DNA of 64,000 bases from Thermococcus litoralis DSM 5473 (GCF_000246985.2 NC_022084.1:1410817-1474816), one strand, 5' to 3'; positions 1 to 64,000 are shown, counted from the stretch's first letter. Notes: a model not told the origin generated them from the letters alone. Numbers and translations are program-made.

Positions 1-1
1 A

Positions 2-20
2 TTTCGATAAGCTTATAAAC
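2..20 (+). promoter_or_regulatory. Promoter and possible operator half-site of the first MFS gene
   Basis: TATA element TTATAAAC (13-20) is preceded by TTTCGATAAG. The start of TTATAAAC lies 29 nt before the ATG at 42. Exactly the same spacing occurs at the second MFS gene (1229 to 1258), so both transcripts are probably leaderless. The 11-mer ATTTCGATAAG (1-11) recurs at 12569-12579 in the PadR operator. Confidence 0.6.
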
Positions 21-41
21 GCTATGATATATAATTCAACC

Positions 42-1214
42 ATGCTTGGGAGCTACAACAGAGATGCAAAATTGTTAATAGCAGCCAATGCAGCAGGCCA
101 GTTGTTCCTCCAGTTTTCCATATTCATAATGCCCTTTTACCTTAGGGCTTTAGGTTATGGGATGGATAAAATGGGAATTTTCTTCTCAATCCAGACTTTT
201 GTTGGTGGACTTTTCTTTTTGATCGCTGGTCAGGTGTCTCTTAAGCTTGGCTACAAGAAAACTTTGATTCTCGGGGCACTTTTGGGATTGATGGGAAGAA
301 TACTCCAAGTTTTGGCACTCAACTTTTACATTATTGCTCTGGGATTCTTTTTAATAGGTGCTAATATGGGGATAAGGCAGCCCAACTTTTACGCTTTGCT
401 GAGTGAGGAAGTAGGAGAGAAGCAGAGGCATCATGCTTTTTCTATAAGCTTTGGAATTGGAACGATTTTAAATGCTCTGGGAGTGTTAATTGCTGGATTT
501 GCCCCCGGTTTCTTTGTGGAAACTTTTGGAATAACAAGCGAACTCGCATACAGGCTTGTTGTTTCCTTGGCAATTCTCCAGTTTGCCCTTGTAATCCCAA
601 TCCTTTTGGTAATCAAAGACGTCCCAGTAAAGAATCCGCGTATAAACTGGAGGAAGGAACTTGTTGTAAAGATCCTCAAGTTTTCACTTCCTTCGGCAAT
701 GATAGGTTTGGGAGCAGGAATAACGATTCCCTATATGAGTCTATACTTTAACCTTCGCTTTGGACAAACGTTAGCGGTTATAAGCGGGGTTTTCTTTGCC
801 CAACAGCTGGTCATGGGCATAGGCTCTTTCATACTTCCAAAGCTCGTAGATAAAATCGGCCCTGTGAAGACTATTTCCCTCTTCCAGAGCATCGCTGCTT
901 TTCTCTTTGGAATATTCCCATCGTTGGAACTCTTCCTCTTAGCGGCGTTTGTTTATATCATCCGGTCAATCCTTATGAACATTGTGTGGCCTATAAATGA
1001 TGCCTTCATGATGGGATTTTTTACAACTGAGGAAAAGGCAACGGCTGCGGGGATTAGAAGGGCTTTTTCCACCTTCATGAGGGGATTGGGGAATTATATA
1101 GGGGGCATACTGTTTTCAATTTCCCTTAGCTATCCTTTCTATGCCACGGCAACCCTCTACGTAACAGCCACCCTGATATTCTACTTCTTCTTCGCTAGGT
1201 ACAACAAAGTTTAA
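42..1214 (+). CDS. MFS transporter (paralogue 1)
   Basis: A 390-residue major facilitator superfamily permease with about 12 hydrophobic segments. A central basic loop separates the two six-helix halves, and the second half begins with the motif GLGAGITIPYM, shared with the next gene. The substrate is unknown; an efflux role is possible. An ATG at 24 is also in frame, but ATG 42 is preferred: it gives the MLGSYNRDAKL start that matches MLQSYRGFSRDAKL of the paralogue, and it lies at the expected leaderless distance from the TATA box. It stands in tandem with its paralogue, 43 nt apart, each with its own promoter. Confidence 0.85.
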   Translation: MLGSYNRDAKLLIAANAAGQLFLQFSIFIMPFYLRALGYGMDKMGIFFSIQTFVGGLFFLIAGQVSLKLGYKKTLILGALLGLMGRILQVLALNFYIIALGFFLIGANMGIRQPNFYALLSEEVGEKQRHHAFSISFGIGTILNALGVLIAGFAPGFFVETFGITSELAYRLVVSLAILQFALVIPILLVIKDVPVKNPRINWRKELVVKILKFSLPSAMIGLGAGITIPYMSLYFNLRFGQTLAVISGVFFAQQLVMGIGSFILPKLVDKIGPVKTISLFQSIAAFLFGIFPSLELFLLAAFVYIIRSILMNIVWPINDAFMMGFFTTEEKATAAGIRRAFSTFMRGLGNYIGGILFSISLSYPFYATATLYVTATLIFYFFFARYNKV

Positions 1215-1217
1215 GCG

Positions 1218-1237
1218 TTTCGACAAGTTTATAAACG
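1218..1237 (+). promoter_or_regulatory. Promoter of the second MFS gene
   Basis: TTTCGACAAG followed by TTTATAAACG copies the element in front of the first MFS gene almost base for base. TATA (TTATAAAC, 1229-1236) is 29 nt from the ATG at 1258. No ribosome-binding site is visible, so a leaderless mRNA is inferred. Confidence 0.6.
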
Positions 1238-1257
1238 AGGCAAATGACAAAAAAGCG

Positions 1258-2421
1258 ATGCTCCAAAGCTACAGAGGATTCAGCAGAGATGCCAAGCTTG
1301 TTGTCGTTTATTCCTTCTTAGCCTGGTTAGGGGGTAATATCGCATGGTTTATTCTTCCGTTTTATTACTCCTCGCTTGGCATGAGTTTTTCTCAGATAGG
1401 AGTTATCTTTTCAATCTCCACCCTAGTTCAAGCGGTAACCCTTCTGGGTTCGGGATATATCAGTGTTAAACTTGGATATAGAAGAACTATCCTGGCTGCA
1501 GTGGGCATATTTTTTGTTGCCAGGCTTTTTCAAGTGTTTATTCCAGAATTCTGGTCTTTTGCACTTGCATCTGTTTTGTTGGGAATAGGAATGGCACTTG
1601 AGGGACCGGCACTGATGTCCCTCTTAAGTGAAGAAGCTAGCGATGAAAGGAGGCACTATCTCTTCAGCTTAAATGCCGCTTTGGGAACGATAGGCGCTGC
1701 ATTGGGGATGTACTTGGGTGGTTTACTACCCAAGATGCTCGATGGTTCAAACCCATATAAAATGACGCTCTTGTTTGTTGCATTACTTGTTCCGATTCAG
1801 GGCTTCTTCATTTTCATGGTTTCTCCAGTTTTGAAGAGGGAAGAAAAGAAACTCAGGTTTGAAAGGGAGCTTGTGATCAAAATCGCAAAGTTTTCCCTCC
1901 CATCGGCTTTAATTGGCTTGGGGGCTGGGGTTACGATACCCTATATGGGGCTGTGGTTCAACAAACGTTTTGGAACCAGCTTGGAGAGCATTGGTGGTCT
2001 TTTTGCCATTCAGCAGTTTGTAATGGGGATCGGAACATTCACCCTTCCCATGATTGCCGACAAAGTTGGGAGTGTTAAAACGATCGTAGGTTTCAATGGA
2101 AGTGCCACACTGTTGATACTCTCACTCCCCCTTTCTCCATCTTTCCCGATTGCAGCAGCTATTTATACAATCCGAACTATACTTATGAACATTGTCAATC
2201 CAATATGGGACTCATTTATGATGCGCTTTTTCACTAAAGAGGAAAGATCCACTGCCGTAGCATTAAGAAATTTCTCATGGACGACCACCTTCGGCATAGG
2301 CCAGCTTATAGGTGGGAAAATTTTTGATTTATCCCTTGTAATGCCGTTTTTCGTAACTGGTATCTTGTACGGTCTCTCTATGATCACTTTTTGGTTGCTT
2401 TTCTCAAAAGAGGAATCATAG
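1258..2421 (+). CDS. MFS transporter (paralogue 2)
   Basis: A 387-residue, roughly 12-TM MFS permease in the inner membrane, clearly a tandem duplicate of the preceding gene. Shared features are the RDAKL N-terminus, the LSEEA.DERRHY region after helix 4, the central loop followed by SALIGLGAGVTIPYM, and the C-terminal TIRTILMNIVNPIWD. Specificity cannot be read from sequence. The conserved promoter suggests both copies are controlled together. Confidence 0.85.
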   Translation: MLQSYRGFSRDAKLVVVYSFLAWLGGNIAWFILPFYYSSLGMSFSQIGVIFSISTLVQAVTLLGSGYISVKLGYRRTILAAVGIFFVARLFQVFIPEFWSFALASVLLGIGMALEGPALMSLLSEEASDERRHYLFSLNAALGTIGAALGMYLGGLLPKMLDGSNPYKMTLLFVALLVPIQGFFIFMVSPVLKREEKKLRFERELVIKIAKFSLPSALIGLGAGVTIPYMGLWFNKRFGTSLESIGGLFAIQQFVMGIGTFTLPMIADKVGSVKTIVGFNGSATLLILSLPLSPSFPIAAAIYTIRTILMNIVNPIWDSFMMRFFTKEERSTAVALRNFSWTTTFGIGQLIGGKIFDLSLVMPFFVTGILYGLSMITFWLLFSKEES

Positions 2422-2674
2422 TGTTGTTAAATGACTGGCACTGGTGTAGGGATTTTTAACTGAAACAAACGTGTGAGGAGCAGAGGAGTAGGAATGTAAT
2501 ATTATGAGTATGGATGATATCTCTGTTACCTCGCCTTATTTTTACTAAAGCGATAGAGATTACATTGTTAAAAATTATTAATATTAAGCATAAGTAAAAT
2601 TACAATTGGACATGTAAAGACTTATAAGGATTAAAGTTTTACACACTACTGCAAAGCACCATGGAGGCGTTATA

Positions 2675-3505
2675 ATGTGGGGGAAATTGCTTGGGCTGAT
2701 ATTGGGATTGTTAGTTTCGGGAGCAATTGGCGGCACAGTTAGGGCTGCAGAACCAGAGACAAAGGCGGATGATTCATCCTCCTATTACTGGAACGGACAT
2801 TTCATAGGTAAAGTCGGCGTAGCTTCCACTTATCTACCTAAAGTAATAGTGATCAATCAGGATGACATCGCCACGCCCCAACAAACTTTTGTCCTTAGAG
2901 TAAAGCTTGGAGAGGGATGGAAAAGTGGATGGAACCACTATTATTACCCAGTTAGCAGTAGACACTGGCTTTCTGTTGAGGTTATAAAACCATCCACATC
3001 CACCCATGTTGGGATACAAAATGGTCCAAATGGCATCTTCGTTATAGATTCAGGATCCAGTGAGTCAAAAACAGAGTTGGCGTACAGGGAGTTCTTTAAA
3101 ATGGCAATGGATGCACTAGCAGGAATTCTGGGATTACCAAACTTCATGGATCCCGTGTTTAACATTGGCAGCAGCGAGAGGGGCAGTTACACTATCCAAA
3201 CTTCAGGGGATGTTGCACATGACGTTAGTAAGATAACAATTAGATTCTATGGAGACTCAAGATTTAGAGGTACTGACTACGGTGCGGGGGTTACTTGGCA
3301 CATAACGAACCCACAGCAAGCCGATTACCAATTCAAGGTAAGTGGGGGTGCAACACTGTACGTTGCTGAATACTCCCATAACAGCATCCCAGTACTCCCC
3401 ATGATAAACCGCATTGCTCCTACGTCCGTCATTGGAGAAACGGAAAGAAGTGCAGATGTTACAACAGTTACAGAAATATATTATGGGAACAAAAACAACA
3501 ACTGA
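2675..3505 (+). CDS. Secreted protein of unknown function (MWGK-type signal)
   Basis: 276 residues. The N-terminus has a lysine, a hydrophobic run (LLGLILGLLVSGAIGG) and a probable cleavage after VRAAE, a typical Sec signal peptide. The mature part is polar, rich in Ser, Tyr and Trp, with no further membrane segment and no motif I recognise. GGAGGCG lies about 8 nt upstream of the ATG. The signal peptide resembles that of the protein starting at 5383 (MWRKVLGLMLGLLVLG), which suggests a local family of exported orphans. It is followed after 10 nt by the membrane-anchored protein at 3516, probably in the same transcript. Confidence 0.7.
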   Translation: MWGKLLGLILGLLVSGAIGGTVRAAEPETKADDSSSYYWNGHFIGKVGVASTYLPKVIVINQDDIATPQQTFVLRVKLGEGWKSGWNHYYYPVSSRHWLSVEVIKPSTSTHVGIQNGPNGIFVIDSGSSESKTELAYREFFKMAMDALAGILGLPNFMDPVFNIGSSERGSYTIQTSGDVAHDVSKITIRFYGDSRFRGTDYGAGVTWHITNPQQADYQFKVSGGATLYVAEYSHNSIPVLPMINRIAPTSVIGETERSADVTTVTEIYYGNKNNN

Positions 3506-3515
3506 GGGATTTTTC

Positions 3516-4844
3516 ATGGATATAAAGAAATTCACAGCTATTTTTATTGTTTTTATCCTATCAACCTCTATTTTAATTGCGTACTCAAAATACCGGGAAC
3601 GTAAGGCACGAGAAGAAATGGAGTTAGACCTCAACACCAGTGTCAATTTAATTGAATCCCATCTTCAATCCCACAAATTTAATTACACCTCGGCCAATTG
3701 GGCGAGTCACTGGGAATATCTCGATCAGAAGGTAGATGAAAATGACAGCAGAGTTGCCATTAACAGGGCGATAGTGCTCACGGATAAGCTGAGACAACTA
3801 AACGTCTCTAAAGATGAGATAGAGGAGGTGGATAGATGCCTCAACGAGACATATTACTTTTATAACATTGGAAAATTTTATGACACTCTCACACAGGCAA
3901 GGGTCTGTGCAATACTCGCATCAAATTACCTAGGCTCACATCTTGTAGTTGCAAACAGAACAGAGTTTTATGATTATGTCTCCGAGGGGATTCAAAATGT
4001 CACAATCATTAAGAATGAAGCTGAGAAAGAATGGAAAAACAGAATAAAGAGTGGTGTAGAATTTACCGACTACATGGTTACTGGGTTCAAAATAGAAGAC
4101 AATTTAGTTGAAGCAAGCTTCTTTATAAATAACTCCCTTACCTTCTTGGAACAGTTAAAAAAAGAGCCTGATCCTATAAGTCCTGAAGACGCTGAGAACC
4201 TAACATTAATAGGAGGCAGAATAACTAGTAATTTGGAATACGCTAGGAGTTTTCTGGAAGACGCATTAATGTTAATGGAGCACGTGAATAGTGGAGACTT
4301 CCAGCCTGTGGAGCTTGAAAGCGAGATGAAGATGCTCAGGAAAAATTTATCCGAAGTTGATAGACCTTGCAATATCCCCATGTCGATGACCAAAGTTGCA
4401 TGCGATTGGAAAGACTATCATAAAGAGAGAGGCATCATTGCCCTTCAAAAGGGTTACTACTCTGCGGCAAACTATCACCTTCTCTACGCTATAGCTATTG
4501 CAGAGAGACTTGACGAGTTTAAAACCTTGGAATTTGAGTTCAACAGTTCAAAAAGCCTAACAGACAAGACCAATGTTATCCTCAGGTTAAGAGAAGAGGC
4601 AATAAACAGTCTCAAAGAATGCCCCTCGGATCCAATAACATCTCTATATCTAAACGATGCTACAGGCTGGTATTTCAAACGAGCTGAGCACGTTCTTCGG
4701 GATTCCATAGATCCGGAAGTATATTACAGTGTCTACAGGTCTCATGATTATGATTCTCATATAATATATGACTACGAAATGACAAAAGCCTTAGCCAAAA
4801 AGTTCTGCCCCTATCTTGATCTGATGAAAAACAAAAATAGGTGA
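3516..4844 (+). CDS. Membrane-anchored helical protein of unknown function
   Basis: 442 residues. An N-terminal segment (about residues 5-22, FTAIFIVFILSTSILIAY) preceded by MDIKK and followed by KYRERKARE is an uncleaved anchor. The rest is predicted to be an extracellular, mostly helical domain with many NxS/T sequons and scattered cysteines. A longer reading frame opens at 3414 inside the upstream gene, but ATG 3516 follows TGAGG and directly succeeds the upstream stop. Function unknown; probably co-expressed with the secreted protein at 2675. Confidence 0.7.
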   Translation: MDIKKFTAIFIVFILSTSILIAYSKYRERKAREEMELDLNTSVNLIESHLQSHKFNYTSANWASHWEYLDQKVDENDSRVAINRAIVLTDKLRQLNVSKDEIEEVDRCLNETYYFYNIGKFYDTLTQARVCAILASNYLGSHLVVANRTEFYDYVSEGIQNVTIIKNEAEKEWKNRIKSGVEFTDYMVTGFKIEDNLVEASFFINNSLTFLEQLKKEPDPISPEDAENLTLIGGRITSNLEYARSFLEDALMLMEHVNSGDFQPVELESEMKMLRKNLSEVDRPCNIPMSMTKVACDWKDYHKERGIIALQKGYYSAANYHLLYAIAIAERLDEFKTLEFEFNSSKSLTDKTNVILRLREEAINSLKECPSDPITSLYLNDATGWYFKRAEHVLRDSIDPEVYYSVYRSHDYDSHIIYDYEMTKALAKKFCPYLDLMKNKNR

Positions 4845-4849
4845 AGCCC

Positions 4850-5325
4850 ATGAGGAAACGAGATATTCTGTTTTTTATTTTCTTTATGTTATCTTATTCA
4901 ATTTAATGATTCCAGCAAATTCTCTGCTCTCGAAGAGTAACTTTGAAAAGCACCCGTATTATACATGTACAAACTATTCCAAACCGACTTACACTGCTTC
5001 TTTCTATTGTTGGAACAGTACAAAGCAAACTGTCAATGGACAATATTTTGGATGCCATTTGGTATTTAGAAGCAAATTGCCTATAATTAGGGGATTTTTA
5101 ATTAAAGTGGATGCTGAGAGTGATATCTTTCTTAAAAAAGAGCATCCAAGCAAAAGTAATTATATAGGATTCAATTTGAATTCCAATTCACCGGGAACTC
5201 ACACAATTAATGGAGAGATATGGGTTTATGAAATTTGGTGGGTTGGCATTATTGTTCCAAGTGAATTGAAATTTGAAATTGAGCTAAACTGCGAAGAAAA
5301 AGAATGCAAAACGACTCTAAGGTAG
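4850..5325 (+). pseudogene. Exported small Cys-containing protein, frameshifted in its signal peptide
   Basis: The ATG at 4850 begins MRKRDILFF and stops after 18 codons (TAA 4904-4906). A second frame then continues to 5325 (139 residues from ATG 4906). Adding one T to the T6 run at 4871-4876 joins them into MRKRDILFFYFLYVILFNL followed by MIPANSLLSKSN, a convincing signal peptide plus mature domain with several cysteines (YYTCTNY, FYCWN, FGCH, ELNCEEKEC). I therefore read this as one gene with a 1-nt loss in a homopolymer. The mature protein might alternatively be made from ATG 4906 without export. Confidence 0.55.
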
Positions 5326-5382
5326 GTTGATAACAAGCATGGGAGAGAGTGTTCTGTAAAAATCTCGTAAGGAGGTTCCACA

Positions 5383-6336
5383 ATGTGGAGGAAAGTGCTT
5401 GGCTTAATGTTGGGTCTCCTCGTGTTGGGGATGGCGGTAGAGGCAGTAAGTGCAGCCAAAGTACCAAATGAGCACAAAAATGTGCTCTCCATAGAAATTC
5501 AGAAGAAAATTATAGAACGGTATTCCCGACTTAAAGCTAATGGGAAAATAGAAGAAGCAAACAGATTGCTATCAAAGTATGGATTTGTTAAGTTGGGAGA
5601 AGAAAAGGTGCATCAAAAATTCAACAAAAAACCTATTAATACAACACAAGAAAAGCTTAATTCTAGTATTTCAATACAAAGCTGGGTTTCTGAAAGAGAT
5701 TTGACTCTTGAAATAGAGTACATTACTTATCCATCATCTCAAACACTCTTTATAGATTATTACTGGACGTGGGACTTAGTGGAAGATTATTGGGATCAAG
5801 GAGATGTAGATGAGATATCAATAACGAACGTGATAGGGCAAAGAGTAAGTGGAGAAAGCGACTACAGATATTTGGTTGACCTTGTAGATGCATGGGGATA
5901 TGAACTAGAATGGGGGATGATACCAGGAAATCATGACGTAGAGCTTGCTTATAAAACCAGGCCAGAAATCATTGCGGAGTATGGAACAGTGGAGCAGAGA
6001 CTAACATTTAAAGTAGGGGATAGTATTCAAAAAGGTGTTATTCACGTAATGTATCGCATCCATGATGATGTATTTGGAGAAGGTGGAGGAATAAGTGCGC
6101 ACATGATCTACACCCACACCTATGGCAATACTCAACTAATAAACATAATCTCCACTATTTCCGGCACAGCAGTAGGGATGGGAACTACATTGTTAGTTAA
6201 ACATCCCTTAGCTGGAACAGTTGCTTCAGGTGTAGTTTCTTTTGCAGTGGATAAAACTATTAAAGATTTATTTGGTCATGAAGGTCTGTGGACAACGGAA
6301 CCAGTGGATGTCTATATTCAGCTTCCCAGAGATTAA
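5383..6336 (+). CDS. Secreted protein of unknown function (MWRK-type signal)
   Basis: 317 residues. The signal peptide MWRKVLGLMLGLLVLGMAVEA has probable cleavage near VSAAK. A Lys/Glu-rich helical stretch follows, then a beta-rich Trp/Tyr domain. A Gly/Ala/Val-rich hydrophobic stretch at about residues 248-285 could be a membrane hairpin. GGAGG lies 9 nt before the ATG. No family recognised. It belongs to the exported-protein island from 2.6 to 7.3 kb. Confidence 0.7.
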   Translation: MWRKVLGLMLGLLVLGMAVEAVSAAKVPNEHKNVLSIEIQKKIIERYSRLKANGKIEEANRLLSKYGFVKLGEEKVHQKFNKKPINTTQEKLNSSISIQSWVSERDLTLEIEYITYPSSQTLFIDYYWTWDLVEDYWDQGDVDEISITNVIGQRVSGESDYRYLVDLVDAWGYELEWGMIPGNHDVELAYKTRPEIIAEYGTVEQRLTFKVGDSIQKGVIHVMYRIHDDVFGEGGGISAHMIYTHTYGNTQLINIISTISGTAVGMGTTLLVKHPLAGTVASGVVSFAVDKTIKDLFGHEGLWTTEPVDVYIQLPRD

Positions 6337-6355
6337 ACATTGAGGAGGTTTAGCT

Positions 6356-6698
6356 ATGGCAATTAAAAGGAGTAATTTAAATGATATCATTGGCTTTTCT
6401 TTTATTTATTTTCTTGTGTTCGTTGATGGGTGGCGTAGAATTTCTCATCCAGAAGAAATGTATTCTGTATGGAGTCGTTCATTATTCATAATGTTAATTG
6501 TTTTAGCCCTTTATGCCTTAACACCCTCCTCAGAAAGACCGTATACTAGAACCAAACTGCTGATTATTTTTGGTGTTATTTTGATGGAGATAACTATATA
6601 TACTATTAGGAAACATTTACTTGCTTTTTGTTCTTGCAGTAGTTTTCACGTATTTTTCCATCAAAATTAAATCAAAAGAAAAAAGAAGTCAAGTATGA
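6356..6698 (+). pseudogene. Small multi-TM membrane protein with a C-terminal frameshift
   Basis: As it stands the frame from ATG 6356 gives 104 residues, ending in an odd Cys-rich tail after RKHLLAF. Removing one T from the T5 run at 6625-6629 restores LAFVLAVVFTYFSIKIK followed by SKEKRSQV and a stop at 6696-6698: a fourth membrane helix and a positively charged tail. The intact product would be about 113 residues with four TM helices. GGAGG precedes the ATG. It sits 19 nt after the secreted protein at 5383, likely as its partner. Function unknown. Confidence 0.5.
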
Positions 6699-6755
6699 TG
6701 GATACTGCTAGACCCATCCGTTAGTTATATGATTTCATTTCATAGAGATATCGCA

Positions 6756-7296
6756 ATGTGGAGGAAAGTCTTCAGGTCGGTTCTTGCCGCTTCTCAAGTG
6801 GATAACGAATTAGGTATTCCTTTAAGTGTGACCCAGATCAAGGTTAAAGATCTGGTTAACTATAATCCCGATTCTACAGCCATCTGGAATGTTATGATAG
6901 ATGTTCTACCAAGTTCCGATGATCCAGAAGTTTTATCTATGCAAAGCTCTTCAGACAAGATACTCAATGAGTTAACTGGATTGTATTATAAGCTTAGATA
7001 TCACGGGGAAATTTCAAAGTTTTATATCACATACAGAGATCAGAGAATAGCCTTCTACAAGATCCAGCTGCCCCAAATACAAAAACAACCACACGGTAGC
7101 GGTATTTTGTTGGGCTGGGTGCAAATTAGTAAAATCAGGCATCAATAAGTATGAATGCAGAGGCGGGAAAATTTACAAATTGGTTGTCGATACGGAAAAC
7201 TGGACACTCCTCTCTTTAACCCTCTCTAACTGGAGCGAAGTGAATAAGGTAATAGAAGAGTGTTCAATGGAGATTGACACTATGTCGGAAGGCTGA
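6756..7296 (+). pseudogene. Decayed secreted-protein paralogue
   Basis: The 5' end copies the MWRKV start of the gene at 5383 (AATGTGGAGGAAAGT is identical in both), but the hydrophobic core of the signal peptide is missing and coding continues straight into SVLAASQVDNELG. The frame then ends at 7148. Deleting one G in the G3 run at 7112-7114 links it to LLAGCKLVKSGINKYECRGG and on to a stop at 7294-7296. So this gene carries both a signal-peptide deletion and a frameshift. An in-frame upstream ATG exists at 6729. Function unknown. Confidence 0.5.
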
Positions 7297-7459
7297 AATC
7301 GGCCAGTTCAGTAATTGGCAAGTTTCTTGGTTGTTAGATTGTTAAAAATGAACTATAACACACATTGCACTCATCCTAATAACATTGAAGAATAAAAGAA
7401 AGAGTTATAAGCTTGCCTTAGTCTCATTGAATAGTCTACTTTTGTGAGAGGTGTGAGAG

Positions 7460-9682
7460 ATGGCGGTGAAGGATTGTCCCGAGTGTCATGGAAGCGGGAA
7501 AGTAAAAAGTGGCGAGAAGGAATGTGAAGTGTGTAACGGTTGGGGTTATGTTCCGGCGGACTTTAAATTGGGAGACAAGCTTAAAGGCTACAGGAATTTG
7601 GATTATTTTGGAGTTGAAGAGGAGGTAGAAGAGATTCCTTGTCCAGAGTGCCACGGAAAAGGAGTTGTTCCTGTTTATGACACCTGTCCAACCTGTGGAG
7701 GAACCGGGAGAGTGTTAGCTTGTGACATTTGTGGAAAGATTAAGGAGCCTTGGGAACCTGGGATGGAGACCTCATGGGTGTGCCCAGAGTGTGAAAGGAA
7801 GTACAAGGTGGTTTACGTTCTTGACAAGACCTGTGACTACGAGGATGTGGAAATAGGCAAGATTTACAAGGGTGTTATCGAGAGGGTGGAGCGGTTTGGA
7901 GTATTCGTAAAGCTCAATCCTCATGTGACAGGATTAATAAAGAGGAAAGATCTTCTTGGAAAGAAGGAATACACTCCCGGGGAAGAGATTCTTGTTCAAG
8001 TATTAGACGTCAGACCTGAAAAGAAGGAAATAGACCTCATAGAATCCGCTTTGAGGCATTACAAGGAAGTAGTTGTTAGGAAAGAGCTCCCTGTTACAGA
8101 TATTGGAGCATTAACCAAAGAAATGGCTGGAAAAACTGTAAGAATTAGGGGCAAGATAACCCAAATACAAGTTACCGGAGGTCCAACGGTCTTCACGATA
8201 ACGGATGGTACAGGTATAACCTGGGCAGCCGCTTTTGAGGCACCGGGAGTTAGGGCTTATCCTAACATCGAAGTTGGGGATATAGTGGAAGTAATTGGGA
8301 AGGTTTCATTCCATGCGGGAGAGATTCAGATAGAAATAAGCGATATGTCCCGTCTATGGGGTCCAGATGCTGCGGAGGTTAAGAAGAAGATAGAGGAAGA
8401 GCTCAACAAGAGGGCACGGCCTGAGGATGTTGGTTTTCTTGTTGAGAGCGAAGTCCTAGAGAAGCTCAAACCAAAGATCATGAAAGCCGCGTTTATAATA
8501 AGGAAGGCAATATTTGAGGGAAGGCCTATAATTGTGAGACACCACGCAGATACGGATGGCTATACAGCTGGTTTGGCTCTTGAATACGCTATAGTGCCAC
8601 TATTGGAAGAGATTTCTCCAGATCCCCAGGCAAAATGGAAGTTCTTTAAGAGAAGGCCAAGCAGAGCCCCGTTTTATGAGCTTGAGGATGTCCTTAAGGA
8701 TATAATCTTTATGATAGAAGATCACGAGCGCTTTGGAGATCCGCTTCCGCTCCTTGTGATAGTCGATAACGGAGGCACAACCGAGGATATCCCCGCTTAC
8801 AGGCGTATAAAAGCCTACGGGGTCCCAATAGTTGTTATTGATCATCACGATCCGAGAGACTTCATAAGCGAGGACAAGGCTGCAGTTGATGAATACGTTG
8901 ACGTACACGTTAATCCTCACCTAGTAAAGAGGAGCTACTATGAGCTAACGGCGGGAATGCTTGCAACTGAAATAGCTCGCTTCATCTATCCACCGGTTGA
9001 GGACAAAATAAAGCACCTTCCGGCTATAGCTGGAACTGGGGATAGAAGCGACGCTCCAGAGTTCCAACAGTACCTCAAGATAGCCAAAGAAAGCAAAGGT
9101 CTTGAGGAAGAGGATTTGAAGAAAATAGCAGAGGTAATTGACCACGAAGCCTACTACTGGAAGTTCATGGATGGACATGGTATTATAGATGAGATCCTTC
9201 TCCTCACTGGCAACCTGCAGAGGCATAGGAAGCTAGTAGACTCAATCTACCCAGAGGTAAAGGCCAAGCAGGAGAAAGCCCTCAAGGCATCTCTGCCTCA
9301 TGTTAAGAGCATTGTATTGCCAAATGGAATAAGATTCAACACCATTGATGTAGAGCTCTATGCTCCAAAGTTTGAGTATCCGGCTCCAGGAAAGCTCAGC
9401 GGGCTGATCCATGATTACTTCAAGGAGCAGTATGGAGAAGATTCTCCAATTCTAACCCTAGCTTACGGTCCAGATTTTGCGGTTGTTAGGGCAAGCGATG
9501 GAATGCAGGCGTACAACTTTGATCTCAATGAGATAATAAAAATACTTCAAGAAAAGCTCCCGGATGCCGGAGTTGAAGGCGGTGGGCATAGCTTTGCAGG
9601 TTCAATAAAATTCTTTGAGGGCAAGAGAAAGGAAGTTCTTGAGGAGTTTGCAAAGCAAGTTGTGAAGCTGAAGAGAAGTTAA
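7460..9682 (+). CDS. Zinc-finger/S1/OB/DHH-family phosphoesterase (HAN-like nuclease candidate)
   Basis: 740 residues. Residues about 6-110 hold DnaJ-type CxxC(x)GxG fingers (CPECHGSG, CEVCNGWG, CPECHGKG, CPTCGGTG, CDIC, CPEC). An S1 domain follows near 122-195 (GVIERVERFGVFVKL), then an OB fold near 215-290. The DHH core has HHADTD near 358, IVDNGG, and IDHHDPRD near 459. A C-terminal DHHA1-like part ends in GGGHSFAGS near 707. Metal ligands look complete, so it should be an active DHH/RecJ-superfamily nuclease or phosphodiesterase. From memory the architecture matches the Hef-associated nuclease of Thermococcales. GAGGTG precedes ATG 7460. Confidence 0.85.
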   Translation: MAVKDCPECHGSGKVKSGEKECEVCNGWGYVPADFKLGDKLKGYRNLDYFGVEEEVEEIPCPECHGKGVVPVYDTCPTCGGTGRVLACDICGKIKEPWEPGMETSWVCPECERKYKVVYVLDKTCDYEDVEIGKIYKGVIERVERFGVFVKLNPHVTGLIKRKDLLGKKEYTPGEEILVQVLDVRPEKKEIDLIESALRHYKEVVVRKELPVTDIGALTKEMAGKTVRIRGKITQIQVTGGPTVFTITDGTGITWAAAFEAPGVRAYPNIEVGDIVEVIGKVSFHAGEIQIEISDMSRLWGPDAAEVKKKIEEELNKRARPEDVGFLVESEVLEKLKPKIMKAAFIIRKAIFEGRPIIVRHHADTDGYTAGLALEYAIVPLLEEISPDPQAKWKFFKRRPSRAPFYELEDVLKDIIFMIEDHERFGDPLPLLVIVDNGGTTEDIPAYRRIKAYGVPIVVIDHHDPRDFISEDKAAVDEYVDVHVNPHLVKRSYYELTAGMLATEIARFIYPPVEDKIKHLPAIAGTGDRSDAPEFQQYLKIAKESKGLEEEDLKKIAEVIDHEAYYWKFMDGHGIIDEILLLTGNLQRHRKLVDSIYPEVKAKQEKALKASLPHVKSIVLPNGIRFNTIDVELYAPKFEYPAPGKLSGLIHDYFKEQYGEDSPILTLAYGPDFAVVRASDGMQAYNFDLNEIIKILQEKLPDAGVEGGGHSFAGSIKFFEGKRKEVLEEFAKQVVKLKRS

Positions 9683-9723
9683 ACCTTTTATACCCACACT
9701 CCAATTTTTATTTGGTGGTAACC

Positions 9724-9942
9724 ATGTACATGGCGGAGTTCAAGCTTAGGTATGGGGAACTGAAATGGTACGTAAGGAGAATCGTTGAGGCTGATTCTTT
9801 TGAAAAGGCAAAAGAACTTGCGGAGCGCTATGTGAGAGCCATAAACAAAGGGGAAGTCATTTGGGAGCTTAATGACATCTATGAAGTTGAGAAGCCCCTT
9901 ACTATAACTGAAGAGATGGTCGAAAAGCTCGAAAAAGCTTAA
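9724..9942 (+). CDS. Small conserved hypothetical protein
   Basis: 72 residues, beta-alpha-beta in look (MYMAEFKLRYGELKWYVRRI, then EKAKELAERYVRAINKGEV). GGTGG lies just before ATG 9724; ATG 9730 is also possible. It has its own promoter (CTTTTATACC, about 9686-9695) and ends 3 nt into the convergent asparaginase gene. No known domain recognised. Confidence 0.65.
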   Translation: MYMAEFKLRYGELKWYVRRIVEADSFEKAKELAERYVRAINKGEVIWELNDIYEVEKPLTITEEMVEKLEKA

Positions 9943-10934
9943 CCCTCTATTTCATCGGCGTAGTTTGTGTGCATTATCTCTTTCACTTCTTCAACGTTTT
10001 TTGTATGTCCCAGAGCCCACATGAGCTTTGTTATTGTTGTTTCCTTTGTCATGTCCTTTGCTGGAATAATCCCTGCCTCAAGGGCTTTTCTCCCAACTTC
10101 ATATTTAGTCAGATCAACCCCATCGTAAAGGGCTTGTGTGGTCATGACTACTGGGATTTGGGGGGTAATTTCCCTTATCTTGCTTAGGATGTCTCTCTTT
10201 CTATAGGGAATTCCCCCAGCTCCGTAACCTTCGAGCACTATGCCTCTGTATCCAGCTTTTACGAGGGCATCTATTGCGTTTCCATCTAATCCCGGAGTGA
10301 GTCTAATAAAGACCACCCTTGGCTCGTATTTTGTATCAAGCACGGGTTCTCCTTTTGGTTTGAATCTCTTTTGGGGAAGGTTGTAAATAACTTCTTCTCC
10401 TTTTACATAAGCAACATCGGGATAGTTTATGCTCATAAAGGCATTTAAGCCTAGGGCTCTTATTTTAGAAGTTCTGCATCCGAGCATTATTTTATCCATA
10501 AAAGCCACAAAAATTCCCGAAACATCTTCCATTGCAAATCTTATAGCGGCCTTCAGATTTCTTGGGGCGTCACTTTCTTCCTCAGTAACTGGGCGCATTG
10601 AACCAGTTAAAACCACGGGTTTGTTAATGCCTCTAATCATAAAAGTGAGCATGGAGGCGGTATAAGCTAAGGTGTCAGTCCCGTGTGTTATAACTATTCC
10701 ATCGTAATCCTCTAGTGCTTTGTATACTTCTTTTGCTATTCTCTCCCAATCTTCGGGCTGAATAAGGGTGCTGTCGATATTTAAAATGTTCCTCGTGTCT
10801 ATTTCATAACCGTTTTTCAGCTTTATGTCAGCTTTTTCAAGGATCTCATCTATTGTGAGGACGCTTTTAAATCCGGCATCGGTTTTTGCGCTCGCTATAG
10901 TTCCCCCAGTTCCGATGATTAGAATCCTCTTCAT
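9939..10934 (-). CDS. L-asparaginase (type I, cytoplasmic)
   Basis: 331 residues. Hydrolyses asparagine to aspartate and ammonia. The two catalytic threonine motifs are present: GTGGTIAS (8-15) and THGTDT (83-88), followed by VLTGSMRP. The sequence closely follows the characterised Pyrococcus/Thermococcus L-asparaginases as I remember them, including the C-terminal TTITKLMWALGHTKN. No signal peptide. The frame is open upstream to 10976, but ATG 10934 follows GAGGGGCTGAGGA and gives the family start MKRILIIG. The GatD subunit is an alternative, but the extra N-terminal domain of GatD is absent. Confidence 0.9.
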   Translation of the reverse strand: MKRILIIGTGGTIASAKTDAGFKSVLTIDEILEKADIKLKNGYEIDTRNILNIDSTLIQPEDWERIAKEVYKALEDYDGIVITHGTDTLAYTASMLTFMIRGINKPVVLTGSMRPVTEEESDAPRNLKAAIRFAMEDVSGIFVAFMDKIMLGCRTSKIRALGLNAFMSINYPDVAYVKGEEVIYNLPQKRFKPKGEPVLDTKYEPRVVFIRLTPGLDGNAIDALVKAGYRGIVLEGYGAGGIPYRKRDILSKIREITPQIPVVMTTQALYDGVDLTKYEVGRKALEAGIIPAKDMTKETTITKLMWALGHTKNVEEVKEIMHTNYADEIEG

Positions 10935-11072
10935 ATCCTCAGCCCCTCTGCGTTCTAACTTTCTTTTCTCGCTCATAGCTTTTTAGTCTTTCTGACAAAA
11001 AATTGTGCACTTTCCCTCCAAATATTGACACATATCCAACAAATTTGAAAAATAAAAGAAAATTAACAAATC

Positions 11073-12248
11073 TCAGTCTTTGACAAGGAAAGCCATTAGG
11101 AGCATTGCCACAATATTAATGATGGCGGCGTAAATGAAGCCCACTTTTAGGGAGTACGCCTGCCATAGATAGCCAACTATTACAGATGCAGGGAAAACAA
11201 AAATCCCAAAGACCGTGTGGTATGCTCCGATTACGGTTCCCTTTTCGAATTCTCCTGCTAGGTCTGCCATATATGCCCTTGGAATTGTATCTTCGATTGC
11301 TATGTAAATCCCATAGAACACAAAAGCAAGAAGAAGCATCGGCAAACTCTTGGAATACGCAAAAAGAAGTGATGCCAATGCTGCAACTCCAAACCCTACT
11401 GTTATAACGGCTTTTTTGCTGACCTTATCTGAGTAATAGCCTATAGGGTATGCTGATAGGGCATAGATTGCATTAAACACAGCATAGAATCCCAGTCCTT
11501 GGAGAACACTGTAGCCGAGTTCTTTGGCTTTCCATAGGGTAAAAGCATAGCTGTATCTCCCAAGGGCAGCTAAGGCAACAATAACTAAGAAGGTTCTAAG
11601 GTTTCTGCTCTTTAGGGCTGATATCCCTTTTATCTTCTTTTTAACCTCTTCTCCCTTATCTTTGACTAAAAACAGCACAAGAAGAACTCCCACAATACCT
11701 GGGACTGCTGAGAGCAGAAATACATAGCGGTATGCCGTCTTTATTGGGTAGCTTTTTAAGAGCGCTAATAAACCTATAGCAACTAAAGGGCCGGCAACTG
11801 CTCCAAGCGTATCCATCATCCTGTGGAAACCAAAGGATTTGCCGCTCTTTCCTTTTTCACTTGATTCTGCTATTAGGGCATCTCTGGGAGCAGTTCTTAT
11901 GCCTTTTCCAACTCTATCCAAAACCCTAAGGGTTAAAAAGTCCCACCATGAACGTGTAAAAGCTAAAGCTCCCTTTGAAATCGTTGAGAGGAGGTATCCA
12001 AGAGCGACGAAGATTTTTCTTTTCCTAAATATATCGCTTACATAACCAAACAGGACCTTAAAAAGGGAACTCAGGCTCTCTATAAGCCCCATAATCGAAC
12101 CGCTTGCCGCTTTTCCAATCCCCAATACATCGGTCAGGTAAGTAGGCACTATTGGTGCTATCATCTCACTGCTCATATCGTTGAGAAAGCTGACAATTCC
12201 GAGGAGAAAAACATTCCAGTTTATTCCAAAGATTTTTCTTTCTTTCAT
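11073..12248 (-). CDS. MFS transporter co-transcribed with a PadR regulator
   Basis: 391 residues, about 12 TM helices. It carries the MFS helix 2-3 loop (GYVSDIFRKRK), the LDRVGKGIRTAPRDALIAES motif typical of drug/metabolite exporters, and a basic central loop (KDKGEEVKKK). Its ATG overlaps the end of the upstream padR-like gene (12245-12248), so the two form an operon and translation is probably coupled. An efflux pump induced by its PadR substrate sensor is the natural reading; the substrate is unknown. Confidence 0.85.
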   Translation of the reverse strand: MKERKIFGINWNVFLLGIVSFLNDMSSEMIAPIVPTYLTDVLGIGKAASGSIMGLIESLSSLFKVLFGYVSDIFRKRKIFVALGYLLSTISKGALAFTRSWWDFLTLRVLDRVGKGIRTAPRDALIAESSEKGKSGKSFGFHRMMDTLGAVAGPLVAIGLLALLKSYPIKTAYRYVFLLSAVPGIVGVLLVLFLVKDKGEEVKKKIKGISALKSRNLRTFLVIVALAALGRYSYAFTLWKAKELGYSVLQGLGFYAVFNAIYALSAYPIGYYSDKVSKKAVITVGFGVAALASLLFAYSKSLPMLLLAFVFYGIYIAIEDTIPRAYMADLAGEFEKGTVIGAYHTVFGIFVFPASVIVGYLWQAYSLKVGFIYAAIINIVAMLLMAFLVKD

Positions 12249-12550
12249 TTTTCATCACCCAAAATTTCCCTGCAGAGCTCTTTCACTTTCTTCTTTCCTT
12301 CTTCCAATACTTCAAGCCCCTCTTGGGGTATTTCGTAGAGCCTTACCCTTTTTCCATTCTGGACTTCCCACCTGCTCTTGAGAAGCCTCATTTTTTCCAT
12401 TTTTTGAAGCAGAGGATAAAGCGTTCCCGGACTTACTTTGTAACCATGAGATTCGAGCTCTTTCATCATGAAAGCTCCGGTTATGGGTTCTTTGCTTGCA
12501 TGGTGGAGTATATGCAGCCCCATAAACCCGAGGAGAACCCGGCGTATCAT
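12245..12550 (-). CDS. PadR-family transcriptional repressor
   Basis: 101 residues. A winged helix with the PadR signature (SPGTLYPLLQKMEKMRLLKSRW near residues 40-60) and a C-terminal dimerisation helix. The frame continues upstream to 12601, but that extension would run through the promoter (TATA at 12583-12591). ATG 12550 follows GGTG at 7 nt and gives the normal family length, so it is chosen. The gene overlaps the MFS gene it presumably represses and lies directly behind the palindrome at 12563-12577. Confidence 0.85.
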   Translation of the reverse strand: MIRRVLLGFMGLHILHHASKEPITGAFMMKELESHGYKVSPGTLYPLLQKMEKMRLLKSRWEVQNGKRVRLYEIPQEGLEVLEEGKKKVKELCREILGDEK

Positions 12551-12577
12551 ATCGAACACCGATATCGAATTTCGATA
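12550..12577 (-). promoter_or_regulatory. Palindromic operator at the padR start
   Basis: TATCGAA-T-TTCGATA (12563-12577) is a perfect 7+1+7 palindrome, with a further TATCGAA half-site at 12550-12556. It lies between the minus-strand TATA box (12583-12591) and the ATG, over the predicted transcription start. This position suits autorepression. The same 11-mer ATTTCGATAAG occurs at bases 1-11 in front of an unlinked MFS gene. Confidence 0.6.
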
Positions 12578-12613
12578 AGAATGTTTAAAAAGTTTTTGCA
12601 TAATCCTAAAACT

Positions 12614-13108
12614 ATGAAAGAAAAAACACTTAGGAGGATCTCCTTGCTTATCTTCATAATCGGTGTTTTATTGCTTCTCATTGAGATATCTGCTCTCTTG
12701 TATTTGAGACTTTCCCTTCCTCCATGGTCATTTGAAACGGAGGGAAAATACGTTGCCTTTGGACTGACAATTGTAATTGCCTCTCTTTTTCTTTCAGTAC
12801 CTATTTCTTTCTTTTTATTGGCTTATTTAACTCATCCCCAGGAGTTGAACAGATTTTCAGAATTAAAAACCCCAATACTCATTGGTTTAGGGATTGGGGC
12901 ATTTGTTGTCTCACTCCTCATGATTATATGTAGAGATTTCTTCAATACTCTCTCGTTTTTGAGCGTGGCTTTTCTCTCTATTTTGTCCACCAAAAAAGAC
13001 AAAATACAGAAGAAAAGCAACTTTTTGTTGATTGTTTGGGTGTTTCTCATTATATGTATTGTTGAAGTGGCTTACTTTTTGTATTTTTGGGGTTTAATTT
13101 TGCTCTAA
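12614..13108 (+). CDS. Membrane protein of unknown function, divergent from padR
   Basis: 164 residues with four hydrophobic helices and a lysine-rich loop (STKKDKIQKKS) before the last one. The frame is open upstream antisense to padR, but ATG 12614 lies 29 nt after the TATA-like TTAAAAAG at 12585. That matches the leaderless spacing seen at the two MFS genes. It shares the intergenic region with padR and may be regulated with it. No family recognised. Confidence 0.65.
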   Translation: MKEKTLRRISLLIFIIGVLLLLIEISALLYLRLSLPPWSFETEGKYVAFGLTIVIASLFLSVPISFFLLAYLTHPQELNRFSELKTPILIGLGIGAFVVSLLMIICRDFFNTLSFLSVAFLSILSTKKDKIQKKSNFLLIVWVFLIICIVEVAYFLYFWGLILL

Positions 13109-13497
13109 TCTTTTTCAAGAACGTGCTTTTCCAATACGTAACAGTAGAATTTGCCCTCAAGGACTTTTTCTCCCTTCTGATTGAAGACTTCAGCAAATAC
13201 AATCTTTTTCTTTCCTTGATCTTCCTCTACTTTTGCCTTGGCAAGGAGTTCATCTCCAACTTTTACCGGCTTTGTGAACCTCACTTCTGCTTTTCCAAGC
13301 ACCACTGTGGGTTCATTAACAGCGAGCATTGCGGCATAATCAGCTAACCCGAAGGTAAAGCCACCGTGAACTAAGCCATATTCGTCGACCTTCATCACCT
13401 CTCTCGTCTTGAGCTTTACCTCTGCATAATCCTTTTCGATTTTTACGGGCTCTCCAACGAACTCTTTTGAAGTTAAGAGGTGTGTCCTTTGCTCCAT
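13105..13497 (-). CDS. Hotdog-fold acyl-CoA thioesterase (PaaI-like)
   Basis: 130 residues. The hotdog signature VHGGFTFGLADYAAMLAVN (HGG plus a downstream acidic residue) sits near residues 48-65. Members hydrolyse acyl-CoA thioesters in the cytoplasm; the substrate here is unknown. ATG 13497 follows GGTGATG. The stop overlaps the end of the convergent membrane protein by 4 nt. An upstream TATA (ACATTCTTG/TTTATATTTT on the minus strand near 13530) suggests a monocistronic transcript. Confidence 0.8.
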   Translation of the reverse strand: MEQRTHLLTSKEFVGEPVKIEKDYAEVKLKTREVMKVDEYGLVHGGFTFGLADYAAMLAVNEPTVVLGKAEVRFTKPVKVGDELLAKAKVEEDQGKKKIVFAEVFNQKGEKVLEGKFYCYVLEKHVLEKD

Positions 13498-13759
13498 TAT
13501 CATCACCAAAGTACACTTGCCTTCACCAAAATATAAACCTTTACATTCTTGAAAAACTTTTTAAATTTTTAGGGTTTTTATAGGTGGATGGAAAATCCGT
13601 GAAAGCCATTAGAACGGCTTATCTTGTGTATCCTCAATCTCCAGGGGGAGGCTTTCGGAAATCTTTGACTTTCCGTTTGAGATGTTCTTCTGGAGTGGAG
13701 GAGGAGTAGGGGCTTAATCTGGCAAACGTTTTTATTTTTTGAGTTCCTATTTATTCTTG
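13498..13759. other. Intergenic region with divergent promoters and a possible short ORF
   Basis: AT-rich promoter sequence for the thioesterase lies near 13520-13540, and a plus-strand TATA (CTTTTTAAATTTTTA, near 13557) follows. A GTG frame 13584-13709 would encode about 41 residues (ending SSGVEEE), 27 nt after that TATA. It contains an inverted repeat CGGAAA/TTTCCG. I cannot decide between a tiny gene and a structured RNA. A T-run promoter for the DUF2240 gene sits at about 13729-13740. Confidence 0.3.
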
Positions 13760-14167
13760 GTGGAATTTGTGGAGGCTTTGAAGTATGCAATCCTCTATAA
13801 GGGCTCGAATGAATTCTCAAAGCCTGAGTTAATAGGGACCATCGTGCTTAAACTCCGCCTTATGGATTATAATGAGGCTAAAGCCTTGGTTGAGGAAGCC
13901 ATAAAGAGAGGCATTATTGAGCAAAGAGGGGAGAAGCTCATAATTAAGGAGGACGCTCTTAAAGAAGAGGAAAAGAGAGAGGATGTCTTTGGTGAGATGA
14001 TAGACTACATTGCCAAAAAATTGGGCTGGAGCCATCTAGAAGTCCTCGAAGACTTGGAAAAGTTTTCTGAAAGATATGGGGATTTAGACAAGAAAATAGT
14101 TGCCTACCTCTATGGTTTGGACAAAGGGATTGATATGTCGAAGTTTAAGGACAAGCTGGAGGTGTGA
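13760..14167 (+). CDS. DUF2240-family protein
   Basis: About 135 residues, all helical: an N-terminal winged-helix-like part (SKPELIGTIVLKLRLMDYNEAKALVEEAIKRG, split here by family convention) and a C-terminal helical part. It matches the archaeal DUF2240 family as I remember it; function unknown. Start uncertain: TTG 13739, GTG 13760 or GTG 13769. GTG 13760 lies at leaderless distance from the T-rich promoter; GTG 13769 has GGTGG 5 nt upstream. It is 3 nt from pncA, so they are probably co-transcribed. Confidence 0.65.
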   Translation: MEFVEALKYAILYKGSNEFSKPELIGTIVLKLRLMDYNEAKALVEEAIKRGIIEQRGEKLIIKEDALKEEEKREDVFGEMIDYIAKKLGWSHLEVLEDLEKFSERYGDLDKKIVAYLYGLDKGIDMSKFKDKLEV

Positions 14168-14170
14168 GGA

Positions 14171-14716
14171 ATGGAGGCGTTAATAATAGTTGACATGCAG
14201 AGGGATTTCATGCCCGGTGGAGCCCTTCCGGTTCCGGAGGGAGACAAGATAATTCCAACTATTGAGGAGCTTATTAAGAAGTTCGAACAGAGGGGAGCCC
14301 TTATTGTTGCAACAAGAGACTGGCATCCGCCAAACCACATAAGCTTTAAGGAGCAAGGAGGTCCGTGGCCGAGGCATTGCGTTCAAAACACTGAAGGTGC
14401 TGAGATAGTGGTTAGTCTCCCCAAAGATACAATAATCATTTCAAAGGCAGACAAGCCTGACAAAGAAGCATATTCCGGCTTCGAAGGCACAGAACTTGCC
14501 GAGATCCTAAAAGAGAAAGGGGTCAAAAGGGTCTACATCTGTGGGGTTGCCACCGAGTATTGTGTTAGAGCCACTGCTCTAGATGCCATCAAGAATGGCT
14601 TTGAGGTTTATCTTATTAAGGATGCCGTTAAGGGAATAAAGCGTGAGGACGAAGAAAAAGCCCTCAAAGAGTTGGAAGAAAAGGGGGCAAAGATAATCAG
14701 CTCTGCTGAGCTTTGA
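14171..14716 (+). CDS. pncA: Nicotinamidase
   Basis: 181 residues of the isochorismatase-like fold. Hydrolyses nicotinamide to nicotinate for NAD salvage. The catalytic triad is visible: D8 (VDMQRDF), K92 (SKADKP) and C131 (GVATEYCVRAT). Metal ligands are D50, H52 (RDWHPPNH) and H69. The length matches the structurally characterised Pyrococcus enzyme. GTGAGGA precedes the ATG, 3 nt after the DUF2240 gene. Its end overlaps the convergent PerM gene by 20 nt. Confidence 0.92.
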   Translation: MEALIIVDMQRDFMPGGALPVPEGDKIIPTIEELIKKFEQRGALIVATRDWHPPNHISFKEQGGPWPRHCVQNTEGAEIVVSLPKDTIIISKADKPDKEAYSGFEGTELAEILKEKGVKRVYICGVATEYCVRATALDAIKNGFEVYLIKDAVKGIKREDEEKALKELEEKGAKIISSAEL

Positions 14717-15689
14717 TTCTTTTCCATTCTTTTAACAACGCAGAGACTAGGTTAAGGACTATTGGGCCGATTATCAGACCCTTAACTCCAAACGCCCATA
14801 CTCCGCCTATCATACCAACTAGAACCATTATCTCATCGAGCTTAGCCTCTTTTGCAACTAGCTTAGGTCTTATTGTGAAATCTGGAAGCGGGGACACAAG
14901 TGTCGCTCCGTAAATGGAAATTGCGACGGCTTTTAGCACGTCCCCTTGCTTTAATAGGTATATAGCCGCAACGAGCCATATCATCCATCCCTCGAAGAGG
15001 GGAATAAAACTGAAGAGTATCGTTAAAAGCCCGGCTAGCAGGGCGGTTGGAAAGTCCGTAATGCCAAACCCCCAGAAGCCGAGGGTCATTAAGATTCCTT
15101 TAGCAATGTTGAGGAGAAGCCACGCTCTTATGAGAGCTTGCAGAGTTACATCTGCCCTCTTTAAGAGTTTTTCCCCTAAATGTTCATGTCCTCCAGGGAT
15201 TAAGGCATTGATCTGCCTTTTTATTTCTTCGGAGTTTACAAGAAAGGCGTAGAACATGGCCAAGAAAACCACCAACTGGAGGAGATACTTCGGTATTGAG
15301 AATGCATAACTCTGCACGTATTCAGCTAACTTCGGTGTCAGCTGAGAGTAGAGCCTTTGAAGCACATTGTGAACACCAAACGGCAGCTCAAGGGTTAGAC
15401 TCCAAGAAATGAAGGTCATTATATCTTCGTAAAACGAGACTACCAAGTTCTTTATTATAAGCACAAGCTCCGCCGTGATAACCGCTGAAAGCCCTATTAA
15501 AAGAGCAGTAAGGATTAATGCGGATTTTTTGCTATCAACTCTTTTTGCTAGGCGTTTGTGGAGTGGTAAGACCGCATAAGCCAGAATAGCGGCAAAGAAT
15601 ATCGCCGACAAAAGAGGGGCTATCGTTCTCCATGCTAGATAAAGGATTATTAACGCCACAACTCCCCATAAGATTTCCTCTGCTTTCAT
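14697..15689 (-). CDS. AI-2E/PerM family membrane transporter
   Basis: 330 residues with about eight TM helices, the pattern of the AI-2E (UPF0118, PerM) family. The C-terminal half contains the typical PTALLAGLLTILFSFIP and the GLIIGPIVLNL near the end. Family members include autoinducer exporters and sodium/proton antiporters, so the substrate is open. It is convergent with pncA and overlaps it. Confidence 0.8.
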   Translation of the reverse strand: MKAEEILWGVVALIILYLAWRTIAPLLSAIFFAAILAYAVLPLHKRLAKRVDSKKSALILTALLIGLSAVITAELVLIIKNLVVSFYEDIMTFISWSLTLELPFGVHNVLQRLYSQLTPKLAEYVQSYAFSIPKYLLQLVVFLAMFYAFLVNSEEIKRQINALIPGGHEHLGEKLLKRADVTLQALIRAWLLLNIAKGILMTLGFWGFGITDFPTALLAGLLTILFSFIPLFEGWMIWLVAAIYLLKQGDVLKAVAISIYGATLVSPLPDFTIRPKLVAKEAKLDEIMVLVGMIGGVWAFGVKGLIIGPIVLNLVSALLKEWKRIKAQQS

Positions 15690-15819
15690 GGTCTCCCACT
15701 ACTCAACTTGGGCATAGAGTTATATTTAGCTTTCTGTTTTAAGTTGAGTTGTTTGGATTTTTTACTTTGTTTTGTTGTTTGTTGTTTTTTCTTTTGTCTT
15801 TTCGTTTTTTCTAATGGTA

Positions 15820-15835
15820 AATTTTATATAGTTTG
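15820..15835 (+). promoter_or_regulatory. Promoter of the secreted Cys-rich protein
   Basis: AAATTTTATATAGTTTG ends a 75-nt stretch made almost entirely of T and G (15740-15815). It lies about 50 nt before ATG 15880, leaving room for a short leader with the purine-rich GGGGGGGCGA ribosome site. Confidence 0.55.
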
Positions 15836-15879
15836 AGTGCTTATTATTTGTGAAAATTTCCTCATGCTTGGGGGGGCGA

Positions 15880-17217
15880 ATGCTAAGGTGGGTAGTTTTG
15901 GGCATTGTTGGGTTGTTGGTTTTTAGTAGTTTTGGTTTTGTTTTTGCTCAGGAAGTTAAGAGTTTGCAAGTTAGTTCTGAGACCTGCAGTGCTTGCAGTT
16001 CTTGTAGGGATTTTGATGTTGATAAGGCTTTGAGTGAAGCAAATGCAAAAATTGAGAATTTGACGAGGTTGATTAATCAAAAAGAGGCGGAGTTGCATAA
16101 GCTTTACGCTGAACTTAATAAAACTAAAAGCATTGAAACACTTGAGAAGATTGTTAAGCTTGAGGACGAGATCCAGCTTTTGAAGAGTGATTTGGAATTT
16201 TATAAAAGGCAAGAGCTAAGCTTGGAGTTAATCAAGAAGTATACTCGTAGGACTCCTTATGGTGTTGAGGTTCTTTATTACAGGCTTCCTAGGGAGGATG
16301 AGTTGGTCAAACAATACATTGAGAAGGTTCATCCTGTTAGGAAAGACGTTGACTTGGACTGGTTTATTGCTTTTTACAGGCAGGCTGGTGAATTAACGTT
16401 TGATGAGTACGTTGTTACAGACATGAAGCTTAGGGAAACTATTGGAGAGATAAAAGCTGGTAATGCTACAGTTGAGGATGCTTTAGGGTTAATAGAAGAG
16501 AAGAAGCAGATTTGGGATAGGATTTATGCTTACTTGGGGGAGAGGGATAAACTGCAAACACTCAAAAAGCTTAAAGAACTCGGAAGAAAACAAACAATCA
16601 TGAAAACTACTGGAGTAGAACCTTTATCAATTGACGTAGGTATAAGCAGAGGGTGGGGATGTCAATTACACTATTGCTTTGGAGAATCAAGTCCTGCACT
16701 GCCATCTCAAGCATACTTATATGATTTTCAGAAAGTGGCAGTGTGGGTTGGCATGTATACATCTTCAACCCCAAATATGAATTACTTCTATGATGAATAC
16801 TGTACGTATGATTTTACATCAACTTACGATATACACGAATATTGGGACAAGGCGGTGGAACTAACTTACGATCCAATCTTGGGAGGATCTCCTGTTCATT
16901 CTATTCAAGTAAAGTGGTTTTTCAGTGCATATGACAGTGATGACGTAAAACACGATATAATATGGCAGTTTGAATGTGATGCTACTCACTGTTGGTTAAC
17001 AACAGGAAGAGCTGATCTTCCAGATCCTAATTTGGTTCCTTGGGGAACTTATAAGCTGGATGTGTTTGAAAACTATTTAGACTGTTGCAGAGGGTGCTTG
17101 ATTGGCTGCCAATGTCATTGGTGTAACACTCATTGTAGTGGGTGCTTTGCATGTGATCCAAGCGGAGCACAAAACTTCGTACATGAGGATAAACCGAACA
17201 GAACAATATGGCCATAG
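15880..17217 (+). CDS. Secreted Cys-rich coiled-coil protein
   Basis: 445 residues. Signal peptide MLRWVVLGIVGLLVFSSFG with cleavage near VFAQE. The mature N-terminus has ETCSACSSCRDF, then a coiled coil (about residues 50-110, heptads in INQKEAELHKLYAELNK), a helical middle, a beta-rich Trp/Tyr domain, and a C-terminal cysteine cluster (DCCRGCLIGCQCHWC, CSGCFACD). The last part could bind metal or be disulfide-bonded. A longer GTG start at 15850 is less likely because GGGGGGCG lies just before ATG 15880. The 5' half is strongly T/G biased and the 3' half A-rich, suggesting a composite origin. Family not recognised. Confidence 0.7.
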   Translation: MLRWVVLGIVGLLVFSSFGFVFAQEVKSLQVSSETCSACSSCRDFDVDKALSEANAKIENLTRLINQKEAELHKLYAELNKTKSIETLEKIVKLEDEIQLLKSDLEFYKRQELSLELIKKYTRRTPYGVEVLYYRLPREDELVKQYIEKVHPVRKDVDLDWFIAFYRQAGELTFDEYVVTDMKLRETIGEIKAGNATVEDALGLIEEKKQIWDRIYAYLGERDKLQTLKKLKELGRKQTIMKTTGVEPLSIDVGISRGWGCQLHYCFGESSPALPSQAYLYDFQKVAVWVGMYTSSTPNMNYFYDEYCTYDFTSTYDIHEYWDKAVELTYDPILGGSPVHSIQVKWFFSAYDSDDVKHDIIWQFECDATHCWLTTGRADLPDPNLVPWGTYKLDVFENYLDCCRGCLIGCQCHWCNTHCSGCFACDPSGAQNFVHEDKPNRTIWP

Positions 17218-17227
17218 GTGACTGGAT

Positions 17228-18901
17228 ATGAAAACTTCAAGAATGATTTTAGCCCTTCTTTTTCTTTTGCTTTTAACCTTAGCCATCTCCATTTCACATG
17301 AGTATCGAAGTTGTGAATGGAAGTACAAAGATGCTTCTCTGGTCGGTGTTTGGAGTGGAAAAGTTACAATCCTTAAGGATGATACCCTATTAGTCCTTAA
17401 CATAACAAATGGAAAAGTTCTCAAAGAATTTCAAGCACAAAGAGGGTATTTCTTCTGGAAAACACGCTTTCAATAATAAATGCCTCCGAAGTTTTGAGCA
17501 TTAATCTGGATGATTTCACAATTACTAAGCTTGGCATACCTGAAGGTGTTGATTTAACTGAATTGGCTTTTGCTGTCAATTTGGGAAATATTTCGCTCTA
17601 TTCTACTCTTCATTCTGTTGGAGGGAAGTACAATTTTGAGATTATTGAATATTATGTTTGTACCGAAAACTGTTTAGTGTATCCTTTTAAAGTTCCTCCC
17701 AATTCATATCCGTTGATTTATACGTTTCCGGGAGGGTATGTTTTAACTTTTAAAACTAATGATGCCTTTACTAATGGTTCTGCAGTAGTTCTCAACAAAA
17801 ACGGAGGGTTTATGTGGAACGTAACCACAAGGTATGCAATCAGCGACTTTGAGTATTCCAATAATACGCTGTTTTTCTCAACTGGTGGCACAGAACCTGG
17901 AGGAACACTCATAACTGGTGGCGACATCTATGCGTTCTCTCTCAATGGTTCTCTCAAGTGGCACATTAACCTTAGGAACTATGAAGGAAAGTTTTATGAT
18001 TGGGGCATTGCCGGAATGAAAGCTCATAATGGCGATCTGTATGTCGTCGGATATACTGGTAGAATCTATATTATTGATTCTAAAGGAAAACTCAAGAAAA
18101 TTGTAGCTTCGCCAGTTTACAAAAGGTTGAAAACTCCATCTTTAATAAAAGGGGTCAAGGTAGCAAAAGATGATTTGATAGCCTTCGCCTACTTGGACAT
18201 AAAGACATCTAGCTTATTCCGGAAAGCTAAAGGCATCTGTGTTTACGATTTCGGGAACTTTAAATGCTGGAGAACAAAAGAACCGGTATCTAAGATCTTA
18301 GTCTGGGATAAATGGGTTATTGGAGAGGGGATTGATGGGGTTTGTGCATGGAGAAGAGGTGTGAACCAATGAGAAAATTTGGAGTTTTACACGCTCAAAG
18401 GCGTTAAGGGCTCCTATCTCTGTCTTCCAGATGGAATTTTGCTATATGCATATTATCCAGAGGATGCTGCTTACCACTAAATTCTGTCCTAATATTCCAA
18501 AAGGGTTCAGAATATCTAACGTCAAAATTATTGAGGATAGACTTTATTTTGTGGCAACATATGTTGAAACTAAATTCTTATGGGTTAGAACCAACGGGAA
18601 CTTGTATCTTATCAAAGAAGGCAGTGTTAGAAAAGCCCGTGTTGCGAGCATTAGTGGTAGTGCCCTTGGCGCGGGCTTTTGGGTTGATGCGAATGATAAA
18701 TACGTTGTTGTTGCCTACTTCCTTACAAATGAAGAGGGAAAGAAGAAAAATGGACTTTGCGTCTTTACAAGCGAATATTTGATCAAGATAGCATGCAAAA
18801 GTCTTGATAAGACTCCAGAAAACGTGAAAATTGAAGGCAGAACGACCTACGTAAAATTCAGAGATGGAAGTATTAGAGCATATAAGATAATTGCTCCTTA
18901 A
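17228..18901 (+). pseudogene. Decayed secreted beta-propeller (PQQ-like repeat) gene
   Basis: Three fragments read as one protein of about 557 residues: a signal peptide (MILALLFLLLLTLAIS), then blade-like repeats such as GDIYAFSLNGSLKWHIN and GRIYIIDSKGKLKKIV, typical of PQQ-like beta-propellers on archaeal cell surfaces. Lesions: a 1-nt loss in the G3 run at 17444-17446, an in-frame TGA at 18370-18372 (same frame continues ENLEFYTLKGVKGSYLC), and a 1-nt gain near 18478 after EDAAYH, where the frame resumes with KFCPNIPKG. A mixture of nonsense and frameshift changes argues for real decay. It follows the Cys-rich secreted protein by 10 nt. Confidence 0.65.
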
Positions 18902-18906
18902 AATGA

Positions 18907-19728
18907 TCATTTGCTCTGGATGATTCCTAATTTTCCATAGATTTTTTCCTCAATTTCCTCCGGGATTTCAGGTTTGCTGATCTTTTTTAGGGCTTTCTCC
19001 TTGTTAATTAACCCATATCTCACCAGTGCTGCTATCCTCCTCGTCTCAAAGCTGTAGCCGTGCTTCTCGTAATATCTCCTGAGTGCAGGGCCCAAGATTA
19101 GGCAGTTGGTTGTGTAGCCGGCAAGCTCAGGGAACTTGAAAGGAAGCTTGTTGAGAATTTCAAAGCGCTCTTCCTCACTCATAAGGCTCAGCAACCGGAT
19201 TTGTACTATTCCATTGCTCATCAGTCTGTAGGGATGATGACCAAAAGGAAGCTCATGCCCTGTTATTATGTATTTGATTCCCTTCCTTAGGGCGTATTTT
19301 CTAAGCTTCTCCATCGTCCTCGAGGAGCACTTTTTGCATGGGGATTTGCCTTTAAGGAGAGCCTCCCTAAAGATGTCAGAGTAATCATGGTGAAGAATCG
19401 TCAAGGGCACTTCGAGGTGTTTGGCTATTCTTTTTGCGTTCTCTATAGCTTCTCTCGCCATAAAGCCGTGGTCTATCATTACAGCTTCAACATCAACGTT
19501 ATATTTATCTTTTGCGAGATAAAGGGCAACCGTGCTGTCTTTACCACCTGAGAAAGCCACTATGGCTTTGTCCACTTTTCTCATCAGCTCTTCAAGTTCA
19601 GCCCGTATTTTTTCTTTGTCTGGCTTATGGGCTAGGTAGTTTATGCATTCCTTGCAGAGGGGTTTTCCATCAACGATTTTGATCTTTGCAGTTCTCTCGT
19701 CGTGTATGCAGAGTGAGCATTTGAGCAT
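18907..19728 (-). CDS. PP-loop ATPase of the TtuA/TtcA sulfur-transfer type
   Basis: 273 residues. An N-terminal zinc knuckle (C4, C7, C25, C28), then the PP-loop FSGGKDST at 59-66, which adenylates substrate with ATP. CKKC (C131, C134) and C209 (TTNC) occupy the places of the three [4Fe-4S] ligands of TtuA/TtcA-type tRNA thiolases. The target is unknown. ATG 19728 is 1 nt after the stop of the radical SAM gene (19730-19732) and has GGTGGG upstream, so the two are co-translated. GGMLK-type longer start at 19737 is less likely. Confidence 0.75.
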   Translation of the reverse strand: MLKCSLCIHDERTAKIKIVDGKPLCKECINYLAHKPDKEKIRAELEELMRKVDKAIVAFSGGKDSTVALYLAKDKYNVDVEAVMIDHGFMAREAIENAKRIAKHLEVPLTILHHDYSDIFREALLKGKSPCKKCSSRTMEKLRKYALRKGIKYIITGHELPFGHHPYRLMSNGIVQIRLLSLMSEEERFEILNKLPFKFPELAGYTTNCLILGPALRRYYEKHGYSFETRRIAALVRYGLINKEKALKKISKPEIPEEIEEKIYGKLGIIQSK

Positions 19729-19729
19729 T

Positions 19730-20863
19730 TTACCCACCGAAGTATTTGGTGTAAAGCTCCTTCGCTTTCTCTTCTGTAGTGTTCTTCACCAATACTTTCC
19801 CGCTCTTGAAGACAATTATCTCTGTTCCCTTATCTAAGAACCTAACGTAGTCCTTTTTGAACTCATAGAGAGTGTTTAAGCGTTCTAACTTTGAGGTAAG
19901 ATCCTTTAGGTTTACTTCCCTCCCAAGACTGAATCTAAACGCACCATCGCAGGTCTCTTCGAGCTCAACCTTCTTTCTCTTTACTATCGGAGCTACGTCT
20001 CTTCCTATACGCCTTGCGCTGAAGAGCGTTAGCGCGTCCATGGTTCTATAAATGGCAAGCTGACAGCCGCTTATCCTAACGTCTATGTATTTTTTAGCTT
20101 CCATTGCTGCCTTGAGGTATTCTCTTATGCTCTCAGCCCTCTCAAAGTCTAAGCCCGCTTTTCTTAACCGCTCCTCGTTGAGCTTGTGTATTGTTAAGGG
20201 CTGAAGCATCATCTCGTCAACTCCAAGGGAAGCCGCAAGCTCCGCTATTTTTGGAATGTCCTCATCGTTTATCCCGGGCATGAAGATTGTTCTCACGACG
20301 GAGCGGACAGATTTGTCTGCCCCAACGATCTTGAGAGCGTTTACGACATTCTCAAAGGTATCGGCATTGGTTATCATTTTGTGCTTTTCTCTACTTGCAG
20401 CGTCTAAACTAATCATAACCAAATCAAAGTCAAGCTTCTCCCATAGCTCCTCCGTTAAGAGGGAGCCGTTCGTTTGAAGGTCGAGCCTCGCATCGGGGAA
20501 CTTCTTTCTCAAAAGCCTGTTTACCTCAACTATTCTTGGACTCATGAGGGGCTCTCCGTACTGGGAGACGGTAATTGCATAAGGGTTCTTCCATCCGTAG
20601 TAGCCCGGCTTTGGGTCTTTCCCAAGCTTTAATGCCACATTGGAGTAGCAGAATATGCAATCATGGTTGCAAGCGGGAGTGAGCTCGTAAGAGGGATGGT
20701 GGACTGGATTTTCTATGCTCAAATCTAAGCCTTGACACCCTTGACAGTGAGTTGGAACGACTAAATCATCAACAAACTTCTTTAAGAGTCTCGCCTCTTT
20801 GTTTTCCAAAATCTCTGGCTCTATACCCATTTTTCTCGCAAATTCTTCCCAGCTGTATTTCAT
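19730..20863 (-). CDS. Radical SAM enzyme paired with the PP-loop ATPase
   Basis: 377 residues. The radical SAM [4Fe-4S] motif is C65-x3-C69-x2-C72 (TPACNHDCIFCYSN). C40 and C43 (HCQGC) lie just before it, and further cysteines sit in SGCQL and ETCDGAF; an auxiliary cluster is possible. GEPLMSP matches the GGE-like SAM contact. Overlap with the PP-loop gene implies a shared job, for example RNA or cofactor thiolation, but the substrate is not evident. GGTGAGA precedes the ATG. Confidence 0.75.
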   Translation of the reverse strand: MKYSWEEFARKMGIEPEILENKEARLLKKFVDDLVVPTHCQGCQGLDLSIENPVHHPSYELTPACNHDCIFCYSNVALKLGKDPKPGYYGWKNPYAITVSQYGEPLMSPRIVEVNRLLRKKFPDARLDLQTNGSLLTEELWEKLDFDLVMISLDAASREKHKMITNADTFENVVNALKIVGADKSVRSVVRTIFMPGINDEDIPKIAELAASLGVDEMMLQPLTIHKLNEERLRKAGLDFERAESIREYLKAAMEAKKYIDVRISGCQLAIYRTMDALTLFSARRIGRDVAPIVKRKKVELEETCDGAFRFSLGREVNLKDLTSKLERLNTLYEFKKDYVRFLDKGTEIIVFKSGKVLVKNTTEEKAKELYTKYFGG

Positions 20864-20930
20864 TTTCTCACCGAGAGATGATGTGGGAAAGCATTAAAAA
20901 ACTTGACGCTTTTGGGGTTGTGGTGAGGAA

Positions 20931-21092
20931 ATGAGGATAACCCTAAAAAGGAAGGCTTTCCTTGAGGAAATCCCAAAAGTGGTTGAAGAACTCGTCAAGG
21001 AATATGGGATTTCTCTGAAGCATATAAGTATTGAAGAAGACGAAAAAGGCTGTTATACCATTTGGGCTACCTATGAAAGCCCTACTTCTTGA
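20931..21092 (+). CDS. Small conserved-looking protein, 53 residues
   Basis: MRITLKRKAFLEEIPKVVEE and a following beta-hairpin region (HISIEEDEKGCYTIWATYES). Too short for usual ORF cut-offs, but GGTGAGGA sits at ideal distance from ATG 20931, a TATA-like CATTAAAAAAC lies about 40 nt upstream, and codon use is like the neighbours. It is divergent from the radical SAM gene and its last 11 nt overlap the convergent tyw2-like gene. Function unknown. Confidence 0.55.
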   Translation: MRITLKRKAFLEEIPKVVEELVKEYGISLKHISIEEDEKGCYTIWATYESPTS

Positions 21093-21927
21093 AGACCCTT
21101 ATGTCCAGAACAACGTGCCATACTCCCGGAGCGTAGCGTTTGATTATCCTGCTCTCCAACAGCTCGCTCTCGTAGCCGTGTTCCCTGGCTATTTTTTGAA
21201 AGGTCTCAAAGGGCTCCCTAGGCATCAGCCTCTCTGGAACGGTGTTGTGGTAATGAATCACCGCTTCATCCTTTGCTATCTCCAAAGCTTTCGGAATGAA
21301 TTCATGCGTTTTGACAACGTAGCCCATCAAAATCCTATCGGCTATATTTTCTCCTTTAAATTCTCTGTTATCTATGTTGTAGGCCGTCATTCTGTCCTGA
21401 ACTTTGTTGAGCTCGATGTTTTCGACCAAGAACTTAAAGGTATAGGGGCTCTTTTCGATTGCTATTACCCTAGCACCGCAGTGCTTTGCTATGGGCAGGC
21501 TCAGGTGACCTATTCCTGCGAACATATCTACAACAAGTTCATCCGGCTTTGCAATGCTCGCCATTCTAACCCTTTCCTTTACATTTGCAGGGGAGAACAT
21601 GATTTTAGAGGCATCAAACTTGTAGAGGATGCCGTTCTCTTTGTGGATCGTTACCGGATCGTTTCCGTAGATTATCTCATAGTTGGTCTCCCTGAATTCT
21701 CCGCCAATCTTTCCCTTCCTCAAGACTGTTTTGACACCCAAAACTTCCGCATAGACCTTTGCGATCTCATATTTGTAAGGCAAGAGCTCTTCTCGAAGGG
21801 GAAGGATTAAAACATCTCCCAGCTGAACCCAATGTTTTGGAAGAAGGTTCACTAATTCGGGAGGAAGGGTTTTGCTCAGTATCTCTCTTATACGGGGTTT
21901 TATGAGCTGGGTCTTTCTTCTCTTCAT
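21082..21927 (-). CDS. taw2: tRNA(Phe) wybutosine aminocarboxypropyltransferase Taw2/TYW2
   Basis: 281 residues. Transfers the aminocarboxypropyl group of SAM to the imG-14 base at position 37 of tRNA(Phe). The class I methyltransferase fold has VVDMFAGIGHLSLPIA as motif I; upstream lie LPKHWVQLGDVLILP and RKGKIGGEFRETNYEIIYG, typical of the Trm5/TYW2 family. Length and residues resemble the characterised Pyrococcus TYW2, while Trm5 proper is longer and has an NPP-type motif, absent here. Annotation as Trm5-like methyltransferase is the main alternative. Confidence 0.85.
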   Translation of the reverse strand: MKRRKTQLIKPRIREILSKTLPPELVNLLPKHWVQLGDVLILPLREELLPYKYEIAKVYAEVLGVKTVLRKGKIGGEFRETNYEIIYGNDPVTIHKENGILYKFDASKIMFSPANVKERVRMASIAKPDELVVDMFAGIGHLSLPIAKHCGARVIAIEKSPYTFKFLVENIELNKVQDRMTAYNIDNREFKGENIADRILMGYVVKTHEFIPKALEIAKDEAVIHYHNTVPERLMPREPFETFQKIAREHGYESELLESRIIKRYAPGVWHVVLDIRVFKK

Positions 21928-22077
21928 ACAGGGTAACCTCCAAGAACTCCCTTAAAACCTTTTGGTCTGGTACGTTCCTTTCTTCGATTGGTCATTTCGG
22001 CAAAGAACGATAGAAAAAGCTTAAAAAGGAGTGTCCCCAATATTATCTGAGAACCTCACCGGAGGTAGAGTTTGACA

Positions 22078-22422
22078 ATGGATGATGAATCCTCGAGTAG
22101 TTTTTGGTTGAGTAAAATATTAAAATCCAAAAAGAAGGAAGGCGTCATTGAGCAGAAAATAACGGAAGATGCCTACAGGGACTTGAAGGCTCTTCTAATG
22201 AGGGCCAAGCCAGATGTAATCGGGGATAAGATAATTCTCAAGCTGCCAAACGGAACCGTAGAGCTTACAAGGGAGAAGCTCAGGATAGTTGCCGATAAAA
22301 AGGAGCACGCTGAGAAAATACTCAGGAATCTCCACCACTATTCAATGCCCCCAGGGTTGTGGCCCGCTTATGGTCTCAGCTACTCGATAAAGAAGGGTTC
22401 TCTTCTAAAAAGCAGGAGTTAA
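22078..22422 (+). CDS. Conserved hypothetical protein
   Basis: 114 residues, charged N-terminus (Asp/Ser-rich, then KSKKKEG) and a compact domain with KLPNGTVELTREKLR and a C-terminal LHHYSMPPGLWPAYGLSYS. Start ATG 22078 follows GGAGGTA; a TTG at 22072 is less likely. A TATA-like GCTTAAAAAGG lies near 22018-22028. No family recognised. Confidence 0.6.
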   Translation: MDDESSSSFWLSKILKSKKKEGVIEQKITEDAYRDLKALLMRAKPDVIGDKIILKLPNGTVELTREKLRIVADKKEHAEKILRNLHHYSMPPGLWPAYGLSYSIKKGSLLKSRS

Positions 22423-22470
22423 TCTTTTCTTTTTACCTCAAATATTTTAAACCTTCAGAAGTATTCTTAG

Positions 22471-22533
22471 TTAGCGGATGATGGGCCTTGCCCAGTCTGA
22501 GTCAATGATGACGTCGGTATTAGCTGACGCTTT
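22471..22533 (+). ncRNA. C/D box guide sRNA
   Basis: All four boxes are present: C (ATGATGG, 22478-22484), D' (CTGA, 22497-22500), C' (ATGATGA, 22505-22511) and D (CTGA, 22524-22527). Both guide spacers are exactly 12 nt, the usual archaeal length: GCCTTGCCCAGT before D' and CGTCGGTATTAG before D. AGCG and CGCT form the closing stem. A TATA box (ATATTTTAAA, 22442-22451) places the start at about 22471. It should direct 2'-O-methylation of two rRNA or tRNA sites; targets not assigned. It ends about 24 nt before the Cas4-like gene and may share its promoter. Confidence 0.85.
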
Positions 22534-22556
22534 AAACACCTTTTGGAGGAGCGGGG

Positions 22557-23177
22557 ATGAGTGAGCTACTTGAGTTTTATGCAAGTGAAGCCATGACGTG
22601 CCCCCGAAGGGTTTACTTTCGTCTTAAGGGGTATAAGGAAAAGTGGCCCGAATTTGTAAGGGTGAGGCTTGAGCAAGGGGTTAACACCCATAATGTTCTT
22701 GGAGAGATACTTAAGAAAAGGTTTGGTTTTGAGCTTGAGAAGCATATAGTGTTAAAATCCCCCCGTCTAGGGCTTGAAATCCACGGGAGGATAGATGCAT
22801 TCAGGCGGTTTCCAATAGAGATAAAGGGAAAAACTTCCCTTCCAAGGCTCCCCTATGACTACCATCTAGCCCAGCTGAACGTTTATCTAAGGTGGGCAGA
22901 GAGTGAATACGGCTATTTGTATTATGTTAAGCTGCATGAGGAACCAAAGAGGGTTTTGAAGGACGTGGACTTTTCCAGATTCCCAATAGTCAGGGGAAAG
23001 AACTTTAAAGCTTTTGAAGTGCCCTATGACGAAAAGCTTTTCAAAGAGACCGTAAAGCAGTTTTACCTGATAAAAAAACATTATGAAAAGGGCGTTCCCC
23101 CAGAGGGGTGGAAGGACTACACATGTAAGTTCTGTCCCTACTATTACATTTGTTTTGGAAATGGATTTACTCCTTAG
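22557..23177 (+). CDS. Cas4-like PD-(D/E)XK exonuclease, not next to CRISPR
   Basis: 206 residues. Nuclease residues: H45, D80 (GRIDAF), E88-I-K90 (EIKGK). The [4Fe-4S] ligands of Cas4/AddB-type enzymes are all there: C15 (MTCPRR) and C190, C193, C199 (CKFCPYYYICF). GGAGGAG precedes the ATG. No repeats or other cas genes occur in the window, so this is a solitary Cas4-family (DUF83) protein, possibly in DNA repair. The 3' end overlaps the convergent metallo-hydrolase by 11 nt. Confidence 0.8.
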   Translation: MSELLEFYASEAMTCPRRVYFRLKGYKEKWPEFVRVRLEQGVNTHNVLGEILKKRFGFELEKHIVLKSPRLGLEIHGRIDAFRRFPIEIKGKTSLPRLPYDYHLAQLNVYLRWAESEYGYLYYVKLHEEPKRVLKDVDFSRFPIVRGKNFKAFEVPYDEKLFKETVKQFYLIKKHYEKGVPPEGWKDYTCKFCPYYYICFGNGFTP

Positions 23178-24039
23178 CTTTCCACTTGAGGTCGTTTTCT
23201 ATGACTGCCTCTATGAGGTCTCGATTATAGAGATCCGCGATTATTGCCCTTATTGGGACTTGATTCAAAGCGAGTATCTGGGGTGTTATTTTTGCTCCAA
23301 AGTCCTTTGCAAGTGCATAGCTAAGCTCACTTACACTCTTTGGCTCTCTTAATAGCTCAAGAATCTTTTTTTCTCCTTCTTCTACTCTTTGAAGGTTAAG
23401 TTCAAGCAGTTTTAGAGCCTCTTCTCCTTTTACAGCCCTTCCGTGGGAAGGGATGAGTAGAATGCCTTCCTCTGCGTAACCCATTAATTTCCTTATAGAC
23501 TCCTTGAAAAGCTCTGGCTCAACTAAATAAGGCAAGCCTACGGACTGAATAACCCTCTCACCAAAAAAGCTATCTCCCGCGTACAAAACGCCGTTTTCCT
23601 CATCTAGGAAACCCGTCATTCCTGGCGAGTGTCCCGAGAGCTCTACCGTTTTCAGCCCAAAGAGCACATCGTTCCAGTCAAAAACTCCATGAACTCTGAC
23701 TTCTTGTGGAAACTGGTAGACCAAAAACCCTTTTGGTGCCTTCGAACCAAAGGTCAAGAGCTCCCTGTTGAGGGGGCTTTCAGCTATGGAGAACTCATAC
23801 CTGTGAATAAATAAGGGCTTCCCAAGCTTCGGTGCGATTGCTATGTGATCGGCATGTCCATGGGTGGAGAGCATGTAGTCAATCTCAAGGTTTATTTTCC
23901 TCAGCTCTCGTCTGAGTTCTTTATGCCTTTTGCTCCCATTTCCCGGATCAATAATAACCACGTTTTCCTCAACTTTTATCATTGTAGAAGGACTCCCAGG
24001 GTAAAGATAGAGGTTTTCTCCAAGTTTCTCAAGTGCCAT
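23167..24039 (-). CDS. Metallo-beta-lactamase fold hydrolase with C-terminal winged helix
   Basis: 290 residues. The metal motif HxHxDH is THGHADH (H60, H62, D64, H65), with further ligands in SGHSPGM, AGDSFF and PSHGR. Residues about 220-285 look like a winged-helix domain, as in LACTB2-like hydrolases, which are thioesterases or RNases. Substrate unknown. The stop of the downstream-strand neighbour (HD protein) lies 4 nt upstream, so the two are one operon. Confidence 0.8.
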   Translation of the reverse strand: MALEKLGENLYLYPGSPSTMIKVEENVVIIDPGNGSKRHKELRRELRKINLEIDYMLSTHGHADHIAIAPKLGKPLFIHRYEFSIAESPLNRELLTFGSKAPKGFLVYQFPQEVRVHGVFDWNDVLFGLKTVELSGHSPGMTGFLDEENGVLYAGDSFFGERVIQSVGLPYLVEPELFKESIRKLMGYAEEGILLIPSHGRAVKGEEALKLLELNLQRVEEGEKKILELLREPKSVSELSYALAKDFGAKITPQILALNQVPIRAIIADLYNRDLIEAVIENDLKWKAKE

Positions 24040-24043
24040 AAAA

Positions 24044-24577
24044 TCACCTCAGCCTTTCCAGCTCATCAACGAGCTCTTTAAAATATGGGTAAAATTCACT
24101 TTTCTTTAAATACTCCAAAGCCTCCCAAAACTCCTCCAGACCTTTTGATCCTGCTTTTTCGTATTCCCATGCTTGGAGAACCATTTCAAGCTTGTCGGCA
24201 AACTTGACAAGCCTTCCCTCTGGACTTTTTTCTTCTTCATACTCTTGAAAAAGCTTGAAGTATTCCACCCTCTCAGCGCCGAGAATGTCCACCATGGCCT
24301 TTCTCTCGGCTTTCTTCTTATCCACGTACTTCTGCGCCTCAAGGGGCAAATCAGTGATCCTTGCCTCAGCAAGATCGTGGAGGATAGCTATCTTCAGCGC
24401 TTTCTCGACGTTTATTTCCATTCCTCTTTTTCTTAGTTCGTCTCCCAAGAATAGGGTTATGAAAGCCACCCTAAACGTATGTTCAGCAACGCTTTCCGGG
24501 CTCTGAACTCCTCTAAGCAACCATCCCATTCTGGGGAGCTTCTTTAACTTCCCAGCCTCTGCAAAAAGGTTTAACAT
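24044..24577 (-). CDS. HD-domain phosphohydrolase (YfbR/HDDC2-like)
   Basis: 177 residues. H33 (ESVAEHTFRVA) and H67-D68 (ILHDLAEA) plus a distal Asp (VKFADKLE) form the HD metal site. Family members are 5'-deoxynucleotidases that dephosphorylate dNMPs. First of a run of minus-strand genes: 2 nt separate it from the OB-fold gene upstream and 4 nt from the hydrolase downstream. Confidence 0.8.
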   Translation of the reverse strand: MLNLFAEAGKLKKLPRMGWLLRGVQSPESVAEHTFRVAFITLFLGDELRKRGMEINVEKALKIAILHDLAEARITDLPLEAQKYVDKKKAERKAMVDILGAERVEYFKLFQEYEEEKSPEGRLVKFADKLEMVLQAWEYEKAGSKGLEEFWEALEYLKKSEFYPYFKELVDELERLR

Positions 24578-24579
24578 TC

Positions 24580-24897
24580 TTATTCCTCCGTCACGTAGAG
24601 GACTCTTTCTGTTTCAATGGCTTTAGCTATTATTCCATCCCCTACGAACCTTCCATAAACTTTGACGGTCTCTCCCTTACCTACGTTGGGAGTTCCAGAG
24701 AACTCTATTTTTAAGCCAGAAATATGGAAAGTTGCTCTATAACTTGGCAGTTCCATGGGGAGGAACTCAATCTTTGGCTTGTCCTCTACAATCCCTTCTA
24801 TAACGACGTTTTTTCCCCTAAAATTGCCATTTTTGAGCTCGTCAATCGTAAGGATGTAATAATAGTTGTGACCGAACTTAGTTCTCTTCACTCCCAT
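24580..24897 (-). CDS. Small OB-fold protein
   Basis: 105 residues, beta-rich. The pattern GKNVVIEGIVEDKPKIEF, then GLKIEFSGT and GETVKVYGRFVGDGIIAKAI, is an OB barrel as found in nucleic-acid binding proteins. ATG 24897 is preferred to GTG 24900. Translationally linked to the HD-domain gene. Binding of ssDNA or RNA is inferred only from fold. Confidence 0.6.
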   Translation of the reverse strand: MGVKRTKFGHNYYYILTIDELKNGNFRGKNVVIEGIVEDKPKIEFLPMELPSYRATFHISGLKIEFSGTPNVGKGETVKVYGRFVGDGIIAKAIETERVLYVTEE

Positions 24898-24942
24898 CAC
24901 CCTTATAACTTAACTATCGTGAAAATATTTTGGGTGAGAGAG

Positions 24943-25509
24943 ATGATAAAGGTTGCGATTATTGGTGCTGAAAATGTAGGCAAATCCACACTTATGAATG
25001 CTCTCCTTGGGAGAAAAATCTCTGAAACGCAGCCTATCCCCGGCACCACAAAAGGAGTCATAAGAAGGGCTTTTGGGACGGTTAAGATTCCGAAAACAAT
25101 GAAGAACCCTCTTGGAGGTGCTGACGAGCTGGTTTTAATTGATACAGCTGGACTGTATGACCCACAGCATGAACTTAGGGGGAAAGTTCTGAGCGAGGAG
25201 AAGTTCAAAGAGCTCCTGAACGAAATCGTCTCAGCGGACATAGTTATTCATATGATAGATGCCCAATATGGCCTTCACAGGGGAATGGAAAAGTTACACC
25301 ATCTGCTAAAGTTCAGATATGATAAGCCGATAATAGTTGTTGTCAATAAGATAGACCTTGTGCCGAGAGAAAAGGCCGAGGAGCTTAGAGAAATCATCAA
25401 GAAGAGACTTGAGCAAGAGCCAATACTGCTATCATTGGTTACCTATGAGGGATTTAACGAACTTTTAGAAAAGCTGACGTATTACGCTCAGTACGCCAGG
25501 AGGTCTTGA
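24943..25509 (+). CDS. Era/MnmE-like GTP-binding protein
   Basis: 188 residues. All G motifs are present: G1 GAENVGKST (8-16), G2 in PGTTKG, G3 DTAG, G4 NKID. The sequence includes a basic insert after G2 (RRAFGTVKIPKTMKN). A longer frame opens at 24724 antisense to the OB gene, but ATG 24943 follows GGTGAGAGAG and gives the family start MIKVAIIG. Probably a regulatory or ribosome-linked GTPase; partner unknown. The end overlaps the convergent gene at 25454. Confidence 0.8.
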   Translation: MIKVAIIGAENVGKSTLMNALLGRKISETQPIPGTTKGVIRRAFGTVKIPKTMKNPLGGADELVLIDTAGLYDPQHELRGKVLSEEKFKELLNEIVSADIVIHMIDAQYGLHRGMEKLHHLLKFRYDKPIIVVVNKIDLVPREKAEELREIIKKRLEQEPILLSLVTYEGFNELLEKLTYYAQYARRS

Positions 25510-25726
25510 TTAACTTTAAAATTCCTCTAATGCTTAGCATTTCATCCAAAATAGCGTATTCATTTGCAAGTTCTTCTGCAAGTTCTCTGGGGAAGCCGTT
25601 CTTGATCAATGTTTTCTTAAACTTTCTTTTTGCCCTCTTAACGGCCCTTTTCATCCCCGCCAGCTGCCACAGTGTTTTTGGAATTATCATGAGCAGTCGA
25701 AGGAAGGAAAAAAAGAGCGAAAACAT
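25454..25726 (-). CDS. Small basic membrane-associated protein
   Basis: 90 residues: a hydrophobic start (MFSLFFSFLRLLMIIPKTLW), a basic helix (GMKRAVKRAKRKFKKTL) and an acidic helix (ELAEELANEYAILDEML). It starts at the stop of the acidic protein at 25726, so they are translationally coupled, and its last 56 nt overlap the convergent GTPase. Function unknown. Confidence 0.6.
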   Translation of the reverse strand: MFSLFFSFLRLLMIIPKTLWQLAGMKRAVKRAKRKFKKTLIKNGFPRELAEELANEYAILDEMLSIRGILKLIKTSWRTERNTSAFLKVR

Positions 25727-26310
25727 CAGAGCTCCTCCTCAAACTCCTCCTCTTCCTCTATCTCTATCTTCTTTTTCTTTCCGATGTTCCCGAGGTCTTT
25801 GAGGCCTTCAAGCTTACCCATTCTCTCTTTCATAAACGCTGCAACAAGGGTCTTTATGATATTCATGCTTTCCATGTACTCTTTTGTAAGTTCAAATGCC
25901 TTATCCGGATCCATCCCAGCTCCTACAAGCTCTTTGTAAAAGTTTGCAACATTTTTGCCGAACTTCTCTGCCTTTTCTGGGTCATAGACGTCGTTTAGGA
26001 GCTCTTTTATTGGTCCAAAAATGGAGTCCATTATTTTTGGTAAGTGTTCTGAAACAGTTCCAAGCACCTGTTGAAGTTCCTTAATGTCCTCCTCATCTCC
26101 TTTGCCCTTCTGGTATGTCTTGAGCATCTCCTCAAGCATTTCGATCTTCTTCTCGATGAGCTCCATGTCCTCTTTGCTCTTAGCCTCTTTGAGTTCTTTT
26201 GTGAGCTCTCTGATCGTCTCTTCTATGAATTTCTTTGCCCCTGTTTCGCTTTCCATGGCTTCTTCAATTTTTTTCCTTATCTCTTCACCAAATTTCTCAT
26301 CAAATTCCAT
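25726..26310 (-). CDS. Acidic coiled-coil protein of unknown function
   Basis: 194 residues, almost all helical and very rich in Glu and Lys, with coiled-coil stretches (KFIEETIRELTKELKEAKSK; ELIEKKIEMLEEMLKTY) and an acidic tail (IEIEEEEEFEEEL). ATG 26310 follows GAGGTGA; GTG 26319 is less likely. It lies between the winged-helix regulator and the small basic protein in one operon, which suggests a common role that sequence alone does not reveal. Confidence 0.65.
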   Translation of the reverse strand: MEFDEKFGEEIRKKIEEAMESETGAKKFIEETIRELTKELKEAKSKEDMELIEKKIEMLEEMLKTYQKGKGDEEDIKELQQVLGTVSEHLPKIMDSIFGPIKELLNDVYDPEKAEKFGKNVANFYKELVGAGMDPDKAFELTKEYMESMNIIKTLVAAFMKERMGKLEGLKDLGNIGKKKKIEIEEEEEFEEEL

Positions 26311-26327
26311 TTCAATCACCTCAATAA

Positions 26328-26774
26328 TTATTCTGTTTGGTCAAACTTAATTGGGATTCCGATCAAATCAAACCACTTATTGAGCACTTCCTTTCTGAGT
26401 GCATAGGCTTTTCCCTTCTCACCATCAACTTCCTCAACAACGTTAAGCTCAATTAGGTGATGTATCTTTTCTCTGACGGTGTTTCGCGAAGCTTTGCCCC
26501 TTCTTCTTTTTAGCTCTTGAGTGATCTGGCTTATGTTCGCGCTTCTCAAATCAAAGAGAATTCGCACGATTTCCCTTGCTATGGGGTCATGCCTTATCTC
26601 TGGCACGACTACGTCTATTCCTAATCCCCCATATTGCGCATAGATGTTGATGAGACGGAGATAATTTTCTGCCAGCCTTGAGACTATTTCAAAGCTTGCC
26701 ATCAATTCGTTTAGGGCTTTTCTTAAGGTTTTGACTTCCTCTGAGAGCTTCTCGATATCCTGGTCTTCTGGCAT
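26328..26774 (-). CDS. Winged-helix transcriptional regulator
   Basis: 148 residues. An N-terminal coiled helix (KLSEEVKTLRKALNELMASF) is followed by a DNA-binding winged helix at about 80-140: ISQITQELKRRRGKASRNTV and REKIHHLIELNVVEEVDGEKGKAY as recognition and wing. ATG 26774 follows GGGATGA; ATG 26780 leaves no spacing. First gene of the operon 26774-25454. The promoter region contains TTGATCAA-type symmetry that could be its own operator. Confidence 0.7.
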   Translation of the reverse strand: MPEDQDIEKLSEEVKTLRKALNELMASFEIVSRLAENYLRLINIYAQYGGLGIDVVVPEIRHDPIAREIVRILFDLRSANISQITQELKRRRGKASRNTVREKIHHLIELNVVEEVDGEKGKAYALRKEVLNKWFDLIGIPIKFDQTE

Positions 26775-26978
26775 CTTCATCCCACTACCATATATTGTTG
26801 ATCAAATCATATAGGCTTTCTGATTAGAAATGATCAGGAGGGCTTATGTTTTACTTTGGAGTTAAGGTGATAAAAATTTTTGCCTAATTCTCGAGTAAAT
26901 AGCAATATAGCTAGTCCTTACTCTAAAATTAATTGCCTCGTATTTTGTGTACTTCCTTTGGATTTTGGGTATTCTTTG

Positions 26979-26994
26979 AAAACCTGCGGGTTTT
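26979..26994 (-). terminator. Short hairpin at the end of the DUF257 gene
   Basis: AAAACC-TGCG-GGTTTT, a perfect 6-bp inverted repeat overlapping the TAA of the DUF257 gene and followed on the minus strand by AT-rich sequence. It could be a terminator or a processing signal. Confidence 0.35.
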
Positions 26995-27619
26995 AGGGAT
27001 ACAGCTCCATCTCATAGTCCTCTAAGTCCGTGTTCAATGCTTTAGTAATCACGAGCTTTCTCTTATTGTCTTTTTTGAATTCTATGATTGTCGTTGCGAG
27101 GTCTTCCAGCAGTGAGAGAACTTCTCTATTATTTCCGCTTAGGACATCTCTGTTTACGAAATAAAAGGCTATCCTGCGGGTGTCTCCTAAAAATGTTGAG
27201 AGGACATTAACAAACGGAATCCCTTCGTTTCTCATAAGAATCCATCTTTCTATCCCGGTTACTAATATTACGGTAAATTGCTTGCTTACAACTTCCTCAA
27301 AGAGTTCTCTATACGCTTTAAACAACGCGGGCAGTTCTCTGTCCGCTCTTAAAAATCCAACCATGTTTACCTCTGGCAGTTCGTGATATCCAATCTCAAT
27401 GAACTTTGCCTTCTCAAGGGCTTCACAGTGGGGGACTCTCATCTTCATTCGTTTCAGGCATAACTCTATTCGGTTAAAGAGGTCGGTAATAAGCACCTGG
27501 TGTTTTTTAAGCTCGGCCCAGTTTATCACTTCAATAAAAAACAGCGAAGGATCATCTTTTGATGAATACTCCACCAGCACAATTTCTCCCGGTTTTAACT
27601 TATTCAGGATTTCGAGCAT
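26993..27619 (-). CDS. DUF257-family protein
   Basis: 208 residues, alpha/beta. It starts MLEILNKLKPGEIVLVEYSS and ends with a charged strand (KKDNKRKLVITKALNTDLED). This matches DUF257, a family known almost only from Pyrococcus and Thermococcus, with a KaiC/RecA-like look but no Walker A motif here. Function unknown. It stands alone, with a short hairpin behind it. Confidence 0.75.
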   Translation of the reverse strand: MLEILNKLKPGEIVLVEYSSKDDPSLFFIEVINWAELKKHQVLITDLFNRIELCLKRMKMRVPHCEALEKAKFIEIGYHELPEVNMVGFLRADRELPALFKAYRELFEEVVSKQFTVILVTGIERWILMRNEGIPFVNVLSTFLGDTRRIAFYFVNRDVLSGNNREVLSLLEDLATTIIEFKKDNKRKLVITKALNTDLEDYEMELYP

Positions 27620-27685
27620 TATAACCCCCTCAGTTTTTTTAAGTTGGATGAATTTAAGGTTTTTGTAACGCGATATTGAAAAACC

Positions 27686-28087
27686 TCAGCACTCACATAT
27701 TTTCACAAAAACCTTTCTCCTCCTTGGTCCATCTAGCTCGGCAAAGATCACGCTCTGCCATGTCCCAAGTAAGAGTTTTCCGTCTTTTATCGGAATTGCT
27801 AGGCTTGGGCTTAGAAGGATGCTCCTCAGATGGGAGTGGGCGTTGCTGTCTATTCTGTCGTGTCTGTAGCCTTTTCCCTTAGGCACAAGACTTTGGAGAA
27901 ATTCCCTAACGTCCTCAAGCAGGCCGCTTTCGTTCTCGTTTATGAAGAGGGCTGTTGTAGTATGCCGAGTGAAAATTATGGCTATTCCTTCTTTTATCCC
28001 GCTTTCCCTTATCTTCTCGTTTACCAAGGGAGTGATGTCAATAAGTTCAAACTCCTCCCTTGTTGGAATATCAATCTCGAAGATCAC
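27686..28087 (-). CDS. YjbQ family protein (UPF0047)
   Basis: 133 residues. Conserved family motifs FTRHTTTALFINENE, NAHSHLRSILL and LLGTWQSVIFAELDGPRRR are all present, with the metal-binding histidines. The family has been linked to thiamin phosphate synthase side activity, but the true role is unsettled. It starts 2 nt after the methyltransferase stop, in one operon. Confidence 0.85.
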   Translation of the reverse strand: MIFEIDIPTREEFELIDITPLVNEKIRESGIKEGIAIIFTRHTTTALFINENESGLLEDVREFLQSLVPKGKGYRHDRIDSNAHSHLRSILLSPSLAIPIKDGKLLLGTWQSVIFAELDGPRRRKVFVKICEC

Positions 28088-28089
28088 CT

Positions 28090-28881
28090 CTACCCCTCCA
28101 GAATTTCCCTTGCTATTCTCTTTCTCGGCCTCCTGAAATATAAAACTGTAGAAACTCCACTTACTCCATGTTCAGCTGGAGTTATAGCTTTGTACTCCCT
28201 AAAGAATACATTCCCAAGTGAGAGCTGGGAAGCTAAGTCCCAGAGTCTGTGTTCCTGCTCTGTGACTTTCTCAAACCCTGGGAGCTTGTAGTAAGTTCTC
28301 TTAAAAACTCCTCTAATTGGGTCATAACCTTCGTGAACCGAGATGAGGGTGTATTCATCTGTTCTGGTTTCAACGAGCATATCCTTGTATCCCACTCGGT
28401 AGAATATCCCATAAACTCTGTCAGATTCTTCAAGGAGAAACATTCCATCATCGCTCAGGATTGAAGCAACGCCGGCAAAGAGCTTTACGGCGTCAAAGGC
28501 ATCAAAATGAGGCATTGTCAAGCCCCAGAGAAGAGCTATGTCATGCTCATCGGCAAGTTCTGCCACATTCCTTGCGTCTCCGATGATTATATTGGGTTTT
28601 AAGTCTAAATCCGCTATCCCAATCCACTTCCCAACTTTCTTTAGGTCTTCCTCTCTTGCATCGAGAACGGTAAGGGCTTTTGCATTTGCTGCCTTTGCCA
28701 TACCAACTCCAGCTATGCCTGTTCCCGCGCATATATCGAGAACCCTTGGCTTATCAGGGAGCAGTCCTTTGTTTTTGAGCTTTTCAAACACCTCCACGAT
28801 TCGCCGAAATCTCAGCACTGCTCTTTCATCTTCTGGATCCATTCGCCAGTGGAGGTAGCGATAAAGTTCTTCAAGGCTCAT
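28090..28881 (-). CDS. SAM-dependent methyltransferase
   Basis: 263 residues, class I Rossmann fold. Motif I is VLDICAGTGIAGVGMA, followed by LTVLDAREEDLKKVG and IIIGDARNVAEL. The C-terminal half (RVGYKDMLVETRTDEYTLIS) is beta-rich. Substrate unknown. First gene of a two-gene operon with yjbQ, divergent from the RNA methylase gene at 28977. Confidence 0.75.
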   Translation of the reverse strand: MSLEELYRYLHWRMDPEDERAVLRFRRIVEVFEKLKNKGLLPDKPRVLDICAGTGIAGVGMAKAANAKALTVLDAREEDLKKVGKWIGIADLDLKPNIIIGDARNVAELADEHDIALLWGLTMPHFDAFDAVKLFAGVASILSDDGMFLLEESDRVYGIFYRVGYKDMLVETRTDEYTLISVHEGYDPIRGVFKRTYYKLPGFEKVTEQEHRLWDLASQLSLGNVFFREYKAITPAEHGVSGVSTVLYFRRPRKRIAREILEG

Positions 28882-28976
28882 AAAAATCCACCGGAAGACA
28901 ATAATTAGCGGGACAATTTAAGAGTTTTGTTTTCTCGGCTCCAAACCTTTTTAAATCCCCCAATGAACTTCCCATC

Positions 28977-30071
28977 ATGTATGCGCTCATCTACGGAAAG
29001 AACCCAAAGCTCAGTGAGGCCGAATTTTGGGCCTTTGTGAGGAGATTTGGGTTAAAAGTTAGTGTAGTTGAGAGCTCAAAAGACTGGATAGTTTTTGAAA
29101 GTGATAGAAGCGTAGAAAGGCTTTTCCACAGACTTGGCGGTTCGCTAAAACTCGTGAAAATTATTGGAGAAGGGGAAGAGGCAATAAAAGACTTAGAGTA
29201 TGCGAAGCTTTTTACTGTGAGTCTTTATGGAAAAAGTGACTGGAAGTTCTGGAGGAAGCTTGGGAGCGAGATAAAGAAGCACTTCAAATCTCAGGGCACA
29301 AGCAAGTTCTTCAAACCCGCAAAGGTCTATGCAATGCCCTCTGAGCTTATCTTGAAGGGCTTTCCCGAGGTTAAGGATTTCGTCTTTCTCTTTGGAGAGA
29401 AGCTCTACGTAGGAGAAACAGTGGCCATAACTGACCCATTTGAGCTCAAGAAACTTGACGTTGAAAGACCTGTGCAAAGAGCGATCTTCTCAATTCCCCC
29501 GCGTTTAGCGAGAATAATGGTGAACCTCACAGAGGTAAGGCAGGGTAATTTCCTTGATCCCTTCTGCGGGATAGGTACTATAGTTCAGGAGTTTTTGCTT
29601 CAAGGTTTAAATGCTTACGGGAGTGATTCCAATCCAAAAGCTATTCACGGAGCCAAAGAAAACCTGAAGTGGTTGAAGAAGGAATTTAAAGTAAAAAGAA
29701 CAGCCCATCTTGAAGTATGTGATGCAAGAAAGCTCAAAAGGTGCTTTAGAATTAGGTTTGACGCTATTGTTACGGAGCCCTATATGGGTAAGCCCCTAAA
29801 GCATCATCCCACAAAAGGTGAGGCAATAAAGCTTGCCAACGAGCTTGATGGATTTTATTATCAGGTTTTTGATAGCTTTAGAGACGTTTTGAAGAGAAAC
29901 GGAAAGGTCGTGTTTGTTTTTCCAGCATACAAGCTCAGCGATGGGAGGATCTATCGCAAGGATAGAAAGTGGCTTGGAAAGCTTGGCTTTGAAGTTTTAG
30001 GGAAATACACGGACTTTGAAGCGAGGCACAGAGTTGTTAGAGACATTCACGTGCTTAGATTTAAGGGGTGA
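28977..30071 (+). CDS. THUMP/RMTase-type RNA methyltransferase (Trm-G10-like)
   Basis: 364 residues. The N-terminal third begins MYALIYGKNPKLSEAEFWAF like the Trm11/Trm-G10 family with its THUMP region. The C-terminal catalytic domain has FLDPFCGIGTIVQEFLLQG and TEPYMGKP in place of the usual DPPY. The changed catalytic motif makes classic m2G10 activity uncertain; another tRNA or rRNA guanosine or an evolved substrate is possible. TATA (CCTTTTTAAATCC, near 28947) suggests a short leader. Confidence 0.75.
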   Translation: MYALIYGKNPKLSEAEFWAFVRRFGLKVSVVESSKDWIVFESDRSVERLFHRLGGSLKLVKIIGEGEEAIKDLEYAKLFTVSLYGKSDWKFWRKLGSEIKKHFKSQGTSKFFKPAKVYAMPSELILKGFPEVKDFVFLFGEKLYVGETVAITDPFELKKLDVERPVQRAIFSIPPRLARIMVNLTEVRQGNFLDPFCGIGTIVQEFLLQGLNAYGSDSNPKAIHGAKENLKWLKKEFKVKRTAHLEVCDARKLKRCFRIRFDAIVTEPYMGKPLKHHPTKGEAIKLANELDGFYYQVFDSFRDVLKRNGKVVFVFPAYKLSDGRIYRKDRKWLGKLGFEVLGKYTDFEARHRVVRDIHVLRFKG

Positions 30072-30076
30072 AAGTA

Positions 30077-30469
30077 TTAGAGCCATTCTATCTCTACCTT
30101 ATCCTCTACGCGTTTGAATTCTTCATCACCGGTTAGAATTCGAGAATTTGTTTCAATTGCAGTTGCCACAACAAAAGCATCGGCATAACTTAGTTTGTGA
30201 AATGCTTTAATTCTCCCCGCAAGCAATGAAAGTTTTTCATCTGCCTGTATAAAGACTATTGGTTCCCGCTTTAAGAGTGCTATGCTCAAATCTGCTTTTT
30301 CTAGGTCTTGTCTCGCAAGAATATAATATATCTCTCCGAGATTAACGTAGTTCATGTAAAGTGTAACTTTTCCTTCTTTTGCCATGTGAAGGTATTTTTC
30401 GACTTTTTCGGCTCCAACTTCGTCTCCGATATATGCCAAAATTGCATAGCTATCTAAAACAATGTTCAT
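30077..30469 (-). CDS. vapC: PIN-domain toxin VapC (copy 1)
   Basis: 130 residues. PIN ribonuclease acidic residues: D6 (VLDSYAIL), an internal Glu near 42 (NLGEIYY), D95 (SYADAFVVATA) and a late Asp (LTGDEEF). The ATG overlaps the stop of the upstream antitoxin gene (30466-30469). The pair forms a type II VapBC module; VapC would cleave RNA unless bound by VapB. Confidence 0.85.
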   Translation of the reverse strand: MNIVLDSYAILAYIGDEVGAEKVEKYLHMAKEGKVTLYMNYVNLGEIYYILARQDLEKADLSIALLKREPIVFIQADEKLSLLAGRIKAFHKLSYADAFVVATAIETNSRILTGDEEFKRVEDKVEIEWL

Positions 30470-30702
30470 TCCTTGTCCTCCAGCGTCTTTTCTTCTTCTT
30501 TAATCTCCCTTAACAATTCTTTGAGAGGTTTATTGAATTTTATCAGTCCTCTCAGCTTAACATCCCTCTTTATAGGCACTAAAACTATTTCTCTCCCAAA
30601 TTCGAGTATCTCTACTTCATCTCCAGGTTTTATATTGAACCTTTCTCGAATGTCTTTTGGTAAGACAATTTGGCCCTTTGAAGAAACTTTCACCGTTGTC
30701 AT
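30466..30702 (-). CDS. vapB: AbrB-type antitoxin VapB (copy 1)
   Basis: 78 residues. The SpoVT/AbrB swapped-hairpin domain is clear: VKVSSKGQIVLPKDIRERFN and KPGDEVEILEFGREIVLVP; the tail is acidic (REIKEEEKTLEDKE) for toxin binding. ATG 30702 follows GAGGTAAG; the longer ATG 30720 lacks such a site. It should autorepress the operon. Confidence 0.85.
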   Translation of the reverse strand: MTTVKVSSKGQIVLPKDIRERFNIKPGDEVEILEFGREIVLVPIKRDVKLRGLIKFNKPLKELLREIKEEEKTLEDKE

Positions 30703-30833
30703 CTTACTTACCTCATACATGTTCTTACTGTGTGGTACTTAAACCTTTCCTTAATAATTGAACCAAATTTCACCAATCCCAAGATTTATAAGCTGTGAGG
30801 GTATTGATAAACTAAAATCAAATGGTGGTTAAA

Positions 30834-32003
30834 ATGTTTGAGACCGTGTTAAAATGTACTCAGTGCGGTAGAGAATACTCTCTAGCAAGTGGGATTTACA
30901 AATGTGAAAAATGCGGCGCTCCTTTGGATGTTCAGTATGATTACGGTGCGATAAGAGAGCTTATAGAGGATAACGACGCTTGGTTTAGAGAAGCGCCGCG
31001 ACTATGGAAGTACTGGATGTTCTACCCAGTTTCAAACCTTAGGAAGATTGTTAGCCTTAATGAAGGAGGTACGAGACTTTACAGAATGAAAAACCTTGAG
31101 AAAAAGCTGGGTTTTGGAAAGCTTTACATCAAAAATGAAGGAGAAAATCCAACAGGGGCCTTCAAGGATAGGGGTTCGAGTGTAGAAATAACAAAGGCCC
31201 TTGAATTTCATGCAGGAAAGGTTGTAGTGGCCTCAACGGGAAACATGGCCGCTAGTATTTCTGCTTATGGTTCCAAGGCGGGCCTTGAAGTGACAATAGT
31301 AGTTCCAGAAGGGACTCCTGTTGGAAAGCTTGTTCAAGCAGTTGTTTACGGGGCGAAGATAAAAATCCATGGAAGCACGTATGATGAAGCCCTAGCAGAA
31401 AGCGAAAGAATGGCAAAGGAAGAAGATTATTACCTTACAGGGAACTACCACTATAGGGTAGAAGGTCAAAAGAGCACGGCCTTTGAGATCTTTGATCAGC
31501 TCCGATTTAACGCTCCTGACTGGATTGTGGTGCCTATTGGTGCTGGGACACACTTAAGGGCCATTTGGAAGGCTGCAAATGAATTCTATGAAGTGGGGCT
31601 TATTGAAAAATTGCCAAAAATTGCTGGAGTTCAAATTGAGGGCTACGATGCAATAGTCAGGGCTTGGAGAGAAAAGAAGCCCATTGAGCCAATAAGGACA
31701 AAACAGCCAACGGTTGCCTCGGCCATAGCCGTTAAAGCCCCCGTGGATGGAGAGAACGTTCTGAGGGCCATTGATGAGAGTGGAGGATACCTTGGCACAG
31801 TAACAAATGAGGAAGCTATGAACGCAGGCCTAATGCTCGGAAAAGAGGGCCTCTTCGTGGAGCCTTCCTCAGCGACGGCCCTTGCCCTCGCTAAAAACAT
31901 GAGAGAAGAAGGAATAATAGATAGAGATGAAAGTGTCGTTGTAGTTGCAACTGGACATGGCTTAAAGGACATAAAAACCTGGGAAAGCTTTATTAGATTT
32001 TAA
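30834..32003 (+). CDS. Threonine synthase paralogue (solitary)
   Basis: 389 residues, fold-type II PLP enzyme. An N-terminal zinc-ribbon (LKCTQCGREYS, YKCEKCGAPL) precedes the catalytic domain; the PLP lysine lies in NPTGAFKDRGSS and the Ser/Gly loop is STGNMAAS. GGTGG precedes ATG 30834. A second, operon-borne threonine synthase is at 56512, so this copy may act on another O-phospho- or hydroxy-amino acid. The two differ at several loop positions (for example GAGTHL here, GNAGNI there). Confidence 0.8.
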   Translation: MFETVLKCTQCGREYSLASGIYKCEKCGAPLDVQYDYGAIRELIEDNDAWFREAPRLWKYWMFYPVSNLRKIVSLNEGGTRLYRMKNLEKKLGFGKLYIKNEGENPTGAFKDRGSSVEITKALEFHAGKVVVASTGNMAASISAYGSKAGLEVTIVVPEGTPVGKLVQAVVYGAKIKIHGSTYDEALAESERMAKEEDYYLTGNYHYRVEGQKSTAFEIFDQLRFNAPDWIVVPIGAGTHLRAIWKAANEFYEVGLIEKLPKIAGVQIEGYDAIVRAWREKKPIEPIRTKQPTVASAIAVKAPVDGENVLRAIDESGGYLGTVTNEEAMNAGLMLGKEGLFVEPSSATALALAKNMREEGIIDRDESVVVVATGHGLKDIKTWESFIRF

Positions 32004-32026
32004 CTATTTTTTCTTTTTGGTGCCAT

Positions 32027-32458
32027 ATGCTCTACGAAGAAAGGAGGTTTAGCAGGTTTGTGCTCTTTATTACACTCCCAGCGTATATAGGTCTTTTAGC
32101 AGGCCTTTGGGCGACATATCATGCAGGTGAGGGCTTTGAATTTATGGCAGTAGTTTTCATTGCGGTTGTCATGATTTTGATAGACGTGTTGAGTTTTAAA
32201 ATAGAAATAGATGAAAGAGAGATAAGGCTCCGCGGAACTCTGGGATTGATTATTAGAAAAACGATTAAGATTGATGAAATCGAGAGTTTTGAGGTTAAAT
32301 TGGGCTGGATAAGCTGTTGGGCTCCAATAAGATTTAATTTTCCGGCTAAAGGGTGTATAACCATCCACAAAAGAGGGGTTGATGTAGCATTTACCACCAA
32401 TAACCCCGAAGAAATCGCAATGATCTTAACTACCCTTGGCGTTCCACGAGCAGCTTAG
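32027..32458 (+). CDS. Two-TM membrane protein with PH-like domain
   Basis: 143 residues: two N-terminal helices (FVLFITLPAYIGLLAGLWAT; FMAVVFIAVVMILIDVL) and a beta-rich cytoplasmic part (KIEIDEREIRLRGTLG, KGCITIHKRGVDVAFTTNN, EEIAMILTTLG), like bacterial PH-domain membrane proteins. Function unknown. Its last 29 nt overlap the convergent NfeD-like gene. Confidence 0.65.
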   Translation: MLYEERRFSRFVLFITLPAYIGLLAGLWATYHAGEGFEFMAVVFIAVVMILIDVLSFKIEIDEREIRLRGTLGLIIRKTIKIDEIESFEVKLGWISCWAPIRFNFPAKGCITIHKRGVDVAFTTNNPEEIAMILTTLGVPRAA

Positions 32459-32819
32459 TGCCCCTAACTTGGATTATCTTGACTTTCTCCCCTCTTTTTG
32501 CTGTTCCGTTTATGCATTCAGCTATCCACAGCTCGTTTCCCACTTTTACGACACCTTTTGGCATTAATTCTTCAACCACAAGGGCTTCTTTTCCAATTAA
32601 CGCCTCGGGCCCAACCTCTGCTTTTTTCTCAAAGACTTCCCAGAGGAACTTAACGGCAATGACATCTTTGAAGATAAGGAAAGCTATTACAGCAAGAGCG
32701 GGTTTTAACGGCACGTTTATACCAGCTCTCGGCAAAATAAAGAACAAAAATATTCCCACGGCTATTTCATCTGCAAGGATGCTCAGAGTTTTTAGGGCGT
32801 TTTTGACGTAGGTTTTCAT
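32430..32819 (-). CDS. NfeD-like membrane protein
   Basis: 129 residues: two TM helices near 14-60, then an OB-type domain with LIGKEALVVEELMPKGVVKV, ELWIAECINGTAKRGEKVKI and GTKLLVER, the NfeDC signature. Such proteins work with stomatin/prohibitin in membrane quality control; no stomatin gene is adjacent. It is 3 nt downstream of the acyltransferase-like gene, in one operon. Confidence 0.75.
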   Translation of the reverse strand: MKTYVKNALKTLSILADEIAVGIFLFFILPRAGINVPLKPALAVIAFLIFKDVIAVKFLWEVFEKKAEVGPEALIGKEALVVEELMPKGVVKVGNELWIAECINGTAKRGEKVKIIQVRGTKLLVERQG

Positions 32820-32822
32820 AGT

Positions 32823-33563
32823 TCACACCCCTAAGTTGGGCAAACCGCCGTAGAGAAGCATAAGAAGCCCTACAAAAACCGGCTGATGGATGAAGTAAAT
32901 CTTTAAGGTGTTCCTCCCCATGAAGCAGACGAACTCAAGGAGGGGATTTTTTGGAGTGCTTATTTTGAACTTTCTTTTTCCGTCTGGGTAAATCAACGCA
33001 CCTATTGCTGTCCCCAGAAGGAAAACCCCAAACCACGGGAAAATCGGGAAGTAATCAAGAGTAAAGAACTCGTGGGGAGTAATTCCTAGGGGAAGAAAGA
33101 GCAAAGTGTCGGCGTGAACGTTCTTCACGATTTGACCTCCAAGGAGAAAGAGAACTGCGGGAAAGATGTTTTTCCATCCGAGAGGATAGAAGGGAATCAC
33201 GAGCAAACTTGCGACGCCCAGAAAGTGCAGAACTCCAAAGTAGATTGTCCCTCTCTCCAGCAAGAGATAGGTAGTGAGGGTTATGAGCAAGCCAAGACCG
33301 AAAAGCTTTGCAAATCTGAGAAAATACTTCTTCAAGGTTTTCTTCCCCCTTGCATGGCTTATCCACAGTGAGAGCCCTGAAATCGAGACGAAGAGGGATG
33401 CGGTTGCATAGGCGAAGAGCTTCCAGAAAACTCTGTACTCTGAATAGCCCAAAAAGAACTGCAAATCCGTTACAAAATTTGAAATTAACATCATGATTAA
33501 CGCTATTCCCCTAACGAAGTCAACCTCCCAAAAGCGCTTTGAGTATATCTCGCTGCCGAACAT
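32823..33563 (-). CDS. DUF1624/heparan N-acetyltransferase-like membrane protein
   Basis: 246 residues, about seven TM helices. It begins KRFWEVDFVRGIALIMMLISN, the signature of the DUF1624/acyltransferase-3-like family that moves acyl groups across membranes, and ends with GRNTLKIYFIHQPVFVGLL. The frame is open upstream to 33689, but ATG 33563 gives the family N-terminus and avoids overlap with the divergent gene. Substrate unknown. Confidence 0.7.
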   Translation of the reverse strand: MFGSEIYSKRFWEVDFVRGIALIMMLISNFVTDLQFFLGYSEYRVFWKLFAYATASLFVSISGLSLWISHARGKKTLKKYFLRFAKLFGLGLLITLTTYLLLERGTIYFGVLHFLGVASLLVIPFYPLGWKNIFPAVLFLLGGQIVKNVHADTLLFLPLGITPHEFFTLDYFPIFPWFGVFLLGTAIGALIYPDGKRKFKISTPKNPLLEFVCFMGRNTLKIYFIHQPVFVGLLMLLYGGLPNLGV

Positions 33564-33606
33564 CAAAAGATATAAACCTCGAGGCTTATTTAAGTTTGGG
33601 GTTGTC

Positions 33607-34170
33607 ATGGAGAGAAGTATACTGCGGTTTTTGTTTTTCACTTTGGCAATGTTAATGATAACCCAGCCCGGGGCAATAGCCTTTGCCAATTTTGATGCCC
33701 CTTATGGGTTTTACAAGGATCTCTCTGCATGGCTCTCTGCCTATCTCGGAGGTGCTGTGATTTTAATGTTATACGCACTCTTGAAGCGGAAAGAACTTGG
33801 AACTAAGTTCCTTTATATCTATGGGCTTCATTATGGGTTTTTGCTTATTCTCACATATTTTTTGGAGCTGAAGGTTATTGGGAATATTAATCCTTCGTTT
33901 TCCGTTTTGAGTTTGTTCTTCTTAAGCTTTCTCGGCTTTCTGCTCAGCATAATGCTCTTTCTCCCAGCCGTTTTTTCCCCACCCTATTATTCCTATGATG
34001 CACCCCTACTCCTAATCCAGCTTGTACTCTGGGTTGCTTCCTTTTACATCTTTCTTAGGCTTAGAGAGCTTGAAGAGGAGAAAATATTGACAGTCTACAG
34101 AATTTTCTTGGGTTTAATGCTTTTTTCGATTTTCTTTGGCTTTCTCAAAGTTGCCGAGGTGTTTAGATGA
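33607..34170 (+). CDS. Polytopic membrane protein of unknown function
   Basis: 187 residues with about five hydrophobic helices; the first could be a signal peptide (FLFFTLAMLMITQPGAIAFA). ATG 33607 is chosen; the frame is open upstream but antisense to the neighbouring gene. The last 4 nt overlap the radical SAM gene (ATGA), so the two are translationally coupled. No family recognised. Confidence 0.65.
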   Translation: MERSILRFLFFTLAMLMITQPGAIAFANFDAPYGFYKDLSAWLSAYLGGAVILMLYALLKRKELGTKFLYIYGLHYGFLLILTYFLELKVIGNINPSFSVLSLFFLSFLGFLLSIMLFLPAVFSPPYYSYDAPLLLIQLVLWVASFYIFLRLRELEEEKILTVYRIFLGLMLFSIFFGFLKVAEVFR

Positions 34171-34964
34171 GGATTATTAAAACTAGAGCAAGAAGCATCT
34201 ACACAAAAAGCGGAATTCCTGGGGTTGATTATGTTGTAAATCAGTATGTAGGATGTCAATTTGGGTGCAAATACTGCTATGCAAAGTTCATTTGCAAGTG
34301 GAAGCCCTATGGCGAGTGGGGAACATGGGTAGAGGTAAAGACCAACGTCCCTGAGCTTGCAAGGAAGAGGGTTTATGGAGAAGTCTTTATGTCGAGCATC
34401 TCCGATCCGTATCAGCCCATAGAGAAGGAGCTCAAGCTAACGAGAAGAACCCTTGAGATGATGAACAAGAGAAACAAGCTCAGCATTCTGACAAAGTCTC
34501 CTCTTGTGGTTAGAGATGTTGACATTTTCAAGCTCTTCAACGAAATCGAAGTTGGATTGACAATAAACAGCTTCGAGGGGAAGGAAAAGCAGCTCATAGA
34601 GCCCTTCACCCCTTCACAGAAGCTTAGGATAGACGCGCTAAAGACACTTAGAGAGGAGGGAGTGAAAAACTACGCCTTCATAAGCCCGATTATCCCGGGG
34701 ATCACTGACGTGGAGGAGATAATAAGGGAAACAAGGGACTTCGCCGATTCTTACTTTTTCGAGATGCTCAATCTGAAAGCCGCCGGCAGAGAGTTTCGAG
34801 AGTTATTAAAAGAGAACTTTCCTGAAAGCTATGAAGTTATGGTTGACGATGATAAATTCTGGAGCTTCATTAAAGAGCTCGTAGAGCTCATAAAACGGTT
34901 AAACGTAAGGGCAGGGGGAATAGAAGTCCACAGAAGGGGCTGGGAGATTATAGAGGTGAAGTAA
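34167..34964 (+). CDS. Radical SAM protein of the SPL/COG1533 type
   Basis: 265 residues. Radical SAM motif C-x3-C-x2-C in QYVGCQFGCKYCYAKF (near residue 28-38). DPYQPIEKELKLTRRTLEMM is typical of the spore photoproduct lyase-like COG1533 group. Actual substrate unknown; a true DNA photoproduct lyase would need a specific extra Cys I cannot assign. It is embedded in an operon between a membrane protein and the M23-like protein. Confidence 0.75.
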   Translation: MRIIKTRARSIYTKSGIPGVDYVVNQYVGCQFGCKYCYAKFICKWKPYGEWGTWVEVKTNVPELARKRVYGEVFMSSISDPYQPIEKELKLTRRTLEMMNKRNKLSILTKSPLVVRDVDIFKLFNEIEVGLTINSFEGKEKQLIEPFTPSQKLRIDALKTLREEGVKNYAFISPIIPGITDVEEIIRETRDFADSYFFEMLNLKAAGREFRELLKENFPESYEVMVDDDKFWSFIKELVELIKRLNVRAGGIEVHRRGWEIIEVK

Positions 34965-35753
34965 ATGAGAATAGCCCGAGTAGGGGATCTCTGGTTAGAA
35001 ATCCCAGATGTTAGGTATTCCTTCTTTGATACCCCGTACATTGGCCATAAGCTTGGGACTGCAGTTGATGTGTACTTTGAAGACAAAGCCCTTTTTCCCT
35101 TCGAGGAGGGAAAGCTGGTTGAGGTGAAAAAGATAAAAACTCCCCGATATATTCCTGTTAGAGACGACTATCTTCTCATCTTTGAAGTTGCGGATTTTTG
35201 CTTGAAGGTTCTTCATGTGGAGCCTGAACTTGAGGTTGGTGAAAAGGTTTCTCTGGGGGATGAAATTGGAGAACTGAGGCTTTCGGGCTTTTTCTCTCCT
35301 TGGAGTGATAAGCATGCCCATTTTGAGCTTAGAAAGTGTGAAGACAGATACAGGGCGAGGGGAGGATTAACGATATTTCCCAAAGTTAGACCTTTAGTTC
35401 CCGTTGTTGAGGGAAGGGAATTCAAAGTCGTCGAAAAAACCGCCCACTACTATTGGCTTAAGCCTCTGAAAACTAGAGGGAGCGGACTAACTCCTTTTGG
35501 AAGCATTGAAGGTGGATTGCCCCATTATCGTTACGGAGCGATTTTCAATGGAAATAAGGCGATGCTGTTTGGGAAGGTTATAAGGGCTGAGAAAATTCTT
35601 GAAAATGGCGTTGGGATCTTTAAAGCAAACTTTGAGGTTCTTGCAAACGGGAATAGAGTTAGGGGAGTTGGGGTTTACTGCAATGAGGGAAGGATTAAGC
35701 TTATTGGTGGGGATTTTAAGGTTGAAGAGACCGTGGAACTTGGGATAATCTAA
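34965..35753 (+). CDS. M23/LytM-like fold protein of unknown function
   Basis: 262 residues, starting directly after the radical SAM stop. Residues GHKLGTAVDVYF (about 26-37) and SDKHAHFELR (about 117-126) together look like the H-x6-D and HxH metal site of LytM/M23 peptidases, with LVEVKKI and a lipoyl-like hairpin between them. No signal peptide, and archaea lack murein, so the substrate must be something else or the fold is reused. The C-terminal half is a separate beta domain. Confidence 0.6.
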   Translation: MRIARVGDLWLEIPDVRYSFFDTPYIGHKLGTAVDVYFEDKALFPFEEGKLVEVKKIKTPRYIPVRDDYLLIFEVADFCLKVLHVEPELEVGEKVSLGDEIGELRLSGFFSPWSDKHAHFELRKCEDRYRARGGLTIFPKVRPLVPVVEGREFKVVEKTAHYYWLKPLKTRGSGLTPFGSIEGGLPHYRYGAIFNGNKAMLFGKVIRAEKILENGVGIFKANFEVLANGNRVRGVGVYCNEGRIKLIGGDFKVEETVELGII

Positions 35754-35781
35754 AAAATTTTTGATATTTGTAAAATATATT

Positions 35782-35795
35782 CTACCATAAACTAT
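35782..35795 (+). promoter_or_regulatory. Promoter of the first E1 operon
   Basis: AAACTATATATTC (TATA 35786-35793) about 80 nt before ATG 35870. A second TA-rich element (AAAATATATTC) lies about 20 nt further upstream. Confidence 0.45.
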
Positions 35796-35869
35796 ATATT
35801 CACCAAGTGAAAATCTACAAAAATGATTTGTTTTTTATTTTTGGGTTGATGAATAAAGAGGTGTGTGAT

Positions 35870-36877
35870 ATGGAAAAGGTGGAGGAAATCCCTAAAGAAA
35901 CCCTGCTTGAGATATACAAAACTATGCACAAGATACGAACTTACGAGGAAACACTTGCAGAGTGGTACTACAAGGGGAAAACCCCAAGGTTTGACATATC
36001 TGCGGGCCCAATTCCCGGGGAGCTTCATTTATCTTCCGGCCAGGAATCTGCAGCAGTTGGAGTTTGTATGCACCTAAAACCTGAAGATGCCTTAATAGGG
36101 ACACACAGGGCTCATCACTTTGCGATTGCTAAGGGAGTTGATTTGAAGAAAATGACTGCCGAGATTTTTGGAAAAGCTACAGGTCTATCAAGGGGTAAAG
36201 GAGGCCATATGCACCTTTTTGATGCAAATGTTAACTTCAGCTGCAGTGGAATTGTAGGAGCAAGCTTCCCACAAGCCGTTGGTGTGGGAATAGCAGCAAA
36301 ACTGAAGGGAGAAGATTACGTTGCGGTTGCCGTTGGTGGAGACGGTGCAGCTAATCAAGGGACTTTCCATGAGGCTCTTAATTTAGCCGCAATCTGGAAG
36401 CTACCAGTGATCTTTGTGATAGAAGACAACAGCTGGGCTATTTCAGTCCCAAAGGAAAAATCAACTGCAGTCGCGAAGAACAGTGAAAGGGCTGCAGGTT
36501 ATGGAATTCCGGGAGTTAGTGTGGATGGAGCTGATGTCATAGCGGTTTATGAAGTGGCAAAAGAAGCTGTTAAGAGAGCGAGAAGAGGAGAAGGGCCAAG
36601 TTTGATTGAGATAAAAGTTTATAGGCTCAGAGGTCATTTTGAAGGAGATCCACAGCACTATAGACCCAAAGAGGACTTAGAGCTTGCCAGGCAAAAGGAT
36701 CCACTCATGAACTTCGAAAAGCTCCTTCTAGAAAAGGGCATTGCAACTGAAGATGAGCTTAACAAGATCAAGGAAGAGAATATCAGAGAAGTACAGGAGG
36801 CTATTGACTTTGCGGTAAACAGCCCGTATCCAGAGCCTGAAGAAGCATTAAAGGGCGTTTTTACGGGGGGTGAATGA
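35870..36877 (+). CDS. 2-oxo acid/acetoin dehydrogenase E1 alpha subunit (set A)
   Basis: 335 residues. Thiamin diphosphate-dependent decarboxylase subunit. The ThDP motif is GGDGAANQGTFHEALNLAAI...N (GDG to the Asn of EDNSWA), with GTHRAHHFAIAKG and the phosphorylation-loop region YRLRGHFEGDPQHYR. E1 decarboxylates a 2-oxo acid or cleaves acetoin, passing the acyl group to lipoamide. ATG 35870 follows AGAGGTGTG; an upstream ATG at 35849 is in frame. It is the first gene of E1 alpha-E1 beta-lipoyl protein-lipoate ligase. Context favours acetoin dehydrogenase, but pyruvate or branched-chain acids remain possible. Confidence 0.85.
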   Translation: MEKVEEIPKETLLEIYKTMHKIRTYEETLAEWYYKGKTPRFDISAGPIPGELHLSSGQESAAVGVCMHLKPEDALIGTHRAHHFAIAKGVDLKKMTAEIFGKATGLSRGKGGHMHLFDANVNFSCSGIVGASFPQAVGVGIAAKLKGEDYVAVAVGGDGAANQGTFHEALNLAAIWKLPVIFVIEDNSWAISVPKEKSTAVAKNSERAAGYGIPGVSVDGADVIAVYEVAKEAVKRARRGEGPSLIEIKVYRLRGHFEGDPQHYRPKEDLELARQKDPLMNFEKLLLEKGIATEDELNKIKEENIREVQEAIDFAVNSPYPEPEEALKGVFTGGE

Positions 36878-36878
36878 G

Positions 36879-37877
36879 ATGGCAAGAAAACTCCCCATGT
36901 ATAAGGCAATCTCAGAAGCAATAGCTCAGGAAATGGAGAGAGATGAAAACGTGTTTGTCATGGGTGAGGATATCGGGGCATATGGGGGCATATTTGGCGC
37001 AACAACTGGACTTTTAGAGAAATTTGGGCCTGAGAGAGTTAGAGACACTCCGATAAGTGAAGCAGCATTTATAGGGGCTGCTTTGGGGGCGGCATCAAAA
37101 GGAATGAGACCAATAGTCGAGCTTATGTTTGTGGACTTCTTTGGAGTTGCCATGGATCAGATTTACAACCACATAGCCAAAGCCCACTACATGTCCGGCG
37201 GACAAGTGAAAATGCCAGTAGTGATAATGACCGCCATGGGTGGAGGATACAGCGACGCTGCTCAGCATTCCCAATGTCTCTACGGGCTCTTTGCACACGT
37301 TCCGGGTTTGAAGATAGTAATTCCCTCGAACTCATATGACGCGAAGGGCTTGATGATCTCGGCGATTAGAGATGACAACCCAGTTATGTACTTCTTCCAC
37401 AAGGGACTCATGGGACTTGGATGGATGCCCTCGCCACCAGAGGCAACGGTTGAGGTTCCAGAAGAGCCTTATACAGTACCTATCGGAGAGGCAAAAGTAG
37501 TCAGAGAGGGAAGCGATGTCACCATTGTAGGAGTTGCTAAAATGGTATACGAGGCATTATGGGCTGCAGAAGAGCTTGAAAAAGAAGGCATTAGTGCGGA
37601 GGTAATCGACCTAAGAACTCTGGTTCCCTTGGACAAGAAGACCCTCGTGAACTCCGTAAAGAAGACTGGACGTTTAGTTGTAGTGGATGAGGACTACAGA
37701 AGCTACGGGATGAGTGGAGAAGTCATTGCTACGGTTGTTGAGAATGGAATATCTTTGGAAGCACCTCCCGTAAGAGTGGCCTATCCTGATGTTCCCGTTC
37801 CCTACAGCAGAGTTCTGGAGAGATACGTTCTTCCAGACAAGGAGAAGATAATCAACGCCGTAAAGAGTATAATGTGA
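36879..37877 (+). CDS. 2-oxo acid/acetoin dehydrogenase E1 beta subunit (set A)
   Basis: 332 residues, transketolase pyrimidine-binding domain then C-terminal domain. Typical motifs: VFVMGEDIGAYGGIFG, RVRDTPISEAAFIGAALGAA, and DVTIVGVAKMVYEALWAAEE. The active-site region QHSQCLYGLFAHVPGLK is intact. ATG 36879 follows GGGGGGTGA, 1 nt after the alpha subunit stop. Forms the alpha2beta2 E1 with the preceding gene. Confidence 0.85.
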   Translation: MARKLPMYKAISEAIAQEMERDENVFVMGEDIGAYGGIFGATTGLLEKFGPERVRDTPISEAAFIGAALGAASKGMRPIVELMFVDFFGVAMDQIYNHIAKAHYMSGGQVKMPVVIMTAMGGGYSDAAQHSQCLYGLFAHVPGLKIVIPSNSYDAKGLMISAIRDDNPVMYFFHKGLMGLGWMPSPPEATVEVPEEPYTVPIGEAKVVREGSDVTIVGVAKMVYEALWAAEELEKEGISAEVIDLRTLVPLDKKTLVNSVKKTGRLVVVDEDYRSYGMSGEVIATVVENGISLEAPPVRVAYPDVPVPYSRVLERYVLPDKEKIINAVKSIM

Positions 37878-37895
37878 CATGGCGGAGGAGAGAGA

Positions 37896-38132
37896 ATGGA
37901 AGTAGAGGTGAAAGTGCCAATAGTTAGTCAAGAAGATAAAAAAGGTGTAATAAACCAGTGGTACAAAAGCGATGGGGATGAAGTAAAGGAAGGTGAGGAG
38001 ATAGCAGAGGTCATGATAGAAAAAGTTACCGTTATCGTAAAGGCGCCAGCAAGTGGAAAGCTTAGAATACTCGTTCCTGAAAATGAAGAAATATCACAGG
38101 GACAGGTAATAGCAGTTGTAGAAACTGAGTAG
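37896..38132 (+). CDS. Free-standing lipoyl-domain protein (set A)
   Basis: 78 residues: exactly one biotinyl/lipoyl domain. The acceptor is K43 in VMIEKVTVIVKAPASGKL at the hairpin turn, with the symmetrical GDEVKEGEEIAEV and NEEISQGQVIAVV halves. In bacteria this domain is fused to the N-terminus of E2; here it is a separate protein, like an acyl carrier. It lies after E1 beta and before a lipoate ligase, which could modify it. Confidence 0.85.
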   Translation: MEVEVKVPIVSQEDKKGVINQWYKSDGDEVKEGEEIAEVMIEKVTVIVKAPASGKLRILVPENEEISQGQVIAVVETE

Positions 38133-38172
38133 CTTTCAAAACCTTTAATTATTTTTCTTTCCAAATTTTTAC

Positions 38173-38955
38173 ATGCCATTGAGGGTTCTATTTCATGAAT
38201 ACTGGAATCCTTATCTCAACATTGCCTTCGAAGAAAGCCTTGCAAGGAGCAGGAGTGTTGATCTTGTTGGAGATACCCTTAGGATATGGAGAAACGAAAA
38301 TTCTCTGATTTTAGGTCGTTTTAGAAAAGTTGGGGAGGATGTCAATTTAGGCAATGCCAGTAGATTTGGATTCCCAATAGTGAGGCGCTTCACAGGAGGA
38401 GGGACAGTGTACCATGACAGTGGATGCCTGAATTATTCTATTGCAATCAAGAAAAATGTAAAGTACCCACTGGACTATATGTATAGAGTCCTCCTGAAAG
38501 GCACTCTTCTTGCGCTGAAAAAACTTGGAGCACGGGCATACCTAAAGAATACCAACGATGTCGTGGTTAATGAGAGAAAAGTTTCGGGGACTGCTGCGGC
38601 TATGAGGTGGGGAGTTCTTTTTCTTCATGGTTCGATTTTAATAAACTCAAATCTGCAAATGCTCTATCTCCTTTTAAGAATTCCAAAGGTCCACAACTTT
38701 GATCCGGTTAAGTATCGGGTGGCGAACCTCTCTGCATTTGTAGAGACTTCCACAGAAGAAGTTGCTGATGCCCTAATTTGGGGTTATTCAAGAGTGTTGT
38801 CTACCTCTCCTACTTTTGAAGAGCCTTTAAAAGAGGAACTAAAGTTGGCCAATCTTTTGTATAAAGAGAAATATTCTAGGGAGGAATGGAACTTTAAAGG
38901 CCTTGTTGACAATAAGGGAGAACTTAATAAAAAGGTAAAAGACATCCTCAGCTAA
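38173..38955 (+). CDS. Lipoate-protein ligase A family protein
   Basis: 260 residues. Signature motifs: LIWRNENSLILGRF (as RIWRNENS), RRFTGGGTVYHDSGCLNYS and NDVVVNERKVSGTAAAMR, whose lysine contacts lipoyl-AMP. Attaches lipoate or octanoate to lipoyl domains. The C-terminal accessory domain is short (KFKGLVDNKGELNKK), so a separate LplB-type partner might be needed. Context: 40 nt after the lipoyl protein; its natural targets are the two lipoyl proteins in this cluster. The last 4 nt overlap the convergent acoX. Confidence 0.8.
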   Translation: MPLRVLFHEYWNPYLNIAFEESLARSRSVDLVGDTLRIWRNENSLILGRFRKVGEDVNLGNASRFGFPIVRRFTGGGTVYHDSGCLNYSIAIKKNVKYPLDYMYRVLLKGTLLALKKLGARAYLKNTNDVVVNERKVSGTAAAMRWGVLFLHGSILINSNLQMLYLLLRIPKVHNFDPVKYRVANLSAFVETSTEEVADALIWGYSRVLSTSPTFEEPLKEELKLANLLYKEKYSREEWNFKGLVDNKGELNKKVKDILS

Positions 38956-39932
38956 TCGTCAAAGAAGCCTCTCTCAGCAGCTATTTTCAGTGTCTTTCTA
39001 TAGTCAATAACTCTCGGCCCATTCCGCGTTATTTTTGCAGTTATCTCCCCCCTCATTTCAGTCTCTCTTTCTCCATCAAGAGCCAAAAGTGAGGGAGATG
39101 TTTTCAGTTCGATTTCCTCGTTCAGATTCAAGATTTTTGTTTCTTTGACTTTTATTCTTCTAAATATTCCAGGAGCTATGGGCACTTTTATGCCTTTTTC
39201 TCCTCCAAGCTCCACATATATTCCCAAGTCGTCTCTTTCAGTTATCTCCTTCAAAATTCCGGGAATTGAACTCAGCCCAATGTTGTATGGGGAAGAGATA
39301 CTGGCTACAACCTCTCTCAAGTATTCAGGTTTCCAAACTGCTTTGGAGCCTTTAAAGGAATGTAGTGTGGCAACAGCATCTACGAGAGCAATATCTTTGA
39401 GTCTGCCATCTTCATAAAGTTCAATTCTTTTTGTTTTGTAAGTTCCTTCGGTGGGTTTAACAATGCCAGTGGCTATTGCTGAAACAGCAGCCCCGGCTAT
39501 TGTGGCCTCTATCATGTATGGAAAGACGTTGTTGGTGCCTGTGGAGATGGGCATTATGGGGATTTCTCCAGAGGCTTTTGCGACAAGTCTGTTTGTCCCA
39601 TCCCCTCCGATGACAATTATTGTCTTAACTTTGTCCTTCATGAGCTCAGTTGCCTTTAATGTGTCCCTCCAATCTCCAAAAACCTTCATTGGGAGCATCT
39701 CAACTTCCATGGATATATGCTCCCCCACGGCATGAAGGGCAGCGGGAACTATTCCAAAGGTTTCCGGCATTGCTAAAACTTTTTCAACTCCTAACTCCTG
39801 CATTATTAGAAGAAGTCTTTTTACGATGTTAACTTTCTCCATGTTGTCAAAAACACTTGCATGGGCAATTAAACGCCTTATATCTCTGCCAGATTCAGGG
39901 TTTGCTATTATCCCTACAGTTACTTTTCCCAT
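38952..39932 (-). CDS. acoX: AcoX, NAD kinase-like protein of acetoin clusters
   Basis: 326 residues of the ATP-NAD kinase fold: VIGGDGTNRLVAKA supplies the GGDG motif and ISTGTNNVFP the second nucleotide contact. AcoX is encoded in acetoin dehydrogenase operons of bacteria; its reaction is not established. ATG 39932 follows AAGGAGATGA; ATG 39941 has no spacing. The gene overlaps the Lin0512-family gene upstream. This gene is the strongest indicator that the cluster uses acetoin. Confidence 0.85.
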   Translation of the reverse strand: MGKVTVGIIANPESGRDIRRLIAHASVFDNMEKVNIVKRLLLIMQELGVEKVLAMPETFGIVPAALHAVGEHISMEVEMLPMKVFGDWRDTLKATELMKDKVKTIIVIGGDGTNRLVAKASGEIPIMPISTGTNNVFPYMIEATIAGAAVSAIATGIVKPTEGTYKTKRIELYEDGRLKDIALVDAVATLHSFKGSKAVWKPEYLREVVASISSPYNIGLSSIPGILKEITERDDLGIYVELGGEKGIKVPIAPGIFRRIKVKETKILNLNEEIELKTSPSLLALDGERETEMRGEITAKITRNGPRVIDYRKTLKIAAERGFFDD

Positions 39933-39937
39933 AACGT

Positions 39938-40306
39938 TCATCTCCTTACATAGAGGGTAATAAACGCTATTGCCACCAATATTTCGTTTGTTTTATCTCC
40001 AAATTCTTTAAGAGCTATTCCAGGCCCTTTTAGACCGCCTTCGACAATCTTAACAACTTTTTCACACGGTAGGGGGATTACTTCTTTGACTTTCTCTATA
40101 TTGACTCTTTGAGAATAGGGCACCCCTATGAGGATTTCTGCTTTTATATCTCTCTCAAGATCAAGCTCAAAGAGCTCCAAGAGCCCAACAGTGCAAACCC
40201 TTGTTATTGCATCTTTTATGGCCTTTATTGCAGCCTTAGTGGGATCTTGACCATGCTGGTCTATCCCCATCCCTATCTCGATGACATATCTTCTCCATTC
40301 ACTCAC
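39938..40306 (-). CDS. Lin0512-family protein
   Basis: About 122 residues, alpha/beta. RRYVIEIGMGIDQHGQDPTK (starting region) and KAIKDAITRVCTVGLLELFE match the Lin0512 family, which accompanies acoX-type genes in bacteria; function unknown. GTG 40306 has GGAGG at 9 nt; TTG 40312 is an alternative. It overlaps the E2 gene and acoX by a few nt, so the three are tightly coupled. Confidence 0.7.
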   Translation of the reverse strand: MSEWRRYVIEIGMGIDQHGQDPTKAAIKAIKDAITRVCTVGLLELFELDLERDIKAEILIGVPYSQRVNIEKVKEVIPLPCEKVVKIVEGGLKGPGIALKEFGDKTNEILVAIAFITLYVRR

Positions 40307-41114
40307 TTTCAAAGACCTCCTCTGGGTGCTCCAGGTAATATTTAACTCTCTCCAAGAACCTCGCGGCTGGAGCTCCGTCTATTGCCCTGTGGTCAAATGT
40401 CAAAGAAAGCGTCATCACGCTGGCAATTTTTATCTCTCCATTCTCCACTATCGGCTTTTGGGTTATCCTGTTCAAACCTAAAATCGCAATTTGGGGAGGG
40501 TTAATTATTGGTGTAAACGAATCAACTCCGAACATTCCAAGGTTCGTTACTGTGAAGGTTCCCCCAACAAAGTCCTTCTCCTTAAGTCTGCCGCTTTTTG
40601 CTCTCTCAACTATGTCCGCATAATCCTGTAAGAGTTCTTCGAGGGATTTTTTGTCTACGTCCCTAATTACTGGCGTAATAAGGCCTATTGGACTGTCAAC
40701 AGCCACGTTTATGTTTATGTTATCATAAATCATTATCTTTCCTTCTTCCATTGATGCATTGACCTCTATGAAATCCCTTATGGCTTTTGCAATGCATTTT
40801 AACATGAGAACTGTATAAGATGGCTTTTCTCCAAGCTTTTCAGTGAGCTTCTTCCTCATTTCAATAAGGTTATCTATCTTTGTTTCCATATTAAGGGTTA
40901 CGTGCACAGCTTCCCTGTAGCTCTTTGAAAGCCTCTCTGCTATAACCTTCCTGATCCCAAACACTTTTCTCTCTTCTCTCACCTTTGGAAGGAAGTGTTC
41001 TCGTATATATTTTTCGAGGTCTTCAAGCGTAACTTCGCCATTGGGACCAGAACCTTTTATTTTTGAAAGATCGATATCGTATTGCTCGGCTATCGTTCTT
41101 ATCTCTTCACTCAC
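40299..41114 (-). CDS. Dihydrolipoamide acyltransferase (E2) core without lipoyl domain
   Basis: 271 residues. The N-terminus is a peripheral subunit-binding domain (IAEQYDIDLSKIKGSGPNGE), which binds E1 or E3. The rest is the CAT-like catalytic domain ending in SLTFDHRAIDGAPAARFLE with catalytic His and Asp. There is no lipoyl domain; the usual N-terminal part is a separate gene just upstream (41119). GTG 41114 (or TTG 41117) follows GAGGGGAG. As the only E2 core in the window it probably serves both E1 sets, fed by the free lipoyl proteins. Confidence 0.85.
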   Translation of the reverse strand: MSEEIRTIAEQYDIDLSKIKGSGPNGEVTLEDLEKYIREHFLPKVREERKVFGIRKVIAERLSKSYREAVHVTLNMETKIDNLIEMRKKLTEKLGEKPSYTVLMLKCIAKAIRDFIEVNASMEEGKIMIYDNININVAVDSPIGLITPVIRDVDKKSLEELLQDYADIVERAKSGRLKEKDFVGGTFTVTNLGMFGVDSFTPIINPPQIAILGLNRITQKPIVENGEIKIASVMTLSLTFDHRAIDGAPAARFLERVKYYLEHPEEVFESE

Positions 41115-41118
41115 CAAT

Positions 41119-41367
41119 TTAGCTCCCCTCGGTTTCTATTATTGCTATTGGCTCCCCTACGGGGACCTCATCTCCAACATCGTGGAGTTTCTCCACTAGA
41201 ACCCCTGATGCTGGAGCTTTGACCTCTCCAGTTAGTTTCTCGGACTCGACTATAGCAATTACTTCATCTTTCTCCACCATCTCTCCAACATTTTTCTTCC
41301 ACTCTACGATAGTGCCCTTTTTCATTGTCATACCTAATTTTGGCATAATGACATTTATTCTTGACAT
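41119..41367 (-). CDS. Free-standing lipoyl-domain protein (set B)
   Basis: 82 residues, one lipoyl domain. Starts INVIMPKLGMTMKKGTIVEW like the E2 N-terminus of acetoin/pyruvate dehydrogenases; acceptor K44 in VESEKLTGEVKAPASG. It ends 2-5 nt before the E2 core, the place where the linker would be in a fused E2. Either a gene split or an ancestral separate arrangement. First gene of the minus-strand operon lipoyl-E2-Lin0512-acoX. Confidence 0.85.
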   Translation of the reverse strand: MSRINVIMPKLGMTMKKGTIVEWKKNVGEMVEKDEVIAIVESEKLTGEVKAPASGVLVEKLHDVGDEVPVGEPIAIIETEGS

Positions 41368-41427
41368 AATATCACCATATTGTTATTTTCATTTGATCTT
41401 AATAAACTTTTGGAGCGAGAAATGGAA

Positions 41428-41440
41428 AAGTATATATACC
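41428..41440 (-). promoter_or_regulatory. Promoter of the lipoyl-E2-Lin0512-acoX operon
   Basis: On the minus strand GAGGTATATATACTTTT gives a strong TATA box about 60 nt before ATG 41367. The divergent plus-strand promoter (CTTTTTTTAAATC, near 41510-41522) serves the set B E1 operon; the 180-nt gap between the operons is the likely site of shared control. Confidence 0.5.
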
Positions 41441-41546
41441 TCTTTAATGTGAAACCTTAAATGTTTAATCTGTGACATACCTTTAATCATTGACATTTGC
41501 AAAATAACCTCTTTTTTTAAATCTAAACCCAGCAGAGGCGAAAAAT

Positions 41547-42545
41547 ATGGCGGAGATACCTAAGGAAAAGTTATTGTGGATGTACGAAACCATGGTTAAG
41601 ATAAGAGAGCATGAAGAAAGGGTTGCAGAGCTTTTTGCCCAAGGAAAAATACCGGGCTTTGTTCATCTCTACATTGGAGAAGAAGCTGTCGCAACAGGAG
41701 TAATGGCCCACCTAAGGAAAGAGGACTTCATAACAAGTACTCACAGGGGACATGGTCACTTTATTGCAAAAGGCGGTAACATCAAGGCATCAATGGCCGA
41801 ACTCTTTGGTAAGGCTACAGGGATATGTAAAGGAAAAGGTGGCTCAATGCACATAGCTGATTTGGATGTAGGAGAATTGGGAGCAAACGGTATAGTGGGT
41901 GGAGGTATTCCCCACGCAGTCGGAGCCGCATTGGGCATAAAGCTAAATGGCCTGGATAACGTTGCAGTGGCTTTCTTTGGAGATGGTGCCTCTAATCAAC
42001 AAAACTTCCATGAGGCAATAAATCTTGCCGCAATATGGAAGCTTCCAGTAGTTTTTGTGTGTGAAAACAACCTCTACCAAATATCCCTTCCCTATTCAAA
42101 ACAGCAAGCCATAAAGAGCGTCGCTGAGAGGGCTGCTGCTTATGGCATTCCGGGAGTTAGTGTAGACGGCCAAGATGTCTTTGCGGTTTATGAAGTCGCT
42201 AAAGAAGCGATAGAGAGGGCTAGGAATGGAGAAGGACCAACACTAATAGAGGCAAAGACCTATAGGTTTAAAGGACACTTTGAAGGCGATCCCCAAATAT
42301 ATAGGTCAAAGGAGGAAGTGGAATGGTGGAAGAAGAACAAGGATCCAATAGTTCTCTTTGAGAAAACAGTCCTTGAGAAGGGTCTCCTAACTAAAGAAGA
42401 GCTTGATACTATTAGGGAAAGAGTAAAAAGAGAGATAGAAGAGTCTATCAAGTTTGCAGAGGAAAGCCCATGGCCCAAGCCGGAGGAAGTTCTTGAAGAT
42501 GTGTTCTCGACCCCAACCAAGGGGGTGTTAGTATGGCAGTGGTGA
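41547..42545 (+). CDS. 2-oxo acid/acetoin dehydrogenase E1 alpha subunit (set B)
   Basis: 332 residues, paralogous to the set A subunit. ThDP motif FGDGASNQQNFHEAINLAAI and Asn in CENNLYQIS; STHRGHGHFIAKG and YRFKGHFEGDPQIYR as in the family. The sequence GFVHLYIGEEAVATGVMAHL replaces GELHLSSGQESAAVGVCMHL of set A, so substrate pockets may differ. GAGGCG precedes the ATG. Its end overlaps E1 beta by 13 nt. Confidence 0.85.
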   Translation: MAEIPKEKLLWMYETMVKIREHEERVAELFAQGKIPGFVHLYIGEEAVATGVMAHLRKEDFITSTHRGHGHFIAKGGNIKASMAELFGKATGICKGKGGSMHIADLDVGELGANGIVGGGIPHAVGAALGIKLNGLDNVAVAFFGDGASNQQNFHEAINLAAIWKLPVVFVCENNLYQISLPYSKQQAIKSVAERAAAYGIPGVSVDGQDVFAVYEVAKEAIERARNGEGPTLIEAKTYRFKGHFEGDPQIYRSKEEVEWWKKNKDPIVLFEKTVLEKGLLTKEELDTIRERVKREIEESIKFAEESPWPKPEEVLEDVFSTPTKGVLVWQW

Positions 42546-43516
42546 GGGAGATCACTTTTGCAGAGGCGCTCAATGAGGCTTTGGACTACGAAATGTCAAA
42601 AGATCAAAAAGTTGTCGTGATGGGCGAAGATGTTGGAAGATATGGAGGAATCTTTGGTGTCACGAAAGGACTCATAGAAAAGTACGGAGAAGAAAGAGTA
42701 AGGGATACCCCAATAGCAGAGAGCGGTTTCATTGGAACTGGGGTAGGAGCTGCTGCATCAGGTTTGTTGAGACCTGTTGTAGAGTTAATGTTTATAGACT
42801 TCCTTGGCGTAGCTTATGACCAAATCTACAACCAAGCAGCAAAGATGAGATACATGTTTGGTGGAAAGGCCAAGATTCCAATAGTGATTAGAACGGTCTC
42901 TGGAGCGGGTGCAAGCGCCGCTGCCCAACACTCACAATCCCTACACGCTCTCTTTATCCACGTTCCGGGATTGAAGGTAGTGTACCCCTCCACGCCCTAC
43001 GATGCCAAAGGGCTTTTGATATCTTCAATTGAAGACGATGATCCAGTTATTTTCATTGAACATAAGATGCTTTATGGAATTAAGGGCCCAGTTCCGGAAG
43101 ATCCTTATTCAATACCTCTTGGAGAGGCTGATGTGAAGAAGGAAGGTAAGGATGTTACGGTTGTTGCGACAGCTTTGATGGTTCACAGGGCTTTAGAAGT
43201 TGCAAACAAGCTTGAAGAGGAAGGAATAAGCGTTGAAGTCATTGACCCAAGAACCCTCGTACCTCTGGATGAAGAGACAATACTTAACTCAATAAAGAAG
43301 ACTGGAAGGCTCGTTGTTGTTGATGAGGCATATCCAAGATGCAGCTTTGCCACGGACATAGCAGCTTTGGCCGTTAACAAGGCCTTTGATAACCTAAAAG
43401 CTCCTGTTAAGCTTGTCACAGCCCCAGCAACTCCAGTTCCGTTCAGTCCGGCCTTAGAAAAGGAATGGATGCCTAGTACTGAGAAAATTGAAAAAGCCAT
43501 TAGAGATGTTCTCTGA
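42533..43516 (+). CDS. 2-oxo acid/acetoin dehydrogenase E1 beta subunit (set B)
   Basis: 327 residues. VVVMGEDVGRYGGIFGVTKG, RVRDTPIAESGFIGTGVGAA, QHSQSLHALFIHVPGLK and DVTVVATALMVHRALEVAN match the E1 beta fold and the set A protein. Coupled to E1 alpha by a 13-nt overlap and followed by DUF6506 and OsmC genes in the same direction. Confidence 0.85.
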   Translation: MAVVREITFAEALNEALDYEMSKDQKVVVMGEDVGRYGGIFGVTKGLIEKYGEERVRDTPIAESGFIGTGVGAAASGLLRPVVELMFIDFLGVAYDQIYNQAAKMRYMFGGKAKIPIVIRTVSGAGASAAAQHSQSLHALFIHVPGLKVVYPSTPYDAKGLLISSIEDDDPVIFIEHKMLYGIKGPVPEDPYSIPLGEADVKKEGKDVTVVATALMVHRALEVANKLEEEGISVEVIDPRTLVPLDEETILNSIKKTGRLVVVDEAYPRCSFATDIAALAVNKAFDNLKAPVKLVTAPATPVPFSPALEKEWMPSTEKIEKAIRDVL

Positions 43517-43545
43517 TTTTTAACATTTTTTATGAAGGTGATATG

Positions 43546-43851
43546 ATGGACAAGCTTAAAGCAGCATTTATATTTTTAGCCCCGGAGGCAGAGCCTGAAA
43601 GACATAGGGCAGTTATCTCAACGCCTGCTGTAGAGCTTCATGTAGTTGGAGTTAAAAACTACGATGAAGCCTGCAGAATTGCAAAAGAACTTGTAGATGA
43701 GGGCATAGCGGCAATTGAGCTCTGTGGAGGTTTTGGTCATAGGGGTGTTGCAAAAATTGTTGAAGCGGTAGAAGGAAAGGTTCCAGTGGGAGTTGTTAGA
43801 TTCGATATCCATCCAGGGCTTGAAGGAAAAAGCGGTGATGAGATATTTTGA
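43546..43851 (+). CDS. DUF6506-family protein
   Basis: 101 residues, alpha/beta: KAAFIFLAPEAEPERHRAVI, then EACRIAKELVDEGIAAIELC and FGHRGVAKIVEAVEGKVPVG. Matches DUF6506 as I remember it; function unknown. Conserved Cys and His (ELCGGFGHRG) hint at a binding or catalytic site. ATG 43546 with GGTGAT upstream. It lies between E1 beta and OsmC and overlaps the latter by 4 nt. Confidence 0.6.
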   Translation: MDKLKAAFIFLAPEAEPERHRAVISTPAVELHVVGVKNYDEACRIAKELVDEGIAAIELCGGFGHRGVAKIVEAVEGKVPVGVVRFDIHPGLEGKSGDEIF

Positions 43852-44318
43852 ATAATTGGGAGTTGAGGAAGTTGGAAGAGGTTACAATCCAATTCCATGT
43901 CGAAGGAAAGACTGAATCTCCAACAAAAATGGTTGCGAAGGTTAGAGAGTTCACAATTGTGGTAGATGAACCCCCTGAGTTGGGTGGGACTAACGAGGGG
44001 CCGAATCCAGTGGAATATATTCTCGTTGCCCTAGCAGGGTGCTTGACTATTACCGGTCATTTGGTAGCGGAGGAGAAGGGGATAGGTATTAGGTCAATCA
44101 GGATTAAGGCCACTGGAATACTTGACCCGAGGAAATTTCAGGGACTCGATGGTGAACGCGCTGGGTATAAAGAGATTAAGGTGGAAATATTCCCTGAGGG
44201 CAACTTTACAGAATCCGAGCTCTTAGAATGGATAAAAGAAGTTGAAGAACGCTGTCCAGTTAGTGACAACCTCAAAAATCCAACTCCAATTAAAATTGAG
44301 GTAAAAACAAAAGATTAG
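43848..44318 (+). CDS. OsmC-family peroxidase-like protein
   Basis: Up to 156 residues. The two reactive cysteines of OsmC/Ohr proteins are present: C65 (LVALAGCLTITGHL) and C136 (EERCPVSDNL). OsmC/Ohr enzymes reduce organic hydroperoxides and are recycled by lipoylated proteins and dihydrolipoamide dehydrogenase. Placement at the end of a lipoyl-enzyme operon fits that chemistry. Start uncertain: TTG 43848 overlaps the preceding stop; TTG 43863 and 43872 are alternatives. Confidence 0.75.
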   Translation: MNNWELRKLEEVTIQFHVEGKTESPTKMVAKVREFTIVVDEPPELGGTNEGPNPVEYILVALAGCLTITGHLVAEEKGIGIRSIRIKATGILDPRKFQGLDGERAGYKEIKVEIFPEGNFTESELLEWIKEVEERCPVSDNLKNPTPIKIEVKTKD

Positions 44319-45616
44319 TAAGGAAGATCGTAGTGCTTAACCACTATCTCGTCTATCCCCATCTTTTCTAAAGCACTCAGTGGGACTTGCATTGAAACCT
44401 GAACTATTCCCGGAAGCCTTCCAATTTCCACGGCACCGCTTATCGTTACCCTATTCCTAACTTCCTCCAAGCTCATTCCAAAGAGCTTTGCTGCCCTTTC
44501 AAAACCTCTCATTGCAGCTTCGTTTATAGTTGGTCCTGAACCAATAATCTGCACTGGAGCCACGGGCTCGGGCTCAATTCCAAACCTTCTTCCCAATGTC
44601 TGGACTTTCTCCCATTCGTCTTTTCTCCATGGCTTTGCGAGGGGAGGCAGGTCTTCCTCGGGAGGTAGCAAAATAGGGCCGTCTAGGTTTATGTTTTTAA
44701 CAACCGAAACTTCAAGAACGCTCTCTGCAGTTACATCGATTGTATGCCCCGCTACTTCTCCGTCTCCCTGCATTCCATGAGCATCTCCGGCGTAAATTCC
44801 CCCTCCCTTAACTTTTACCGGCGCTATTAATACAGCCCCTTCTCTAACTGAATCAACATCTAAGTGACCATCGGTTAGCTTTGTCTCGTAGTCTTCCTTG
44901 GTTATCCCGTATGGATGGGGAGCGTTAATCAAGAAGGAGCCGAAGTCTCCGGCGTTATGGGAGTCCGGGATATCTACGGCTGGAACCGTTCCAAGCTGTC
45001 CCAAGAAAGGTCTTATCCTTGAAGGCACTCCAACGATGTCTGCCTTAGCGAAGATTAGTATCGGCACCTGCTTTGAATTCTTGGGAAGAGAGTGCCACTC
45101 CCATGCATCTTTGGCTATCATCTTGGCGGTTTCCTTGTTTACTGTAACCCCAACTCCAAGGTTGTGGTCAAAGACCATTGTGTACCCGTTGACCATTTTG
45201 AAGGGAGAAGCCGGTGAGCCACAGTGTTTGCATCTCACTGCATCTTCCCCTATACCAACAACCTCAAATTCGGGCCATGGTTCGTTACAGCTTGGACATT
45301 TCTTTGCAACATATGGATCTCCAACAAACGCTCCTTCTCTAACTGTATCAACACCTGAGGAAGCGGCTTTTGAGAGAACCTTAATGCTCTTTACCTTAAT
45401 CACTATGCCATCTCCGACTTCCGCTCCTTCTACAGCAACTGGCACGTTGACCTCGTGTCCTCCCCTAATTGTGGGAGTAATCATTGGACCCCAGCATCCG
45501 GGGGCTGTGACAAAGACTATCTTCCCTCCATCCGCCACTGGACCGAGCATCTTTGAATGTGGGCCAATTATGCCGTTTGTTTGTACATCGTTAAAGATTT
45601 CGTCCTCAACTACCAT
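44315..45616 (-). CDS. Acetamidase/formamidase family enzyme
   Basis: 433 residues. Family motifs: GPMITPTIRGGHEVNVPV (as in the family core), GGGIYAGDAHGMQGDGEVAG, and TINEAAMRGFERAAKLFG. Hydrolyses formamide, acetamide or a related amide to acid and ammonia. A zinc-ribbon insert (KKCPSCNEPW, VRCKHCGSP) sits near residues 110-140. ATG 45616 follows GGTGAT. Convergent with the OsmC gene, 4 nt overlap; AT-rich promoter upstream near 45660. Relation to the acetoin cluster unclear. Confidence 0.85.
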   Translation of the reverse strand: MVVEDEIFNDVQTNGIIGPHSKMLGPVADGGKIVFVTAPGCWGPMITPTIRGGHEVNVPVAVEGAEVGDGIVIKVKSIKVLSKAASSGVDTVREGAFVGDPYVAKKCPSCNEPWPEFEVVGIGEDAVRCKHCGSPASPFKMVNGYTMVFDHNLGVGVTVNKETAKMIAKDAWEWHSLPKNSKQVPILIFAKADIVGVPSRIRPFLGQLGTVPAVDIPDSHNAGDFGSFLINAPHPYGITKEDYETKLTDGHLDVDSVREGAVLIAPVKVKGGGIYAGDAHGMQGDGEVAGHTIDVTAESVLEVSVVKNINLDGPILLPPEEDLPPLAKPWRKDEWEKVQTLGRRFGIEPEPVAPVQIIGSGPTINEAAMRGFERAAKLFGMSLEEVRNRVTISGAVEIGRLPGIVQVSMQVPLSALEKMGIDEIVVKHYDLPY

Positions 45617-45779
45617 GGAAATCACCAATTATCATTTGCGAAATAGAAAGATAAAAACGTTTTTATTTTGATAGATTTATAATCATCTGGAGACTTTTGA
45701 ATGATGCCATAACTTCAATCGTTTTGAAACTCTCAATAAACGTATATACTTTGAAGTCAAATCCTATGTTGGTGAGATC

Positions 45780-46961
45780 ATGAAGAAAGGGCTTGCCCTT
45801 ATCCTTTTGCTGAGCTTTGTTCCATTGGCTAATGCGTGTTACAACCCAATGGATTCCTTGGCTGTGGAGGTTCGCCTTAACAGGCCCGGGATTTCATACG
45901 ATCTAAGCCCTCTACTAAATGCGGAAAACATAATAATCGACAACGGAACCATAATCTACCGCTCCCACTACGACGAGAGAGTTGGAGTTATCTTGAGGGA
46001 GATTAACTCTTCCCTATGGATTAGGATTCAGATACCTGCGAAGAGCTTTGAATCCGCTTATGCTTACGCTTCATTTGAATCTCCCTTGCTGATTTCCAAC
46101 GAAAGCTTTGAGCGGATTAAGGCTCTGGGCTGGGAAGTTAAGAACTACACCTTTAGAAAAGGGTCTCTCTACGTCCAGATAAGCCCAAGAAAAGGCAACG
46201 AGTGCAAGAGCGACTCGGACTGTTCTATAGGTGGATGTTCCGGAGAGGTCTGCACGACGAGAGAGCTCGCGAGGGAAATAGTTACGCCGTGCGTATATAA
46301 GGAGTGGTATAGTTGCTTGAGGCTCACAAGTTGTGGCTGTTACAATGGCCTCTGCACTTGGAAGCCCACTCTCGAATTTGAAAAGTGCTTGAAAGAGCAC
46401 GGCGTTGATCCCTCAAAGGTCATTAAGCTTCCCCTAGCCGAGGTCTATATAGCAGTTTACGGAAAAGAAAAGCCGGGTGAAGAAGACGTTGTCGAGCTAA
46501 AGGCGCTTTTTGAAGAGCTCGGCATCTCATGTGTCCTTGACAACCTCCAGTTTAAAGCAGAGATCACTAACTCCCCAGAGGGAGTCATTGATCCCTATTC
46601 CTTCAACTTTAGCAAAGCCCTTGAGATTGAGCTCAAGTGGCTGAGGGAGAACGGAATAATAGAGATAAGCGATGAAGACATCTCGGCAATTGTAAATGTT
46701 GCGGAGAGAGGAAAAGCTGGCCAAAACTCCCATATAGGCTGGTACAAGAAAAATGGAATCTATACTTGGATCCCCTATGATGAGAGCGATAAGCCTCTTT
46801 TAGTTAAGTGTGCTTCACCACCATTTAACATCAGCATTCCAAAAGGAGAAATTGTGCTGAAGTCATCGAGCACTCCTTCCCAGAGTCGCGCTCAAGGCGA
46901 AGTTTGCGGTCCGGCACTCATTTTGGGACTTTTGCTTGTGCCTTTGCTCTTCAGAAAGTGA
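45780..46961 (+). CDS. Surface-anchored eight-cysteine-cluster protein with CGP-CTERM tail
   Basis: 393 residues. Signal peptide MKKGLALILLLSFVPLANAC; a Cys cluster near 143-200 (CKSDSDCSIGGCSGEVC, CVYKEWYSC, SCGCYNGLC), then a helical domain, a Ser/Thr linker (LKSSSTPSQSRAQ), and the C-terminus EVCGPALILGLLLVPLLFRK. The last is the CGP-CTERM anchor, which in Thermococcaceae is thought to be processed for surface attachment. Function of the Cys cluster unknown. The ATG is 3 nt after GGTGAGATC. Confidence 0.85.
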   Translation: MKKGLALILLLSFVPLANACYNPMDSLAVEVRLNRPGISYDLSPLLNAENIIIDNGTIIYRSHYDERVGVILREINSSLWIRIQIPAKSFESAYAYASFESPLLISNESFERIKALGWEVKNYTFRKGSLYVQISPRKGNECKSDSDCSIGGCSGEVCTTRELAREIVTPCVYKEWYSCLRLTSCGCYNGLCTWKPTLEFEKCLKEHGVDPSKVIKLPLAEVYIAVYGKEKPGEEDVVELKALFEELGISCVLDNLQFKAEITNSPEGVIDPYSFNFSKALEIELKWLRENGIIEISDEDISAIVNVAERGKAGQNSHIGWYKKNGIYTWIPYDESDKPLLVKCASPPFNISIPKGEIVLKSSSTPSQSRAQGEVCGPALILGLLLVPLLFRK

Positions 46962-47084
46962 GCTTTTTGGCTTTTTAATCTTTGACAGAGTGACAAACTT
47001 GCCTATATTTTCCTTTAAGGACTTGTCATATCTACAACAATTTGAGCAAAGAACATTTAAGGGGTGAGTGCATCTAGTAGGGTT
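46962..47084. other. Intergenic sequence, no gene seen
   Basis: AT-rich spacer behind the CGP-CTERM gene; includes T-rich termination-like sequence (CTTTTTGGCTTTTT) and a TATA-like CATTTAAGG near 47053. It leads into the decayed membrane gene. Confidence 0.4.
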
Positions 47085-47290
47085 ATGTCGATAAGGAGTG
47101 AGTGTTTTTGGAATTTGTGATACGTTTTCCTCGTTCTCTTGGTTAGCTTATAGGCGGGATTGCTTTTGGCAGGCTTTTTGATTGTCTAAACATCTTTACC
47201 TACTTGAAATACTTGGTTGCTTTTGGCCCGTTTACTCTCATTATTCCCTCGATTTTGGGATTTGCAAAGAGAAAGAGGTGGTTGAAATGA
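47085..47290 (+). pseudogene. Decayed small two-TM membrane protein
   Basis: ATG 47085 begins MSIRSECFWNL, then TGA (47118-47120), then the same frame continues YVFLVLLVSL to a TAG. One frame over, [20 protein letters not shown] and [20 protein letters not shown] follow, ending KRWLK at TGA 47288-47290, which overlaps the trpB2 ATG. Read through, this is a about 68-residue protein with two TM helices and a basic C-terminus, broken by one nonsense and one frameshift. Confidence 0.45.
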
Positions 47291-48618
47291 AAGCTGTTCT
47301 TCCAGATGAAAAAATACCAAAGTTTTGGTACAACATTTTGCCCGACCTTCCCGAACCTCTGGAGCCCCCGTTAGACCCGGAGACGGAAAAGCCCATAGAG
47401 CCAGAAAAGTTGCTTAGAATCTTTGCGGAGGAACTTGTAAAGCAGGAAATGAGCAGGGAACGCTACGTTGAAATTCCTAGAGAAGTTAGAGAGCTATACG
47501 CCAAGATTGGGCGCCCTACACCTCTGTTTAGGGCAACGAACCTTGAAAAAAGGCTTAGAACTCCAGCAAGGATTTACTTCAAATACGAGGGAGCGACCGT
47601 TACTGGCAGTCACAAGATAAACACCGCCTTGGCCCAAGCATATTATGCTAAAAAGCAAGGCATTGAGAGGCTTGTAACCGAAACAGGAGCGGGGCAATGG
47701 GGAACTGCTCTTTCTCTCGCCGGGGCTCTTATTGGCCTAAGGGTTAGGGTTTACATGGCTAGGGCGAGCTACCAGCAAAAGCCTTATCGGAGAGTTCTCA
47801 TGAACATCTACGGGGCTGAGGTGTTTCCAAGCCCAAGTGATAGGACGGAAGTGGGGAGGAGATTTCTAGCTGAGGATCCAAGCCATCCCGGAGGTCTTGG
47901 CATAGCGATAAGTGAAGCCATTGAGGATGTTTTAAAAGATGAGAACGCCCGTTATTCCCTTGGCAGCGTCTTAAACCACGTCCTAATGCACCAAACGGTC
48001 ATCGGGCTTGAGGCAAAGGAGCAGATAAGAGAATTTGAAGAGCCCGATGTGATAATCGGCTGCGTAGGCGGAGGGAGCAATTTCGCTGGTTTGGCATATC
48101 CATTTGTTAAAGACGTTTTGAAGGGAAAAGAAGAGTATGAGTTCATAGCTGTTGAACCCAAAGCCGCTCCAACAATGACTTCGGGGGTTTATGCCTACGA
48201 CTACGGGGACTCAGGAAGGCTAACTCCGAAGATGAAGATGCACACCCTTGGCCATACATACTATGTGCCCCCAATTCACGCCGGAGGGCTGAGATACCAC
48301 GGGCTAGCTCCAACGCTAAGCGTTCTCGTGAACCATGGCATTGTGAAGCCTGTAGCTTATCACCAGACGGAGGTCTTTGATGCAGCCACCCTCTTTGCAA
48401 AAGCCGAAGGGATAGTTCCAGCTCCAGAGAGTGCCCACGCGATAAAGGCGGCAATCGACATAGCACTTCGGGCAAAAGAGCAAGAGGAGGAGAAAGTTAT
48501 ACTGTTCAACCTGAGCGGCCATGGACTTCTTGACCTTAAGGGATACGAGGATTTTTTGGAGGGAAGACTGGAAGATTATGAGCCCAAGGAAATTCCAGTG
48601 TTGAACGGGCTTTTCTGA
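47287..48618 (+). CDS. trpB2: Tryptophan synthase beta chain, TrpB2 type
   Basis: 443 residues. PLP lysine in [11 protein letters not shown]; the N-terminal extension before the TPLFRA motif and the HAGGLRYHG segment mark the TrpB2 subfamily, which usually lacks interface residues for TrpA. Makes tryptophan from indole and serine. No trpA or other trp gene is nearby, in agreement with a stand-alone indole-salvage role. ATG 47287 follows GAGGTGG; the frame is open upstream to 47182 but overlaps a decayed gene. Confidence 0.9.
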
Positions 48619-48671
48619 TTTTTATTATTTTTGCAGTGTCTAGGAGAAAGATTAATATAGTAGAAATTTGA

Positions 48672-49321
<650 letters not shown>

Positions 49322-49362
49322 GGTTTTAAGATAAAAATTGAAGTAGATTAAAGATCTCTAAA

Positions 49363-49995
49363 TTATTCAGACTGAAGCCTCTCCACAAGCTCCCTCAACT
49401 TCTCCTTCCCGTCGTTTAAGATCGGCTTTCCATGACTTGGCAGTAAATGCACGAAATCAACCTCCAAAAGTCTTTTTATGGCTTCCCTGTTCTTCATTGG
49501 ATCGAGGGAATAATGGTGCGGAATCTCTTCAAGCCTTCCGTTTTCCTCCATAACCAAATCCCCCACAAAGAGAGCTTTTGTCTCCAAGTCGAGCAAACAA
49601 ATGCTCCCGGGAGTATGCCCCGGAGAGTGGATAACTCTCAGCCCCTCGATCTCATCTCCGTCGTTCAGCTCTATTTCAACATCAACTGGTTCTATTTCTC
49701 TCCTGTAGGTTTTCTCTCCCTTCAAATAGGGGACCTCGTCTTTATGGGCTGCAACATTTGCACTGGTTGCGTCTTTAAGGTTTTTTAAAGAGCCCACATG
49801 GTCGTAGTGGGCATGGGTTACTATTATTACCTCCACATCCTCTGGAACGTAGCCGAGCTTTTCTATGTACCTCAAAACCTTCTCATACTCCTCTGGAAGT
49901 CCGGCATCTATAAGGAGAAGCTTTTCTCCCCTTTCTATCAGATAGACGTTTGCAAAAGTTTCATCTACCAGGTGGATTCCTCCAACAACTCTCAT
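49363..49995 (-). CDS. Metallo-beta-lactamase fold hydrolase
   Basis: 210 residues. Metal motif THAHYDHVG, then HSPGHTPGSICLLD, FVGDLVM and LLPSHGKP: a complete dinuclear zinc site of the glyoxalase II/MBL group. Substrate unknown. ATG 49995 follows GGTGACC; ATG 50007 is less likely. Confidence 0.8.
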   Translation of the reverse strand: MRVVGGIHLVDETFANVYLIERGEKLLLIDAGLPEEYEKVLRYIEKLGYVPEDVEVIIVTHAHYDHVGSLKNLKDATSANVAAHKDEVPYLKGEKTYRREIEPVDVEIELNDGDEIEGLRVIHSPGHTPGSICLLDLETKALFVGDLVMEENGRLEEIPHHYSLDPMKNREAIKRLLEVDFVHLLPSHGKPILNDGKEKLRELVERLQSE

Positions 49996-50131
49996 AGGGG
50001 TCACCAAAAATATATTCTCCCTTAAACCTTAAAGTAATTTTGTGTAGTTAAAACCAAAAGATTTAAGTAGGATTTTTATTTACATTAAGTTAGATAAGAG
50101 GAAGATGTCACTCTCATCACGGGGTGAGACT

Positions 50132-50734
50132 ATGGAGGAGCATGGAAGGTTACTTGATGTCCTTGGAAACGAGACGAGAAGGAGGATACTGCTCTTGCTT
50201 ACCAAACGACCCTACTTTGTAAGCGAGCTCTCGAAGGAATTGGGAGTTGGGCAAAAGGCTATCCTTGAGCACCTTAGAATACTTGAGAGTGCTGGGCTGA
50301 TTGAGGGCAGGATAGAGAAGATTCCGAGGGGCAGGCCTAGGAAGTACTACCAAATAAAGAGGGGCATTAGGTTGGAGGTTCTCCTCACGCCGTATTCCTT
50401 CGGCACCGAGATGTATGAGCCAAAAGCCCCAAGACAAACGAAGGAATATGAGGAGATAAAGCAGCTCATAAAGTCCCAAGAACCAATTGAAGAAAAAATC
50501 AGAGAACTTTCTTCCTTCTTAAGTGAGATAGAGCAAAAAATAGACGAGTATATGAGAATGAAGAGCGAGCTTGAAGATGTCAGAATGCTCACTGAGACTT
50601 ACATAAAGAGCCTTATGCGCAGAATTGCCAGAGAAAGCGAGGAGCAGTTTGATGAGCTTTTGAAGGAATTCGAGGATATACTCCCAAGAGAAATCCTTGA
50701 GGATTTAAAAAGGATAAAGAGAGAACTGATTTAG
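50132..50734 (+). CDS. phr: Phr-like heat-shock transcriptional regulator (ArsR family)
   Basis: 200 residues. The winged helix ([53 protein letters not shown]) and the C-terminal coiled coil are very close to Phr of Pyrococcus furiosus as I remember it. Phr represses heat-shock genes such as hsp20 and aaa+ATPase in normal conditions. ATG 50132 follows GGGGTGAGA; the longer ATG 50105 is less likely. A Phr paralogue with another role is possible. Convergent with rps17e. Confidence 0.8.
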
Positions 50735-50934
50735 AGGATTTTTCCTTCTTCCTTAAGTCTTACAAGCCTTGTTATGTAGCCAGCTATTCTGTTCCTTATT
50801 GTTTTGCTTGTGACGTTTGTTAGCTCCTCAACCTTCTTTTTGTTGTGCTCAAAGTCCCTTGTGAACTCGTTTGGATACCTGTTGAAGAGCTCTCTCGCGG
50901 TTCTCTTAATGAAACCTTGCTTAATGTTTCCCAT
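50731..50934 (-). CDS. rps17e: Ribosomal protein S17e
   Basis: 67 residues, full length for archaeal S17e: [20 protein letters not shown], then [20 protein letters not shown] and [17 protein letters not shown]. Component of the small subunit. GGAGGGATGAGG precedes the ATG. Promoter on the minus strand at about 51004-51014 (GCTTTATAAATTT). The end overlaps phr by 4 nt. Confidence 0.92.
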
Positions 50935-51106
50935 TCCTCATCCCTCCGATAATCTTAATTTCCACACCCAAATCAAGTGAGGCTGTTTTAAACTTTTCCC
51001 AGCCAAATTTATAAAGCTTCCCTTTAAAGGTTTTTACCACCTGAAAGCCTCGCCCCTTTAGGGCGGGGATGCAGAAATTCTGAGTTTGATCCTTTGAAAT
51101 GTCGAA

Positions 51107-51117
51107 AGCCTTAAATA
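51107..51117 (+). promoter_or_regulatory. Promoter of the IS605-derived RNA
   Basis: TCGAAAGCCTTAAATACTTT combines a BRE-like CGAAAG with a TATA-like TTAAATAC (51110-51117). The expected start is about 51138, where the first hairpin (GGCCT-CGGGG-AGGCC, 51135-51149) begins. Confidence 0.45.
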
Positions 51118-51137
51118 CTTTTTCCTCTTAATAAGGC

Positions 51138-51449
51138 CTCGGGGAGGCCGTCTTAAAGGTGCTCTTTGAGAGGGCTTTCGTTGTGTCCTCCCTTTAGGGA
51201 GGATGACGCCGTAAGGCGTCCTTTGAGAACCGCCCCCTTAGGTGGTAAAAGCTCGTGGAGCAGCCTCTAAGGCGATAACCCCAATCCCGCTTGGGCGGGT
51301 AGGGGTAACGGGCCTAAGACCGGGCCTGTGGGCCAAACCGAAACTGGCGACGGGAGTAGGTGATGGACCCACAAACCGATGAAACTTCTGAAGGAGGGGA
51401 TTCCTCTCGGGAGTCATAACCCCTCCTTCAGGGGCGGGGAGGAGGTCAG
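51138..51449 (+). ncRNA. Structured RNA, candidate TnpB-type guide RNA without TnpB
   Basis: A run of perfect hairpins in an otherwise AT-rich chromosome: GGCCT/AGGCC, CCTCCC/GGGAGG, GACGCC-GTAA-GGCGTC (51205-51220), CCCGC-TTGG-GCGGG (51286-51299), and a 10-bp stem GAAGGAGGGG/CCCCTCCTTC (51390-51399 and 51420-51429). The high GC, promoter position and right-end motif fit an omega RNA, whose 3' part is made from the element end. RNase P and SRP RNA motifs were looked for and not found. Exact ends unknown. Confidence 0.45.
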
Positions 51450-51866
51450 ATGATTAAGGAAACCATCATCTGCTACGGGCATGAAAACGTAAAGGCAACC
51501 CACCGCTCAACGCTGGAAATAACGAAGGAGGATTACCTAACGCCAAGGGGAGACTGCATAATATGCATAAAAGCCAACAAAGCCCTTAAAGACCTAAGTG
51601 ATGAGTTAAAAGAAGCCCTGAAAAAGGGCAAAAAAATAAAGATAAGGATAATTGTTGATGATATTGTTGATGAGCTTGAGGCATTTGGAGACGAGAGGCT
51701 GAGCTTTGAGAGCGATGTTTCTATGGTGATAAGAAAGAGCGACTACGTTGATGGGAGAACTTTGGCAGTAAAAGCAAACAAAGCCGCGAAGGACATTAAA
51801 AGGGAACTTGTGGAGAAGCTGAAAAATCCGGGGCAGAAAGTGATTGTTGAGATAATTGTGGAATGA
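51450..51866 (+). CDS. DUF371-family protein
   Basis: 138 residues in two related halves (ATHRSTLEITKEDYLTPRGD; GDERLSFESDVSMVIRKSDY), each followed by IKANKA or VKANKA and a long basic helix. This is the archaeal DUF371 family; function unknown. The ribosome site GGGGAGGAGG is part of the IS605-like right end next to it, so the gene may now be expressed from the RNA promoter at 51107. Confidence 0.8.
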   Translation: MIKETIICYGHENVKATHRSTLEITKEDYLTPRGDCIICIKANKALKDLSDELKEALKKGKKIKIRIIVDDIVDELEAFGDERLSFESDVSMVIRKSDYVDGRTLAVKANKAAKDIKRELVEKLKNPGQKVIVEIIVE

Positions 51867-51904
51867 TGAGACTTTGAGGTAAGGTTCTTATCGAAAGATT
51901 TTTA

Positions 51905-51952
51905 TTACATAGAACGTAATTTACATGGGGTGTAAATTACATGGTATGTAAA
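51905..51952 (+). repeat. Three tandem 16-bp palindromic repeats over the ATPase start
   Basis: TTACATAGAACGTAAT (51905-51920), TTACATGGGGTGTAAA (51921-51936) and TTACATGGTATGTAAA (51937-51952) follow each other without spacing. Each is a TTACAT-n(3-4)-TGTAA palindrome. They begin just after a TATA-like TTTTTATTA and run into the first codons of the ATPase (ATG 51941), so they are well placed as an operator for autoregulation. Confidence 0.7.
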
Positions 51953-53062
51953 AACTTTTTCAGCACTAGACCTATTATGGAGGAGGAGTGCCTTTGGGGA
52001 GAAGGGCACAGAAATACGGCTGAAAAACTTTTTCAAGCAGTTCTTAGGGGAAATATTTCTGTTCTCTTAGGCCCGAGGCGTGTAGGAAAGACGAGCGTTG
52101 TTAATGTGGTCGCTGAAAAGTTCACGAAAAGAAGAAACCATCACTACATATACTTCAACTTTTCTCGCTTCATTGGTGCTAGGGCTATTTCGATATCCGA
52201 TGTAGAGCCAAAAAGAACATCTCTAAGACTTATAACCATGAGTAAGAGCTACGCCCTTTCCCTTCGCGGGATTTCTGTCGAAGTCAGGAAGACAAGCATA
52301 GAGGAGTTTACTTCGGACTTTTCTACTCTTGTGAGAGTGCTATCTCAAAACTCAGCAAGAGGACTCCTTATTTTTGACGAGGCCCAGGTGCTTGCTAGAT
52401 TGAAAAACTTGGATTTTCGTGGTTTACTTCAGGAGATAACGGACAGTTATCCGAACATATCCCTGATTTTTACAGGCTCAATGCCCGGTCTACTTATGGA
52501 GTATTTGAATCCCGATGCCAGTAAGCCAAACTTTATGCGCTCGGCCGAGATATTTACACTCCCGCGCTGGAGCGTGGTGGAGGGCGTAGAATTTTTGAGA
52601 AGAGGTTTTGAAAGCTATGGTATTAATGTAAAAAATGAACTCGAACTTGAAAGGGCTGTAAGGGAGCTTGGAGGCGTTCCAGGTTTTGTTTCTTATTATG
52701 GATTAACTGTAACAAACCTTGTAAGGAGGGGAGTTGCTGTAGAAAAAGCTCTTCCAAGGGCACTAGAAGAGAGCAGAAAATATGCCCTTGATGAGTGGAA
52801 AAAGGATTTGGAAGCTTTCTTGAACGTTTACAGCAGCCCCATTTATGTTGAAGTGCTTAGAGTCCTCGCTAATGTATATCCCAGCGCACTTAGGGGGGCG
52901 GAGGTTTACAGAGAGCTTGAGAAGGCAGAAAAGGCACCTAGGAGAATTCAGCATATCTACAAGTATCTAGACACTCTTGAAAAAGCAGGATTCATACGTT
53001 CGGAAGGAGGAAGATATTGGATAGAGGATCCCCTCCTTAGAGTCCTTCTGATGTCTCCCTAA
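51941..53062 (+). CDS. Archaeal AAA ATPase (PF01637 type)
   Basis: 373 residues. Walker A GPRRVGKTS (44-52), Walker B LLIFDEAQ (near 147), sensor I FTGSMPG (near 178), and a C-terminal winged helix (LEKAGFIRSEGGRYWIEDPL). This family is abundant in Thermococcales and some members resemble STAND regulators or mobile-element proteins; role unknown. The start lies within the third 16-bp repeat; no better methionine precedes the conserved FFSTRP. Confidence 0.8.
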   Translation: MVCKNFFSTRPIMEEECLWGEGHRNTAEKLFQAVLRGNISVLLGPRRVGKTSVVNVVAEKFTKRRNHHYIYFNFSRFIGARAISISDVEPKRTSLRLITMSKSYALSLRGISVEVRKTSIEEFTSDFSTLVRVLSQNSARGLLIFDEAQVLARLKNLDFRGLLQEITDSYPNISLIFTGSMPGLLMEYLNPDASKPNFMRSAEIFTLPRWSVVEGVEFLRRGFESYGINVKNELELERAVRELGGVPGFVSYYGLTVTNLVRRGVAVEKALPRALEESRKYALDEWKKDLEAFLNVYSSPIYVEVLRVLANVYPSALRGAEVYRELEKAEKAPRRIQHIYKYLDTLEKAGFIRSEGGRYWIEDPLLRVLLMSP

Positions 53063-53104
53063 CCCTTATATCTTGCTCTGCTTTAATACCCTACGGTGAT
53101 TTAC

Positions 53105-54445
53105 ATGGTGAATCGAGAGGAACTTCTCTCTTATGGAGATATAAAGGCTAAGGAAATCGCTTTAATTCTGATGGAAGAGGCGATAAAAAGCGCTGACCCC
53201 TATGAAGCGGTAAAAAGAGCACTAAAGGTTGAGGACGGCAAGCTTATTGTTAAAGGAAAAGAGTTCCTGATAAGGGGAAAAATCTATGTTTTGGCATTTG
53301 GAAAGGCAGCATGTTCGATGGCAAAAGCCGTTGAAGAGGTTCTGGGTGAGAAGATTGCCGGGGGAATAGCGGTGACTAAGTACGGCTATTCATTGCCTCT
53401 CAAAAAGATCAAGGTAATTGAAGCGGGGCATCCAGTGCCGGATGAAAATTCAGTAAAGGGTGCTCAGCTCGGGGTAGAGCTTGCAAAAAAAGTTAAGGAA
53501 AACGACACCCTCCTCGTCCTCATCTCCGGTGGTGGGAGCGCGCTTTTCACCCTTCCAGAGGACGGGATAAGCTTTGAGGACAAGATGAAAACGAATGAGC
53601 TCCTCCTTAAAAGCGGGGCGAAGATCTATGAGATCAACACCGTCAGAAAGCACATCTCAAAGGTTAAAGGGGGTAAGCTGGCGAAGCTCGTGAAGGGGAC
53701 TCTGATAAGCCTTATCCTCTCAGATGTCGTTGGCGATCCCCTCGAAGCTATAGCCTCCGGACCAACTGTAAAAGACCCCACAACGTTTAAGGACGCCTAC
53801 AGGATACTCAAGCTCTACAACCTCTGGGATAAGCTTCCTGAAAGCGTGAGAAGGCACATAGAGCTTGGCCTTGAGGGAAAAGTTGAGGAAACCCTAAAGG
53901 AAGACCTTCCCAACGTCCACAACTTCCTTATAGCGAGCAACGCCTTGGCATGTGAAGCAGCAGAGAGAAAAGCTAGAGAGCTCGGACTCAATGCGCATAT
54001 TCTCACAACGACCCTTGAAGGAGAAGCCAAGGAAGTGGCAATAGCTTTTGGCTCAATAATAGAGGAGATTTACCATAGGAGTAGGCCCTTTAAAAGGCCC
54101 TGCATCTTAATAGCCGGTGGAGAAACAACGGTAACGATAGAGGGTGAAGCCGGTCTTGGAGGGCCGAACCAGGAGTTTGCCTTGAGCATAACGAGAAAAA
54201 TAGCAAACCTTAGAGGAGTTGCGGTTTTGGCTATGGATACAGATGGAACTGACGGCCCAACGGATGCCGCCGGTGGATTGGTGGACGGCTACACTCTGGA
54301 AGCCCTTAAAAAAGAGGGCATAGATGTCGAGGAGCATTTAAGGAGGCACAACGCTTATGAGGCTTTAAAGAAAGCAAAAGCTCTGCTTGTAACGGGCCCA
54401 ACAAGGACGAACGTTAACTCAATAGTTATTGCTGTTATTCTTTAA
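53105..54445 (+). CDS. Glycerate 2-kinase (GckA/MOFRL family)
   Basis: 446 residues. N-terminal VLAFGKAACSMAKAVEE and VLISGGGSALFTLPEDG, then KVKGGKLAKLVKGT; C-terminal MOFRL-like part LIAGGETTVTIEGEAGLGGP and AMDTDGTDGPTDAAGGLVDG. Phosphorylates glycerate to 2-phosphoglycerate in the non-phosphorylating or serine/glycerate routes. ATG 53105 follows GGTGATTTAC; ATG 53096 is in frame but would lack a site. Confidence 0.88.
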   Translation: MVNREELLSYGDIKAKEIALILMEEAIKSADPYEAVKRALKVEDGKLIVKGKEFLIRGKIYVLAFGKAACSMAKAVEEVLGEKIAGGIAVTKYGYSLPLKKIKVIEAGHPVPDENSVKGAQLGVELAKKVKENDTLLVLISGGGSALFTLPEDGISFEDKMKTNELLLKSGAKIYEINTVRKHISKVKGGKLAKLVKGTLISLILSDVVGDPLEAIASGPTVKDPTTFKDAYRILKLYNLWDKLPESVRRHIELGLEGKVEETLKEDLPNVHNFLIASNALACEAAERKARELGLNAHILTTTLEGEAKEVAIAFGSIIEEIYHRSRPFKRPCILIAGGETTVTIEGEAGLGGPNQEFALSITRKIANLRGVAVLAMDTDGTDGPTDAAGGLVDGYTLEALKKEGIDVEEHLRRHNAYEALKKAKALLVTGPTRTNVNSIVIAVIL

Positions 54446-54600
54446 TAATTTGGAATTCTGTTCTGTTTTTTGCTTGATTTTTTGAATTTTATGGAGCCCT
54501 AATAGGGGGACTGAGTGCAATTTTGACAAAATGGCAACTTTTTCTTCGAAAAAACTATATAGGTAATCTAAACTTTTGGGAGTAAGGTGAGCTAAAATGG
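54446..54600 (+). promoter_or_regulatory. Terminator-like T-runs and promoter of the threonine operon
   Basis: T-rich runs (CTGTTTTTTGCTTGATTTTTTG, 54463-54484, given in parts) follow glycerate kinase. The promoter CGAAAAAACTATATAGG (BRE 54547-54551, TATA 54555-54562) lies about 40 nt before GTG 54601, with AAGGTGAG as the ribosome site. Confidence 0.55.
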
Positions 54601-55689
54601 GTGATTTACAAACTCTCCAGAATAGTGGTTAAATTTGGAGGAAGTTCGATTAGGAACTCTTTTGAAGATGCCTTAGAGCTTGTCCAGAAATTCTGGGAGA
54701 AAAAAAGTGAAGTTGTTGTCGTTTTGTCCGCACTTAAAGGAGTCACAGACCTTTTGTTGGAGCTTGCAGAAAGGAAAAGCCCGGAGCTTCTAGAGGAGTT
54801 TACGAACATACACTTGGCTACGGCTGAGAAATTTGGCGTCAATATAGACATCGAGGAGGAACTTAAGGAACTTAGGTTTGTGCTGAAAAATGAAAGAGCT
54901 TTCCCAAGTAAGAAGGCATACACAGATCATGTCTTCTCCTTCGGCGAAAGACTATCAGTTAAACTCTTTTCAAGCACACTAAACGAGAGGGGTATAGAGA
55001 GTGCTCCAATTGATGCCTTCTATTTGGTAGAAACAAACGGAAACTTTGGGAATGCTGAAGTGAATCTGGAAAAAACAAAGAATAATCTCTGGATGCTCGA
55101 GGAGCTATTAAAAGCGGGCAAGGTACCTGTTGTGACAGGATTTCTAGGGAAGTTCAATAGCCTTAGGACAACACTTGGGAGAGGAGGAAGTGATTACACG
55201 GCCTCAGTTTTAGGGCGTCTCTTGAATGCCAGAGCAGTTTTGATCATGAGTGACGTGAAAGGAATCTATACGGCTAATCCAAGAATAGTCAAAAATGTCA
55301 GGATTATTCCGTTTATCTCATATGATGAAGCTTTAATTGCCTCAAAACTTGGGTTAAAAGCTTTACACGAACGAGCCATCGAGCCTGTAAAAAATAGGGT
55401 CCCATTGATCTTTGGAAGGACAAACAAATGGAGATTAGGCACGCTAGTTTCAAATTTTACCCTTAAAATACCGTTAATTACCTACAAGATTATTGGGGAA
55501 AAAGCAAAGATTGGAGTGATTGGAGCTTCTTGTAGTGTGCCCTACCCAGTTGTTGAACAAAAAGAAGAATACACGTGTTTTATGGTTGGTAAGGCTGAGC
55601 TTGAGGATGTTTTGAATGAAGTTCATGAGGTGATTTTTGGTGAAAGTTCTAGCTCCAGCAACAATAGCGAACTTTGGGCCGGGATTTGA
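54601..55689 (+). CDS. Aspartate kinase, short form
   Basis: 362 residues. Phosphorylates aspartate, first step toward threonine and lysine. Kinase motifs VVKFGGSSIRN, FSFGERLSVKL, TLGRGGSDYTASVLG and ADVKGIYTANPR (here SDVKGIYTANPR). The catalytic domain fills about 290 residues; the remaining 70 are shorter than the usual pair of ACT domains, so threonine feedback may be weak or absent. GTG start. The last 50 nt overlap thrB in another frame, giving a Ser-rich tail. Confidence 0.85.
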   Translation: MIYKLSRIVVKFGGSSIRNSFEDALELVQKFWEKKSEVVVVLSALKGVTDLLLELAERKSPELLEEFTNIHLATAEKFGVNIDIEEELKELRFVLKNERAFPSKKAYTDHVFSFGERLSVKLFSSTLNERGIESAPIDAFYLVETNGNFGNAEVNLEKTKNNLWMLEELLKAGKVPVVTGFLGKFNSLRTTLGRGGSDYTASVLGRLLNARAVLIMSDVKGIYTANPRIVKNVRIIPFISYDEALIASKLGLKALHERAIEPVKNRVPLIFGRTNKWRLGTLVSNFTLKIPLITYKIIGEKAKIGVIGASCSVPYPVVEQKEEYTCFMVGKAELEDVLNEVHEVIFGESSSSSNNSELWAGI

Positions 55690-56527
55690 TGTCTTTGGTT
55701 TATGTCTTGCCAAGCCTGTGGATGTAATAGTCTTCAAAGAAAGTGATGAGGTAACATTAGAGGTTGAAGGATTTGATGTGCCAAGTGATCCTGAGAAGAA
55801 CGTTGCTTCAATATCTGCCCTTGCTCTCTTAAAGATGCTCAATGTGGAAGTGGGATTTAACATGAAATTAAAAAAGAGAATAAGGCCTAAAAGCGGGCTT
55901 GGAAGCTCTGGGGCTTCAGCTATAGGCGGGGCACTGGCTGTGGCAAATGTCCTTGGGGTTCGAGATAAGAATCTCATAATAAAAGCTGCTCTTGAGGGAG
56001 AAAAAGCAGCATCTGGTAGTGCCCATGGGGATAACGTGGTTCCAGCTCTGTTTGGTGGCTTTACAATTTTAAAATCTCTACACTATCTTGAGGTGTTTAA
56101 GCTTGATGTTGACTTTGAACTCGTCGTGGTTCTTCCAGAGGTTGAGGTTAGCACAAGGAAAGCAAGATCTGTTTTACCAAGAGATATTCCGCTAGGTGAC
56201 GCTGTTAAGAACTTGGCCCTAGCAAGTGCTTTGATTTCAGCACTGAAGGAGGGAGATTTGGAGACAGTTGGAAGGCTCCTGGATGACTATTTGGTTATTC
56301 CATACAGAAAGCCCCTCATACCTTGGTTTGATAAAGTCAGAAAAGCAGCTTTGGAGAGTGGAGCTTATGGGGTTTCTTTATCCGGTTCTGGACCGGCCAT
56401 GTTTGCTTTGGGAGAAGATTTGCGCAACATTGGAAAGTCAATGGTTGAGGCCTTTGAGAGTGAAGGGATTAGGGCAGAGTATTTTATAACAAAAGTGGGA
56501 GGTGGGGCAAAATGCTCAGGTGTATAG
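55640..56527 (+). CDS. thrB: Homoserine kinase
   Basis: 295 residues, GHMP kinase. ATP loop GLGSSGASAIGGALAVANV, substrate motif SGSAHGDNV, and C-terminal SGSGPAMFAL. Phosphorylates homoserine for threonine synthase. GTG 55640 follows AGGTGA and gives the family start MKVLAPATIANFGPGFD. Overlaps both neighbours: aspartate kinase (50 nt) and thrC (16 nt). Confidence 0.92.
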   Translation: MKVLAPATIANFGPGFDVFGLCLAKPVDVIVFKESDEVTLEVEGFDVPSDPEKNVASISALALLKMLNVEVGFNMKLKKRIRPKSGLGSSGASAIGGALAVANVLGVRDKNLIIKAALEGEKAASGSAHGDNVVPALFGGFTILKSLHYLEVFKLDVDFELVVVLPEVEVSTRKARSVLPRDIPLGDAVKNLALASALISALKEGDLETVGRLLDDYLVIPYRKPLIPWFDKVRKAALESGAYGVSLSGSGPAMFALGEDLRNIGKSMVEAFESEGIRAEYFITKVGGGAKCSGV

Positions 56528-57687
56528 AATGTGGAAAAGAGTATGGAGAAAATGAAGTTAGGTATAGATGTGACTGCGGAGGTCTGCTGGAGGTAGTCAT
56601 TGATTTGGGCAAAGTTGAAAACGTCTTTGATGGGAGGAACATAACATTGTGGAAGTATGAGAGTTTTATTCCTGTTGAAAGGAGAGTTTCTCTCAATGAA
56701 GGGGGAACACCTCTGTATCGTCTGGAAAATCTTCAAAAAGAGCTGGGAATAGTAGAACTTTACGTCAAAAATGAAGGTGCAAATCCAACAGGCTCTTTTA
56801 AGGATAGGGGAATGACCGTGGGTGTTAGCAAAGCTTTGGAACTTGGCATGGATAAAGTCATTTGCGCCTCAACGGGCAACACTTCGGCTTCTTTAGCCGC
56901 TTATTCAGCAAAAGCGGGGATAAAAAGTTACGTCCTTGTTCCAAGTGGAAAAATTGCACTGGGAAAACTGGCCCAAGCGATAGTATATGGTGCAAAAGTT
57001 GTTCCGGTTAAAGGGAACTTTGATGATGCTTTGAGAGTTGTTGTTAAGGCCAGTAGAGAACTTGGAGTTTACATGCTTAACTCAATAAATCCCTTCCGGT
57101 TAGAAGGCCAAAAGACTATAGCTTTTGAGATTTTTGATCAGCTGGGGTTTGTTCCAGACAATATAATCCTACCCGTAGGAAACGCTGGTAACATTTCAGC
57201 CATCTGGAAAGGCTTTAAAGAATTATTCCAAGCAGGATTTATCGATGAATTGCCAAGGATGATTGGAATCCAAGCTGAAGGAGCATCACCCTTGGCAAAA
57301 GCTTGGAAAGAGAAAAAGGAATTTAAGCCCGAAGAAAAGCCAGATACAGTGGCTACAGCAATAAGGATTGGGAATCCTGCTAATTGGAGAAAGGCCTGGC
57401 TTGCTGCTGAAGAGTCAAAGGGATTCTTTGAGAGTGTTAGTGATGAGGAGATTCTTAGGGCCCAAAAACTTCTCGCATCAAAAGAAGGAATTTTCGTTGA
57501 ACCGGCATCGGCATCTTCCTTGGCTGGGTTAGTTAAGTTGAAAGAGCTTGACCTGATTAATTCAGATGAGAGCTATGTTTTAATTACAACAGGACATGGG
57601 CTGAAAGACCCAAACATAATAATTGAAAACTTTTCCTTGTCAGAGCCTATAGAACCAACGTTGAGTGCCTTTAAGGAGGTTCTTTAA
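56512..57687 (+). CDS. thrC: Threonine synthase (operon copy)
   Basis: 391 residues. N-terminal zinc ribbon (LRCIECGKEYG, YRCDCGGLLE), PLP lysine in GSFKDRGMTVGVS, STGNTSASLAAY and VEPASASSLAG. Converts O-phosphohomoserine to threonine. Linked to thrB by a 16-nt overlap and to asd by a 1-nt overlap (TAATG). A paralogue occurs at 30834. Confidence 0.92.
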   Translation: MLRCIECGKEYGENEVRYRCDCGGLLEVVIDLGKVENVFDGRNITLWKYESFIPVERRVSLNEGGTPLYRLENLQKELGIVELYVKNEGANPTGSFKDRGMTVGVSKALELGMDKVICASTGNTSASLAAYSAKAGIKSYVLVPSGKIALGKLAQAIVYGAKVVPVKGNFDDALRVVVKASRELGVYMLNSINPFRLEGQKTIAFEIFDQLGFVPDNIILPVGNAGNISAIWKGFKELFQAGFIDELPRMIGIQAEGASPLAKAWKEKKEFKPEEKPDTVATAIRIGNPANWRKAWLAAEESKGFFESVSDEEILRAQKLLASKEGIFVEPASASSLAGLVKLKELDLINSDESYVLITTGHGLKDPNIIIENFSLSEPIEPTLSAFKEVL

Positions 57688-58670
57688 TGGATGTTGCGAT
57701 TTTGGGGGCTACAGGATTAGTTGGCCAGATGTTTGTGAGACTCTTAGAGAATCACCCTTGGTTTAAAATAGAGCGCTTAGTAGCTTCAGAAAGATCAAAG
57801 GGAAAGAAATACAAAGATATTGCAGAGTGGCCTAGTGGTGATATTGGAGAGATGGAAGTGGAGGGGTTGGGAGATTTCTTAAAGGATCCAGATGTGGATT
57901 TGGTTTTTTCAGCCCTTCCATCTTCAATAGCGGGTGAAGTTGAAGAAAAGCTAGCTGAGAAGACCCCTGTGTTTAGCAACGCCTCATCCCATAGATATGA
58001 AGAGGATGTACCTATTATAGTTCCAGAAGTCAATGGAGATCAGCTAAAGCTTATTGAAGTTCAACAAGAGCAAAGGGGCTGGGAGGGGTTTATAGTCACA
58101 AACCCCAATTGCTCAACTGCAATACTGGTGCTCTCGCTTAAGGTTCTTTCAGAATTTGAGCTCAAAAAAGTGAATGTGGTAACAATGCAAGCAATAAGCG
58201 GGGCAGGGTTTAAAGGTTTATCAGCTCTGCAGATCTTTGATAACGTAATTCCATACATTGGAAAAGAGGAGTGGAAAATCGAGAACGAATCAAGAAAAAT
58301 CCTCGGTCTTGATTTTGAAATATCCGCTGTTACAACAAGGGTTCCAGTATCTCACGGTCATACAGAAGCGGTTTTTGTCGAGCTTGGCCAAGACACAACC
58401 GTTGAAGAACTTAGAAGAGCTTTTGAATCCTTTGACCCATTAAGAGACCTTAAGCTTCCTTCGTATGCAAAGCCAATTGTGTATAAAGAAATCCCTCAGC
58501 CAAAGCTCCACAGGGAATTAGGCAAGGGAATGAGTGTTACAGTTGGAAAACTGGGGAAAATTAATGAAAAAATGTTTAAATATGTTATCTTAGGACATAA
58601 TCTTGTTAGAGGCGCTGCTGGAGGTTCGATCTTAAATGCCGAGCTCACTTACAGGAAGAAGGTCATTTGA
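57687..58670 (+). CDS. asd: Aspartate-semialdehyde dehydrogenase
   Basis: 327 residues. NADP fold [15 protein letters not shown]; catalytic Cys in [11 protein letters not shown]; base in [13 protein letters not shown]. Reduces aspartyl phosphate to the semialdehyde. Completes, with the genes before it, the aspartate-to-threonine pathway except homoserine dehydrogenase, which is not in the window. Confidence 0.92.
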
Positions 58671-58680
58671 TAGTGTTGAT

Positions 58681-59127
58681 ATGGAGGTCAAAACTCATAC
58701 AGCTTTGCATGTCCTCAAAGGGGCCGTTGTTAAAGTTTTGGGAGAAGAGGCTAAATGGACGGCAAGCGTCTACGTTAGTGGAAATCATGGAAGGCTAACT
58801 GTTAAGTTCAACAGAAAACCAGCTGAGGGGGAAATTAGGGAAATAGAAAGGCTTGCAAATGAAAAAATCAAAGAAAACGTTCCGATACACATCTACGAGC
58901 TCCCAAGGGAAGAAGCGGAGAAGAGGTTTGGCGAAGATATGTATGACCTCTTTCCAATTCCAGAGGAAGTTAGAACCCTTAGAATTGTGGTTATTGAAGA
59001 CTGGAACGTTAACGCATGCAATAAGGAGCACACGAAGACAACGGGAGAAATTGGGAAGATAAAAATTAGGAAAGTCAGGTTTAGGAAGGCTAAGGAACTT
59101 TTGGAGATAAGCTTTGATGTCCTTTAA
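58681..59127 (+). CDS. alaX: Alanyl-tRNA editing protein AlaX (short form)
   Basis: 148 residues. Zinc site H6 and H10 (TH-TAL-H) with the [15 protein letters not shown] motif near 116-130. Hydrolyses Ser- or Gly-mischarged tRNA(Ala). Very similar to the structurally known Pyrococcus AlaX-S. ATG 58681 chosen; an open frame from 58636 overlaps asd. It follows asd by 10 nt and may be co-transcribed with the threonine operon. Confidence 0.9.
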
Positions 59128-59702
59128 GGCACTATGTGGTGTCTCCTGCACCGGGCTTCATAAGCTTCTATTCCACCCACAAGTATCCTGGGGGAGTCTC
59201 TTGGGGCGGGTTTTCCATTTATGAGCCTCTGCGTCCTTGTGGCTTCCCTTCCGCAGACGCTGCATATGGCCGTTAGATAGACAATGTTGTCTGCTAGCGC
59301 TAATAATTCCTTGGTTACTTCAAAGGGTTCTCCCTTAAAATCTAAATTCAGACCGCTGGCTATAACGTAAACGCCTTCATCGGCGAGCTTGTTTAGGATT
59401 TCAACGATCGACATCGGAAAGAACTGGACCTCATCGATGCCTATAACTTCAAAATCCTCCTCCTTGGTTTTTTGGTATATAGTCCTCACACCTTCCTCTG
59501 TTGTAGGCACTACGAAGGCTTCATAGCTTAATCCGTTGTGAGCAACTACTTTATCTTCGCTGTAGCGGTTGTCTATTGACGGTTTGAAAAGAGCCGCCTT
59601 TCTTTTCGCAAAAATCTGCCTTTCTATCCTTTTTATCAGTTCACTTGTCTTTCCTGCGAACATTGGTCCGGTAATGACCTCCAAGAACCCCTCTGGATGC
59701 AT
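59124..59702 (-). CDS. tdk: Thymidine kinase (type II)
   Basis: 192 residues. Walker [15 protein letters not shown], Walker B GIDEVQFF, and the zinc-lasso cysteines [14 protein letters not shown] and RCRRHH (His replacing Cys in part). Phosphorylates thymidine in the salvage route. ATG 59702 follows AAAGGTGATA. Convergent with alaX, overlapping by 4 nt. Confidence 0.9.
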
Positions 59703-60035
59703 GATTATCACCTTTTGTCTTTTGCTCCCTCATCTAAAAAGTTCTTTCCTTGAGATTTTTGGATTTTAAACAATCACTCGCAGGGTTTTTGCTGTAAATA
59801 ACATGGCATTTAAAAATAAGATGGAAAAAATTACAAAACCTTTAGGTTGCTCTTTGACTTCATATCTTTTGATAAACATAAATAAAATCAGCAACTGTGG
59901 GGATTCCTTTATTTTTAAACTGTGGAAATTATGCCCCTTAGAATTTCATACTCTCGATAAGTGCCCGTGAGATGTCTGGCTTATGCCTTGTTATAAGACC
60001 ACTCATCCCCTCTTGCTCTCAAAGAGGTTCTTTTC
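59703..60035. other. Intergenic region between tdk and histone, no gene seen
   Basis: AT-rich. It holds the tdk promoter on the minus strand (AAACTTTTTAGATG, near 59735-59745). The remaining 250 nt contain no supported ORF; I looked for C/D boxes on both strands without success. Confidence 0.5.
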
Positions 60036-60054
60036 CGAAAGGTTTATATATAAC
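60036..60054 (+). promoter_or_regulatory. Strong promoter of the histone gene
   Basis: CGAAAGGTTTATATATAAC is close to the ideal archaeal BRE (CGAAAG) plus TATA (TTTATATATA). The start is expected near 60070, giving a leader of about 40 nt with AGGAGGTG at the right distance from ATG 60112. This fits a highly expressed chromatin protein. Confidence 0.75.
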
Positions 60055-60111
60055 TTCTTTCATAAAATAAAATGCAAATACCAATTTAGACAACTTTAGG
60101 AGGTGTGGGAA

Positions 60112-60315
60112 ATGGCTGAGTTGCCAATTGCCCCAGTTGACAGATTGATTAGAAAGGCAGGTGCTCCAAGAGTTAGTGAGGAAGCAGCAAAGGTCCTCGC
60201 CGAGCACCTTGAGGAGAAGGCTATGGAGATCGCCAAGAAGGCAGTAGACCTTGCAAAGCACGCTGGAAGAAAGACCGTTAAGGCCGAAGACATTAAGCTT
60301 GCAATTAAGGCCTGA
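60112..60315 (+). CDS. Archaeal histone
   Basis: 67 residues, one histone fold without tails: [20 protein letters not shown], the central helix [20 protein letters not shown], and the [15 protein letters not shown] end. Binds and wraps DNA as dimers that stack into hypernucleosomes. Close to the HTk/HPy histones of Thermococcales. ATG 60112 follows AGGAGGTGTGGGA. Confidence 0.95.
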
Positions 60316-60379
60316 TGGCCTTTCCCTTCTTTTGTTCTTTTTTGGTAAACATTTAAAAATCTACTTCTGACTTTATACC

Positions 60380-61651
60380 ATGCATGAGATAGCTATCAGA
60401 ATGACAAGGCGAAATCACAACGCTTTTGTGCATCTTTTGGGCGCACTTGAGTCTCAAGGCTTTAATATCGGTGAGCTTTTAATAACAAAGGATTTTAGCG
60501 AGATTTTGAGGGCAAAGCCTAGAGTGGTTCTCTACTCCTTCCTCACCGAGGAGATCTGGGAAGTTGAGAAAGAAGTAAACGTCCTAAAGGAAAAGACCAA
60601 CGCCTTATTAGTGGCTGGGGGCTATCATGCAACCGCAATGCCGAGGCATACCTTAAGGATGGGGTTTGATATAGCCGCTGTAGGAGAAGGGGAAGAGGTT
60701 ATATTCCAGCTTTTAACAGCCCTTAAAAAGAGCAACTTTAAAATAACAAGGGAACTCATGGAGATTAAGGGGCTTTTGTTTTACCTCAACGGTGAATTCG
60801 TCTTTACGGGTTTTGCGAAGGTTGAAGACTTTACTAAGTTTCCTCCTTTTGCGGAAAGCTCTTATCTGATAGCGCCCATAGAAATAAGCCGCGGCTGTCC
60901 TTTTGGCTGCTACTACTGCCAAACCCCCTATGCAAAGGGCTTTCGTATGAGGCACAGGCCGATAGATCAGATCGTGAAATATTCAAGAAGAATGAAGGAC
61001 ATGCGCTACATAACCCCAAACGCCTTCGCCTATGGCAGTCCGGGAGCAATATTAAGACTCGACAAGCTTGAAGCCCTTTTAAAAGCTCTTCAACCCCTAA
61101 GGGAAGAGGGGAGGAGACTTTTCTACGGTACTTTTCCGAGTGAAGTACGGCCAGAGTTCGTTAAGCCTGAAACACTTGAGCTTCTCTTGAAATATGCTGA
61201 CAACAGAAGACTGGCAATAGGTGCTCAAAGCGGCGACGATGAGATGCTTAAGGCCATGCACCGCTTGCACACAACGGAACATGTAAGGCAAGCGGTTGAG
61301 TATATGCTCGAATATGGGATAGAGCCTGTTGTTGACTTCATAGTTGGCTTGCCAAACGAAAATGAAGAAAGCCAGAGAAAGAGTATAGAGTTCATGAAGT
61401 GGATAATGCGCAAAGGCGGAAAGGTTAGGGCCCATTATTTTATGCCTTTGCCGGGAACTCCGTGGGCAAGATGCAAGCCTTCACCACTTAGCGATGAGAT
61501 GAAGAAGTTTCTTGGCAGGATGGCGGCTAAGGGCTACATTGAGGGTTCCTGGGGAGTTCAGATAGAACTCTCAAAGAGGCTCCAGAGGCTTATAGAGGAA
61601 TTCTACGAAGAAGGCCCAAGCTATTTTGGAAGGGTTAATGAAGTCTGCTGA
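60380..61651 (+). CDS. B12-binding radical SAM protein (MJ_1487 type)
   Basis: 423 residues. N-terminal cobalamin-binding-like Rossmann domain (LVAGGYHATAMPRHTLRMGF; VGEGEEVIFQLL). Radical SAM cluster in SRGCPFGCYYCQTPYAKGFR (C-x3-C-x2-C, near 173-180). SPASM-free C-terminus. Resembles the archaeal MJ_1487 family by memory; the substrate is unknown. TATA-like CATTTAAAAATC lies about 25 nt before the ATG, so probably leaderless. Confidence 0.82.
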   Translation: MHEIAIRMTRRNHNAFVHLLGALESQGFNIGELLITKDFSEILRAKPRVVLYSFLTEEIWEVEKEVNVLKEKTNALLVAGGYHATAMPRHTLRMGFDIAAVGEGEEVIFQLLTALKKSNFKITRELMEIKGLLFYLNGEFVFTGFAKVEDFTKFPPFAESSYLIAPIEISRGCPFGCYYCQTPYAKGFRMRHRPIDQIVKYSRRMKDMRYITPNAFAYGSPGAILRLDKLEALLKALQPLREEGRRLFYGTFPSEVRPEFVKPETLELLLKYADNRRLAIGAQSGDDEMLKAMHRLHTTEHVRQAVEYMLEYGIEPVVDFIVGLPNENEESQRKSIEFMKWIMRKGGKVRAHYFMPLPGTPWARCKPSPLSDEMKKFLGRMAAKGYIEGSWGVQIELSKRLQRLIEEFYEEGPSYFGRVNEVC

Positions 61652-61686
61652 GAAAAGGATTTAATCTTTGATGTGTAATAGATAAC

Positions 61687-62382
61687 ATGCTGATAGCCCT
61701 CATAAGTGACATCCACTCAAACCTCGAAGCCTTGGAGGCTGTGTGGAAAAGTGTGAAGAAAGCCGATGTGGTATTCTGCATGGGTGATTTAGTAGGTTAT
61801 GGGGCAAATCCCAACGAGGTCGTAGAATTTTTTAGAGAGGAAATGGAAAAGAGGGAAATTCTCTGCGTGAGGGGCAACCACGATAATGCCGTTGCCTTTG
61901 GGATTACTTGGGGCTTTAATCCCTATGCAAGGGAAGCAATAAGATGGCATGAAAGAGTGATGAGCGGAGAAAACATCGAATTCCTTCGAAGGCTTCCTGT
62001 GAGGCAACTTTTTAGAACCGATGGGGAAGATTTTTTGATAATCCACGGCTCTCCGAGGGCACCTCTGGATGAGTACCTCTTTCCCTGGCTCCCCGATAGT
62101 GAATTTGTCGAGGTTTTGAAGTATTTCAGAGAAAAGAACCTTGTTGTGGGACATACACACATGCAGATGCTCAAGGAGATTGGAGGGAGGAGAATAATAA
62201 ACCCAGGCGGAGTTGGTCAGCCCAGAGACGGTGACTGGAGGGCAGCTTATGCATTCATAGATACGGATAGTGATGAGATAGTGTTTGAAAGGGTTGAATA
62301 TGACGTTGATACGGCAGCGAGGAAGATAATAGAAGCCGGCCTGCCAAGGTTTTTGGCGTATAGGCTTTATGAGGGGTATTGA
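61687..62382 (+). CDS. Metallophosphoesterase (YfcE/MJ0936-like)
   Basis: 231 residues. All metallophosphoesterase blocks are present: SDIHSNLEAL, MGDLVGYG, VRGNHDNAVA, IHGSPR and VGHTHMQM. Hydrolyses phosphodiesters with two metal ions; substrate unknown. The expected archaeal TATA (GGATTTAATC) is only about 30 nt upstream, consistent with a leaderless start at ATG 61687. Confidence 0.85.
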   Translation: MLIALISDIHSNLEALEAVWKSVKKADVVFCMGDLVGYGANPNEVVEFFREEMEKREILCVRGNHDNAVAFGITWGFNPYAREAIRWHERVMSGENIEFLRRLPVRQLFRTDGEDFLIIHGSPRAPLDEYLFPWLPDSEFVEVLKYFREKNLVVGHTHMQMLKEIGGRRIINPGGVGQPRDGDWRAAYAFIDTDSDEIVFERVEYDVDTAARKIIEAGLPRFLAYRLYEGY

Positions 62383-62393
62383 TGAACCGTTCT

Positions 62394-62441
62394 GGTCAGC
62401 CGTAACTTGCATAAAGTTTGTAAACGTCACTACGGCTGACC
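62394..62441. repeat. 11-bp perfect inverted repeat
   Basis: GGTCAGCCGTA (62394-62404) and TACGGCTGACC (62431-62441) enclose 26 nt. It lies at the 3' boundary of the minus-strand RNA element and could be an element-end hairpin or a terminator for either strand. Confidence 0.65.
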
Positions 62442-62557
62442 TTCCAGCCTCCCGTCTTCATCGTGGGGCTTTCGGGGGGAACGGAGACTCCCCACATCTT
62501 CAGAGCTACAGTCCCCATTCGGGCTTGACAAACCCCACGTATCGAGGACTGCCCATC
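62420..62557 (-). ncRNA. Second IS605-like structured RNA, minus strand, with its own promoter
   Basis: Read on the minus strand from about 62557, the GC-rich segment carries a frame resembling a TnpB tail (MGTVALKMWGVSVPPESPTM, then KTGGWKVSR) and another (DVGSLRSPRKPHDEDG). It ends GGGAGGCTGGAAGGTCAG, like GGGGAGGAGGTCAG at the 51.4-kb element. A BRE/TATA (CGAAATTTTTAAATATTT, 62593-62576) lies 29 nt before the predicted start. No tnpB is present. Probably a transcribed solo guide RNA or element relic. Confidence 0.4.
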
Positions 62558-62728
62558 ACTACAAAACACTCCAAAAAATATTTAAAAATTTCGCCCTACA
62601 AACCTCAACAAACTTTACGATTTTAACCATTTACGAAACAGCCCCTTTATTTCTCTTTCCAAAAACTCCCAGCTTCAAACCTTTGGTTGAAAACTCTTCA
62701 TTAGTTTTTTAACTTTTGGTTTTGGAAA

Positions 62729-62738
62729 GATATAAATT
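62729..62738 (+). promoter_or_regulatory. Promoter of hypF
   Basis: GGAAAGATATAAATTCC: BRE-like GGAAAG then TATA (62729-62737). Expected start near 62757, leaving a very short leader with GGTGAAG before GTG 62771. Confidence 0.55.
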
Positions 62739-62770
62739 CCTTTTTTCCAATTCTGAAACAGGTGAAGGTA

Positions 62771-64000
62771 GTGAGAGCTTATCATATTCACGTTGAGGGA
62801 ATTGTTCAAGGGGTCGGTTTTAGACCCTTCGTTTACAGAATTGCTCATGAGCACGATCTAAGGGGATACGTTAAAAATCTTGGCGATGCCGGAGTGGAGA
62901 TAGTGGTTGAGGGGAAAGAAGAAAAAGTAAAGGCCTTCTTGAGAGACCTTAGAGAAAAAGCACCTCCCCTTGCTAGGGTTGAGAGGATAAACGTGAAAGA
63001 AATCCCGTTTCAGGGATTTGACAGGTTTTACATAGAAAAGAGCTCCAACGGTGGGGAAGGTGGGGATTCTATAATTCCTCCAGACGTGAGCATATGCGAT
63101 GACTGTCTTAGGGAGCTTTTCGATCCCACGGATAAGAGGTACATGTACCCCTTCATCGTGTGCACAAACTGCGGCCCGAGGTTTACGATAATAGAAGACC
63201 TTCCTTATGACAGGGTAAACACAACAATGAGAGAATTTGACATGTGCGATTATTGTGAGAGCGAGTACAGGGATCCTCTAAATAGAAGATATCACGCGGA
63301 ACCGGTTTGCTGCCCTGTATGTGGACCGAGCTACAGGCTCTACACGAACGATGGAAAAGAAATAACGGGAGATCCGCTAAAGAAGGCTGCAAAGCTTATC
63401 GACAAGGGCTACATAGTGGCAATAAAAGGCATAGGTGGAATTCACATAGCCTGCGACGCTACCAATGAAGAAGTTGTGAAGGAGCTCAGGAAGAGAATTC
63501 TAAGACCTCAGCAGCCCTTCGCAATAATGGCTAAAGACCTAGAAACAGTAGAGAGCTTTGCAATAGTTAGTGATGTAGAGAGGGAAGAACTCACAAGCTA
63601 CAGGAAGCCAATACTGGCTTTAAGGAAGAAGGAACCATTCCCACTGCCAGAGGCTCTAGCTCCGGGCTTGCCCACTATAGGTGTCATGCTCCCCTATGCT
63701 GGAACCCACTACATACTCTTCCACTATTCTAAGAGCCCTGTTTACGTCATGACCTCCGCTAATTACCCGGGGATGCCAATGGTAATAGACAACGATAGAG
63801 CCTTTGAAGAGCTTAAGGACTTAGCCGATTACTTCTTGCTGCACAACAGGAAAATTCTCAACAGAACGGATGACAGCGTTATCAGGTTTGTTGATGGAAA
63901 AAGAGCTGTAATAAGAAGGAGCAGAGGGTTTGTTCCATTGCCAATAGATATACCTTTTGAGTATTCGGGCTTGGCAGTTGGGGCAGAGCTCATGAATGCT
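62771..64000 (+). CDS. hypF: Hydrogenase maturation carbamoyltransferase HypF, N-terminal part
   Basis: 410 codons, open to the window end. Acylphosphatase domain first (VEGIVQGVGFRPFVYRIA), then two HypF zinc fingers (CDDCLREL, CTNCGPRFT, CDYCESEY, CCPVCGPSY), then a YrdC-like domain (GYIVAIKGIGGIHIACDATN; RPQQPFAIMAKD) and TDDSVIRFVDGKRAVIRRSR. HypF makes the carbamoyl/cyanide ligand of [NiFe] hydrogenases with HypE. The C-terminal Kae1-like domain should follow beyond the window. GTG 62771 preferred; GTG 62762 is also in frame. Confidence 0.92.
   Translation, partial: MRAYHIHVEGIVQGVGFRPFVYRIAHEHDLRGYVKNLGDAGVEIVVEGKEEKVKAFLRDLREKAPPLARVERINVKEIPFQGFDRFYIEKSSNGGEGGDSIIPPDVSICDDCLRELFDPTDKRYMYPFIVCTNCGPRFTIIEDLPYDRVNTTMREFDMCDYCESEYRDPLNRRYHAEPVCCPVCGPSYRLYTNDGKEITGDPLKKAAKLIDKGYIVAIKGIGGIHIACDATNEEVVKELRKRILRPQQPFAIMAKDLETVESFAIVSDVEREELTSYRKPILALRKKEPFPLPEALAPGLPTIGVMLPYAGTHYILFHYSKSPVYVMTSANYPGMPMVIDNDRAFEELKDLADYFLLHNRKILNRTDDSVIRFVDGKRAVIRRSRGFVPLPIDIPFEYSGLAVGAELMNA

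Follow-up and report, generated by a model that had tools for sequence, protein, structure and literature searches.

A lipoyl-less E2 core and separately encoded lipoyl proteins in the predicted 2-oxoacid dehydrogenase gene cluster of Thermococcus litoralis and other Thermococcaceae

Here we describe a gene cluster of Thermococcus litoralis DSM 5473 that probably encodes a 2-oxoacid (or acetoin) dehydrogenase system in which the lipoyl arm is a separate protein, with E1-specific carriers acting in trans and an E2 common to them; judged from sequence, we give this reading a probability of roughly 0.7. The analysis covered a window, that is, the whole stretch of 64,000 nucleotides under study, the genome to which it belongs (a single contig of 2,215,172 bases), and a family set of 94 Thermococcaceae genomes. 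The cluster was delineated from open reading frames and Pfam matches at 35.8 to 43.5 kb of the window and encodes one E2, two E1s (each an alpha/beta pair), the single-domain lipoyl proteins LIP1 and LIP2, a ligase of the LplA type, and AcoX-like and Lin0512 proteins (Table 1). All protein functions given are putative assignments from sequence. E1-1 alpha has 356 amino acids if translated from a GTG, and the true start is probably further in; LIP1 starts 18 nt downstream of E1-1 beta. The AcoX-like protein is presumptively so named because a similar gene lies near acetoin-type genes (locus L112). E1-2 alpha is 57% identical to an Enterococcus gene that adjoins lpdA and a 2,3-butanediol dehydrogenase gene.

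Table 1. Predicted genes of the cluster, in window coordinates.
Feature	Coordinates	Strand	Basis and remarks
E1-1 alpha, putative thiamine-diphosphate 2-oxoacid dehydrogenase	35807..36877	+	Pfam E1_dh, E 3.4e-86
E1-1 beta (putative)	36870..37877	+	Transket_pyr/Transketolase_C; E1-beta subfamily adjoining free lipoyl genes
LIP1, 78-aa protein predicted to be a single lipoyl domain (lipoyl lysine K43)	37896..38132	+	Biotin_lipoyl, E 2.2e-13
Putative lipoate-protein ligase A-type enzyme, catalytic part	38173..38955	+	LplA-B_cat, E 2.4e-43; kept in cluster
AcoX-like protein (presumptive name), NAD-kinase/DAGK fold, last gene of E2 operon	38952..39941	-	Pfam NAD_kinase, E 1.7e-10
Lin0512-family protein, overlapping genes on both sides	39938..40312	-	Pfam PF09585, E 1.7e-31
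Predicted lipoyl-less E2, made up of a subunit-binding domain (residues ~3-41) and a catalytic core with HRAIDG	40299..41117	-	Pfam, AlphaFold2, 20 genomes
LIP2, 82-aa protein predicted to be a single lipoyl domain (lipoyl lysine K44), gene immediately upstream of that for E2	41119..41367	-	Biotin_lipoyl, E 8.6e-17
E1-2 alpha, putative, acetoin-dehydrogenase type by neighbourhood	41547..42545	+	Pfam E1_dh, E 1.1e-97
E1-2 beta (putative)	42533..43516	+	Transket_pyr, E 2.1e-46

The initial annotation had listed one E2 core, two E1s, and two lipoyl proteins, with the E2 starting at its subunit-binding domain and lacking a lipoyl domain, and this parts list is borne out in the window genome. A Pfam search of E2 returned E3_binding (residues 7-35, E 7e-9) and 2-oxoacid_dh (residues 48-269, E 9.5e-81), with no Biotin_lipoyl match and no domain of any kind ahead of E3_binding. 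In the AlphaFold2 model (mean pLDDT 87.5), helices at residues 4-12 and 31-41 form the subunit-binding domain and are followed by the acyltransferase core; the top PDB matches of the model in a Foldseek search are E2 cores, and the catalytic motif is unchanged across an alignment of 20 sequences. The open reading frame was placed correctly at 40299-41114, but in addition to the GTG at 41114 it permits a TTG start at 41117. LIP1 and LIP2 are indeed separately encoded single-domain proteins, with reading frames, Biotin_lipoyl matches, and the lysines K43 and K44 as claimed, and no other residue takes the place of the lipoyl lysine when 20 sequences of LIP1, LIP2, and free lipoyl proteins from bacteria and haloarchaea are aligned.

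A lipoyl gene lying directly ahead of a lipoyl-less E2, in another frame, is also what a formerly fused E2 gene would look like once broken by a sequencing error, a local frameshift, or decay to a pseudogene. This explanation predicts a single fused gene in relatives, and none was found: an E2 of this kind occurs in 20 of the 94 Thermococcaceae genomes and is short in all 20, each full-length copy having about 272 amino acids in an open frame of 277-287. All 19 readable LIP2/E2 junctions have a TAA or TGA stop for LIP2 and an E2 in a shifted frame that begins 4, 7, 8, 13, or 14 nt past the first base of the stop. The suspicion of missing bases at 41114-41119 was hence not substantiated in the relatives, where 19/19 junctions are genuine stop/start arrangements of varying spacing; linker sequence is absent and the proteins are conserved. 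Furthermore, LIP2, E2, AcoX, and LplA are co-located in all loci as far as the contig extends. A true frameshift was found elsewhere, in Haloferax massiliensis (L140), but it differs in that the linker remains and related Haloferax have one gene encoding a fused E2. Since the split is kept in all 20 relatives and recurs in haloarchaea and marine bacteria, it is real and not a sequencing error, and on the strength of the 20 genomes and 19 junctions we rejected a frameshift or pseudogene as having virtually no chance of being correct. The short spacers, together with a locus (L101) in which the lipoyl protein and E2 share a frame and are separated by a single TAA, could also suggest that recoding, by frameshift or stop read-through, yields a joined LIP2-E2 protein. 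However, the frame offset of E2 relative to LIP2 is not constant, being +1 in most junctions and +2 in three (L038, L039, and L046), the spacer length and stop codon vary, and a common slippery site was not seen in the 19 junctions. Recoding was therefore rejected as well, as exceedingly improbable.

The gene content of these genomes indicates how the parts may be matched. We compared the number of E1-alpha genes scoring over 280 bits with that of free lipoyl proteins recognized by position and score, excluding biotin-carrier and GcvH matches, in E2-positive genomes that are at least 95% complete and in which whole genes could be counted (G016 and G064, broken or fragmentary, were left uncounted). 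The two numbers were equal in 12 of 12 well-assembled countable genomes: 2:2 in eight, including the window's own, 3:3 in G084, and 1:1 in G087, G089, and G090. The third set of G084 consists of LIP3, TRAP-transporter-like genes (named by eye), and E1-3. Two further genomes fit the pattern, G093 with one E1, one whole lipoyl protein, and LIP1 remnants (1:1) and G047 with three E1s, three lipoyl proteins, and a fragment at a contig end (3:3). The E2 core is present once in each of these genomes. E1-beta genes of these families are found in 22 genomes, which include every one of the 20 E2-positive genomes; the remaining two, which lack E2, have a completeness of 73% and 77%. Taken together, the matched numbers of lipoyl proteins and E1s and the single E2 suggest that each E1 comes with its own lipoyl protein and that the E2 is common to all, as it appears from gene content. 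The lipoyl proteins had been proposed to act as diffusible carriers, and the 1:1 matching across genomes supports a carrier role.

This arrangement is not confined to the Thermococcaceae. A contig scan with open reading frame prediction identified lipoyl-less E2s composed of a subunit-binding domain and core, 62-70% identical to the Thermococcaceae protein, in three Desulfurococcales metagenome-assembled genomes (MAGs) and in two others assigned to Caldisericaceae and Thermotoga, labels that may reflect wrong binning. A free lipoyl gene is directly upstream of E2 in four of these five MAGs and 3 kb away in the other (L096). Operons for E1-alpha, E1-beta, a free lipoyl protein, and an E2 consisting of the catalytic domain only were found in Halovenus, Halomicroarcula, Haloarcula, and two Halobellus; an ordinary fused E2 was seen in a Bacillota MAG and in further haloarchaea. 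On plasmids, the nearest relatives of E1-1 beta come from alphaproteobacteria and haloarchaea. A separate lipoyl gene adjoins E1-beta in all 11 plasmid records inspected (12 were listed), followed in nine by an E2 of 210-259 amino acids; two Haladaptatus records have no adjoining E2. In five of five haloarchaeal and alphaproteobacterial E2s, Pfam recognized the catalytic domain only and no subunit-binding domain. E1 and AcoX homologues are also present in acetoin-type clusters, namely, the Bacillota locus L112, with Lin0512, AcoX, E1 at 65/59%, and a fused E2, and the Enterococcus cluster with 2,3-butanediol dehydrogenase. The architecture had been called unusual; its conservation stands, but it is not unique, given the E1-alpha/E1-beta/free lipoyl/lipoyl-less E2 operons of haloarchaea and alphaproteobacteria.

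Phylogenetic trees bear on how the split arose. In the E1-beta tree, a branch with support of 100/98 unites the Thermococcaceae E1-1 beta proteins, one Desulfurococcales sequence, and 12 of 12 sequences from free-lipoyl operons; E1-2 beta and the E1-betas that adjoin fused E2s lie outside it. In the E2 tree, each of the three split types has good support of its own (100/99, 100/98, and 100/99) and they are scattered among fused E2s; a single clade of split E2s was rejected (p-AU 3e-5), which implies that splitting recurred. Long branches and uneven composition are flagged for a few rows. The wider E1-beta subfamily to which the E1-1/LIP1 module belongs and the scattering of split E2s over more than one clade had both been overlooked in the initial annotation. 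On the simplest reading, an old module of E1 and a free lipoyl protein would have been joined by different E2s, each having lost its lipoyl domain; such a loss is best supported in haloarchaea, because the split E2 there is nested within fused E2s.

A further point that had gone without remark is the absence of a canonical E3 (dihydrolipoyl dehydrogenase). None of the 94 Thermococcaceae genomes has a match over the curated TIGR01350 cut-off, which was exceeded by 11 of 14 controls. The best candidate in the window genome is a mercuric reductase (MerA), which scores 575 bits to MerA and 379 bits to lipoamide_DH (cut-off 409). An E3 hidden in this genome was rejected, its three Pyr_redox_dim proteins being MerA, a CoA-disulfide reductase, and a protein of the CoA-disulfide reductase/NADH oxidase type. 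MerA is missing from several complete E2-positive genomes, and the best E3-model matches in four of the complete ones (G031, G034, G078, and G087) reach only ~147-157 bits. Inspection by eye of the sequences of recurring neighbours revealed none recognizable as a disulfide oxidoreductase that could substitute for E3. A divergent flavoprotein may do the job of E3. Since the family still uses lipoyl proteins, GcvH included, the absence of E3 suggests that hyperthermophilic archaea have another dihydrolipoyl oxidant.

In the most probable scheme, LIP1 would be paired with E1-1 and LIP2 with E1-2. Each E1 would decarboxylate its substrate, with reductive acylation of the lipoyl group of its cognate lipoyl protein. 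The acylated protein would then visit the single E2 core, where the acyl group would be transferred to CoA, and the resulting dihydrolipoyl form would be reoxidized by a protein other than canonical E3; the LplA-type enzyme of the cluster would attach lipoate or help to attach it. Carrier action in trans, the sharing of one E2 by the two E1s, the nature of the reoxidant, and the substrates are inferred. It has been reported that E1 reductively acetylates an isolated lipoyl domain and not free lipoic acid (PMC6270654). What counts against the carrier cycle is that there is no E3 in the Thermococcaceae, so that its last step is without a known enzyme. More broadly, and more tentatively, with odds that we put a little short of even, an E1 subfamily spread across archaea and bacteria would work with an untethered lipoyl protein, its E2s would have lost the lipoyl domain repeatedly, and in the anaerobic Thermococcaceae, which are without E3, another redox protein would perform the reoxidation.

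The subunit-binding domain that E2 retains is folded in the model, and the assembly may therefore stay partly tethered. Its net charge is -3 over 35 residues and ranges from -1 to -6 in 20/20 split E2s, compared with +6 in Escherichia coli E2p and +1 in Pyrobaculum; charge in this domain matters for the binding of E3 and E1. LIP1 and LIP2 could dock stably and noncovalently on E1 or on this domain, which would amount to the usual complex with a clipped linker. The domain is both kept and confidently modelled, LIP2 always adjoins E2 upstream, and LIP1 comes after E1-1 beta, all of which would suit stable docking. On the other hand, the E2s of the haloarchaeal and alphaproteobacterial relatives are devoid of a subunit-binding domain, so that such a docking site is unnecessary in those systems, and the 20-sequence alignment revealed no docking segment outside the lipoyl domain in the lipoyl proteins. 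We consider stable docking unlikely. Much less likely still is that the lipoyl proteins take part in a different process, such as sulfur or one-carbon chemistry, with E2 as a lone acyltransferase. GcvH and LbpA are free lipoate carriers elsewhere (PMC6067878) and set a precedent for it, but the numbers of lipoyl proteins track those of E1s, LIP2 scores weakly as GcvH (23.8 bits against a family-model cut-off of 117), and no sHdr genes were noticed adjoining the lipoyl genes. GcvH and LbpA resemble LIP1 and LIP2 as small, separate lipoyl proteins; they belong to another family and their partners are not E1 and E2.

Carriers acting in trans have partial counterparts in known systems. Canonical 2-oxoacid dehydrogenases share the E1 alpha and beta subunits, the subunit-binding domain, and a core with HxxxDG and the PDB core fold; unlike the Thermococcaceae system, they have a lipoyl domain with its linker and an E3, and the subunit-binding domain of the Thermococcaceae E2 is acidic. 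The split operons of haloarchaea and alphaproteobacteria (Halobaculum, Haloarcula, Phaeobacter, Roseibium, and Paracoccus, as automatically annotated) share the E1-1 beta clade, a free lipoyl protein, and a lipoyl-less E2, and in Phaeobacter a lipoate-protein ligase gene adjoins, as in the Thermococcaceae cluster. However, their E2 is a catalytic domain only and has a separate position in the E2 tree, and E3 is present in the haloarchaeal hosts, whereas the Thermococcaceae E2 keeps its subunit-binding domain and is located with LIP2. Wanner and Soppa reportedly described in 2002 the oadh2 operon of Haloferax volcanii, with E1 genes and a gene for an unattached lipoyl domain; in comparison, the Thermococcaceae have neither a fused E2 nor an E3. 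The actinobacterial E1o/E2 protein OdhA (Corynebacterium) uses the lipoyl domains of AceF (PMC7568260). Here too an acyltransferase core is served by the lipoyl domains of another polypeptide, although these are tethered to AceF. A 2014 survey of archaeal lipoylation placed single-domain lipoyl proteins in a class of their own and recorded E2 in three Thermococcus species (PMC3904984); we found in it no remark on a Thermococcus E2 without a lipoyl domain, and no published description of the Thermococcaceae split system in the literature searched.

In summary, the split E2 is a real, little-studied way to run a textbook enzyme, and its architecture occurs more widely than the initial annotation supposed. 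2-Oxoacid dehydrogenase complexes, in which a tethered arm swings between the active sites, are the standard case of substrate channelling, and a free-carrier relay, if true, would bring the logic of acyl carrier proteins into this textbook tethered-arm complex. A natural untethered arm, kept over wide evolutionary distances and reached repeatedly, would permit a direct test of the benefit of tethering.

A single fused gene encodes E2, the acyltransferase, in related Haloferax, where in Haloferax massiliensis a frameshift falls within the linker joining the lipoyl domain to the core. LIP2 and E2 share one frame, separated by a lone TAA, on a contig from a Thermotoga metagenome-assembled genome (MAG), the binning of which may be wrong. 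The Sphingobium E2 is catalytic-only, matches Phaeobacter E2 at 50%, and is surrounded by acyl-CoA genes; none of the genes adjoining it is annotated as lipoyl. Two Haladaptatus operons (L163 and L173) consist of E1-alpha, E1-beta and a lipoyl protein without an adjoining E2; after each come genes for a regulator and for a high-potential iron-sulfur protein.

One 679-aa open frame in a Desulfurococcales MAG spans an E1-beta of the E1-1 type, is long enough to accommodate alpha as well, and is probably an E1 alpha/beta fusion. It adjoins a free LIP1-like protein, AcoX and LplA. The window's AcoX-like and Lin0512 genes overlap each other and E2 in a single operon, and both proteins were found again in an acetoin-type cluster of Bacillota (L112).

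The nearest thing to E3 in the window's own genome (G000) is a mercuric reductase (MerA, 575 bits), yet it lies under the E3 cut-off; its neighbours, both assigned by eye, are a small putative heavy-metal-associated-domain protein and a putative YHS-type protein.

Two loci each carry a third E1 pair, accompanied by a lipoyl protein of its own. At one of these, L036, genes resembling a TRAP transporter lie between the pair and the lipoyl protein, and they are possibly a clue to an imported substrate.

Coordinates of the features discussed
Feature	Record	Position
AcoX-like and Lin0512 genes	window	38952-40312
LIP2-E2 frame, Thermotoga MAG	L101	163-1248
E2, H. massiliensis	L140	6589-7869
E2, Sphingobium	L167	3998-4693
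679-aa frame	L096	3757-5793
MerA	G000:C1	1359729-1361093
MerA, same gene	L050	4724-6121
Third E1 pair, lipoyl protein	L036	1053-6243
Third E1 pair, lipoyl protein	G047 C55 (L157)
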